Shown here piece by piece: positions 1 through 64,000 of a DNA stretch of 64,000 nucleotides; within the stretch, counting starts at the first letter, position 1, and every line of letters starts with the position of its first letter. Under the pieces are notes generated by a model. That model saw nothing but the letters and a program-made list of their open reading frames with translations. It had not been told where the DNA came from and made no database searches. The DNA lies in the NCBI GenBank assembly GCA_964019415.1, contig OZ025880.1, forward strand, positions 7,432,585 through 7,496,584. The letters are read 5' to 3'. This DNA comes from Ianthella basta. Its lineage: Eukaryota; Porifera; Demospongiae; Verongiida; Ianthellidae. The position numbers and the translations under genes were made by a program.

Positions 1-1926
1 GAGAGCAGGAAGGATACTCAGGACAAGGCCCTGACCTGTTGGATGTGTCTCTGCTGGTCGCACCCTGAGTGTTGCCTTGAAAGGTGAGGTAGCCCAGTAT
101 CCCCAGCATGCTAAGGAACACCATGCAGGAGAACACAGAGATGTTAGTGGCGATGGCGTAGGTCTTCATTGTCTTGTTCCTCAGGGAGTTGTAGACCAGG
201 AAGATGTTGTGGTGGCACACATAGGCTGAGTGGAGGCAAACTGGAGAGTGGAGTAGTACCTGTTTCCATGTAAGGCTTGGTGCACTACCACTCACCTGTT
301 GCCAGGATTCCGACTGCCGAGAAGACTTCAAAGTTAATGAACCAGGTGCCAACGAACCAGGGTGGTTCGCTGCCATGACAACAAGGTGCACTTGGCTCCA
401 CAATTGTAGTGTCATTCACAACTACAAAGTCGTAGCAGCGTCTGCGGAGGCCAAGCATGTGACCACCACACCAGTAGAGAGGGAGTAGTAGGGTGTGTTG
501 CCATGGTTACAGAGCACTTCACTCACACTGTACAGAACAGAGCAATGATCTCGTACAAAACAATGACTTGAAGGACTGCAATCAGGAACACTGCAATACC
601 TGAGAACTGCATGGGGAGGGAGGAATGGGGGGTACTTCACAGGGGAATCCCCCGACATTCAAAAGCTGTCACCTTCTCAAGGCTGACAATATTCCTTAGT
701 GAGGACACTGGGAGCATCACCAGGAGGATGCAGAGGGTCTTGATGAAGGGAGAATTCACAAGGATGGCGGGTGGGGGGGTGTTGTAAATGGCGACTAACA
801 TGAGGCATGGAAGAGAGACATTTGTACAGTGACACATTAGACTGTAGGTCAGTAACACTCAATCTATTTGTGAGCTACAGAGCACTTGACACACAGCAAG
901 GTATGCAGGTATAGTAAGGGACTCACATATTCCACTGATTATTCCGGTGATTGTATCTCCCACTATTATGATATAAGACACCATTCCTGCACGGAGAAAT
1001 GGAGAGGAGAGGGGGCCCGATGCTCAAGGATGAGTGGCCATGGAGAAAGGATGATGGAGAACCAAAGAGAAATATGGTGTCAAGCAATGGCCAGGCAGTT
1101 GAATTGCACCACTCACCAGAGAATGCCACTACAAACTGCTCAAAGGCAGCTAGGAGATAACCGATCTTCCCAAAGGCCTTCCTCATCACCTCCTGGTATG
1201 AGGAGCAGCCAACAGAGTTGGCAGTTGACACTAAGATGATTAATGTGTACTCTGACATCACACCAATCAGCACCAACAGGACCACGCCCACACTGAACCC
1301 CGCCTCCCTAATAGCTGCAGGAACACCAATAATCCCACTCCCAATAATGGAATTGATTGTGTTGAATGATGCTCCAACCAAACCACTCTCTTTATCGAGA
1401 TCTTGCTTCTTGTGACTAGACTCATCAGATCCTGGCTCTGTGGGATCCTTGCAATTGGAGTCCTATAGGAGATTGAGAAGAGGAACAAGCAACTGCAGTC
1501 TTGACTTAGCTAGTTAAAGCATGGGTCCTTCATGATATAGTTGCACGGTTATGATCGTATATTGCCAGCATATATAGCACAACACTGCATTCACGCCCTC
1601 AACACAACAGTCGTCATGCCATGCACTAGGAAAGAGAACATCTGAACAAGGAACATAGCACAATATATAAAACACACAAGACACGTGAGTGTCAGCCCCG
1701 AAGGCCTGGGTGCCAAAGGCTGAACGAACACCACCACCTTGTCCCAGCGTGCATCTTCCTTGACTACGTATCCTTTATAATATAGCCAAATGCCCTGATT
1801 TGAACACTCCAGCTAGCTTGCTACTTGCTAGCTAATACATAGCTATAGGCAATGGCTTACATTATTGGCACACTGGGCATCGGCCACGTCCTTGTTCGTT
1901 GCCCCTTTGTAACCGACGCTCCCCAT
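1..1926 (-). CDS. SLC38A11-like amino acid transporter, copy A (3' end outside window)
   Basis: This is a multi-pass transporter of the amino acid/auxin permease family, closest in pattern to SLC38A11. Visible exons on the minus strand are 1861-1926, 1117-1462, 927-986, 673-794, 527-606, 296-441 and 64-225, all GT-AG and phase-consistent. Exon 1 starts at the ATG at 1926 and encodes 22 residues. TM1 carries the family signature SIIGSGIIGVPAAIREAGF, and CHHN precedes the later membrane helices. The last exons, encoding the C-terminal helices, lie beyond position 1. Exon and intron lengths match copy B about 4.28 kb away, so this is a direct tandem duplicate. Membrane location and neutral amino acid transport are inferred from the family; substrate and ion coupling cannot be read from sequence. 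Confidence 0.85.
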
Positions 1927-2205
1927 ACTTTCAGGCCGTCAGCGCGCTGTAGGTTGATGGTGTTGTTTGCACATGACGTAGTTAGCCATACGGAGCCGAC
2001 AGTGCCTGCCACCACTAGTTACGTCGCGCCCCAGTAGCCAACACTATCTCACCTACGCACCAAGGGACTAGGCCGACAGTCTGGCCTAACACGATGAGAA
2101 GCGCAGCAACCATGTGTGACGGATTGGCTGTGTGCTGGGCGAGATGCTGGGTGTATCTAGCCAGTACCTACTCCCAAGCAGAAACGGCTCTGGTTAGGTA
2201 TCTTT

Positions 2206-2329
2206 GTGGCCGACTCTGCAGGGCCGCAAGCCGATGGCGAGGTAGAGCTTCTCCCAGCAGACGAAGGCAGCCTGTCTCTGGTGAGACCACGACTGAGACT
2301 GCTACAATGATTGATACCGATTTATTTTG
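2206..2329 (+). pseudogene. Relic of a copy-C-type first exon
   Basis: This stretch is nearly identical to 6780-6903, the first exon and donor of transporter copy C. The initiator ATG is GTG here, and no downstream exons follow before unrelated minisatellite DNA. The donor CTG|GTGAGA is still present at the equivalent place. It looks like the stump of a divergent partner gene that once faced copy A, as copy C still faces copy B. Confidence 0.7.
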
Positions 2330-2529
2330 GGTTAGCTAACCCTCCCAACTCTAGTCAGGAGCTCCTCTGCTGCAGCTCATGACACACACATAGCTACAAT
2401 AATGTAGCAAATGTCTTTATAACTTGGAAAATTCTTCCTAATAAAATTACAGCAATTATTACAGTTATGAATTACACGTACATGTAGTAATGTGTGATTG
2501 AATTGATGGTCTGGTGTCTGCCTGTGTGG

Positions 2530-2930
2530 GTGGGGCCAGTTGTCCCCCCACCCCCCCACCCAGTTGTCCTAGCCCCACCCACCTGTCCGTCAATCCCCCC
2601 CATCTAGGCCCTGCCCATCCTAGCCCCACCCACCTGTCTGCCAGTCCCCTCCCCCCCATCTAGGCCCTGCCCATCCTAGCCCCACCCACCTGTCCACCAG
2701 TTCCCTCTCTCCCATCTAGGCCCCGCCCATCCTAGCCCCACCCACCTGTCTGCCAGTTCCCTCTTCCCCATCTAGGCCCCGCCCATCCTAGCCCCACCCA
2801 CCTGTCCGCCAGTTCCCTCTTCCCCATCTAGGCCCCGCCCATCCTAGCCCCACCCACCTGTCCGCCAGTTCCCTCTCCCCCATCTAGGCCTGGCCCATCC
2901 TAGCCCCACCCACCAGCGGCAGTCCAGACT
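2530..2930. repeat. ~57-bp minisatellite
   Basis: About seven imperfect copies of a unit containing CCACCCACCTGTCCGCCAGT and CCATCTAGGCCCCGCCCATC. It lies between the copy C exon relic and copy B. No gene is visible in 2330-3394: the rest is AT-richer unique DNA with short TAGCTAGC-type runs near 3220-3270. Confidence 0.9.
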
Positions 2931-3394
2931 TGAGGAGCTTTGGCAGTAACAAACAAGGTGCTTGGCTGCTAAGACAGCTCCAGTCTGTAACATCACATTA
3001 CACTTGTCTACTGGCCACGCACTATTCATGCTGCGAGGCAATTCTTATGCGCTTAGCGTATGCCTAGTATAATACACACTCGACAACTTTACCCTGATAA
3101 CTTTGAAGGGCGCTCAGACCTGAGTGGCCAGGGGAGACTGACATATCTCCATGAGGATGATGTACATGGAAATGATGTGGGATGAAATAAGGACAACGTT
3201 TAATCAAATGATCCTAGCTATAGCTAGCTAGCTATGTAGCTATGTGCACGACCAGTGGTTACGCAGGTAGCTAGCTGGTGTAAAGTGATGTGCATGTAAG
3301 TACATGTACATGTACCACATATCAGTATTCACTGACTGTGGAAATACACATAAATATGCTACAGTGCAGACACTGATCTCTGTTCACATGAAGT

Positions 3395-6205
3395 TCACAG
3401 TGTGCTGTTGGCACAGGCTGCTGGCTGGTTGAAGCGGAACACAGCTCCACAGTCACAGCTAGAGGCTGGCGACACAGAGGAGGAGGAGAGGTTGCGAAAT
3501 CCCTCAGAGGGGCAAAGTGTGTCTGCCCATGACATCCTCTCCTCCTCACAGTACAGCTTGGCAGGCACACCTTCAGTGACCACAGCACGGTAGATGGCTG
3601 AACCTGTGCCAATGAACATTGCCAGGAACCCAAAGACCAAAACAGCACAAGCGGTAACTTGCTTCACCCTTGAGAAGACACTCTTCCCCTTGATGAGCTT
3701 GAGGTAAGCAGCTGCTGGGAAGATGAATGCAATAGGAATTGAAGATAAACAGCCCTAAATTGGGAGAGGAGGAGAGTGTGTGTGTGGAGGGGGGGGGGGG
3801 GGGATCATATCAGAACACTACTTTCCCATTCATCCCATCTTGAATCCCTTCTTGCAACCCCAGGTGACTCACTGTGAGGGCCAGGACAACTTCCAGGTTC
3901 TCAGTGGGTATTCCAATTGATGCACTCAAACCAACCAGGAGGAGGGTGAGGAAGATGTGCCTTGGGAGGGACTTCCTGAGAGGTGTGTACAGGAAGTGCT
4001 CCACCCACTGACGCACACGCCCATTCTTCAAATGCACCATCCACCTCCGGGGCACCTCTTGCAAGGCCAACTCCACCACCTAGTTAGGGAAGGACGCAGT
4101 GTTCACTCCAACACTCACCACTTCACTCCACACACACCCAATGCAGTCACCTCTCGTGTCACATGCAGCTCAATGGGGTAGGACAGCATGATGATGAAAG
4201 TGTACATGGCTCTTGCGACATTAGCTGCTGGGTCTTTCTCACAGTAGTTGTTCAGAAGGTCACCTGCGCATGTGGGGAGAGCAGGATGGATACTCAGGAC
4301 AAGACCCTGACCTGTTGGATGTGTCTCTGCTGGTCACACCCTGAGTGTTGCCTTGAAAGGTGAGGTAGCCCAGTATCCCCAGCATGCTGAGGAACACCAA
4401 GGAGGAGAACACAGAGATGTTGGTGGCGATGGCGTAGGTCTTCATTGTCTTGTTCTTCAAAGAGTTGTAGACCAGGAGGATGTTGTGGTGGCACACATAG
4501 GCTGAGTGGAGGCAAACTGGAGAGTGGAGTAGTACCTGTTTCCATGTAAGGCTTGGTGCACTACCACTCACCTGTTGCCAGGATTCCGACTGCTGAGAAC
4601 ACTTCAAAGTTAATGAACCAGGTGCTAACGAACCAGGATAGTTCGCTGCCATGACAACAAGGTGAACTAGGCTCCACAATTGTAGTGCCATTCACAACTA
4701 CAAAGTCGTAGCAGCGTCTGCAGAGGCCAAGCATGTGACCACCACACCAGTAGAGAGGAAGTAGTAGGGTGTGTTGCCATGGTTACAGAGCACTTCACTC
4801 ACACTGTACAGAACAGAACAATGATCTCGTACAAGACAATGACCTGAAGGCCTGCAATCAGGAACACTGCAATACCTGAGAACTGCATGGGGAGGGAGGG
4901 ATGGGGGGGGGGGTACTTCACAGGGAAATCCCTCGACATTCAAAAGCTGTCACCTTCTCAAGGCTGGCAATGTTCCTTAGTGAGGACACTGGGAGCATCA
5001 CCAGGAGGATGCAGAGGGTCTTGATGAAGGGAGGATTCACAAGGATGGCGGGTGGGGGGGTGTTGTAAATGGCGACTAACATGAGGCATGGAAGAGAGAC
5101 ATTTGTACAGTAACACATTAGACTGTAGGTCAGTAACACTCGATCTATTTTGTGAGCTACAGAGCACTTGACACACAGCAAGGTATGCAGGTATAGTAAG
5201 GGACTCACATATTCCACTGATTATTCCGGTGATTGTATCTCCCACTATTATGATATAAGACACCATTGCTGTACGGAGGAATGGAGAGGAGAGGGGGCCC
5301 GACGCTCAAGGATGAGTGGCCATGGAGAAAAAATGATGGAGAACCAAAGAGAAATATGGTGTCAAGCAAAGGCCAGGCAGTTGAATTGTACCACTCACCA
5401 GAGAATGCCACTACAAACTGCTCAAAGGCAGCTAGGAGATAACCGATCTTCCCAAAGGCCTTCCTCATCACCTCCTGGTATGAGGAGCAGCCAACAGAGT
5501 TGGCAGTTGACACTAAGATGATTAATGTGTACTCTGACATCACACCAATCAGCACCAACAGGACCACGCCCACACTGAACCCCGCCTCCCTAATAGCTGC
5601 AGGAACACCAATAATCCCAGCCCCGATAATGGAATTGATTGTGTTAAATGATGCTCCAACCAAACCACTCTCTTTATCGAGATCTTGCTTCTTGTGACTA
5701 GACTCATCAGATCCTGGCTCTGTGGGACCCTCGCAATTGGTGTCCTATAGGAGATTGAGAAGAGGAACAAGCAACCGCAGTCTCGACTTAGCTAGTTAAA
5801 GCATGGGTCCTTCATAATATAGTTTCAAGGTTATGATCGTATATTGCCAGCATAGATAACACAACACTGCATTCACGCCCTCAACACAACAGTCGTCATG
5901 CCATGCACTAGGAAAGAGAACATCTGAACAAGGAACATAGCACAATATATAAAACACACAAGACACGTGAGTGTCAGTCCCGAAGGACTAGGTGCCAAAT
6001 GCTGAACGAACAACAACACCTTGTCACGGCGTGCATGTCTTCCACGACTACGTATCCTTTATAATTAAATGCCCTGAATTGAACACTCCAGCTAGCTTGC
6101 TACTAGCTAGCTAATACATAGCTATAGGCAATGGCTTACATTGTTGGCGCACTGGGCATCAGCGACGTCCTTGTTTGTTGCCGCTTTGTAACTGACGTTC
6201 CCCAT
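3395..6205 (-). CDS. SLC38A11-like amino acid transporter, copy B (complete, 553 aa)
   Basis: The exons are 6140-6205, 5399-5744, 5209-5268, 4954-5075, 4803-4882, 4572-4717, 4340-4501, 4151-4263, 3873-4079 and 3395-3754. All are GT-AG and together form one frame of 554 codons including the stop. The N-terminus is hydrophilic. TM1 has SIIGAGIIGVPAAIREAGF; later landmarks are IVGDT, SLRNIASLEK, CHHN, GYLTFQGNTQGDLLNNYC and LTYPIELHVTRE, which follow the order seen in SLC38A11. The C-terminal tail is rich in Cys and Ser. It is a direct-repeat paralogue of copy A, and it is inverted and head-to-head with copy C. Predicted role is plasma-membrane or lysosomal neutral amino acid transport. No frameshift was seen. 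Confidence 0.88.
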
Positions 6206-6779
6206 ACTTTCAGGCCGTCAGCGCGCTGTAGGTTGATATAGTGTTGTTCGCACATGACGTAGTTAGCTATACGGAGCCGACAGTGCCTGCCACCACTAGT
6301 TACGTCGCGCCCCAGTAGCCAACACTATCTCACCTACGCACCAAGGGACTAGGCCGACAGTCTGGCCTAACACGTTGAGATGCGCAGCAACCATGTGTGA
6401 CGGATTGGCTGTGTGCTGGGCGAGATGCTGGGTGTATCTAGCCAGCACCTACTCCCAAGCAGAAACGGCTCTAGTTGGGTATTTTTGTGCCGTGTCGGTG
6501 CAGGCGAACCTAATTATTAACTTTAGCAGTTAAAACCAATGTGTAAGCTCTAATCAGTTTCGTGAATTACGTAGGCCTATTAATTTAATAGCGACGTATT
6601 ATTAAAATCTTTCGGACGCAGTGCGTGTGTTGCTTAGGGATCAGCTTTGCACTTCATCCTAGATCGGCAGACCTGAAGCAGGTCCTATACTGCACGGTGT
6701 CTATACTGCACGGCGAAGCCAGCGCTGTGTGTGCGGAAATGCCATTCCCGTCCGGAAATATCACTGCTTGCAAATAAAA
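6206..6779. promoter_or_regulatory. Shared divergent promoter region of transporter copies B and C
   Basis: This 574-bp stretch separates the start codons of two head-to-head paralogues and holds no coding exon. The copy B side (to about 6490) is duplicated upstream of copy A at 1927-2205. The 6490-6779 segment is missing there. No TATA box or other core element can be named with confidence. Confidence 0.4.
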
Positions 6780-9673
6780 ATGGCCGACTCTGCAGGGCCG
6801 CAAGCCGATGGCGAGATAGAGCTTCTCCCAGCAGACGAAGGCAGCCTGTCTCTGGTGAGACCACGACTGAGACTGCTACAATGATTGATACTGATTTATT
6901 TTGTCGGCAATTCATATTAAGGGTAACGGGATTTGCTGACTGGCTAGCTGACTGCAACATTTGGAGCCCTAGCTGTTCTGCGTTGTGGGAGGTGGTCATT
7001 GGCTTTATTCTTTGTTTGTGGGAATGTTTATCTTCTACTGTCACCATTAGCTCTATTACTCCTCAATCTGGTAATCACTGAATATGAATATTAAATGTAA
7101 CTGTTGTGTGTGTGTCTCCTCCCCTGTACATGTGGTGTGTGTGTCTGCTGTGCAGGGAGGTGCTCATGGGGGCGCTGTGCTCTATGTGACAGCTGGCCAT
7201 CCCGGGCCGGCAGACCAGCAGGCTAGCCATGGATCTGACGAGACCAGTACAGGAGACGTTGACCTTGAAGATGACCAGCAGCTCATTGAGAACAGCCAGG
7301 AGGCTGATGTTGTAAGCTGTAAATCAATGATTTCCTGTGTGCAGGCTGATATGTCAAATAGCAGTCTTTATTCTCAGGCCACTCTTAGAGCACGGCTTGG
7401 CTGCACTCGGCAAAAGGGGAGTGGCATTGTTGGAGCATCTTTCAACATTATCAATTCCATTGTGGGGGCGGGAATGATTGGAATTCCGGCAGCCATCCGG
7501 GAGGCGGGGTTCAGTACGGGCGTGGTCTTATTGGTACTGGTTGGCTTGTTGACGGACTATACATTGTACATCCTGGTGTCCACTGGTATCGCTGTTAACT
7601 GCTTCTCATACCAGGAGGTGATGAGGAAGGCCTTTGGGAAGATCGGTTATGTTCTAGTAACCATTACTCAATTTGCTTCTCCCTTCTTTGGTGAGTTGGC
7701 AGAACCTCCCTTCATCCTTCCTCTTACCCTCCACCCAGCCTTCACACTTCTCTCCATTCGCCTCTCCAGCAATGGTGGGCTACATTGTGATAGTTGGGGA
7801 CACCATTTCTAGAATAATCAGTGGAATGTGTGAGTCCCTTACTATACCTGCATACCTTGCTGTGTGTCAAGTGCTCTGTAGCTCACAAAATGGAGTGTTA
7901 CTGACCTACAGTCTAATGTGTCACTGTACAAATGTCTCTCTTCCATGCCTCATGTTAGTCGCCAATTACAACACCCCCCCACCCGCCATCCTTGTGAGTC
8001 CTCCCTTCATCAAGACCCTTTGCATCCTCCTGGTGATGCTCCCAGTGTCCTCACTAAGGAACATTGCCAGCCTTGAGAAGGTGACAGCTGTTGAATGTCA
8101 GGGGATTCACCTGTGAAGTACCCCATCCCTCCCTCCCATGCATGCAGTTCTCAGGTATTGCAGTGTTACTGATTGCAGGCCTTCAAGTCATTGTTTTGTA
8201 CGAGATCATTGCTCTGTTCTGTACAGTGTGAGTGAAGTGCTCTGTAACCATGGCAACACACCCTACTACTCCCTCTCTACTGGTGTGGTGGTCACATGCT
8301 TGGCCTCTGCAGACGCTGCTACGACTTTGTAGTTGTGAATGACACTACAATTGTGGAGCCAAGTGCACCTTGTTGTCATGGCAGTGAACCATCCTGGTTC
8401 GTTGGCACCTGGTTCATTAACTTTGAAGTGTTCTCGGCAGTCGGAATCCTGGCATTTGGTGAGTGGTAGAACAGATTACCATAAATAAGCACAATTGATC
8501 TGTTTATTCCACTGGCACTCCTCCACTCAGCCTATGTGTGCCACCACAACATCTTCCTGGTCTACAACTCTTTGAGGAACAAGACAATGAAGACCTACGC
8601 CATCGCCACCAACATCTCTGTGTTCTCCTCCATGGTGTTCCTCAGCATGCTGGGGATACTGGGCTACCTCACCTTTCAAGGCAACACTCAGGGTGTGACC
8701 AGCAGAGACACATCCAACAGGTCAGGGCCTTGTCCTGAGTATCCATCCTGCTCTCCCCACATGTGCAGGTGACCTTCTGAACAACTACTGTGAGAAGGAC
8801 CCAGCAGCTAATGTCGCAAGAGCCATGTACACTTTCATCATCATGCTGACCTACCCCATTGAGCTGCATGTGACACGAGAGGTGACTGCATTGGGTGTGT
8901 GTGTGTGGAGTGAAGTGGTGAGTGTTGGAGTGAACACTGCGTCCTTCCCTAACTAGGTGGTGGAGTTGGCCTTGCAAGAGGTGCCCCGGAGGTGGATGGT
9001 GCATTTGAAGAATGGGCGTGTGCGTCAGTGGGTGGAGCACTTCCTGTACACGCCTCTCAGGAAGTCCCTCCCAAGGCACATCTTCCTCACCCTCCTCCTG
9101 GTTGGTTTGACTGCAGTATTTGGTGTACCTGCTGAGAACCTGGAAGCTGTTCTGGCCATTACAGTGAGTTTTAACAGTGAGTCACCTGGGGTTGCAAGAA
9201 GGGATCAAGTGTAAGACTGACACAGGAAGTACTATAGTCCTGCCCCCTCCCCTCCCCCTCCCCCTCCCCATCCTCCTTCCCTCCCTCTCCCTCTCTCCCC
9301 ACCTTAGGGCTGTCTGACTGCCACTACCATTGCATTCATCTTCCCAGCAGCTCTTTACCTCAAACTCACCGAGAAGAAGGGTGCCTTCTCAAGGGTGAAG
9401 CAAGTTACCGCTTTTGCTATCTTGGTCTTTGGGTTCCTGGTAATGTTCATTGGCACAGGTTCAGCCATCTACCGTGCTGTGGTCACTGAAGGTGTGCCTG
9501 CCAAGCTGTACTGTGAGAAGGAGAGGATGTCATGGGCAGACACACTTTGCCCCTCTGAGGGATTCCGCAACCTCTCCTCCTCCTCCTCTGTGGTGGGGCC
9601 AGCCTCTAGCTGTGACTGTGGAGCTGTGTTCCGCTTCAACCAGCCGGCAGCCTGTGCCAACAGCACACTGTGA
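6780..9673 (+). CDS. SLC38A11-like amino acid transporter, copy C (complete, 599 aa)
   Basis: The exons are 6780-6854, 7156-7311, 7378-7690, 7770-7829, 7959-8080, 8148-8227, 8313-8458, 8531-8692, 8769-8881, 8957-9163 and 9308-9673, giving 600 codons in one frame. The N-terminus is acidic and differs entirely from copies A and B, with two extra 5' exons. The transporter core is the same family (SIVGAGMIGIPAAIREAGF in TM1; AYVCHHN; LTYPIELHVTRE). Introns from about 7830 onward are almost identical to those of copy B in inverted orientation, whereas the first transporter exon is clearly diverged, so the gene is a mosaic. Function by family: amino acid transport; the substrate is not determinable. 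The exon 2/3 boundary (7311/7378) is the least certain splice. Confidence 0.87.
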
Positions 9674-9984
9674 ACTTCATGTGAACAGAGATCAGTGTCT
9701 GCACTGTAGCTCTTTATTGCATGTAATGTAATTGTAACATTGCAGTAAATAATTTTAACAATAATAATTTGTAAATTAATATAAATATTATTATTATCCA
9801 TGGCCACAAGTGCAATTAAGTTGATGGAAGGAATTTTGAAAGCTAAAGCACCCAGTGCAAGTTGTATGCATGCTGCTGATCCGAAGTTCAGGGGAAGGGC
9901 ACCACGTAAGTATTCATATGCCGGCATGTAGTAACATGGGCAACTTGCACCTGACAACGAGCAATGATTGACTAATAGGTTAAC

Positions 9985-10175
9985 TGTGCCCCACTAGCAC
10001 TCCTACTGCATCACTCCTGCACCGGCCCCACTGGCACTCCTACTGCTTCACTCCTGCACTGGCCCCACTGGCACTCCTACTGCGTCACTCCTGCACTGGC
10101 CCCACTGGCACTCCTACTGCGTCACTCCTGCACCGGCCCCACTGGCACTCCTACTGCGTCACTGCTGCACCGGCG
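9985..10175. repeat. ~41-bp minisatellite
   Basis: Four to five copies of a unit reading CACTGGCACTCCTACTGCGT followed by CACTCCTGCACCGGCCC. The surrounding 9674-10680 shows no convincing gene; it is the 3' flank of transporter copy C and intergenic DNA. Confidence 0.85.
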
Positions 10176-10724
10176 TGAGTTAGTTGTGTGACTGTATGGG
10201 TGTGTGAGTGGTTGACAGCACACGTCTACAGCTATATGGCTTCATGTCCCACAGGCACTCTTGCTATGTCCATGAAACTATAAAATTACAATGTAAAGTT
10301 TAATACAATTTGTGAAGGTGAACAAGGTCCCTAATTGACAGGTACCCGAATGCCTTCAATTCCTGTAGTGATAGTAACACCTCCGGCTGTGCAACCACAA
10401 GCAGTTATGGGGATTTCCTGGGGCCATGGTTCAGGAACACCCCTTGTGAAAATGAAAATAAAATAATGCCTAGCACCAGCCAAGCCAAACTAATGGTGAC
10501 CAGTGCTGCAAAGTTGTACGTGAGCTTCATTCAGTGCCACTGTCAGGCCTGTGTGTGCTGAGGGTGCACTAATTAACTTCTGCATGTTTCTTTGCGGCTC
10601 AGCTCAATTGAAACAGGGGCAGTGGCAGCAAGTTGCAGGGGGCCACTCTCTGTGGAATGATAGTTACTTCTTACACTGCACTCAGTGACACAAACTGATT
10701 TTGTCTTTTCCCCTCATTTACCTC

Positions 10725-11880
10725 CCTCCACTTCGGACCCCTCCTCCCTCCTCCCTTCCCTTCGGACCCCTCCTCCCTCCACCTCAGACCCTCCTTCCTC
10801 TTCCCTCCCCTCAGACCCCTCCTCCCTCCCCCTCAGACCCCTCCTTCCTCCTCCCTCCCCCTCAGACCCCTCCTCCCTCCTCCCTCCCCATCAGACCCTC
10901 CTCCCTCCACCTCAAACCCCTCCTCCCTCCTCCCTCCCCCTCGAACCCCTCCTCTCTCCTCCCTCCCCCTTGGACCCCTCCTCCCTTCCCCTCGGACCCC
11001 TCCTCCCTTCCCCTCGGACCCCTCCTCCCTCCACCTCGGACCCCTCCTCCCTCCTCCCTCCCCCTCGGACCCCTCCTCCCTCCACCTCAGACCCTCCTCC
11101 CTCCCCCTCGGACCCCTCCTCCCTCCTCCCTCCACCTCGGACCCCTCCTCCCTCCCCTTCAGACCCCTTCTCCCTCCTCCCTCCACCTCAGACCCTCCTC
11201 CCTCCCCCTCAGACCCTCCTCCCTCCACCTCAGACCCTCCTCTCTCCTCCCTCCACCTCAGACCCCTCCTCCCTCCCCCTCAGACCCTCCTCCCTCCACC
11301 TCAGACCCTCCTCCCTCCACCTCAGACCCTCCTCCCTCCACCTCAGACCCTCCTCTCTCCTCCCTCCACCTCAGACCCCTCCTCCCTCCTCCCTCTCCCT
11401 CGGACCCCTCCTCCCTCCTCCCTCCACCTCGGACCCCTCCTCCCTCCCCTTCAGACCCCTTCTCCCTCCTCCCTCCACCTCACACCCTCCTCCCTCCACC
11501 TCAGACCTTCCTCCCTCCCCCTCAGACCCTCCTCCCTCCCCCTCAGACCCTCCTCCCTCCACCTCAGACCCTCCTCCCTCCACCTCGGACCCCTCCTCCC
11601 TCCTCCTTCCCCCTCGGACCCCTCCTCCCTCCACCTCAGACCCTCCTCCCTCCCCCTCAGACCCTCCTCCCTCTCCCTCAGACTCTCCTCCCTCCTCCAT
11701 CCCCCTCAGACCCTCCTCCCTCCACCTCAGACCCTCCTCCTTCCACCTCAGACCCTCCTCCCTCCACCTCAGACCCTCCTCCCTCCTCCCTCCCCCTCAG
11801 ACCCCTCCTCCTCCTCCCTCCCCCTCAGACCCCTCCTCCCTCCCCCTCAGACCCCTCCTCCCTCCTCCCTCCCCTACCAG
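10725..11880. repeat. Polypyrimidine minisatellite (CCTCCCTCC[A/C]CCTCAGACC)n
   Basis: A 1.15-kb tract almost without purines except in the GA/GGA of each unit. Period is about 19-27 bp with higher-order variants. It is open in two forward frames (Pro/Ser-rich) and in shorter reverse frames (Gly/Glu-rich), as expected for a stop-free repeat, so it is not called a gene. The minus strand has repeated G3 runs that could form quadruplex or triplex DNA. Confidence 0.9.
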
Positions 11881-12189
11881 CTCAAGTGCAGCCACTGATG
11901 ACTGATGTTATCCTATAAAAATGTAAAATGAATAATACAATTAGTTTCCCCTATTTAATAAATTCCTGATTGCATTCACTGTAACTAATTAGTCATTCTT
12001 AGTTTCTTACATCATGCAGGGCCACATTCCAGGCCACTTAGTTGCAGCAATTCTTGTGAAGTGTTAACTCTTGGCTTCATATTCAACCAGCTACTTACGT
12101 ATCTCTCAAATGAACTTTTCACAGTCCCAACAGTGTTGCCACCATGTGTCAGTCTGCTGTTCTAGTCCGCTCTCATCTACGGACCCTGC

Positions 12190-12253
12190 TAGTCTCGCGC
12201 GCCAGCCGTTCCTGTGGGGCAATAGGGGAAATAGGGGCTGGCGCGCGAGACTA
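12190..12253. mobile_element. 64-bp MITE with 18-bp TIRs and a 9-bp target duplication
   Basis: Left end TAGTCTCGCGCGCCAGCC (12190-12207) is perfectly inverted at 12236-12253. The element is flanked by the direct repeat GGACCCTGC at 12181-12189 and 12254-12262. The outermost 8 bp, TAGTCTCG, and the 9-bp duplication length are the same as in the large transposon at 24980-30872. This suggests a non-autonomous relative mobilised by the same transposase. Confidence 0.8.
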
Positions 12254-12419
12254 GGACCCTGCCATAGTGCCACTGGTAGCCCCACCTCCCACAGCAGTTG
12301 TCTCGTCAGACTATCCATCACTGAGCTGTGAAGTGTGCAACATTTTGCTACTTCTGTCCGAGCACCACCTGTGTGAGGCACTGCCAATTCCACCTTGGCA
12401 GGTTAATCCTATTACAGCA

Positions 12420-12665
12420 ACACCCTCCCCCTCCTCCTTCCCCCTCAGACGCCTCCCTCCTCCCTGCCCCTCCTCCTTCCCCCTCAGACCCCTCCCTCCT
12501 CCTTCCCCCTCAGACCCCTCCCTCCTCCCTCCCCCTCCTCCTTCCCCCTCAGACCCCTCCCTCCTCTCTCCCCCTCAGACGCCTCCCTCCTCCTCCTCCC
12601 TCCCCCTCCTCCTTTCCCCTCAGACCCCTCCCTCCTCCCTCCCCCTCCTCCTTCCCCCTAAGACG
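12420..12665. repeat. Second block of the CCTCCTTCCCCCTCAGACC minisatellite
   Basis: Same sequence family as 10725-11880, about 12 units, separated from it by unique DNA and the MITE. The remaining 12666-12874 is unique AT-rich DNA, the 3' flank of the next minus-strand gene. Confidence 0.85.
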
Positions 12666-12874
12666 AGTTTGCACCAGACATACATATGTATAAATTCCTG
12701 CCATATACACTGTACATACACAAATAGTAACGTATAATTTCCTGCTATACAGTTAGTGACATCTAATACTCATTAAACAACAGAGCACGCACAAATGCTG
12801 GGAGGTCTGTCAGACAGAGTTTGTTACAACAGAGTTGAGTGTAATGTACGGAAGAGGAGGGGAGGTGACAAGGC

Positions 12875-19538
<6,664 letters not shown>

Positions 19539-20002
19539 TTTCAAGACACGCCCACATGATGATGTCATAGGGTTCTTGGAATCGCGATTTCCGAGAATGC
19601 TGCTTTTGTCAGCTCACAGTGTTCCAAGAACTGCTGCACGGGAAGGCGAATGCCAAACACATAAAGGACGCACAGTAGCAGCAGGACTGTAGAGTACACG
19701 GGAGGAGTCTCATCTGCACGTTGTGAAGGAAAGAAGGAATGGCATGTGAAGTTGTATCTTCGCCGTACATAAACGCAACGGCCTTTCCAACCACTTGGGG
19801 TCTCGGTAACACGCATAGCGAGGAGCGACAACCTCCGCAGCATAGACACGTAAGTTCTCTGCAGACAACCCCTAAGCAAATATGACAGCGCTCTGACTGT
19901 GTCTCTCTGTGTCTCGCTTTGTAGGTATCCAGGCGACGGGGAGAGCCCGAAGGACGAGCTTGTCTGGTCGGATCGGGCAGCGCGCCGCCTTTACCTGTTA
20001 AG
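19539..20002. promoter_or_regulatory. Intergenic region between divergent membrane-protein and kelch genes
   Basis: This 464-bp interval separates two head-to-head start codons and presumably carries both promoters. An open frame on the minus strand (19565-19879) has no family resemblance and no Kozak support, so it is left as non-coding or 5' UTR. Confidence 0.4.
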
Positions 20003-20914
20003 ATGTCCTCTGTTTCGTGTGCTACGCTGAACGAATCAGTGTTTGTGGGCGGTGGCGAGGACGGGTCGTTCCAAGACGTGCTGACGTCGGTGTACCAGTT
20101 GGATAGAGGCAGCGATTGCTGGACAGAACTGCCACCGTGCGCCGAACCTGTTGGCTACTTCTCATTAGCCGCTGCGGGCGGACAGCTGCACATGCTTGGA
20201 GGGATGTACAGCTCCAACAAGCGTCCAGCCGGCGCAGGCACCATCTCGCAATCCGTGCACACTTTGGGCGAAGACGGGGAGTGGGCGTGTCGGCTCCCGC
20301 CGATGACCATCCCTCGCTGCGCTGCAGGAGCGACGGGGTTCGACCAGTACATTATTATCGCTGGTGGATCCAGCCTGAAGGGACGGACAGCGAGCATTGA
20401 GGCCATCAACCTTGATTCGCCCAACCCGCACTGGGTTCAGCTTCCTCCTCTCCCGCAAGCACTAGATTCCCCTCAAGTGGTCATCTGTGATGGACGGCTG
20501 CTGGTCGGACTGGGGTGCACAGAGTCAGGGGTTGCTAACACCACACTCTACGAGGCCTCACTGGTGGACATGATGGCACACGTGCGGCGACCCAGCCGGA
20601 CACTAAAGAGCAACGTCTTCTGGAGAGTGTTGTGTACAGTGCCCTTCAAGATGGCTGCCCTATCGTCTTGTATGAATACGCTTGTGGCCGTGGGATGCGA
20701 GAATGTTTCCCAGGAGCGAAGTGCTTCTGTGCTGGTGTACTCCTCCAACAAGCAAGTGTGGGACCACATCATGCGCCTCCCCTCCTGTCGCAGTAAAGCT
20801 GGAATTGTCAGCCTGGCTGGCCCTTCCTCCTCCCTCATGGTCCTCGGTGGATGTAACCGTGAGAAGGGAAGCATGAGACAGGTTGATGTTGTACATTTGC
20901 AGCCACTCCAGTAG
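20003..20914 (+). CDS. Kelch-repeat protein (303 aa, single exon)
   Basis: Uninterrupted frame starting AAGATGTCC and ending at TAG 20912-20914. Kelch blades are visible as hydrophobic strands ending in GG or G: VFVGGGEDG (about residues 12-20), LHMLGGMYSS (about 62-71), YIIIAGGSS (about 117-125), LLVGLGC (about 165-171), LVAVGCEN (about 228-235) and LMVLGGCN (about 279-286). Each is followed by the usual aromatic W.ELPP, WVQLPP or WDHIMRLP motif. No BTB or F-box is present, so this is a stand-alone beta-propeller for protein binding. It is intronless, unlike nearly all neighbours. The partner protein is unknown. Confidence 0.85.
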   Translation: MSSVSCATLNESVFVGGGEDGSFQDVLTSVYQLDRGSDCWTELPPCAEPVGYFSLAAAGGQLHMLGGMYSSNKRPAGAGTISQSVHTLGEDGEWACRLPPMTIPRCAAGATGFDQYIIIAGGSSLKGRTASIEAINLDSPNPHWVQLPPLPQALDSPQVVICDGRLLVGLGCTESGVANTTLYEASLVDMMAHVRRPSRTLKSNVFWRVLCTVPFKMAALSSCMNTLVAVGCENVSQERSASVLVYSSNKQVWDHIMRLPSCRSKAGIVSLAGPSSSLMVLGGCNREKGSMRQVDVVHLQPLQ

Positions 20915-21240
20915 GCCGGCTGGCTGGAAGTGGCTAGGCAATATATATTAAATCAGTTATAATATTATACTTGACAATATCCAGACAGAAGCTGCGATGA
21001 CAAGTATCGAAACACATTGTTACTATGATTTTTCTCCATTTTGATTTGTTCTTGCACCACATATTTTAACCTTGATGTGTAACATTTGTCATTGTTCTGT
21101 GTACACAGTTTCGATAAAATTCTATATAATATATGTGCCAACTGTGGCGTCAAGCCACACAAGTTAACATCTTTTTACAAACATCTGAAAATAGTTCTAT
21201 ACACCAACAAAGTGTTCAAACTATATAGAAAATTGCTTAG

Positions 21241-22415
21241 CTAGTCTTGTTTGAAGGGATTATGGGGTGCCGTGAGTGTGACCATCTTGGACAGAGGGCT
21301 GGACCGGACAAAGGGGGATGTCTGTGCTCCTACAGAGATGGGTCTGTGTGTGTGTGTGCGTGTGTGTGCGCGTGCGAGGTATACAGAAGGAGGGGGCGAG
21401 GGGAGGCAGCCACATGAAAGGATCAAGTTTACAGAGGTAACAATGTGAAGCCCCCTCCAATGTGTGCCCCGCTGGTGCCTGGTGCAGTGTGCCACAATTG
21501 CATTCCTGAGAGGTGTATAGGCCTGCAATTGGGGATCACACTGCAGGAGTCTAGGCCCCACCTACATTAGGGATAGGGAAGGAGCCAGACAAATGCTGCT
21601 ACACAGTTAACACACAGCCTGACCAGCCTTCAGTGGCTGCTGTCAAGGGAAGGTGACATCACTGCAACAACTACCAGGGGAACTGAAAGTGAAGATCAAA
21701 ACTGTTACAGCTGCACTGTATAATATTGTTTAATGAAAGGATTGAAAATGCACTCAATTCGCAGACTTCCTTGATCAAAGGGAAATGAAACTGAATTTGG
21801 TCCATTGCAAATAGCATAGGCACCAGTGGGAAAGAGAAATGGTCATTCTTGCTAAAATGTGTCACCAGACCCACCACCCAGTGTCCCTCTGCCACCCATG
21901 GCAGTGCACAGCTCTACAGTGATAGCTACAATGGCTGACCCATTCTTTGCAGGTTGGCAAGTCACATGAGGGCGTACAAAGGATACAACAGTCACTACTG
22001 ATGGAGTTCAACATAAGACTCCCATCCAATAGTCCAAAACGAGTTAGACTTCCTGTCTTTAATTGGTCATGTTCCATTTCATGTTTGCACAAGGACAAAA
22101 CTGTGGCTGCCTATTCTGGGTCCTGTGGTGTGTTGGCTAAACATCATCACTCCAGTAACACTTCCCTGGGTACAACCAGCTAAAGTTGATTGGACTCACT
22201 GTTCTTGGAATGGGACCCACTCACTACTTGACCTGATGAGCTCAATCTCCCACAGTTGTGAGCAACAGGAGTTGGTATGAAGTAATCAGAATTAGCTAAC
22301 TCCCATTTCACTAATGTGGTCACATCAAAGCACAAGCCCAGACTCATCTCTGAAGACAGTGCTTAAAACTAAGTCTTGGCAGATTGTTGGACTGGGCACC
22401 CCAATGCCATGCAGA

Positions 22416-22514
<99 letters not shown>

Positions 22515-24894
22515 TGTGTGTGTGTGTGTCACCTGTGCACTCGTGGAGTAGTGGGCAAACTAGCTGCGTCCACAGTGGAATGGGCGGGTTTCATCCGTGT
22601 CCAGTGGGTGTGGCCCTGGTAACCAGGAATGTTGGCACATCTGAATGTCAGGAGAGGGGTGGCATTAGGTGTGAATGGGCCAGGGAGAGGGAGGGGCCAT
22701 GGTGAATATAGCAAGGCTGCACTATGTAATCTCCCAGTGCATACCGTGCGGTGGTGGTAGGTCTGGGTTGTAAGGTTCGGATGAGTGCCTTGGGGGCGTG
22801 GGTGACGCCTGGGTCATCCCAAGATGCAGTGGAATTGGGCAGACAGCCCCTGGGGAGGTGGGACCGTGACAGCATAGTGACAAGGTTGTCACTACAAGTG
22901 ACGCATTAATGAAATGCTAACAGTATGTTAATGGCACAATGACAACATGCTGCAGTAGTTGGACTTGATTGTCTGTTGTGGAGGTGTCATCACCGGGTGT
23001 GTGTTGTGTGATGGTGGTGGTTGGGCTCTCAACCATTCCTGCCATTCACACTAACACATTAAGGGACAGTTCCTAAGAACTCAAGGCCTGTGCAGTAGGA
23101 AATGCCCTTATATGGTGCTTGGATGTGGCAACATTTTCCTAATGATATTGGCACTGACGTTATTATCAAAACACTCCATCCTCACTTACATATAGCCTGG
23201 GATCTGCTGTGTGTTGGGATTAGGGCTACAACTGCAAGGTGGGAGGGGAGGGGAGGGGTGGCTACAATTAACTTTATCTACCTAATCTTAGATAAATCAG
23301 CTCACAAGCTGATGGCAGCTCCTTGTGGGTGCTTGTACTGCCCAGTGCGGCTTTGAAGGAAGTCCCACACTGTTCCTACTGACTGCAGTGGACAAGATCA
23401 ATGAGAAACACTTGAACACAAAGCACTGAACCCCATCACTTGAGCTCCCACAGCTCCACTGGTACGACACAGCCAAGACTGGCAGAAACTAACAACAAAG
23501 TACGTAGCTGTCACTGGACACACTATGCTGCAGTGGAATGGACTGAATGCAGCTTTCAATACATGTTTAGTCTGATAAGCTAATGATTTGAACAGTTGTG
23601 TGTGGAGTCGTGTGGTGCCTTGCTCAGAAGCCAAGTAGGGACAGTGCATACAGAGCAGTGGGCAGCAGACCTGCCAGAGGGATGGTGCGTCTTCCAGCCA
23701 TTTGACATTGAGACGTGTTGTGACGGGGTCCGGTTTGGGTTCCAGCGTTGTCACAGGCGGAGGGATGGGGTGGGGCAGCTTGCTAGACCAGCCAACTTCA
23801 TCATATCCCCTGTGTAAGGTCAATAGCAAAGCACCATCATTGGGGCCATGTGTTAGTTGCATGTCCACCCAGCCAGCTCCCACCTCTGTGTGGTAGTGGA
23901 GTACATGTACACGTGGGCCAGGGATTCGAGGGCAGGCTGAGTGACAGCAGTTTCAGGTGGCAGCTCAGCCAGATCTTCCTCTGAAATGGCTGCCTGAGGA
24001 GGGGAGTGTGAGGGTGAGGGGTGAGTGTGAGGGATGAGCATGAGGGATGAAAGGCAAGGGGAGGCAGTGAAGGGGGTAGTGATGGGGAGTGTGGGATGAG
24101 GGTAGGGAGGGGATAGGGTGAACACTTACCACTATATAAGTTAGCAAGGACCTACATCTAAGCTAATGACAGGTTGTGTAATGGTTGCTGTGGCCAATAC
24201 CCTGGCTAGCCACATCAAGTGCAGTGGATTTAACAATCGTGGGCATTCTGCGTGTGTGAGTGTGTGGTCACCCTGGAGGGGGCGCGGTTGATGTCTTCCA
24301 GTCGCACAACAGATCCCTCACTGAGGGTCCGGTGACGGACGGGTGATGCCATCACTGCCACACTGGGGAGGGCGGGGCACTCGCCTGTCCAGCCTGCAGT
24401 CATGGACAAGGGGGGGAGGGGCCAGCACCCACCTCAGTACACAGAGGATGGCAGATAAACTGAATGCGCACTGCACCTTGTTTCGGAGCAGGAAGGTCCG
24501 CCTTTGGCGCCATGCTGTCTGCAGTTTTTGGCCTCGCGAGGGGCTGGCTGCTGTCCCACGTGACGTGGCGCTGCGTGCCCGCTGACTTCGTGGCGCGCAC
24601 GGTTGGCGCGCGAGGCACGTATCCTGGTTCGGTCCAGTGCCGTGTCCGATTGCCATGTCCGCCAACAGACTTTCCCGGTTCGGCATTGAAGGAGGTGGTC
24701 TTGCTGCGGTATTCACGCAACGCCCGCGCCTTCTCCAGCAGTTGCGATTGTTTCTTTTGCTGCAGGAGGAGCACTTTGCCCTGCCGCAGCGATCGTTTCT
24801 GTTGGTGGATGGCGAGATCATCCCCCTCTGCACTCGCGTCCGAAGCGAGCAGTGTCGCAAACTCGGGTCTAGGGCGAAGGTACGCGTCTACCAT
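21241..24894 (-). CDS. Unrecognised proline-rich protein (model incomplete)
   Basis: Exon 1 runs from ATG 24894 to about 24429-24433. It is basic and helical (HQQKRSLRQGKVLLLQQKK), then disordered. Phase-matched exons follow at 24272-24393, 23884-23993 and 23671-23809. Further minus-strand exons are supported near 22690-22850 (proline/threonine-rich), 22529-22600 and a final exon ending in FKQD at stop 21241. Phases from 23671 to about 22850 do not join cleanly, so an exon is missing or misplaced. No domain is recognised; composition (Pro, Ser, Gln) suggests a largely disordered scaffold or cytoskeleton-associated protein, which is a guess. Its start codon lies only 86 bp from the transposon edge and originally faced the ZSWIM gene across about 80 bp. 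Confidence 0.5.
22419..22528. repeat. (GT)n microsatellite
   Basis: A run of about 55 repeats just downstream, in minus-strand sense, of a donor of the proline-rich gene. 21562-22418 and 22880-23660 contain no recognised exon. Confidence 0.95.
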
Positions 24895-24970
24895 TTTCTG
24901 CTCGCCCAGTTGCTAGGGTAACCACGAATATCACGTGATGTTCAGCTGATTGCATCACGTGTGCTCTGTA

Positions 24971-24979
24971 ATCATGGAG
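24971..24979. repeat. Target-site duplication, left copy (ATCATGGAG)
   Basis: Identical to 30873-30881. The 9-bp length matches the duplication around the related MITE at 12190. The copy contains an ATG that now runs into the element and stops at once (ATG GAG TAG). Confidence 0.85.
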
Positions 24980-25071
24980 TAGTCTCGTCCCCAGCCCACT
25001 TCCGGCCGCCATTTTGCAATGGCCCGAAAAGGTGGTCTGGCGACTATGGTCGACTTTCTTGGGCCTGGAAG
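24980..25071. repeat. Left terminal inverted repeat (92 bp)
   Basis: Begins TAGTCTCGTCCCCAGCCCAC and ends GGGCCTGGAAG. The right end differs only at the T of GGGCCT (C on the other side). It contains CCGCCATTTTGCAATGG, which resembles a YY1-type core-promoter site (CCGCCATNTT). Confidence 0.92.
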
Positions 25072-25130
25072 CCAGTCTCGATTACGTAACACTGGTGGGA
25101 GCACCGAGGTGTGGAATTTGTACGGGCAAG

Positions 25131-28100
25131 ATGGCGGTGCAACGCTGTGCGGTGTGTTCCTGCAGCGTGGCAAATCCTTCTTTTCGCAGGCGAATAGAAA
25201 GTAGCCCTCAGGTTCTCGCCTTTGCCAAGTCGGTCGGGCTTCGACTTGCAGAAACTGAAAGTAGCAACCAGTACGTGTGTCGAACGTGCTTTTCCAAGCT
25301 GGAGAAAGGCAGCAAGGCGGAGGGGACACTCCGATCTACTGTTCAAGACATTCTACGTTGTGCTGGACAGCCGCATGACGTTTCTGTCTCAATCAGGAGC
25401 ATAAGCTGCGATCAAGGTACCCAAACACAAACGGATCGCGAGGAAGAGCAGCGCGACAGTAACCAAGGTGAACAACTAGCCAGCTACGCAGCTGACTAGG
25501 GCCTTTAATCAAATAGCTATAAAATAGCTAACTACGACTCGCACCTTTGTGCTTGCTGTGGTTTCTTCATATAGACAGCAAGACTCCTAGTCCTCGCAAA
25601 AAGAGAAGACTGCAGGACAGAGGTGTGTTCCTCACACCACCAGGTAGCAAGAAGAGGTGTCACAGAAAAAAGCTTTTCCAAGACAGTCCCATGGTGCAGG
25701 TTAGTAAAAAAGTTAGCAGCCCTTTCTGCCGTAAACATCTGACTGTGGTGTAATAAACAGCCTCTATGCATTAATGCATTTAGGTAGCTGTAACTGCTAA
25801 AGGCAAAGTGAGGCGATTTCGTGTTCAGAGCAAGTATAAGAGACTGGTGATGTCTACTCGCTACAACAAATCTCCCTATACTGCACGTGTTATGCTTCGC
25901 AATAGCCCTCTAAGAAGACCAGTTGTGAGAAGCATTTGCAGCATCATTCGAAGGGAGGTCCACCAACTTTGTTCAATGAAGTATGGAGCATCTGTCCTTC
26001 GCGGTACTTCATCAGCAGCCCTCACTTCATTTTCATGGAGACCAGTTGTAATAGAACTAAAAGCTCGTGCTCCTGTTCTATATGATGTTCTCAAGGCTGT
26101 GATTGCAAGACCAAAGAAATCAACAGATGCTAGTGCCATTGGCATCGCAGCAGCTGTCATGCTGAAAGCCAGAAACAGGTTCTTCTCATTTCCACAAGCT
26201 GTGACGTCAGTTCTTCTGTATGCTGGTCATTGCTCCAAGCAGGTTAGTGTGTCAAAATGTGTTTGTGAATAATACTTTGCTATTAATGTTAATTATGCTA
26301 TTTGTTTTAAATCTATCCAATAGGTATTTCATAGACTCAATCGTATTGGTCTATGTCTGAGCCACCGACAAACACTGAGGGTTGTTAGACAATTAGGAAA
26401 TGATCATGATAGGGTGGTAAAGCAATGGAAGAGTGCACAGGAGTCAACTGGCTCTACAACCGAACCAAACTTGGAGGTCACTGAGAATATCAGCAATTGG
26501 GAGGGTGAGAATGCAACAACTGAAGATGAGTCATTCTCCTCAACAGGTTAGGGGACAATTAAATGCATGATGTTGTCATTTATAGTTATATAATTTTTTG
26601 TAACATTGTGCAGAGGAAGAGAATCACACTGCCACATCGGATTCGGATTCAAGTGAATCTCGAGATCTGTTCACTTCCAGGCCCATGGTGGCTAACACAA
26701 GTCAACAGCTGCAGTCATTTTCCTACACCATTGTAGGAGACAATGTTGACAAGACTGTTTCACCACGCTGTATGACCACTGACCATCAGCGTCAGAGTCT
26801 ACATTATTTCCATATGTATTGTGCAATGGATCGCATTGATTTTCGTCACCTGACAAATGATAAGCCAATTGCAGATGTATCCAGTCTCCCACTGTCAACC
26901 TTCCTTCCAAACTTGGAGGACAGCTCTGCTCTGCGTTCCAACTATGCTGTCCTGTTGGGTCGTGAAGTGGTGCAATCGCTTCCCTTCTTCAAGGACTTTG
27001 GTGAATACGTTCCAAGCCACATTCCTCATAAGTACAGTACAGAAATGAGCAGAAAGTCCACTGTGGTAAGTTGAAAAAACACTTATACGAATATTATATG
27101 CAAAGAACATCATCTATATAGAATGATATATAATGTTAGATGCATGCATGTGTATGCTTGCACATGCAGGTGCCTTTGGGTGTTATACCTAACAATGAGC
27201 AAGTCACTGATGAGATGGTGTCAATTCTGGAGCATCTGCACCAGTACGTCCCTGTTGTGAAACATGGAGACTGCGCGGAGACGTATTCACCAATTGCCTT
27301 TGGTGGAGATCAACTCACAGCAGCCAGAGCTCTGACAGCAAAGAAAGTGCGAGTTACCAGCCATGGTAAGGCAGCTTTGCGAGGACTTGTACCCTACTGT
27401 GCAGATTGGCATGCAAAGGTTAACTTCATTCAGGTTAGTGCCATGTAGGCATAATTATGCATAATTAGTATGAATTTAAATAAACATTAGTTTCAATGTA
27501 TTGTTGGTTACATCACCTTTACAGATCATGTGGCTTCGGCTGTATAAGGGAGGATCTAGCATGGAAGGAGGGACCCTACAACAGCTGCGAAACTTAATTG
27601 GACGTCGCAACATTGGCTCGGAGACTGATGTCAAGGGACATGTCAATGAGATTGAAGACTTCCTTGAACTTGTTATCAGGTGCCACCTGATAGAAGCGAC
27701 CCTACACTTTTTTGCCATGCGCAACACAACTGATACACCACATGCCAACACCTTCCCTCCTGGCTTTGCGTCTCTTCCATTTCACAAAAGGAAAGAGCTA
27801 TTTTTTGATCGACTGCTTCGTATTATTGATAGATATGTCATTCCCAAGCAGTTCCTTCTGGAGCAGTCACAACAGCTACAGCAACCATCACCAGAAGATG
27901 TCCATAGGAATCCCCACTTCCAGCGTGTCACTCATGAGCACATGTATGGTGTAGCTCCTCCCCCCCCAGGGACAGCAACACGTCATCTGCCATCGACAAT
28001 CCAAGAAGCACTAGATCGTCCAGAGGCTCCTCAATCCATCCAATGCACATCCGTGGATGGAGTCTTTGCATATGCATCTGCCGTTTTGAATGATGGGCTC

Positions 28101-28727
28101 CTACTACTGGAGTTCAAAGATGCCATTAGAGAGGGAGATGGCCAACGAATTCTACGCTGCTGGAAAGCTTTTTTGCTTTATTTTCATTTTGCAAGGCATC
28201 ATAACTATGCCAATGAAGCTGTAAGGATGCTGTCTGCTGTCTATGCATTGGCAACACCAAGGGTTGCTGCTCAGATAACCTGGAGCCGTGTGATCAACAC
28301 AAGGGGCCTTGCTGGGCATAACATCCCAGTTGACTTACACAATGAGCACCTCAATAGAGCCTTGAAGCAAGCTGTTTCAGGCCTGGGTGCAAACATTGCC
28401 AAGCAAACCATTCTGCAGTGTGGTCGAAGCCTAGATGGTCTCCTTAAAGTCAACAAGTCATTTGACGAAGAGCATGGCATACACCCTGTTTCCTTGGAGC
28501 ACAGTTCACCATCATTGGCTAAAGATCAAAAGCTAATTATGGATCAACTTTCACGTTCCCGCGTATTTGACTATGTTCCAGGACGTGATCATCGGTCATT
28601 CCACGGAATCAAGCCCAATGCTGCACAGAAGGTGGACCTGACAAAGCTGTCAGAATGGATACGGCAGAAACAATCTGCCCTGCAAGCAGAACAGAACGTA
28701 TCTAGGCTGTTCAAGCATCACTGTTAA
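25131..28727 (+). CDS. DUF6589 protein, putative transposase (1003 aa, 7 exons)
   Basis: The exons are 25131-25416, 25575-25699, 25784-26242, 26324-26546, 26614-27065, 27170-27433 and 27525-28727, all GT-AG and in phase (1004 codons); an alternative first donor at 25467 adds 17 codons. The N-terminus has paired cysteines (CAVC, then CRTC about 60 residues on), a ZAD/THAP-like zinc-binding candidate for end recognition. A basic SPRKKRR follows. The C-terminal half carries the DUF6589 pattern: IVGDNVDK, GGDQLTAARAL, DWHAKVNF and RGLAGHNIPVDLHNEHLNRA. The Asp in IVGDNVD and the Asp in GGDQLT are plausible first two acidic residues of an RNase H-like DDE core; this is inference from position and motif shape. 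Location inside TIRs argues that it mobilises the element. No stop or frameshift is seen. Confidence 0.85.
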
Positions 28728-28752
28728 TTCCAACAAATTAACCTTAAAATAG

Positions 28753-30015
28753 TCAGTGATTAGATACAATCTTGAACATCTCAGCAGCTTGGCTATGTGA
28801 TAATCCACAAGATAGAAAACTGTCCACAGAATTGTATTTCCATTTGTTCTTTACGATATCATCAATAATAACATCAGTTATACCAGTAACTACTTCAATA
28901 CCAAATAAAGGAGGGCAACTTTTATCATCAACTAGAGAGAGTCGAAAAGCTTCCAATGAAGCTTTTAAAGCTCGTTGTGCACTTGACCCAAGCTGATGTT
29001 GGGTTACTGCTGGGATGACTGGTGGAACAAGTTCCGGATCTGCTTCTGTCAACAGTAATGCTTGTACATCAAGGCAGTCATCACATTTGCATGTGCGGGA
29101 ACACACATCACAGCATTTGTGGCAAGGATTGGGCTTGATGAAGTTGCCACCATCATACTCAGCCAGCAGCATTTCCCGCCTGCACTTGCTCTCATTCAAG
29201 CAGTATGCTTTGCTGTCATCTGAGGGAGGATGATAGCCGCTGAAATCTGACCGGGAGAAGTATAGCATCGCTGTGGAATCTTGCCCATCACGTCCACATC
29301 TTCCGCTCTCCTGCAAGTATGCATCTATCGTACTGGGAGGACCCCAGTGGATAATGCAATGAACATCAGGTACATCTATACCCATGCCAAAGGCAACCGT
29401 TGCAACAATCACCCTAAGTGAACTCAAGGGGTTGCTGAACTCTGCAAGTATCCGGCCTTTGTCATCTTCATGCGATGCACTCGTGAACATGTCACAAGTG
29501 ACATCCCCATTCACAAACAGAGCATCACTCTTCCCAAGCTCATCAGCAAGGCATTCGTGGACATGCACTGCATCATCATATGTCCGACAAAAGATAATGC
29601 ATTTTTCGGCGTTTTTACCATGCTGACAAAGACCATGAACCAGTGGCTGCAGAGCAATGCGGACATCATCAGGCTTCACCCGAACAGTATATCTAATGTT
29701 GAGCTTGTTGGGCACTTTCAACACTACACTGCAATCTAACATGCATAAGCTCTTCTGGATAACCTTGCGGGTTCGGCGAGAAGCTGTTGCAGTTAGTGCC
29801 ATTACATTGACAGTAAAGGGAATAATGGACCGAGCCTCACCAATGTTTTGATATTCTCTCCTGAATGATGGACCCCTGCAATCAGGACACAGGATGTGGA
29901 AAAGGATGTGTATGACCATTTCAAATAGGACGTACACTTACTTCATGACACATACAAACACCACACAGCACCTTAACATACTGCACACACCTGCACACAA
30001 ACCAACACATTCACA

Positions 30016-30069
<54 letters not shown>

Positions 30070-30652
30070 CAGGGCAATAGCTGCACACTCACCAAATGTC
30101 AATGCAGTGAGCCTCATCAACAACAAGGGCTACAAAGTTGTCCACATACACTTGGGATCGAAACATGTCTCTTACTGCCAGGTCTTCAAGAAGGTACTCT
30201 GGTGATATGTACACTAATTGGTACTCTCCAGCAATCACAGCTGCCTTGTCACACGAATCTTGTCCCAGGAATGTGCACTTTAGTCCCCGCTTGTGGAACT
30301 TATCTACCTGATCCTGCATTAGCGCGATCAGCGGACTCACAACCAAGACGATGCAGCCACAGTCTGTCCCTCCAATAATCTGCAGATGCCGCCGAAGGTT
30401 GTCAAAGATGACAGGAAGACTGGCGAAGCAGAGAGACTTGCCCGCCCCTGTTGGGAGAGAAACGAAGACGTCACGTCCCTTTATGAAGTCCAAAATCGCC
30501 TCTTCCTGGTCTACTGTGGGCTTCTCGTAGCCGAGCATTACGAATGCTTCCAGAATAGCATTGTTCACTGTGGCCGAAGGTAGCCTTGCGGCCAATCTTG
30601 GGATTCGCACTTCTCCCATCGAAGCTGCCGTCTCGCTGCTCGAAGCTGCCAT
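28753..30652 (-). CDS. RecQ-family DNA helicase inside the transposon (560 aa, 2 exons)
   Basis: Exons 30093-30652 and 28753-29875 join inside the Trp of DEAHCIDIWG (phase 2). All superfamily 2 RecQ motifs are present in order: I LPTGAGKS, Ia VVSPLIALMQDQV, II DEAH, III ALTATA, IV CIIFCRTYDD, V VIVATVAFGMGIDVP and VI QESGRCGRDG. The RecQ zinc-binding module follows (CRREMLLAEY, then CHKCCDVC). Beyond it there is no clear winged-helix or HRDC domain. The predicted activity is ATP-dependent 3'-5' unwinding. It is encoded opposite to, and convergent with, the DUF6589 gene inside the same TIRs, so it is cargo or a transposition accessory rather than the host RecQ. The start is the ATG of MAASSSE, 129 bp inside the right TIR. 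Confidence 0.92.
30019..30067. repeat. (CA)n microsatellite in the helicase intron
   Basis: Dinucleotide run within the only intron (29876-30092) of the transposon helicase. Confidence 0.95.
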
Positions 30653-30780
30653 CTCGCTGCTAGCATAGATCTATGCTGCTAGGTAGGTATGAACGCCAGA
30701 GGTGAATGTTATGCATAACATGCCAGTAATGAGCTGTTGTGTAATCTGATTGGCCAGCACACATTCCTGCTGGGAATGGA

Positions 30781-30872
30781 CTTCCGGGCCCAAGAAAGTC
30801 GACCATAGTCGCCAGACCACCTTTTCGGGCCATTGCAAAATGGCGGCCGGAAGTGGGCTGGGGACGAGACTA
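30781..30872. repeat. Right terminal inverted repeat (92 bp)
   Basis: Reverse complement of 24980-25071 with one mismatch, ending GGGGACGAGACTA at 30872. It ends 3 bp before the start codon of the ZSWIM gene, so it now supplies that gene's immediate 5' leader. Confidence 0.92.
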
Positions 30873-30881
30873 ATCATGGAG
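30873..30881. repeat. Target-site duplication, right copy (ATCATGGAG) with ZSWIM start codon
   Basis: Identical to 24971-24979. The ATG at 30876-30878 is the start codon of the downstream gene, so the duplication regenerated an intact start codon on this side. Confidence 0.85.
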
Positions 30882-33800
30882 TGGGCTTCACAGGCGGCAG
30901 AAGACTGGGACGCTGAGGAGCTGGAGGAGGAGCAGCGGGAGGAAGGAGGAGCCGATGCGTGGTGCTCACGCGTGCAGGACCTCGAGCTAAATGCAGATGA
31001 GGATTTTCCTTCCTTGCTGGAGTTGTGCTGCCGTGTGGCAGGACGTCAACTCTCCTTTCAGCTGGTGCAGGAAGGTCCCGCCCTCTTCGACCGGGACGTG
31101 CTGAGCCGCATCGCCTACTGGTCCTTCCCTTGTCGTTATTCCGACATTCGTCGCTACATCGAGCTGAGCAGTGGCTCGCCAAAGGCAGCACGGGAGCTGT
31201 ATCAGAGCATCTCCTCACTCAACCTCACCAGCCACATGCAGATTGGTGAGTCACGTGATTGTATTAGTGGGTCACGTGATTGGATGCACCATGCACACAG
31301 TTGCTGTTACCATTTTGGTTTTGTGGCCTGGGAAGGTGTATAAGTAATGACATTCATGAGGTGGTGAAGGTAGGTGATTTCCCTCATTGTCCCCTTTGCG
31401 AGGTTAATTTACTGTAATCAGTGCCGTGTGCAATGCACTCACTGCGTGTGCTGTGCTATGGTGAGGGGTGAGGCGTGAGTGGGGAGTGTTGACTACTTTG
31501 TCCTCCTCCAACAGGTACATGTGTTCTTGGACAGTTCTCCCCCCTCCATTCTGGCCACGCCCCTCTGACGGCCATGCTGCAGTTGGACCGAGGGTGTATC
31601 ACTGACACCTCCTGCACTTGTGGGTCTGCTTACCTCTGGTGCCCGCACACCACGGCACTTGTTGTCATGGAGATGAGCGAGAGAAGCAAGCCCTCATTGC
31701 CTGCCCATCCCATGCACTCCCTCACCCGACCCACCCACCCTGCCCTCTCGGAATCCCTCACGGAACTTTCTGCCGTCCAGCTTCGCAAGTTGCTGCAGTA
31801 CTTGGTGTCAGGGTGTGGGGACCCATCCATCCTCCTCTCTGTTCAGTGCTTAGTGGACCAGCTTAGTGACGAGACATCTGACATCAGCCAGACATCTGGA
31901 GCACCTGGTGGGTATCAAATGGAGCACTCATCGCTGAAGGTCCATCTTGTGTAGTAGTACATGTCTTTATTGTACTACCAGAGGGGATTTCCCACATTCT
32001 CCCCTGCAGACCTCACTGCGGGTGGAGTTGCTGGTGATGCTGCCGTGTGGTGTCTGAGTGTGGACACAGTGTATGCCACTGCCTCCAGGGCTCTCCAGGG
32101 CAGCGAGGAGGACTCCCAGGAGGCTACCTTCTGGTCCATGTTGAGTGGAGGTGACCCTAATGCTGGCTTGCTACTGAGGGAGCGGGTGAGGGCCTTCTCT
32201 GACGTCACTAGCAGCACAGAGTTCACTGATGTTTTTGAGAGCAAGATATTCTTCCAGTGAGCGGACCTGAGCACCACCCATGGCTCACATGTCCATAGAC
32301 ATACTCCATGTGTGAGGTGTAAGTCTTCTTCTTGCTCACACATGTCTGTGAGTGTCAGCTGAATGCTGCCATTGTCTGTTGCTGCAGGTTCTGTGACTCC
32401 ATCATGGAGTGGGCTGCAGCCTTCCTGACCAGCCCTCTTGTCTCCACCTCATCCATCCGTTCTGTGGTGGAGGGTGTGTCCAAGGGCGTGGCCACCCTGC
32501 AGCACGCACGCCAGTCCCAGCTGACTCAGCAGTTGTGTCGTCTCTTCTCAGACCACCTCTCCCTGGTGGGCGGGGCAGCAGAGGTGCTCCTTGACCAGGG
32601 CACCGCCTCCTTACAGCAGGCGGCTGCAGGGTGGGATGACCCGTCTGCCGTCTGCCGCTGGGTAGAGGGGGCACCAGACCCAGTGGCACTCTTCAGTGCA
32701 CTTCTCAGCATCACCATCTCTTGTGAGAATTCAGAGCTTAGCCACAAAATGGCTGCCAACCTAGCCCAGGTTCTGTTTCCGTCTGGCACTTCTCAGTCAT
32801 TTAGAACCAGCTGTGTCGTTAATTGCTCCTTGGCAGGGTTGTCCCCAGACATGGTGAATTATTATGGGCTCCTCCTCCTTCAGAGAATAAGTGATGTTCA
32901 TCAAGCCGTGCTCTTGGGCCTCCAGATCATTGGCAGCCATCACTCAACGCACACAGACCCAGCAGTGGAGGTAAAGGGGGGCAGTGGAGGTAAAGGGGGG
33001 CAGTGGAGGTAAAGGGGGGCAGTGGAGGTAAAGGGGGGCAGTGGAGGTAAAGGGGGGCAGTGGAGGTAAAGGGGGGCAGTGGAGGTAAAGGGGGGCAGTG
33101 GAGGTAAAGGGGTGCAGTGGAGGTAAAGGGGGTGCAGTGGAGGTAAAGGGGGGCAGTGGAGGTAAAGGGGTGCAGTGGAGGTAAAGGGGGGCAGTGGAGG
33201 TAAAGGGGGCAGTGGAGGTAAAGGGGGGCAGTGGAGGTAAAGGGGTGCAGTGGAGGTAAAGGGGGGCAGTGGAGGTAAAGGGGGGCAGTGGAGGTAAAGG
33301 GGGGCAGTGGAGGTAAAGGGGTGCAGTGGAGGTAAAGGGGGGCAGTGGAGGTAAAGGGGAGCAGTGGAGGTAAAGGGGAGCAGTGGAGGTAAAGGGGTGC
33401 AGTGGAGGACACACTGTCCTGTGTTCCCTATACAGCACACACTGTACTGTGTTCCCTATACAGCACACACTGTCCTGTGTTCCCTATACAGCACACACTG
33501 TCCTGTGTTCCCTATACAGCACACACTGTCCTGTGTTCCCTATACAGTACACACTGTCCTGTGTTCCCTATACAGCACACACTGTCCTGTGTTCCCTATA
33601 CAGTACACACTGTCCTGTGTTCCCTATACAGCACACACTGTCCTGTGTTCCCTGTACACCACACACTGTCCTGTGTTCCCTATACACCACACACTGTCCT
33701 GTGTTCCCTATACAGTACACACTGTCCTGTGTTCCCTATACAGCACACACTGTCCTGTGTTCCCTATACAGCACACACTGTCCCGTGTTCCCTATACAGT

Positions 33801-36800
33801 ACACACTGTCCTGTGTTCCCTGTACACCACACACTGTCCTGTGTTCCCTATACAGCACACACTGTCCTGTGTTCCCTATACACCACACACTGTCCTGTGT
33901 TCCCTATACAGCACACACTGTCCTGTGTTCCCTATACAGCACACACTGTCCTGTGTTCCCTATACAGCACACACTGTCCTGTGTTCCCTATACACCACAC
34001 ACTGTCCTGTGTTCCCTATACAGCACACACTGTCCCGTGTTCCCTATACAGTACACACTGTCCTGTGTTCCCTATACACCACACACTGTACTGTGTTCCC
34101 TATACAGCACACACTGTCCTGTGTTCCCTATACACCACACACTGTCCTGTGTTCCCTATACACCACACACTGTCCTGTGTTCCCTATACAGCACACACTG
34201 TCCTGTGTTCCCTATACACCACACACTGTCCTGTGTTCCCTATACACCACACACTGTCCTGTGTTCCCTATACAGCACACACTGTCCTGTGTTCCCTATA
34301 CAGTACACACTGTCCTGTGTTCCCTATACACCACACACTGTCCTGTGTTCCCTATACAGCACACACTGTACTGTGTTCCCTATACAGCACACACTGTCCT
34401 GTGTTCCCTATACAGTACACACTGTACTGTGTTCCCTATACACCACACACTGTACTGTGTTCCCTATACAGCACACACTGTCCTGTGTTCCCTATACAGC
34501 ACACACTGTCCTGTGTTCCCTATACAGCACACACTGTCCTGTGTTCCCTATACAGTACACACTGTACTGTGTTCCCTATACACCACACACTGTACTGTGT
34601 TCCCTATACAGCACACACTGTCCTGTGTTCCCTATACAGCACACACTGTCCTGTGTTCCCTATACACCACACACTGTACTGTGTTCCCTATACAGCACAC
34701 ACTGTCCTGTGTTCCCTATACAGCACACACTGTCCTGTGTTCCCTATACAGTACACACTGTACTGTGTTCCCTATACACCACACACTGTACTGTGTTCCC
34801 TATACAGCACACACTGTACTGTGTTCCCTATACACCACACACTGTCCTGTGTTCCCTATACAGCACACACTGTCCTGTGTTCCCTATACAGCACACACTG
34901 TCCTGTGTTCCCTATACAGCACACACTGTCCTGTGTTCCCCATACACCACACACTGTACTGTGTTCCCTATACAGCACACACTGTCCTGTGTTCCCTATA
35001 CAGCACACACTGTACTGTGTTCCCTATACACCACACACTGTCCTGTGTTCCCTATACAGCACACACTGTCCTGTGTTCCCTATACAGCACACACTGTACT
35101 GTGTTCCCTATACAGCACACACTGTCCTGTGTTCCCTATACAGTACACACTGTACTGTGTTCCCTATACACCACACACTGTACTGTGTTCCCTATACAGC
35201 ACACACTGTCCTGTGTTCCCTATACACCACACACTGTACTGTGTTCCCTATACAGCACACACTGTCCTGTGTTCCCTATACAGCACACACTGTCCTGTGT
35301 TCCCTATACAGTACACACTGTACTGTGTTCCCTATACACCACACACTGTACTGTGTTCCCTATACAGCACACACTGTACTGTGTTCCCTATACACCACAC
35401 ACTGTCCTGTGTTCCCTATACAGCACACACTGTCCTGTGTTCCCTATACAGCACACACTGTCCTGTGTTCCCTATACAGCACACACTGTCCTGTGTTCCC
35501 TATACACCACACACTGTACTGTGTTCCCTATACAGCACACACTGTCCTGTGTTCCCTATACAGCACACACTGTACTGTGTTCCCTATACACCACACACTG
35601 TCCTGTGTTTCCTATACAGCACACACTGTCCTGTGTTCCCTATACAGTACACACTGTCCTGTGTTCCCTATACAGCACACACTGTCCTGTGTTCCCTATA
35701 CAGTACACACTGTCCTGTGTTCCCTATACAGCACACACTGTACTGTGTTCCCTATACACCACACACTGTCCTGTGTTCCCTATACAGCACACACTGTCCC
35801 GTGTTCCCTATACAGTACACACTGTCCTGTGTTCCCTATACAGCACACACTGTACTGTGTTCCCTATACACCACACACTGTCCTGTGTTCCCTATACAGC
35901 ACACACTGTCCTGTGTTCCCTATACAGCACACACTGTCCTGTGTTCCCTATACACTACACACTGTCCTGTGTTCCCTATACAGCACACACTGTCCTGTGT
36001 TCCCTATACACCACACACTGTCCTGTGTTCCCTATACAGTACACACTGTACTGTGTTCCCTATACACCACACACTGTCCTGTGTTCCCTATACAGCACAC
36101 ACTGTACTGTGTTCCCTATACAGCACACACTGTCCTGTGTTCCCTATACAGTACACACTGTCCTGTGTTCCCTATACAGCACACACTGTCCTGTGTTCCC
36201 TATACAGCACACACTGTCCTGTGTTCCCTATACAGCACACACTGTCCTGTGTTCCCTATACAGTACACACTGTCCTGTGTTCCCTATACAGCACACACTG
36301 TCCTGTGTTCCCTATACAGCACACACTGTCCTGTGTTCCCTATACAGCACACACTGTCCTGTGTTCCCTATACAGTACACACTGTCCTGTGTTCCCTATA
36401 CAGCACACACTGTCCTGTGTTCCCTATACAGCACACACTGTCCTGTGTTCCCTATACACCACACACTGTCCTGTGTTCCCTATACAGCACACACTGTCCT
36501 GTGTTCCCTATACACCACACACTGTCCTGTGTTCCCTATACAGTACACACTGTACTGTGTTCCCTATACACCACACACTGTCCTGTGTTCCCTATACAGC
36601 ACACACTGTACTGTGTTCCCTATACAGCACACACTGTCCTGTGTTCCCTATACAGTACACACTGTCCTGTGTTCCCTATACAGCACACACTGTCCTGTGT
36701 TCCCTATACAGCACACACTGTCCTGTGTTCCCTATACACCACACACTGTCCTGTGTTCCCTATACAGTACACACTGTCCTGTGTTCCCTATACAGTACAC

Positions 36801-39800
36801 ACTGTCCTGTGTTCCCTATACACCACACACTGTCCTGTGTTCCCTATACAGTACACACTGTCCTGTGTTCCCTATACAGTACACACTGTCCTGTGTTCCC
36901 TATACAGCACACACTGTCCTGTGTTCCCTATACAGCACACACTGTCCTGTGTTCCCTATACACCACACACTGTCCTGTGTTCCCTATACACCACACACTG
37001 TCCTGTGTTCCCTATACACCACACACTGTCCTGTGTTCCCTATACACCACACACTGTCCTGTGTTCCCTATACAGTACACACTGTCCTGTGTTCCCTATA
37101 CAGCACACACTGTCCTGTGTTCCCTATACACCACACACTGTCCTGTGTTCCCTATACACCACACACTGTCCTGTGTTCCCTATACACCACACACTGTCCT
37201 GTGTTCCCTATACACCACACACTGTCCTGTGTTCCCTATACACCACACACTGTCCTGTGTTCCCTATACAGTACACACTGTCCTGTGTTCCCTATACACC
37301 ACACACTGTCCTGTGTTCCCTATACACCACACACTGTCCTGTGTTCCCTATACACCACACACTGTCCTGTGTTCCCTATACAGTACACACTGTCCTGTGT
37401 TCCCTATACACCACACACTGTCCTGTGTTCCCTATACAGCACACACTGTCCTGTGTTCCCTATACAGCACACACTGTACTGTGTTCCCTATACAGTACAC
37501 ACTGTCCTGTGTTCCCTATACAGCACACACTGTCCTGTGTTCCCTATACACCACACACTGTACTGTGTTCCCTATACAGCACACACTGTACTGTGTTCCC
37601 TATACAGTACACACTGTCCTGTGTTCCCTATACAGCACACACTGTCCTGTGTTCCCTATACACCACACACTGTCCTGTGTTCCCTATACAGCACACACTG
37701 TACTGTGTTCCCTATACAGTACACACTGTACTGTGTTCCCTATACAGCACACACTGTCCTGTGTTCCCTATACAGCACACACTGTCCTGTGTTTCCTATA
37801 CAGCACACACTGTACTGTGTTCCCTATACAGCACACACTGTACTGTGTTCCCTATACAGCACACACTGTCCTGTGTTCCCTATACAGTACACACTGTCCT
37901 GTGTTCCCTATACAGCACACACTGTACTGTGTTCCCTATACAGTACACACTGTCCTGTGTTCCCTATACAGCACACACTGTCCTGTGTTCCCTATACACC
38001 ACACACTGTACTGTGTTCCCTATACAGTACACACTGTCCTGTGTTCCCTATACAGCACACACTGTCCTGTGTTCCCTATACAGTACACACTGTCCTGTGT
38101 TCCTTATGCAGTACTCTTGCATCTGCTGTGAAATTGGAGTGCTGGAGCATGTTGCAGAAATCAGCCTGCAATCTGATTGGTCAGAGAGCATCTCACTTGT
38201 AGTATCACACCTCCAGGAGCAGAGTGGGTGTGTCCTGACACGCCTCCACCTGGCACAGTACCTGTGGACAGTGGTAGGAGACGGAGGGAGAGCAGCACTC
38301 GTGCGGATCTGCACTGACATCATTCGTGAGTGTGCGCAGCATGTATTGGGGACCACCGAATCCTTTGCAGAGTAAAGTTAGTCTCTTCTTCTCTCCCTTG
38401 TGTCTCTGCACAGAAGCAGCAATGCCGTCCAGCCTTGCTAGTCCCTCCCTACACCAGTTCCTCTTCAAGATGGCTGCTGACAGCCTGTTGTATCTGGTCC
38501 AGTCCCTGCTGACGGAGGGAGGAAGTGCTGTCCAAGATAAGGTGGTCACAGTGGTGGAGGAGCTGCTCCCAACCCCACTGCCCTTCGCACAGTCGCTGGA
38601 GCTCTGTCTACAGCAAGCTACACCGAGCAGGCCGGAGGCTGGGCCATCCAGTGGTGGTTTCCAGGGCCCTGCCCCCTCTGCACAGTCCATAGACATCTCA
38701 TGTGGGGCGTCGACTAGCGCTGGTCACGTCACCTTGCCACCGCAGCACGATCCCACCAGCTGTGACATGAAGGAGCGCTTTCTCCTGGCCGACAACCGAG
38801 ATGTTGCCGTGGTGCGTACAATTTCTGATGCTGCCCCGCCCACCCTTCCATTGATCTTACAGCTCCGGCTGCGTCTGGCGTACCTGCGAGCGGCTAACAG
38901 TCGGTGTGTGCACTGGGCAGTGGTGGAGACACACCGCCTAGAGCCACTCAATGCAGCCCAACTGGGCTACCTGCTCAAGGAGGTGGGGACAGCAGGAGTT
39001 GCCCTCTTGATGAACCAGTGGCCATCTTGTCTCTCTCCCGAGGATGTGGTGCGTGTGCTCACAGCGACCCCGGAGACCATCTCCTCCACTGACAGTAGTG
39101 TAGGTGTGGACTTCTTGCTGTCCGTCCTGTTGTTCGCGGAACACATGAGTGACGTGTCACTGGTGAAGGTGCTCGGCGTGTGTGCACACAAGGGGGCTGG
39201 ACCACTAGTGGCCGCTGTCCGTGCCATCATGTGCTGTCGGTCGATTAGCTCCAATGTTCTGTTTACTGCCTGCGCTCACCTGGAGGACGCCCACCAGCTG
39301 GGCAAGGAAGCACAGCGCTCTGCACCTAGCGTGACCAGGGCCTCTGGCTTGCTGCCCCAGTGCCCCTCCCCCGAGTTGCTGCTGCTGGCACTGGAGTTGG
39401 GTAGACAGGCTGTCGCAGCGCTTGTGGAGGAAGAGGGCCGGTCCTGCTCTGTGGATACTTGCCTCTACCCGCCCTATGAGCACCGGCTCCTGCGCTATGC
39501 CACTTTGTGCTGCACGTTTGGGATGGACTCAGTCCGCAAGTTCTTGGAGGTGCTGGTCCCCCCTGACCGGCCCTGTCCCCTCAGCCCCATGGCCCTCAGC
39601 CATGTAGCCTTGCACATAGCGGAGCACCTCTCTCAGAGGAACCTCCTCCACAAGCCCTTCTACCTCACTCTGCAGCCACTCGCTGCCGTCATGAACACGG
39701 CTATGAACCGCTACGAGGAGCTCCTCAAGATGTTCTGCCTGCGCGTGGACGCACTGGGCTATCAGAGCATGTTGGACCTTCTCTCAGACATGGAGAACGT

Positions 39801-40044
39801 GGGGAAGGAGAGCGAGATTTGTCGGCAGTGGTTTGCTAGCCTCCTGGCAAGGCTGGTCAACGAGAAGGGGACGTGGCCTAAGTTGCGACAGCTACTGCAC
39901 TCCAACTTTGGGAGCTGGTTGCCCAAGAGCAATGAAGGGGCAGGGGGCAACGTGCCGCAGAGACAGAGGGGTGGAGCGTCAAGGAGAGGGCGTGGTAGAT
40001 ACAGAGGGCAACACGGGGGAGGTCCCTCTGCCACCCCAGGGTAG
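30876..40044 (+). CDS. ZSWIM-family SWIM zinc-finger protein (1145 aa), likely cullin-ligase adaptor
   Basis: The exons are 30876-31245, 31515-31907, 32010-32256, 32388-32970, 38112-38325 and 38414-40044 (1146 codons, phases consistent). After an acidic N-terminus, SRIAYWSFPCRYSDIRRYIE matches the RIAFWSFP segment of the ZSWIM4/5/6/8 group. The SWIM finger is SCTCGSAYLWCPH (CxC...CxH), about residues 161-173. A long helical region follows, and the C-terminus is RG-rich (RQRGGASRRGRGRYRG). ZSWIM8-type proteins are substrate receptors for cullin E3 ligases, including in target-directed microRNA decay; that role is assigned by family only. Human ZSWIM8 is longer and ZSWIM4-6 similar in size, so orthology is open. 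Its promoter and 5' UTR were separated by the transposon. Intron 4 (32971-38111) consists of two splice-site-bearing arrays. Confidence 0.82.
32965..33405 (+). repeat. 19-bp array carrying the 5' splice site, about 23 copies
   Basis: Unit CAGTGGAGGTAAAGGGGGG. The authentic exon 4 donor is GTGGAG|GTAAAG in the first unit (32971), and every following unit repeats the same donor up to 33389. A few units are 18 or 20 bp. Use of a later donor shifts the frame by 1 nt per unit. Reading through hits TAA within about 14 codons. Confidence 0.95.
33408..38111 (+). repeat. 28-bp array carrying the 3' splice site, exactly 168 units
   Basis: Unit CACACTGTCCTGTGTTCCCT followed by ATACAGCA. The array length is 4704 bp = 168 x 28 with no net indel. 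The last unit (TTCCTTATGCAG) supplies the real acceptor before exon 5 at 38112. Most units keep ATACAG (a pyrimidine-rich AG acceptor); a minority read ATACACCA and lose the AG. A second dimorphism is GTCCTG/GTACTG. All three forward frames are open throughout, giving 1.6-kb-codon artefact frames. Confidence 0.95.
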
Positions 40045-40252
40045 CCAGGGGTGCTTACTATAACACTCAACCTTCTGTGTACCAATCATTCACTCCTGCT
40101 GTGTGTACGCCGTGTTGTACTTTCATCACATGATCAGTGTACACATTAAATTTTGATCATTTTGTTTCTACAGATGTACATGAATTATGAAACAACACTC
40201 AGTTGAGCTTCAAGGGTAGTTGGATCACAGTGCATGGGGCACAGCATGCTGA

Positions 40253-43200
40253 TTAGTGGACTTTGTCCAAACTAAAAACACAGTCTGTGCAGACAGTGAG
40301 GGAGAAAATAGCTTCTTTTGGTCTGAATGTTGCTGGCGTGATGTAGTATGCCCCCGGGGGGATACCCGACATCTCCTCTGACACATAGTGAGGTCTGTGG
40401 CAACGTCAAGAGAAGGGAGGGAGGGGAGGGCGTGACTGGGTGATGGGATCGAGGGTGTGTTAGTGAAGGGTAGGGGGCACAGGAGTTCTCACCGGAAGGT
40501 CTGCGTGGCCTGTTCCTTGAACCCTTCTTCTCCTGCAGCTGGACTTTCGGCCACAATCACCAGACCAACGCCCTCATTGCTGCAGATAGGAGGGGGTGGG
40601 GCAATACATCAAGGGGCGTGGTGCGTGAGCGCATGCAGACTGTAGCAGGACTCTGAAGGTTACCACTCACACTTTTGTCTCCAGCTGCACCTGCACCTTA
40701 CAAGTGGCGCTGCCAACTGGGTCCAGAACTAGGCGGTAGCGCGGGTTGTTGGCAAAAGTGGGGTGCATCCGACATCCACCAGCTGTGGGCCCCGCCCAGC
40801 GATCAGACACCTGGGCAACGGTGAGGGTTGCCTGGCAACACTGGTTGTACCCCCCCCCCCCCCCCCCCCCCTCATTAGCTGGCACTAACCTTTTTCCTGT
40901 GAGAGTAGGGCTCCTTGGCAGGCTCCAGAGAGAAGGGGGCAGTGGAGTAGACCTTCAGTGTGTAGTACAGGCGTCCCATCTCCTCCATGAGCTGGGAGAT
41001 GATCAAGTTGTACTGCTGTACCCCGGCTGGCACCACGTCCAACTTGGCCAGGTAGTGTGGCGTGTTTATCTTGATGCCTGTCAGTATGTAGTCCCCAGGG
41101 TACTGTGTCTTGTTCACTCCCTTCCCATTGGCAACATGCACACAAATGAACTTCCGGTTATGAGCAAAGTCATCCTAAGACAGTAATAGCAATGACACCA
41201 AATGACATCACATGACATTACATCACATCACATCACATGACATTACATCACATCACATGACATTACATCACATCACAGTGGATGTATGTGACATCAACTG
41301 GTACTACATGACATAACACATGCTATCACCCCACAGCTGACATCATGACATGACATTTTGTCATCACATGACGTCACACAGAGTACAGTAACAACCTTGT
41401 CTGTGATGTGACGCGACAGCAGTATCCAGACACGGGACTGCTTGTTGGACTTCACAGTCAGCCGATACTGGGGGTTGGCACCTGTGGGTGGGGCAAGGGG
41501 TGGGGTCATCTACCACCCACACAACTTGGTACGTGTCAACCTTTTGTCAGAAACCAGCTAAAGTGATGTCACATGGAAGACAGGGTGTGTCCAACCCACA
41601 AGCCCCGCCCACCCCACTGTCAACCCCGCCCACCCCAACGTCAGACAACGTACTGATCTTGTACACATATTGGTCTTTGTACTCCTCTTTAGGCGGCTCC
41701 CACAGACTGCAGTCAAGGGAGACACTAGCCATAGCACACCAGCACACCAACACAGGCACATCAGCACACCATCACCAGCACACCAACACAGGCACACCAG
41801 CACACCAACACAGGCACACCAACACATGCACACCAGCACACCATCACCAGCACGCCAACACAGGCACATCAGCACACCATCACAAGCACACCAGCACATC
41901 AACACAGGCACACCGGCACACTAGCACACCAACACAGGCACACCAGCACACCAACACAGGCACACCGGCACACTAGCACACCAACACAGGCACACCGGCA
42001 CACTAGCACACCAACACAGGCACACCGGCACACTAGCACACCAACACAGGCACACCGGCACACTAGCACACCAACACAGGCACACCGGCACACTAGCACA
42101 CCAACACAGGCACACCAACACACTAGCACACCAACACAGGCACACCAACACAAGCACACCAACACAGGCACACCGGCACACTAGCACACCAACACAGGCA
42201 CACCGGCACACTAGCACACCAACACAGGCACACCGGCACACTAGCACACCAACACAGGCGCACCAACACACTAGCACACCAACACAGGCACACCAACACA
42301 AGCACACCGGCACACTAGCACACCAACACAGGCACACCGGCACACTAGCACACCAACACAGGCACACCGGCACACTAGCACACCGGCACACTAGCACACC
42401 AACACAGGCACACCAGCACACTAGCACACCAACACAGGCACATCAGCACACCAGCACACCAACACAGGCACACCAGCACACTAGCACACCAACACAGGCA
42501 CATCAGCACACCAGCACACCAACACAGGCACACCGGCACACTAGCACACCGGCACACTAGCACACCAACACAGGCACATCAGCACACCAGCACACCAACA
42601 CAGGCACACCGGCACACTAGCACACCGGCACACTAGCACACCAACACAGGCACATCAGCACACTAGCACACCAACACAGGCACATCAGCACAAGCACACC
42701 AGTGTAGAACTAACTCGTGAATAGTGGACTTGTGCTCAAACAGTTTGGGTTTCCAGTTGACGTAAGCCACATCAAAGAAACGGCAAACAGACTTCCAGTC
42801 TATCCAGAACACACCTGCGGAGGGACAGGACAGCAGCGCACACCTCAACACCCACTCTCTGACCACGCCCACCCCAGCCCTGACCACGCCCACCATTGTC
42901 CTCCCTGATGGCCTGCATTTGGTCAAAGTGCAGAGCACTCCTCAGCTCTGGAGTCCAGTGGTCATCCTTCTCTGAAAAGTTGCCTTTCCAGCGTTGGTGG
43001 CTCCAGGGGTTCTTCAACTGGAGGAGTTTGTTTCCCTGGCAACCAAAGGTTTCACAGGTTAATGCATTTAACAACAGACAGTCATGTGACAGGATGACCT
43101 CACCAGCACTTCCTTAACATCCAGCACAGCATAAGCATGCAGTTTGACCAGGCCAGATCTTTCCTTGTCTTCATCACTCAGGTCGCCCGTGGCAACCGTA

Positions 43201-46200
43201 ATCAAAGCGTTGCCTGAGGGTATTGAGACAGCACTCCACACATCACTCCACACATCACTCCACACATCACTCCACACAGCACTCCACACATCACTCCACA
43301 CAGCACTCCACACATCACTCCAGACATCACTCCATCACTCCACACATTACTCCACACAGCACTCCACACATCACTCCACACATCACTCCATCACTCCACA
43401 CATCACTCCACACAGCACTCCATCACTCCAGACATCACTCCATCACTCCACACTACTCCACACAGCACTCCACACATCACTCCACACATCACTCCATCAC
43501 TCCACACATCACTCCACACAGCACTCCATCACTCCACACATCACTCCACACATCACTCCATCACTCCACACATCACTCCACACATCACTCCATCACTCCA
43601 CACATCACTCCACACAGCACTCCATCACTCCAGACATCACTCCATCACTCCACACTACTCCACACAGCACTCCACACATCACTCCACACATCACTCCATC
43701 ACTCCACACATCACTCCACACATCACTCCATCACTCCACACATCACTCCACACATCACTCCATCACTCCACACATCACTCCACACAGCACTCCATCACTC
43801 CACACAGCACTCCACACAGCACTCCACACATCACTCCATCACTCCACACATCACTCCACACAGCACTCCACACAGCACTCCACACATCACTCCACACATC
43901 ACTCCACACATCACTCCACACATCACTCCACACATCACTCCACACAGCACTCCACACATCACTCCACACATCACTCCACACATCACTCCACACATCACTC
44001 CACACATCACTCCACACATCACTCCACACAGCACTCCACACATCACTCCACACAGCACTCCACACATCACTCCACACATCACTCCACACATCACTCCACA
44101 CATCACTCCACACAGCACTCCACACAGCACTCCACACTACTCCACACAGCACTCCATCACTCCAGACATCACTCCATCACTCCACACTACTCCACACAGC
44201 ACTCCACACATCACTCCACACATCACTCCATCACTCCAGACATCACTCCATCACTCCACACATCACTCCACACAGCACTCCACACATCACTCCACACATC
44301 ACTCCACACATCACTCCACACATCACTCCACACATCACTCCACACATCACTCCACACATCACTCCACACATCACTCCACACATCACTCCACACAGCACTC
44401 CACACATCACTCCACACAGCACTCCATCACTCCACACAGCTCACAGAACACAACAGAGAGAACAAGTCTCTCCTAGCCCCCCTCCCAACACACCTCGCTT
44501 CAGAGTGTGTTCCAGCTGGCGGTAAAAGGCAGTCAGAGCGCCTTCATCTCGTTCCTTCAGGTCAACCCTCTCTGGGATCCAGCCTGTCAGAGCATGCAGG
44601 TCAATGTTCTGTAGTGACAGAAGCAGTGACACTTGTGACATGTCACATAACACAGTGACATGTGACTTGTTAATAAGATATTCTCACACCCAGCCTCCCT
44701 CACTCCACCCCTGCCATTCCCACTCAGCCTCCCATGCCCCACCCCTTCCACTCCCTCTCCCCACCCCTATGACTACACCCAGCCCCCCTTGCCCCACCCC
44801 TGCTACTCCCACCCAGCCCCCCTTGCCCTACCCCTGCCACTCCCACCACTCACAGAGCTGCTCCCAGGAAAGTCGTAGCCTCCCATCACCTTCATGTAGG
44901 CCTTCTCGATCAAGCTCACCCAAAACTCATCTTCATTTTGTGAGAAGGAGCACAGCAGCTCGCCGCTGTCTCCCAGCGGCAGACGGTCGTCTATCACCAC
45001 CTGGTACATAGGTACAAGCAGATCAAACCAGTCAGCCCCCTCCCACACGACCCCACTCCTCCCACACTGCCCTGCCCCTTCCACACTGCCCCACCCCTTC
45101 CACACTGCCCCACCCCTCCCACACTGCCCCAACCCTTCCACACTGCCCCACCCCTTCCACACTGCCCCGCCCCTCCCACACTGCCCCACCCCTCCCACAC
45201 GGCCCCGCCCCTCCCACATGGCCCACCCCTTCCACACAGCCCCACCCCTCCCACACTGCCCCGCCCCTCCCACACTGCCCCACCCCTCCCACACTGCCCC
45301 ACCCCTCTTGTGCGCACCTTCCTCCGACAGCCATTGATGTGCAGCCTAACCAAGTACTTGCCGCATGGGTTCAAGACGGGCAGGCCATGACGGTTCTGAG
45401 GGTAGACCACACTTGTGATGAGTCGCTCCTGGAACTTGCGCTCGTAGTCAGCACAGATGGCCAGTGAGGCCACAAAGGAGCAGTCTCCTATCAGAGTCTG
45501 ATGATGGAGAGGAGTGGTGGAGGGAGGGAGGGGGAGGGGTGGAGTGAGGGAGGGAGAGGGTGGGGTAAGAGTGAAAATGTCCCTCCCTCTGCCACACCCA
45601 CTTGCTTTATGGCCATGCTGGAGACCATTTTGATCATCTTGGGGTCATCACAAATGTCATCCGGGCGGACCCAGCCTTGGAGCTGCTTCTTCTGTTTCTC
45701 AGCCAAAGCAGGCAGCCCATCTGGATCTGCACACAGACAGCAGGACAGCTGACAGCGACGCAGACAGTTGAGCCAGACTACATCCACCAGGTACAACATG
45801 CCTGACCCTCACTTGTCCCCCTTGTCCCACCCTCTGTCCCTCATTCCATCCCTGTCCCCCCCCACCCTGTCCCACCCCCCATCCCACCCCTTGTCCCACC
45901 CCCTGCCCCACCCCCATCCCACCTCCCGTCCCACCTGCCAAGCCCCGCTACCTCTACCAGGTACAATGTGTGCACACCTTTGAAGGTCCCAGGCAGTTTG
46001 GTGACTTGCTTTAGCTCATCCACGTCCGAGTCCCTCCATGGGAGGTAGCGCTTGCCGTTGATGAAGCCTGTGTACCTGTAGGACAGCGACACCTCACCAT
46101 GCAGAGGTAACCATGACAACCAGATAAGTCATGGATACTTACTCCAAGATCTTTTTCTCCTTTTCTGTGAAGTCCCCGCCCCCACTACTCCCCTTTGAGG

Positions 46201-48830
46201 GCTTCTTGCCAGCCCCTCCCCCTTGGGGTGGGGGCACACTTGGTTTAGCACCTATAGGCATAGATAGGTCATCCTTAGTGTCAAGGAAACTGGTAAGGGG
46301 GCGGAGTCGCAAGGCGTCCCGTAAACGATCGTCAATGTCTCGCTCAAGTGAACCACCTTTACCTACAAAACAAGGGTTATGATGTCATGTGATGTCACGT
46401 GATGTCACATGCACCGTACGCACTTGTAGCCCTGTCCTCCGGGTTGAATGTGGGCGGGGCTGGGAGGTCCAGTGAGTCCTTTGCCTTGCTAGCTGCCTTG
46501 GCACTCTTAATCTGCTCCAGCCTGTCCAGTCCTAACTTGATACGCTTCTTCACTGCAATGGACACCTTTGGGTCACTCACTTTCTTGAGCTGTTGGGAGG
46601 AGAGTGTGGGGGAGGGAAAGAGGGGGAGGGAGGGGAGGAGGAGGAGGCAGGGCAGGAGGGGGGAGAGAGGGGAGGAGGGGGAGGGAGGGGAGGAGGGGGG
46701 AGGGAGGGCAGGAGAGGGGAGAGAGGGAAAGAGGGGGAGGGAAGGGAGGAGGGGGAGGGAGGAGGGGGAGGGAGGGGAAGGGGAGGGATGTAGCCTAGTA
46801 GCAGCAGCTGTGCAGAGGTGGTGCTGCCCACCTACCCCCTGCAGTGCCGTCTCCACTGCCCTGGAGTACATGCCCATGGCCACGTCAAGGTGCCCCTTCT
46901 CGTCCTCCACACACGCCTGCTCTAGCTGGTACTCCAACTGCCGCAACACACCCTAGGGGCGGGGCCACGCTGGGTCACATGACAACAACACTACTGCTAC
47001 AGGGTTTCACTCTTGTCCAATTTGTGGCATGTGGACTAGTCTGTGCTAAGGGCTGTCAGAGTGAGGAGTGGTCACAACGCACCTTATCAAACACTTCCTC
47101 AGTGCTTCTCTGTCGTCTGAAGGCTGAGGGGAGGGGAGGAGAGGGGAGGGGAGGGGAGGGGAGGAGAGGAGAGGAGAGGAGAGGGGAGGGGAGGAGAGGG
47201 GAGGGGAGGGGAGGGGAGAGGGGAGGGGAGTGGAAGTGAGGGGCATGAGCAGAAGTGGGTGTGGCACTGACATGACACACCTCTCTCCCTGTCCCTGGCC
47301 TGCTGCTGGCGAAGTTGGGCAGCTCGGTCATTGTAGCGCTGGAGGTGTGGCATGAGCTGAGGGGAGAGGGCGGGGTCCAGGGAGCATGCACGCCCCAGCG
47401 CATTGACCGCCTCTGTGTAGAAGATAATGGCGTCACCAAGGCGACCCTGGGGGACAGGTAGAGAGATAGATACGTTGACAGGAAAGCCTATCAGCCTGAC
47501 ATTGACAGGAAAGCCTATCAGCCTGACATTGGCAGGTCTACCTGGGGGTCCGCAGACTCACTTACAACAGACGGAAAAGAGATCGATGCACAGAATGTCA
47601 TAATAGATTATGAATGAAATTGTCATGCTAACTAAGTGAGTGAGAAGAGAGATTGGACCTGCCCACCTCCACCCTGACACACCCTCTCAGGGGAGCTTTC
47701 ACTCCAACCAGCTCATTTCACCCCTGCACATACTAGCACATGGACACATACGGATATGTACACACATCGGACACAAAGGGACACATAGGGACACATAGGG
47801 ACACATAGGGACACATAGGGACACATAGGGACACATAGGGACACAAAGGGACACATAGGGACACATAGGGACACATAGGGACACATAGGGACACATAGGG
47901 ACACATAGGGACACATAGGGACACATAGGGACACATAGGGACACATAGGGACACATAGGGACACATAGGGACACATAGGGACACATAGGGACACATAGGG
48001 ACACATAGGGACACATAGGGACACATAGGGACACATAGGGACACATAGGGACACATACGGATATGTACACACATCGGACACATCGGACACATAGGGACAC
48101 ATAGGGACACATAGGGACACATAGGGACACATAGGGACACATAGGGACACATAGGGACACATAGGGACACATAGGGACACATAGGGACACATAGGGACAC
48201 ATAGGGACACATAGGGACACATACTCTTCGCATGCTCTTTCAGGCTTTGTACTGCCTCATGCAGACTACTGTGCAGTTGTTTGGCAGGAGTGTACTAAAG
48301 AGCTACAGACTAAAGCAGAGAGGATCCTAAACTATGGCATGCGACTGATCCTATCACAACCACCCAGGACACCTAGTGGGGAGATGAGGCGTACTCTGCA
48401 CTGGATGCCCCTAGAAAGACGTAGAGTTATGAGATCCTTCTCTTTTAGAGCATCGGTAGACTGGTCAAACCTTCCTCCGGAGATCAGAAGTATCAAGTCC
48501 GCTCCACTTTCAATCTTATCTTATGAATTAACTTTCCATTACAGATCATTTTGTCAATCATAATCATATTCAATTCTTACCATCACTAGCAGGACATATT
48601 GCATTGCTATCGCTTGTGTGTGCTGAATACATGTGTTTCCAGGACTCCCAGGCAGGCCAGCCGCATGAGCTGATGGGACCATCCTGTGTCAATAACCTAA
48701 CCACACAGACCAACCACCCACAGTACTCTGAGGGACTCACGTCCTGGTCACTCGAGATTGCTTGGTGAGCGAACTGGAGTCCTTCTTGTTGACTTGCAAA
48801 GGCCAACGCGCGAGGGTCCTGGAACTCCAT
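40253..48830 (-). CDS. CAPN7: Calpain-7 (867 aa, 20 exons)
   Basis: The exons are 48741-48830, 47281-47446, 47083-47123, 46836-46952, 46424-46589, 46143-46362, 45978-46075, 45598-45726, 45318-45487, 44854-45000, 44494-44608, 43104-43213, 42894-43035, 42715-42814, 41654-41706, 41396-41481, 40890-41174, 40671-40810, 40493-40579 and 40253-40394 (868 codons). Two MIT-type helical domains ([25 protein letters not shown]) precede the calpain protease core. The catalytic triad is present: Cys in DCSFVASLA, His in LHAYAVLDV and Asn in [13 protein letters not shown]. Other conserved stretches are [30 protein letters not shown] and LLSRHITDK; two C2-like beta domains complete the protein. Calpain-7 is a cytosolic/endosomal cysteine protease acting with ESCRT-III through its MIT domains. 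Human protein is 813 aa. It is convergent with the ZSWIM gene (208 bp apart). Confidence 0.93.
40848..40871. repeat. Poly(C) run in a calpain-7 intron
   Basis: More than 20 consecutive C (with one or two edge bases) in the intron 40811-40889. The exact length is likely to be unreliable in any assembly. Confidence 0.9.
41190..41295. repeat. ATCACATGACATTAC short tandem repeat
   Basis: Imperfect units of CATCACATCACATGACATTA in the intron 41175-41395 of calpain-7. Confidence 0.8.
41737..42702. repeat. CACACCAGCACACCAACACAGG minisatellite in a calpain-7 intron
   Basis: Almost 1 kb of interleaved CACACCGGCACACTAG and CACACCAACACAGG units filling intron 41707-42714. Cys/Val-rich minus-strand frames across it are artefacts. 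Confidence 0.95.
43228..44452. repeat. 12-bp minisatellite (ACATCACTCCAC)n in a calpain-7 intron
   Basis: About 100 units, with ACAGCACTCCAC, CCATCACTCCA and CACTACTCCA variants, filling intron 43214-44493. His/Ser/Thr and Trp/Val frames in several registers are repeat artefacts. Confidence 0.95.
45045..45308. repeat. 18-bp minisatellite (CCACACTGCCCCACCCCT)n
   Basis: About 15 units filling intron 45001-45317 of calpain-7. Confidence 0.92.
46600..46795. repeat. Polypurine (GGAGGGGGAGGGA)n tract
   Basis: Plus-strand purine tract in intron 46590-46835 of calpain-7. In mRNA sense it is C/T. Confidence 0.9.
47125..47235. repeat. Polypurine (GGGGAGGGGAGGAGA)n tract
   Basis: Purine tract directly next to the acceptor of the 41-nt exon 47083-47123. 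In mRNA sense it forms the polypyrimidine tract. Confidence 0.9.
47745..48222. repeat. 10-bp minisatellite (GGGACACATA)n in calpain-7 intron 1
   Basis: About 45 units in two blocks, each introduced by the same CATACGGATATGTACACACA spacer (near 47746 and 48054), which implies block duplication. All three minus-strand frames are open by repetition. Confidence 0.95.
48225..48563 (+). mobile_element. 3' end of a non-LTR retrotransposon (truncated LINE reverse transcriptase C-terminus)
   Basis: The forward frame contains [40 protein letters not shown] and [14 protein letters not shown], ending at TAA 48561-48563. These match the C-terminal pattern of CR1/jockey-type reverse transcriptases (Y..VVW, LQ..A.R.I, L.WLPL..RR, WN.LP..IR). 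No polymerase catalytic motifs remain; it is 5'-truncated and abuts the 10-bp array. It lies antisense in calpain-7 intron 1. Confidence 0.75.
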
Positions 48831-49418
48831 GTCGACCGGAACACGCACGCACAGGAGAAATGTACAATGGCAAACCACGCGCACGGGCGGGGGACGATGA
48901 ATCAGCAGTTAGAACTCATGACGGAAAAGGCGGCCATTTATTTAAAGTCACATGACACTGAAATGACGTAACGTGTTAGTGCGTAGCAGCATAGACCCTA
49001 CTCTATGGTGGTTAAGCAGATAGTCAGATACTGTATATACACTCATATTATAGGGTGTAGTGTATTATGGTACAATTAATGCTGCTACGCTTACCTGCAG
49101 ATTGTCTGTGCGCTGTAGGTCCTTATAGTCTATGTATGCCTTACTAGCCATACCATATTATATGGTGCGTAGTGTATGGTACAGTGCACACCACGCAGTG
49201 CACACAGGGCACTCGTCACGTGGATGGCCACGCCACAGTCCAGTGTACTTTGGCAGACACATGTCGCACCAATCAGATTGCAGCACACACATGCAAATAC
49301 AAACAAAAATAAAGTACTCATTAGCAGCTGACCAGGTCACTTGACACTGCACATTATTGTCATGTATGGAGTAGCATGGAGTGGCTGAGTAGAGTGGTGG
49401 GTGTGTCAGGTGGGTGTG
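48831..49418. promoter_or_regulatory. Intergenic: calpain-7 promoter side and ANKIB1-like 3' flank
   Basis: This 588-bp gap between two minus-strand genes should contain the calpain-7 promoter. A GC-rich start is at 48830-48900, then AT-rich DNA with no recognised element or gene. Confidence 0.35.
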
Positions 49419-49726
49419 TTAGGTCCGGTCCAAGTCGTATGACTGCTCGAGGTGCGCAATGAGGATCCGCAGGAAGGCATTCACGTAAGGGTTTGGAACA
49501 TCAACCTCAAATTCTTCCTCCTCCTCATCCGACGGGGGAGTGGCGGGCGCCCTTGTTCGCTGGAGGCAGCGCTCAGCGACTGTACAGAACTGGCCAGTGT
49601 AGCTGCTGCAGAGGTGAACCAGGTTCTTGGCAGCTGTAACAATCTCGGCACGAGTGGCTGTCATATGTGGCCCGTTGACCATTCGAGACAAATGTTCTTC
49701 TTGTTCCTCTATGCGTGCCTGGGAGC

Positions 49727-49757
<31 letters not shown>

Positions 49758-51399
49758 GATACATTTAATATAATTAGGGAGCAAAGTGAAGCACTGGACC
49801 CCTTAAGTGATGCACTGGACCTCCTAAGTGATGCACTGGACCCCCTAAGTGATGCACTGGACCCCCTAAGTGATGCACTGGACCCCCTAAGTGAAGCACT
49901 GGGCCCCCTAAGTGAAGCACTGGGCCCCCTAAGTGATGCACTGGACCCCGTAAGTGAAGCACTGGACCTCCTAAGTGATGCACTGGACCCCCTAAGTGAT
50001 GCACCGGACCCCTAAGTGATGCACCGGACCCCCTAAGTGATGCACCGGACCCCCTAAGTGATGCACTGGACCCCTTAAGTGAAGCACTGGCCCCCCTAAG
50101 TGATGCACTGGACCCCCTAAGTGATGCACTGGACCTCCTAAGTGATGCACTGGACCCCCTAAGTGATGCACTGGACCCCCTAAGTGATGCACTGGACACC
50201 CTAAGTGAAGCACTGGGCCCCCTAAGTGATGCACTGGACACCCTAAGTGATGCACTGGACCTCCTAAGTGATGCACTGGACCCCCTAAGTGATGCACTGG
50301 ACTACCTAAGTGATGCACTGGCCCCCCTAAGTGAAGCACTGGACCCCCTAAGTGATGCACTGGCCCCCCTAAGTGATGCACTGGACCCCCTAAGTGATGC
50401 ACTGGACCCCCTAAGTGAAGCACTGGACCCCCTAAGTGATGCACTGGACCCCCTAAGTGAAGCACTGGACCCCCTAAGTGATGCACTGGACCCCCTAAGT
50501 GATGCACTGGACCCCCTAAGTGAAGCACTGGACCCCTTACATGACACACCGGACACTCAATGGTATATGTAACAGATAAGGTGAATGCATGTCACATGAC
50601 AATCACACGACAAACATGGCTGTCACCTGGAAGGTGCTGTGTTCCTCCGTATCATCGTTGGCAGGGTCCAGCAGGAAGCTGAGTGCGTAGGAGGCGGCCA
50701 GGATGGGGCGTGTGCGGACTAGCACGCCATACACCAGGTAGAGGAAGGGGGTGTCCCCAACCGAGCCATTCAATTGAGGATCCACCCAACACCCAGTTGC
50801 CTTGGCAACCTTATTGACTGGGGGTGAGGAGGGGGAGGGGGAGAAGACTGAACACTTGAACACTTGGGGTTAGACGCTTAGTGTCTGTCTGTCTGTCAGT
50901 CTGTCTGTCTGTCTGCAAATGGCTACCTCTGGCATCCAAAACGCTTGCCAGCTTTTCCATCTCAGATTGTTTTTCATGTGCCTTGACCATTTCTATCCGG
51001 TCGAGCTTTCAGCAGAGGGAAAGGATGGGGTTTTAGGTGAGGGCATCACATGTGCACATTCATGTACATGCTCCCCTTCCCCACACTCTCTGCCCCTCCC
51101 CCACCCTCCCTTCCTGACTCACCACCATGTTCTCCAGGTGGCTCTGATACTTGCTGTAGAGAGCCTCAAATGTCTCACGACGCCGCTCCCTTAGAACAGC
51201 CTCGATATCCCTTGCCTCGGCTGACTGTGTGGGTGGAGGTAGAGGAGTGTGTGTGGGTGGAGTGCGGCGTGCCCATATGCCCCCTCCCACCCAGTGAGTG
51301 AGGTGAGTGAAGCCCACCGCTTGCTCTCTCATTTGCTCCAGTCTCTGATTGGCCTCACGGATACGTGCCACCCTGTTGCACCTGGAGGAGATACCATGT

Positions 51400-51454
<55 letters not shown>

Positions 51455-54400
51455 CACACACACACACACGTCACACACACACACACACAGACACACACAC
51501 ACACACACACTGCTCTGTACACTTTCGCTATAAAATGATGTGGTGGGCACTAACTGGAAGTATCCTCCTGTTTCCCGGCTGTGGCTGGACCACGGGTCGA
51601 GGCAGACCCAGCAGAAGTCATAGCGGCACTGAGGGGCGGAGCCAAGGCATAGGTATATAGCTCTATGAAGGGGCTTCCCCATGATGTCATTTCTCACCTT
51701 GGTACAAGTAATGTGATTGCACCCATAGTTCTTTTGAATTGGACTCCTGCCACAGGGGAGGGGAGAGGGAGGGGAGGGAGAGGGGAGGGAGAGGGGAGGG
51801 GGAGGGGGAGGGAGAGGGGAGGGGGAGGGGGAGGGAGAGGGGAGGGGGAGGGGAGGGGGAGGGGGAGGGAGGAATAGGACGGGAGAGGGAGGGGAGGGAG
51901 AGGGGAGAGGGAGGGGAGGGAGGGAATGGAGGGAGAAAAGGAGGGGAGTGGGAGGAGGGGAAGTGGAAGGGAGGAGAATGGGAGGGAGGGGGAGGGAAGG
52001 GAGGTCACTCAGAAACGTGCACACATAATATATGCACACTGACACTCACCGCATGCCCACCCAATCACCCACCCACACACCCTCACCCACTCACTTGCAC
52101 CTCGGACAGGGTTTGGTGTTGCTAGCAATCCAGTTCACGTTCTCAGCCTTCGCTACCATAGTGCGAGTCAGGTCCACCTGACCTTTAGGGGGAGGGGCAG
52201 AGTCAGTGAGGGGCGGGGTCAGTAAGAGGGCCGGGTCAGGAGTGCCCTATCCAACCTTTGTGGTAGTCCTCAATAGTGGTCTGCCACTTGTTCCACAGGT
52301 CGCAGGGGAGGGGCTCGTGGCCTGGCTCCTCTAGACACTCCCTGGGCAGCAGTGAAGAGCACATGTGCTCTGACAGCTCACACCTCATGCAGTGCCTGTA
52401 GACTGCTCACCAGCAGAAGGTGTGACCATCCTCACACTCCACGTTCAATCCTGACCTCTCACTAGCCCCACCCCCTTTGCTGATGTAGCTGACGACCTTT
52501 CCACACGCTGTGTGCGGACACCACTTGGTCTGGCGGCTGGCATCAACAAACTCCTGCACCAACAGACATAACAAGCTAATACCTCCAACAATCCATTGGG
52601 TCACACCGTTGCCATGGCAACACAAACTCACCTGCAGTCCAAACCGTTGGAACTTCTCTCTGAGTGAGGCAGACATGTGTTTCTCTAGGACATCCTGTAA
52701 GGTGGACTGGGGGTGAGCCCGCCCCTCTGCACAGGCATGGCCACGCCCCCACTTACCGTTGGTATCACTTTTTCACAGCCACTTCCTGGGCACTTGACTC
52801 CACCCACTTTACCGTCCACTACCTTGACCTCAATGTACCTGGGGAGAGTACAGAGTGTGAATGATGGGTGTGTGAGGTGTGAGTGATGGGTGTGTGGGGT
52901 GTGAGTGATGGGTGTGTGAGGTGTGCATGATGGGTGTGTGAGGTGTGAGTGACGGGTGTGTGAGGTGCAAATGATGGGTGTGTGAGGTGCGAATGATGGG
53001 TGTGTGAGGTGCGAATGATGGGTGTGTGAGGTGTGCATGATGGGTGTGTGAGGTGTGAGTGATGGGTGTGTGAGGTGTGAGTGATGGGTGTGTGAGGTGC
53101 AAATGATGGGTGTGTGAGGTGTGAGCGATGGGTGTGTGAGGTGTGAGTGATGGGTGTGTGAGGTGTGAGCGATGGGTGTGTGAGGTGTGAGCGATGGGTG
53201 TGTGAGGTGCGAATGATGGGTGTGTGAGGTGCGAATGATGGGTGTGTGAGGTGTGAGTGATGGGTGTGTGAGGTGCGAATGATGGGTGCGTGAGGTGTGA
53301 GCGATGGGTGTGTGAGGTGTGAGTGATGGGTGTGTGAGGTGCAAATGATGGGTGTGTGAGGTGTGAGCGATGGGTGTGTGAGGTGAGTGATGGGTGCGTG
53401 AGGTGTGAGCGATGGGTGTGTGAGGTGTGAGTGATGGGTGTGTGAGGTGCAAATGATGGGTGTGTGAGGTGTGAGCGATGGGTGTGCGAGGTGTGAGTGA
53501 TGGGTGTGTGAAGTGTGAGCGATGGGTGTGTGAGGTGCGAATGATGGGTGTGTGAGGTGCGAATGATGGGTGTGTGAGGTGTGAGTGATGGGTGTGTGAG
53601 GTGCGAATGATGGGTGCGTGAGGTGTGAGCGATGGGTGTGTGAGGTGTGAGTGATGGGTGTGTGAGGTGAGTGATGGGTGTGTGAGGTGCGAATGATGGG
53701 TGTGTGAGGTGCGAATGATGGGTGCGTGAGGTGTGAGCGATGGGTGTGTGAGGTGTGAGTGATGGGTGTGTGAGGTGAGTGATGGGTGTGTGAGGTGCAA
53801 ATGATGGGTGTGTGAGGTGTGAGCGATGGGTGTGTGAGGTGTGAGTGATGGGTGCGTGAGGTGTGAGCGATGGGTGTGTGAGGTGTGAGTGATGGGTGTG
53901 TGAGGTGCGAATGATGGGTGTGTGAGGTGTGAGCGATGGGTGTGTGAGGTGTGAGTGATGGGTGTGTGAGGTGTGAGCGATGGGTGTGTGAGGTGCGAAT
54001 GATGGGTGTGTGAGGTGCGAATGATGGGTGTGTGAGGTGTGAGTGATGGGTGTGTGAGGTGCGAATGATGGGTGCGTGAGGTGTGAGCGATGGGTGTGTG
54101 AGGTGTGAGTGATGGGTGTGTGAGGTGAGTGATGGGTGTGTGAGGTGCGAATGATGGGTGTGTGAGGTGCGAATGATGGGTGCGTGAGGTGTGAGCGATG
54201 GGTGTGTGAGGTGTGAGTGATGGGTGTGTGAGGTGAGTGATGGGTGTGTGAGGTGAGTGATGGATGTGTGAGGTGTGAGTGATGGGTGTGTGAGGTGTGA
54301 GTGAGGGTGTGAGGTGTGAGTGATGGGTGTGTGCGGTGTGAGTAAGGGTGTGAGGTGTGAGTGATGGGTGTGTGAGGTGAGTGATGGGTGTGTGAGGTGT

Positions 54401-54647
54401 GAGTGATGGGTGTGTGGTGTGAGGGATGGGTGCGTGAGGTGCAAGTGATGGTGTTAGGGAAGATGGTGAGAGTGCCAACTAACTCACTGAGCGAAGCAAT
54501 CCTTACAGAACTTGTGTCGGCAGGCCAGTCCTCTTACCCGTTCATTGCTAGAGTCCAATTCAAAGCCACAGATCTCACACAGCACCTGCCACAAACAGCA
54601 CATGGAGCAGTAGTGCATGGCGCACACACACACACACACACGCGCAC

Positions 54648-54697
<50 letters not shown>

Positions 54698-56644
54698 CCT
54701 CTACATTTCTGTGCACTTGAAGAGAAACCAGTGATGCTCCTGGAGTATGCAAGAAGTGGGGGGAGGGGAGGAGAGTGTGAAACGTGGTGTGAGGTGGAGA
54801 TGTGAGGTACAACTGGCCTGACCTGGTTCAAGGTTGGGGTCCACCCCAGCCTCAATCATTGCTGCCACACTGTCATTCTTCCATGAATCCATCACTTCCT
54901 CCTCAGACCACCCTGCATCATGGAACAGGTCATATGACAGTCACATGACTCAACAATGGCTGCTGTAGTACTGCACACACTGACTGTGATGCTGGAGAAG
55001 TGCCTCTGCAACATGTGGAGCGATGGCCAGAGCGGCAGAGGTTGAGGCAATCATTTCTCTCTTCATGTCCTTCAAAGCGTCAGGATTACGGTCAAGAGTA
55101 AATGTCTGGGAAGATGGAGAGAGGGAGAGAAGAGGAGGCCAGGGAGAAGAAGGGGTCATGCATGAGAGGAGATAATGTCTAAGGAGTACTGAAGCTGTGA
55201 GTTGTACCTTGGCTCGGAACTCCAAGTCTGGGTCTTCTTTCGCTTCCACACCGGACTGGGAATGTGCATTGATGGGGTAGACGGGATTAATAGTGGAGTC
55301 ATACTAGAATGGGAATCAGAACTGAGAGGGGTACATCCCCCCTCCCCCTTCCCCCTCTCCCCTCCCCCTCCCCCTTCCCCCCTCTCCCCTCCCCCCTCCC
55401 CTCCCCCACTTCCCCCCTCCCCTCCCCCTTCCCCCCTCCCCCCTTCCCCCCTCCCCCCTCCCCCTCCCCTCCCCCCGGATACATACTTGTACTAGGACCA
55501 TCTTTGACTCGAGGAGTTTTGAGATGATGAGCTGCTTCCCTTCGATAGCAAGGTCGCAGGCCGTTTTCTGGTCAGCATTCTTCAGGTACAGTGGAGCACC
55601 ATGGGCCAACAGGAGCTGTTGGAAGGTGGTGCGGAGAGATTGGAGGGAGCAGACCTCCACACATCCCCCAGTGCATGCTATGGACCTCCACACATCCCCC
55701 CAGTGCATGCTACTGACCTCCACACATCCCCCCAGTGCATGCTATTGACCTCCACACATCCCCCCAGTGCATGCTACTGACCTCCACACATCCCCCCAGT
55801 GCATGCTACTGACCTCCACACATCCCCCCAGTGCATGCTACTGACCTCCACACATCCCCCCAGTGCATGCTACTGACCTCCACACATCCCCCCAGTGCAT
55901 GCTATGGACCTCCACACATCCCCCCAGTGCATGCTATGGACCTCCACACATCCCCCCAGTGCATGCTACTGACCTCCACACATCCAAGGAGTCCGGATTT
56001 GGCTGCTAGGTGCAGTGGAGTGTTGCCAGCCTACGGGGAGGTTGGGTACTCAAGTGATGACAGCACTACCTCCTATCCCACCACCTCCCTACAAGCCCCA
56101 CCCCCTCCCTACAGGCCCCGCCCCTCACTCTATCCCTGACGCCAACCGAGGGGTGGAACTTCCAGCTCCCGTTCAGAATAAACTCCTTCTCCCCATCAGA
56201 GCCAACCACCTGCCCCACCACGCCGTAGTCCTCCGCCCGGTCGGCGGGTAGACCGCGGAGCGGCTGGTCCAACAACAGTTGCAATAGTTCTTTCCTCTTC
56301 TTGTCCGCCCGCTGGCTGGCTCGGTGCGAGGAGCACGCCACGTGGAAGGCAGTCTCGCCCACTCCGTTCTTAGTGAAAGGGTCTCCGCCGCGCTGCAGAC
56401 ACTCGTTCAGGAAGAGCTTGTGTTCGTGGCGGACGGCGTAAATGAGCGGAGTGTCTTTGACAAGACTCTGAGACATTAGTTTGTTCGGGTTGAAGCGCTC
56501 CGAGAGATCAGCGGCCACGTCGGACTCGGAGGAGTGCATCTTGCGAATGATCTCCTCTTCTCCTGGTAGGCTGGTCTTGCTCGACCCGCCCTGGGCCGCA
56601 GGGTAGCAAAGAAACTCGAAGAACTTCGTCTCACTGTTGCCCAT
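49419..56644 (-). CDS. ANKIB1: ANKIB1-like ankyrin/RBR E3 ubiquitin ligase (804 aa, 20 exons)
   Basis: The exons are 56129-56644, 55974-56030, 55487-55615, 55208-55255, 54985-55105, 54823-54912, 54705-54739 (35-nt microexon), 54488-54585, 52757-52838, 52632-52694, 52411-52553, 52256-52341, 52095-52182, 51698-51746, 51555-51628, 51318-51381, 51123-51224, 50927-51005, 50627-50817 and 49419-49718 (805 codons). The N-terminus MGN (possible myristoylation) TKF matches ANKIB1. Ankyrin repeats include [10 protein letters not shown] and [16 protein letters not shown]1 is CEIC...[12 protein letters not shown] is [11 protein letters not shown]...CEDGHTFCW, and RING2 is CPRCK...NYGCNHITC...CWVC; the Cys of GCNH is the expected catalytic thioester residue. 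A coiled coil ([19 protein letters not shown]) and an acidic C-terminus follow. ANKIB1-type RBRs transfer ubiquitin from E2 via that Cys. Confidence 0.9.
49735..49763. repeat. (CAGA)n microsatellite
   Basis: CAGACAGACAGA run immediately upstream (minus sense) of the last ANKIB1-like exon acceptor. A related imperfect TGTC run is at 50881-50916. Confidence 0.9.
49790..50545. repeat. 21-bp minisatellite (GATGCACTGGACCCCCTAAGT)n
   Basis: About 36 units filling the last intron (49719-50626). In minus sense each reads GGGGGTCCAG|TGCATCACTT, an acceptor-like AG, but the real acceptor lies outside the array. Confidence 0.93.
51396..51510. repeat. (CA)n microsatellite with CGT interruptions
   Basis: Three CA blocks separated by CACGTC, in intron 51382-51554 of the ANKIB1-like gene. 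Confidence 0.93.
51757..52005. repeat. Polypurine (GGGGAGGGA)n tract
   Basis: About 250 bp of G/A on the plus strand in intron 51747-52094. In mRNA sense it is C/T and adjoins the acceptor of exon 51698-51746. Confidence 0.92.
52860..54455. repeat. ~21-bp minisatellite (GTGATGGGTGTGTGAGGTGTGA)n, 1.6 kb
   Basis: About 75 units with GTGAGTG, GTGAGCG, GCGAATG and GCAAATG variants and some 17-bp short units, filling intron 52839-54487. Reverse frames encoding [12 protein letters not shown] peptides are artefacts. Confidence 0.95.
54617..54696. repeat. (CA)n microsatellite
   Basis: Run with a few CG interruptions between the 35-nt microexon and the RING1 exon. Confidence 0.95.
55335..55478. repeat. 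Polypyrimidine CCCCTCCCCCTTCCCCC tract
   Basis: Plus-strand C/T tract in intron 55256-55486 of the ANKIB1-like gene. In mRNA sense it is purine-rich and sits just downstream of the donor at 55486. Confidence 0.9.
55650..55984 (-). repeat. 32-bp array carrying a 5' splice site, about 10 copies
   Basis: The minus-sense unit contains GATGTGTGGAG|GTCAGTAGCA then TGCACTGGGG. The ankyrin exon 55974-56030 ends with the first copy of GTGGAG|GTCAGT. Each later unit repeats GTGGAG followed by GTCAGT, GTCAAT or GTCCAT. Unit length 32 shifts the frame by 2. Confidence 0.9.
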
Positions 56645-56886
56645 GTCAGAAGTTATGCGCAGGGAATTCCCCTATAGTCAGCCCCTAGAGCCTGTTTACC
56701 AAGGACGACGCTTTGGCTACTTGGTACTATCTAATGTGATAACGCAGAATTACAGACGACCTCTCTCTGTACACAACAGCGCTAGCTTCTAATCATACGA
56801 CCCTCCGCGACTCCCTTCACCCACTTTGAGCAGAGGTCACTGGGGTCAGCCATCACGTGCTAGGGGCCGTGATCAGCAGCTTTAAA
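56645..56886. promoter_or_regulatory. Compact bidirectional promoter (ANKIB1-like / MLYCD)
   Basis: Only 242 bp separate two divergent start codons. No canonical TATA is seen. TTTAAAATGGC at the MLYCD start resembles the ATGGCGGC-type initiator context used by housekeeping genes. Confidence 0.45.
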
Positions 56887-59800
56887 ATGGCTGCTTGTAC
56901 TACTGCCATCCGAAGGTGCTCCTCCGCGCTAATCAGGAGGGCGGGACAGCCTCGCTCCGCACGCCTGTCCTCCTATTCCAGCGAGGTGAGCGGTTCTTTC
57001 TCGTACCTCGTAACTGGCGGCAAGTCGCAGAGTGCAGACATTGACTGCAGCGGGACCGCCCTGCATGGTGGAGCTGATCCTTCCATTAGGATAGCACCGC
57101 ACTTCATATGTAGCCATGTATGCGGATCTTTGCAGCAGTGCCCTGTTTAGAGAGGTGCCCTGTTTAGAGAGGTGCCCTGTTTAGAGAGGTGCCCTGTTTA
57201 GAGAGGTGCCCTGTTTAGAGAGGTGCCCTGTTTAGAGAGGTGTCCTGTTTAGAGAGGTGTCCTGTTTAGAGAGGTGCCCTGTATCCAAGGGGCTCAAGTT
57301 AATAGAGAACTTCCCCATTTGCTGCCATCTGGTCTGCATGTGTGTGCATACATCCTCCTCGCAAGCTCTCTCTCACTCTGTGTGTGTGTGGGGGGGGGGA
57401 GGTGGTGTATAAGCAAGTGTTGTTGTCCTTGCTTGCAGGGTCCCTCGACGGAGGCCTTCTGGGGCAGTGTTGTGGAGAGACTACAGGCTGCTCCGAGCAA
57501 CTTGGTCACTTCTCGTCTGGCTGCTGCCGTGCAGGGAGGGCTAGCAGGGGAGGGGCATGTGGAGCCACCAGCACAGGTTACTGGAGGGGAGGGGGAAGGG
57601 AGGGGGAGGGGCATGTGGAGCCACCAGCACAGGTTACTGGAGGGGAGGGGAGGGGAGGGGGAGGGGCATGTGGAGCCACCAGCACAGGTTACTGGAGGGG
57701 AGGGGAGGGGAGGGGGAGGGGCATGTGGAGCCACCAGCACAGGTTACTGGAGGGGAGGGAGGAGGAGGGGGAGGGGCATGTGGAGCCACCAGCACAAGTG
57801 CCTTATCTTCAGTGTGCATGTGGTCCTCAATTGCAGGCAGTGTTTGATGGGGTGACGTCCTGCTACAGTGGGCTGCAGCAAGAGGTACTGGAGTTCCGAA
57901 GGGACTGTCCCTTATTGACAGTAGGAGCACTTTATTTCCTTTCAACTCTCTTTTAGGAGAAGATGTCCTTCTTCACAGCACTCGCCTCTCACCTTGGCAC
58001 GGACAGGGAGCTCGCTGCTGTGGGTGGGGCTTGTAGGTTGTGGGTGGGGCTGTACGGTTGTGGGTGGGGCTGTACAGTTGTGGGTGGGGCTTGTAGGTTG
58101 TGGGTGGGGCTGTACAGTTGTGGGTGGGGCTGCACAGTTGTGGGTGGGGCTGCACAGTTGTGGGTGGGGCTGTGGTGAGCTGACCAAAGGCTTGTGGTTA
58201 CAAGTGCTCCTCTGTCCTTGTGAAGGGTGACAGAGCATCTCCACTGTCTGCAGCAGTGCTCTCCCAGCTGGGTCGGCAGAAGGGAGGCCTGCGGTTCTTG
58301 GTGGACCTTCGAGCAGACCTCCAGGTAGGCAGACAGGCTGGGGTGTTGTTGGTACTGTGTAGGGCGTACCTTCCCTGCAGGCAGCCCCTCGTAGCTCACT
58401 GTGTCCCCCCCCCCCCCCCCCCCCAGGCCTTGCCCCAGCCTTCCTCGCTGCGTGCCCTGGAGGAGGTGTTGACTAACCTGCTGGGACAGTATTGCTCACG
58501 TGACCTCCTGGAGGTGGAGAAGGTGACATGGCAGTCACCATCTGACCTCATTGAGAAGGTGGGTGGGGCTAGGAGGTGTGGTCCATGAGTTCCTGAGGTG
58601 GGTGTGGTGCCAGTGGACGTGCCCCTCCCCCCAGATCAGCACAGCGGAGGTGGTCCACCCGGTGAGACATTGGAAGGACATTAAGAACAGACTGGGACAC
58701 AACATGCGCTGCTTTGTTCTCACGCACAAGGGGATTCCCCGGGAGCCCCTAGTAGTGCTGCACTCCGCCCTCACATCAGAGCCGTCTGCTAGTGTACAGG
58801 TGGGGAATTCCCTCCTGTGTAGCCCATGTATGTCTGCAAGTGTTATTATGTTATGCAATATCCTCCCCCTTCCCCCTGCCCCTCCCCCTCCCCTTGGGAG
58901 GCAGGACCTGCTACATGCTGCTAGCCGGGAGGACTGCAGTGGGCGGGGCTTCTCCACAGCCGTCTTCTACTCCGTCTGGCTTAGGGAGCGAGGTCAGTGG
59001 AGCATGGCAGGGGCGTCCTCAGGATGACAGGGGGGAGGGGTTCTTGCATGTGCCCCACCCCATCACCACCTTAGGATTGGCTGGCCTGGACCTCCCCAAC
59101 CTGCTCATAAAAATGGCTGCCGCAGACCTCCAGGCTGAGTTTCCATATATGGGCATATTCTACACCCTGTCTCCTGTGCCAGGGTTCAGGAGATGGTTGG
59201 AGGGACAGCTCCGACAGAAGGATGGAGGTGTGTGCATCTCTCTCTCTCTCTAGCTCTCTGTGTGTGTGTGTGTGTGTGTGTGTGTTGTGCTGACGAGGTG
59301 TGTCCCCCCTGTTACTGCCCCACTGCAGCTAATCGTGCCGTGTGTGGTGTTCCCGGAGTAGAGAGAGTGCTAGAGCAGTTTCCCACTGACGGAGGCCAGG
59401 AGGGGACAGTGGACTCCTTCAAGGTGAAGACATGCGATTGGAGTAGGCGAGGGGGGAGACAACACAGTGTGAAGTGGTACGGCGGAGTGCTCTCCTGTTA
59501 CATTCTGTAGTGTGCGTGTTCTCTGTGCAGAGTGCACTGGATGCCTTGCCTGCGCAATGCGATGATGCTCAGTTCGTCGAGACACTGAGGAGGCCCCTGA
59601 TGCACTTGTGTGTGCACTACCTCATGATCAAGAGGGGAAGGAGTGTGTTGGACCCTGTAGGTGAGTCACACTACCATCACATGACTGTCACATGACCTGA
59701 ACTCGCTAATGAGCCCTCCCCCACCATGCAGCCAACTTCCACCTCCGCAATGGAGCCTCACTGCATCGCGTGAACTGGTTGGCCGACCGCAGTGGGCGAG

Positions 59801-59934
59801 GGATGCGCCGCTCCTATGGCCTCATGGTCAATTACTGCTACAATATGGCTTCCCTTGCCAGAAATACCAGGCGGTATTTGCAGGATGGGGAAGTCCCTTA
59901 CTCCCCTCAGCACCTGGACCAGTGGCTGACATAA
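56887..59934 (+). CDS. MLYCD: Malonyl-CoA decarboxylase (470 aa, 12 exons)
   Basis: The exons are 56887-56985, 57439-57576, 57837-57884, 57957-58019, 58226-58324, 58427-58558, 58635-58799, 58905-58992, 59075-59227, 59329-59423, 59531-59660 and 59732-59934 (471 codons). The first 30 residues are Arg/Ser/Ala-rich (IRRCSSALIRRAGQPRSAR), a mitochondrial presequence. Family landmarks are RFLVDLRADL, VTWQSPSDLIEKIS, AEVVHPVRHWKDIKNR, GEPLVVLH-like REPLVVLHSALT, LSPVPGFRRWL and ANFHLRNGASLHRVNWLAD. The enzyme converts malonyl-CoA to acetyl-CoA and CO2, relieving inhibition of fatty acid import. The catalytic His/Ser belong to the GNAT-like C-terminal domain. It ends DQWLT and lacks the SKL peroxisomal tag of the human enzyme (493 aa). 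Confidence 0.93.
57134..57283. repeat. 17-bp repeat (GCCCTGTTTAGAGAGGT)n
   Basis: Nine units in MLYCD intron 1; two carry GTCC for GCCC. Confidence 0.93.
57557..57797 (+). repeat. ~55-60-bp array carrying the exon 2 donor of MLYCD
   Basis: Each unit contains GTGGAGCCACCAGCACAG followed by GTTACTGG and then a G-rich tail. The authentic donor is CACAG|GTTACT at 57576/57577 in the first unit. Three further units repeat it, and a fifth has CACAAGTG, which destroys it. Each unit duplicates the last 18 coding bases. Confidence 0.9.
58019..58172 (+). repeat. ~22-bp array (TGTGGGTGGGGCTGTACAGT)n starting at a donor
   Basis: About seven units. The exon 57957-58019 donor GCT|GTGGGTGG is the start of the first unit, and GTGGGTGGGG recurs in each. 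Confidence 0.88.
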
Positions 59935-60166
59935 CTAGTGTACAGTTACTGTATAAATTATTACATTGTGTTGTATTATATGGATACACTGAATTTGAAT
60001 GGCTACATAATCTGCTACATTAATATAAGACACTACACAGTATTTTGTATACTAGCTAGCAATAAATTTAAAATATTCAAATAAATTTCAAACTATAAAC
60101 TGTACAACCTAACCCACCACAGCTAGCGGCCCTAGCCGGTAGTGATGTGGCCTGCTGTGTGTGGAG

Positions 60167-62216
<2,050 letters not shown>

Positions 62217-63229
62217 ACTGAGCTCACACAGTGACAAGATCGGACACCAGCGCTCCCTCTTCACTGGCTATGGTGCGGCAAAGTCACGGCGTAGCTAGTA
62301 CCTAGCCAGTGGCGTGAGCAAGATCAGCTGCTGGTCGGGCCACTCGTGCGCGTGCATCGCCCGTGCATGAGAGGCCAGCAATAGTATTCCGAGTCTGAAG
62401 GCAAAATGGAAGTGGAAATGTGTAAAATGTTTAACCGTGAAAATTAGAAACGATACGGTAAGACCTAGTAATGTCAATTTACAAAGGTCCTTGTGGACCA
62501 ACCCATGTGGTTATGCAATCCACAATGTCATGTGACCACATAGGATTGGGGGAACAGTAGCTTCACTGTATTGATGGATTCACTGTGTCACCCAATCCCA
62601 TGTGGTGGTGTTAAGCAATTAATGTTCTTGCTATCATGCAATTCTATTAATTGGGTGCTCAGAAGTTTTGATGAATGCTTTCATATGGTGCACCAAATCA
62701 TCGTCCTGATCATCTACATTACCTCACAAGGTTCCAGTCTGACTCAGGTCCACTGCACTACCTTGTGCCCCACGTATAGTGGTATTACAAGGGCGGGTCC
62801 AGGGGTGTTTCCAAGGTGTCCAGAAACTGGTCAGATCACCTCTGGCTAGTATTTGCATGTACCAGTCTTATAATGTCTATGCTTCCTTATAGCTATACCT
62901 TCATGTGTTGGAAACCAGTCATGAAAGTTTCTCGATCCGCCCCAGTATTAATAATTCATCATGCAAGGGACGTACAGTATCATATTTGAGCTACCACAAA
63001 GACGCCATTCATGTAGTGACACTGGACAACCCCTAGCTATTTGAGGTAAAGCCAATTGGGCAATACCAAGAGTGAGATTGCGTGTGTGGGGGTGTTATTA
63101 CCGTTATATGTAATTAGCCTGGTGTCCTAAGTGGACAAATACAGAGGATTAAGCCAGCCACACATATTTTAGATACAAGACTAGAGTGCACATACCCCAT
63201 GCAGGACTACACAGTGCAGCTCATACATA
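62217..63229. other. Intergenic region without recognised gene
   Basis: Upstream of the thiolase start. It is mostly unique AT-rich DNA. The only structured part is 62490-62610, an inverted single copy of the 79-bp repeat that forms the array at the window end. No conserved coding frame is visible. Confidence 0.6.
62490..62610 (-). repeat. Inverted diverged copy of the 79-bp repeat
   Basis: CCCATGTGGTTATGCAATCC, ATGTCATGTGACCACAT and AGCTTCACTGTATTGA match the reverse complement of the 63.4-64.0 kb unit in the same order, followed by a further CCCAATCCCATGTGG. Confidence 0.8.
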
Positions 63230-63247
63230 CACACATACACACACACA

Positions 63248-63318
<71 letters not shown>
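63229..63318. repeat. (CA)n microsatellite
   Basis: CA run with ACAT interruptions at its left edge, just before the 79-bp array. Confidence 0.95.
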
Positions 63319-63320
<2 letters not shown>

Positions 63321-63334
63321 GCATTACCATGTGT

Positions 63335-64000
63335 GGGGTAACAACACCACATGTGATTGGGTGAAGGCAGTGAAACCAGTGTTCATCCAATCCCATGTGG
63401 TCACATGACATTGGAGATTGCATAACCACATGGGATTGGGTCATTACAGTGAAGCCACTGTTGACCCAATCCCACGTGGTCACATGACATTGAGGATTGC
63501 ATAACCACATGGGATTGGGTCAATACAGTGAAGCCACTGTTGACCCAATCCCACGTGGTCACATGACATTGAGGATTGCATAACCACATGGGATTGGGTC
63601 AATACAGTGAAGCCACTGTTGACCCAATCCCACGTGGTCACATGACATTGAGGATTGCATAACCACATGGGATTGGGTAAATACAGTGAAGCCACTGTTG
63701 ACCCAATCCCACGTGGTCACATGACATTGAGGATTGCATAACCACATGGGATTGGGTAAATACAGTGAAGCCACTGTTGACCCAATCCCACGTGGTCACA
63801 TGACATTGAGGATTGCATAACCACATGGGATTGGGTCAATACAGTGAAGCTACTGTTTACCCAATCCCACGTGGTCACATGACATTGTGGATTGCATAAC
63901 CACATGGGATTGGGTCAATACAGTGAAGCTACTGTTGACCCTAGCCCACGTGGTCACATGACATTGAGGATTGCATAACCACATGGGATTGGGTCAATAC
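63335..64000. repeat. 79-bp tandem array built of two palindromes, runs off the window end
   Basis: At least eight units. Each contains CAATCCCACGTGGT...ACCACATGGGATTG (inverted arms about 22 bp apart) and then GGGTCAATACAGTG...CACTGTTGACCC (a second near-palindrome). The first unit (63340-63430) is the most diverged. Short Trp/Cys/His reading frames across the array are artefacts. Confidence 0.93.

Follow-up and report, generated by a model that had tools for sequence, protein, structure and literature searches.

A sponge transposon that fits AcademH pairs a RecQ helicase gene with DUF6589, its likely transposase

Introduction

In 2013 the RecQ helicase of Academ was already placed among the transposon proteins potentially involved in transposition, in the passage of PMC3627910 that deals with it, and the name AcademH goes back to Kojima 2020 (Mob DNA 11:15, as cited in PMC10045372). 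According to the passages citing that work, AcademH elements encode a helicase, generate target site duplications (TSDs) of 9 or 10 bp (PMC10045372) and occur in animals and fungi, with DEAD and Helicase_C given as the domains of the helicase (PMC10799480). AcademX elements have TSDs of 3 or 4 bp and a nuclease in place of the helicase, and the same paper adds that the TSD lengths of the two lineages seem to differ in relation to the helicase or nuclease encoded (PMC10045372). RecQ genes have also been described in Kolobok, which is stated to make 4-bp duplications of TTAA. In the excerpt of PMC9587614 devoted to them, KolobokH is reported from fungi only and carries RecQ downstream of the transposase domain, and Kolobok-1_CCri has its RecQ on the complementary strand. 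Subtelomeric RecQ genes of a fungus, which the relevant part of PMC4522978 presents in a different context, were set aside.

The second protein considered here, DUF6589, is still listed in Pfam with its function unknown, and our literature search on DUF6589 found no paper; a link to the Academ transposase could still be in print. We analysed a stretch of 64,000 nucleotides from the sponge Ianthella basta (contig OZ025880.1), referred to below as the window, in which a preliminary description had reported a transposon pairing a DUF6589 gene with a RecQ gene and had taken it to define a new helicase-assisted transposon family. That novelty has to be given up, since RecQ in Academ (PMC3627910) and AcademH itself already figure in the published passages cited above. 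Helicase-carrying Academ elements being known before, the main value of the locus lies in a likely job for DUF6589, a domain without function in Pfam that thereby gains one open to test, and the link between DUF6589 and the AcademH transposase may be new. Moreover, near-identical open copies and short derivatives within one genome make it possible to ask why a DDE transposon keeps a RecQ of its own.

Results and Discussion

The complete element occupies positions 24980–30872 of the window (5893 bp). It is bounded by terminal inverted repeats (TIRs) of 92 bp, the left one at 24980–25071 (plus strand) and the right one at 30781–30872 (minus strand), whose arms agree at 91 of 92 positions, the lone mismatch falling at position 87, and it is flanked by two copies of the 9-bp TSD ATCATGGAG, at 24971–24979 and 30873–30881 (no strand assigned). 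The 92-bp TIRs with one mismatch and the 9-bp duplication of the preliminary description were thus recovered on remeasuring, and the ends are not due to chance, because the same ends together with a 9-bp duplication were found on other genomic copies.

Two genes lie between these ends, and the splice sites of both were deduced from the sequence alone. The DUF6589 gene (25131–28727, plus strand), coding for a likely DDE-type transposase of 1020 aa, is modelled with seven exons (25131–25467, 25575–25699, 25784–26242, 26324–26546, 26614–27065, 27170–27433 and 27525–28727); the predicted frame contains zero internal stops, all six putative introns are GT-AG, and an alternative, shorter exon 1 (donor 25417) likewise leaves the frame open. 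The RecQ helicase gene (28753–30652, minus strand; 560 aa) has two exons, 30652–30093 and 29875–28753, separated by an intron at 29876–30092 (minus strand) that contains a CA microsatellite. With both frames open and ends at 28727 and 28753, the arrangement first described, two intact spliced genes tail to tail and 25 bp apart, is confirmed. The second gene is assigned to RecQ: Pfam matched its protein to DEAD (1.9e-19) and Helicase_C (4.6e-17); its top sequence matches among solved structures, spanning residues about 40–460, are ATP-dependent DNA helicase, RecQ, helicase Q1, Bloom and Werner proteins; and it displays the strings PTGAGKS, DEAHC, ALTATA, IIFCRT, FGMGID and QESGRCGRDG, which presumably correspond to the motifs I–VI of the preliminary description, as well as a Cys-rich stretch. 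RecQ_Zn_bind, at 0.0077, was under its cut-off, and Pfam reported no RQC or HRDC domain on the second exon, which encodes the C-terminal part.

Compared with Academ by description only, the element is most suitably classed as AcademH-like, because its helicase, matching DEAD and Helicase_C, and its 9-bp TSD, within the 9- or 10-bp range, fit the descriptions of AcademH and because Kolobok makes TTAA duplications. AcademX belongs to the same superfamily as AcademH but is unlike the element in its TSD; moreover, a search of the genome for XPG_I, aimed at an AcademX-like relative, gave three matches, none of them near DUF6589. We take the AcademX nuclease to be XPG. KolobokH and Kolobok-1_CCri resemble the element as DDE transposons with RecQ, and one could imagine that a DDE transposon of a non-Academ superfamily gained its RecQ independently, all the more as the likeness to Academ is known from descriptions and not from sequences. 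However, Kolobok TSDs are TTAA and 4 bp long and KolobokH comes, in the excerpt cited above, from fungi only, whereas the TSDs of the element and its copies are 9 bp long and of varied sequence (ATCATGGAG and others), for which reason membership in Kolobok was rejected. Since a helicase with a 9- or 10-bp TSD is moreover the combination reported for AcademH, we consider an independent gain of RecQ outside Academ highly improbable.

Copies of the element were sought in the whole genome (209 Mb, 96 contigs). The TIR search gave at least 42 matches, 40 of 524 candidates having been scored, and the first 18 TIR bases occur 272 times, while the same pattern read backwards occurs 0 times. Three further full-length copies were fetched (L031, L032 and L033), with both genes open in each. 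L031 is identical to the window element outside a gap of 200 Ns inside the DUF6589 gene, and L032 and L033 differ from it by 14 substitutions each, the CA microsatellite of their RecQ intron also being longer. Another 23 copies with the same ends measure only 700–819 bp each and consist of element positions 1–345 and 5435–5893 (about 87–95% and 86–92% identical to the element, respectively), with outer TIRs almost the same as its own; they therefore retain just the first part of each gene and, in a comparison made by BLAST only, are internal deletions of the window element. The idea that TIR-bounded copies hold both genes is thus borne out by the three full-length copies but not by the 23 short ones, which lack most of both.

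An exact 9-bp TSD flanks 24 of the 29 elements with both ends visible (the 23 short copies, five further copies and the window's own), the exceptions being L006, L023, L028, L029 and L031. Left out of these 29 were L036 (one and the same copy as L016), L035 (without a second end), the alternative end pairings at L016, L017, L031 and L033, and L002–L005, L011, L018 and L024, which are the very copies already represented by L031–L035, the window or the nested pair. The nested case is informative in its own right: the L033 copy interrupts a TIR belonging to a short copy. Its insertion site, GGTCTGGCG, corresponds to TIR positions 55–63, and as GGTCTGGCG is present once in the uninterrupted TIR of the window, the latter provides a direct empty site for L033. 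Empty sites had been suggested as a check, and the one seen belongs to this sister copy nested in another element. The element is a recently mobile, multi-copy family with open copies.

With regard to the DUF6589 protein, the Pfam match falls on exon 7 (E 7.3e-31) and exon 6 (E 2.6e-9). All 15 of the relatives identified come from sponges: they carry the names Ephydatia or Amphimedon, or Em ids that we read as Ephydatia. None was found in phage records, and viral contigs gave 90 pattern-matching stretches with 0 confirmed. As to an animal or fungal host, the observations are the introns of the two genes and the sponge origin of these relatives. In an alignment with 23 other rows, the protein appears to keep a DDE-like triad formed by D424, D579 and E894. 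D424, part of GDNxD, is present in all 16 rows covering the site, D579, part of GDxxT, in 18 of 19, and E894, within EH(L/M)N, in all 21; because 14 acidic positions of the alignment are conserved to at least 90%, we infer these three as the triad from their order and context. The single row that departs from D579, P0009, is a gene model without that part. The sole finished AlphaFold2 model, built on 23 rows, has a mean pLDDT of 45, too poor to be read for an RNase H-like fold or to be used in a structure search.

The early proposal that DUF6589 is the transposase is supported as likely by this conserved set and by the position of DUF6589 as the sole long gene beside RecQ. One might still suppose that DUF6589 is an accessory protein, that the transposase is encoded elsewhere and that the element is non-autonomous, given that DUF6589 is without an assigned function and that the searches turned up no relative among named transposases: not one transposase family figures in the Pfam matches of 23 relatives, and a sequence search of PDB gave no relative either, its top match being a ribosomal protein at E 1.6. 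Against such a supposition, no other long gene accompanies RecQ in the element, the D-D-E set is conserved, and DUF6589 sits between like ends in two diverged families. These two families share the same architecture, and the ends found start TAGTCTCGT. The first has TIRs of about 128 bp and an exact 9-bp TSD in both of its two copies (CGGCAGGAG and GTGAAAGAC), and the second has one in one of two (GTCCGACCC), which makes three of four copies for both together; their last DUF6589 exons are 43% and 37–38% identical to that of the window. We therefore hold a merely accessory DUF6589 to be extremely improbable, and on the features of its sequence DUF6589 is most likely the transposase of the element.

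The association of the two genes extends through the genome. At least 53 matches to the last DUF6589 exon, at least 58 to Pfam DUF6589 and at least 69 to the second RecQ exon were clustered into at least 44 DUF6589 loci and at least 58 RecQ loci. Among the matches listed, 33 of 44 DUF6589 loci have a RecQ no more than 8 kb away (a count that takes in near-identical copies, one RecQ that serves two loci, and two pairings 6.5–7.5 kb apart that may be wrong), as against 0.2 expected if RecQ were placed at random, an assumption that disregards the clustering of repeats. The genes are tail to tail in 26 pairs and otherwise arranged in seven, namely on the same strand with RecQ downstream in three, on the same strand with RecQ upstream in three and in another order in one; the position of RecQ is therefore not fixed. 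Of the expectation that copies always pair both genes in tail-to-tail orientation, the pairing holds at 33 of 44 loci, but the orientation is variable. RecQ is missing within 8 kb from 11 of the 44 DUF6589 loci among the matches listed; none of these shows a single match longer than 300 residues, six have stop codons, and a RecQ remnant persists at two (L060 and L065). In turn, 26 of the 58 RecQ clusters among the matches listed are without DUF6589 within 8 kb. Some of them may be host RecQ genes, and at one (C9:3070494) a RecQ fragment is 69% identical to the RecQ of the element.

Congruence between the two genes had been put forward as a further check, and their divergences do correlate (r 0.74 over 10 families and 44 pairs, Mantel p 0.0002). 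Without L053, one of the closest pair, the correlation is r 0.50 (36 pairs, p 0.003); an earlier run on 11 families, including the near-duplicate L044, had given r 0.88, the 10-family run being the stricter. In the RecQ tree a 100/100 branch splits 10 element RecQs from 9 other, selected RecQs, in a tree whose bootstrap had not settled and in which two rows have long branches. For two pairs of families, dN is 0.25–0.58 with dS at saturation in either gene, a pattern suggesting that selection has retained the two of them. Among copies of one family, DUF6589 shows dN/dS of 0.58–1.05 (four pairs), values such as would be expected for copies no longer under selection.

These data bear on whether RecQ might be passenger cargo outside the transposition machinery. 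The short elements, which lack most of either gene, have moved with the same ends, and seven of 33 pairs have a different gene order, both of which would suit a passenger. The short copies are nevertheless uninformative on the need for RecQ, because both proteins might be supplied to them in trans, and the pairing lasts across families about 30–45% identical in DUF6589, with correlated divergences and with helicase motifs retained wherever they are covered. We thus regard the passenger reading as unlikely. As for the accessory role first assigned to RecQ, its part as a stable partner stands, on the pairing at 33 of 44 loci and the correlated divergence, while the helper step would follow by inference only; from the constancy of the pairing, RecQ is most likely a co-inherited helper of DUF6589.

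It is, in our judgement, very probable that the locus is a complete, recently mobile transposon fitting AcademH, in which DUF6589 acts as the DDE transposase and RecQ as a co-inherited helicase aid. Under this proposal, the DUF6589 protein would bind the 92-bp TIRs, cut at the ends and insert these into staggered target DNA, where filling in the 9-bp stagger would yield the 9-bp duplication; a cut-and-paste route would be favoured over a replicative one. RecQ proteins are 3'-5' helicases, and the RecQ of the element could act while strands are transferred or afterwards, where it would open or clear the joined ends for gap filling, or might alternatively handle the donor break. A more far-reaching version would make DUF6589 a DDE lineage apart from the named Academ transposases, forming with RecQ an obligate pair that predates the split of the families and whose order was later reshuffled, with RecQ required for strand transfer and not carried as cargo; this we consider distinctly unlikely.

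A minor observation concerns the TSDs themselves. Base pairing within single duplications amounts to 29, in comparison with a mean of 29.7 for shuffled halves (p 0.61; no excess), and the symmetry of the TSDs is confined to their column make-up.

Putative promoter motifs in the terminal inverted repeats

The start codon of the DUF6589 gene lies within CAAGATGGCGGTG (25127-25139), and the terminal inverted repeats (TIRs) of the element carry the motifs GCCGCCAT/ATGGCGGC (25005-25012 and 30840-30847). Since these sequences resemble YY1/TISU elements, the TIRs may act as promoters.

Insertion sites

Insertions adjoining or inside the TIR of another copy were located in two stretches of the same genome, L033 (2475-2538) and L017 (756-819), as well as at G000:C1:8204290-8204373. 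All of them fall near TIR positions 55-66, a region that is perhaps a hot spot of self-insertion. Across the target-site duplications (TSDs) of 24 copies a weak symmetric composition, GTNNNNNAC, was observed, the first base being G in 14 of the 24 copies and the eighth base A in 16.

The element under study may have inserted exactly where translation of a host gene begins (30873-31343), as an ATG is located inside the TSD and the reading frame continues past it as MEWASQAAEDW... A Pfam search of this frame returned no match, and ZSWIM8 (E 0.074) was its sole PDB match at E up to 1.

Related families and repeats

In several related families (L053-L055 and L041-L042) DUF6589 and RecQ are encoded on one strand, with RecQ either downstream or upstream. 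Between L053 and L057 the two proteins are 33% and 36% diverged, but the genes are not oriented to each other in the same way. A diverged family, represented by G000:C9:536642-542881 and a relative on contig C5, bears 307-bp TIRs that are 93% identical, and additional TIR fragments occur at its left end; no exact TSD was found for the C5 relative.

The RecQ intron of the element contains a CA microsatellite (about 30016-30070), which is longer in two further full-length copies (L032 and L033). Long tandem arrays are abundant in the window, among them a 28-bp unit repeated in 168 copies (33409-38111) and an array of a 46-bp unit (15910-17774).
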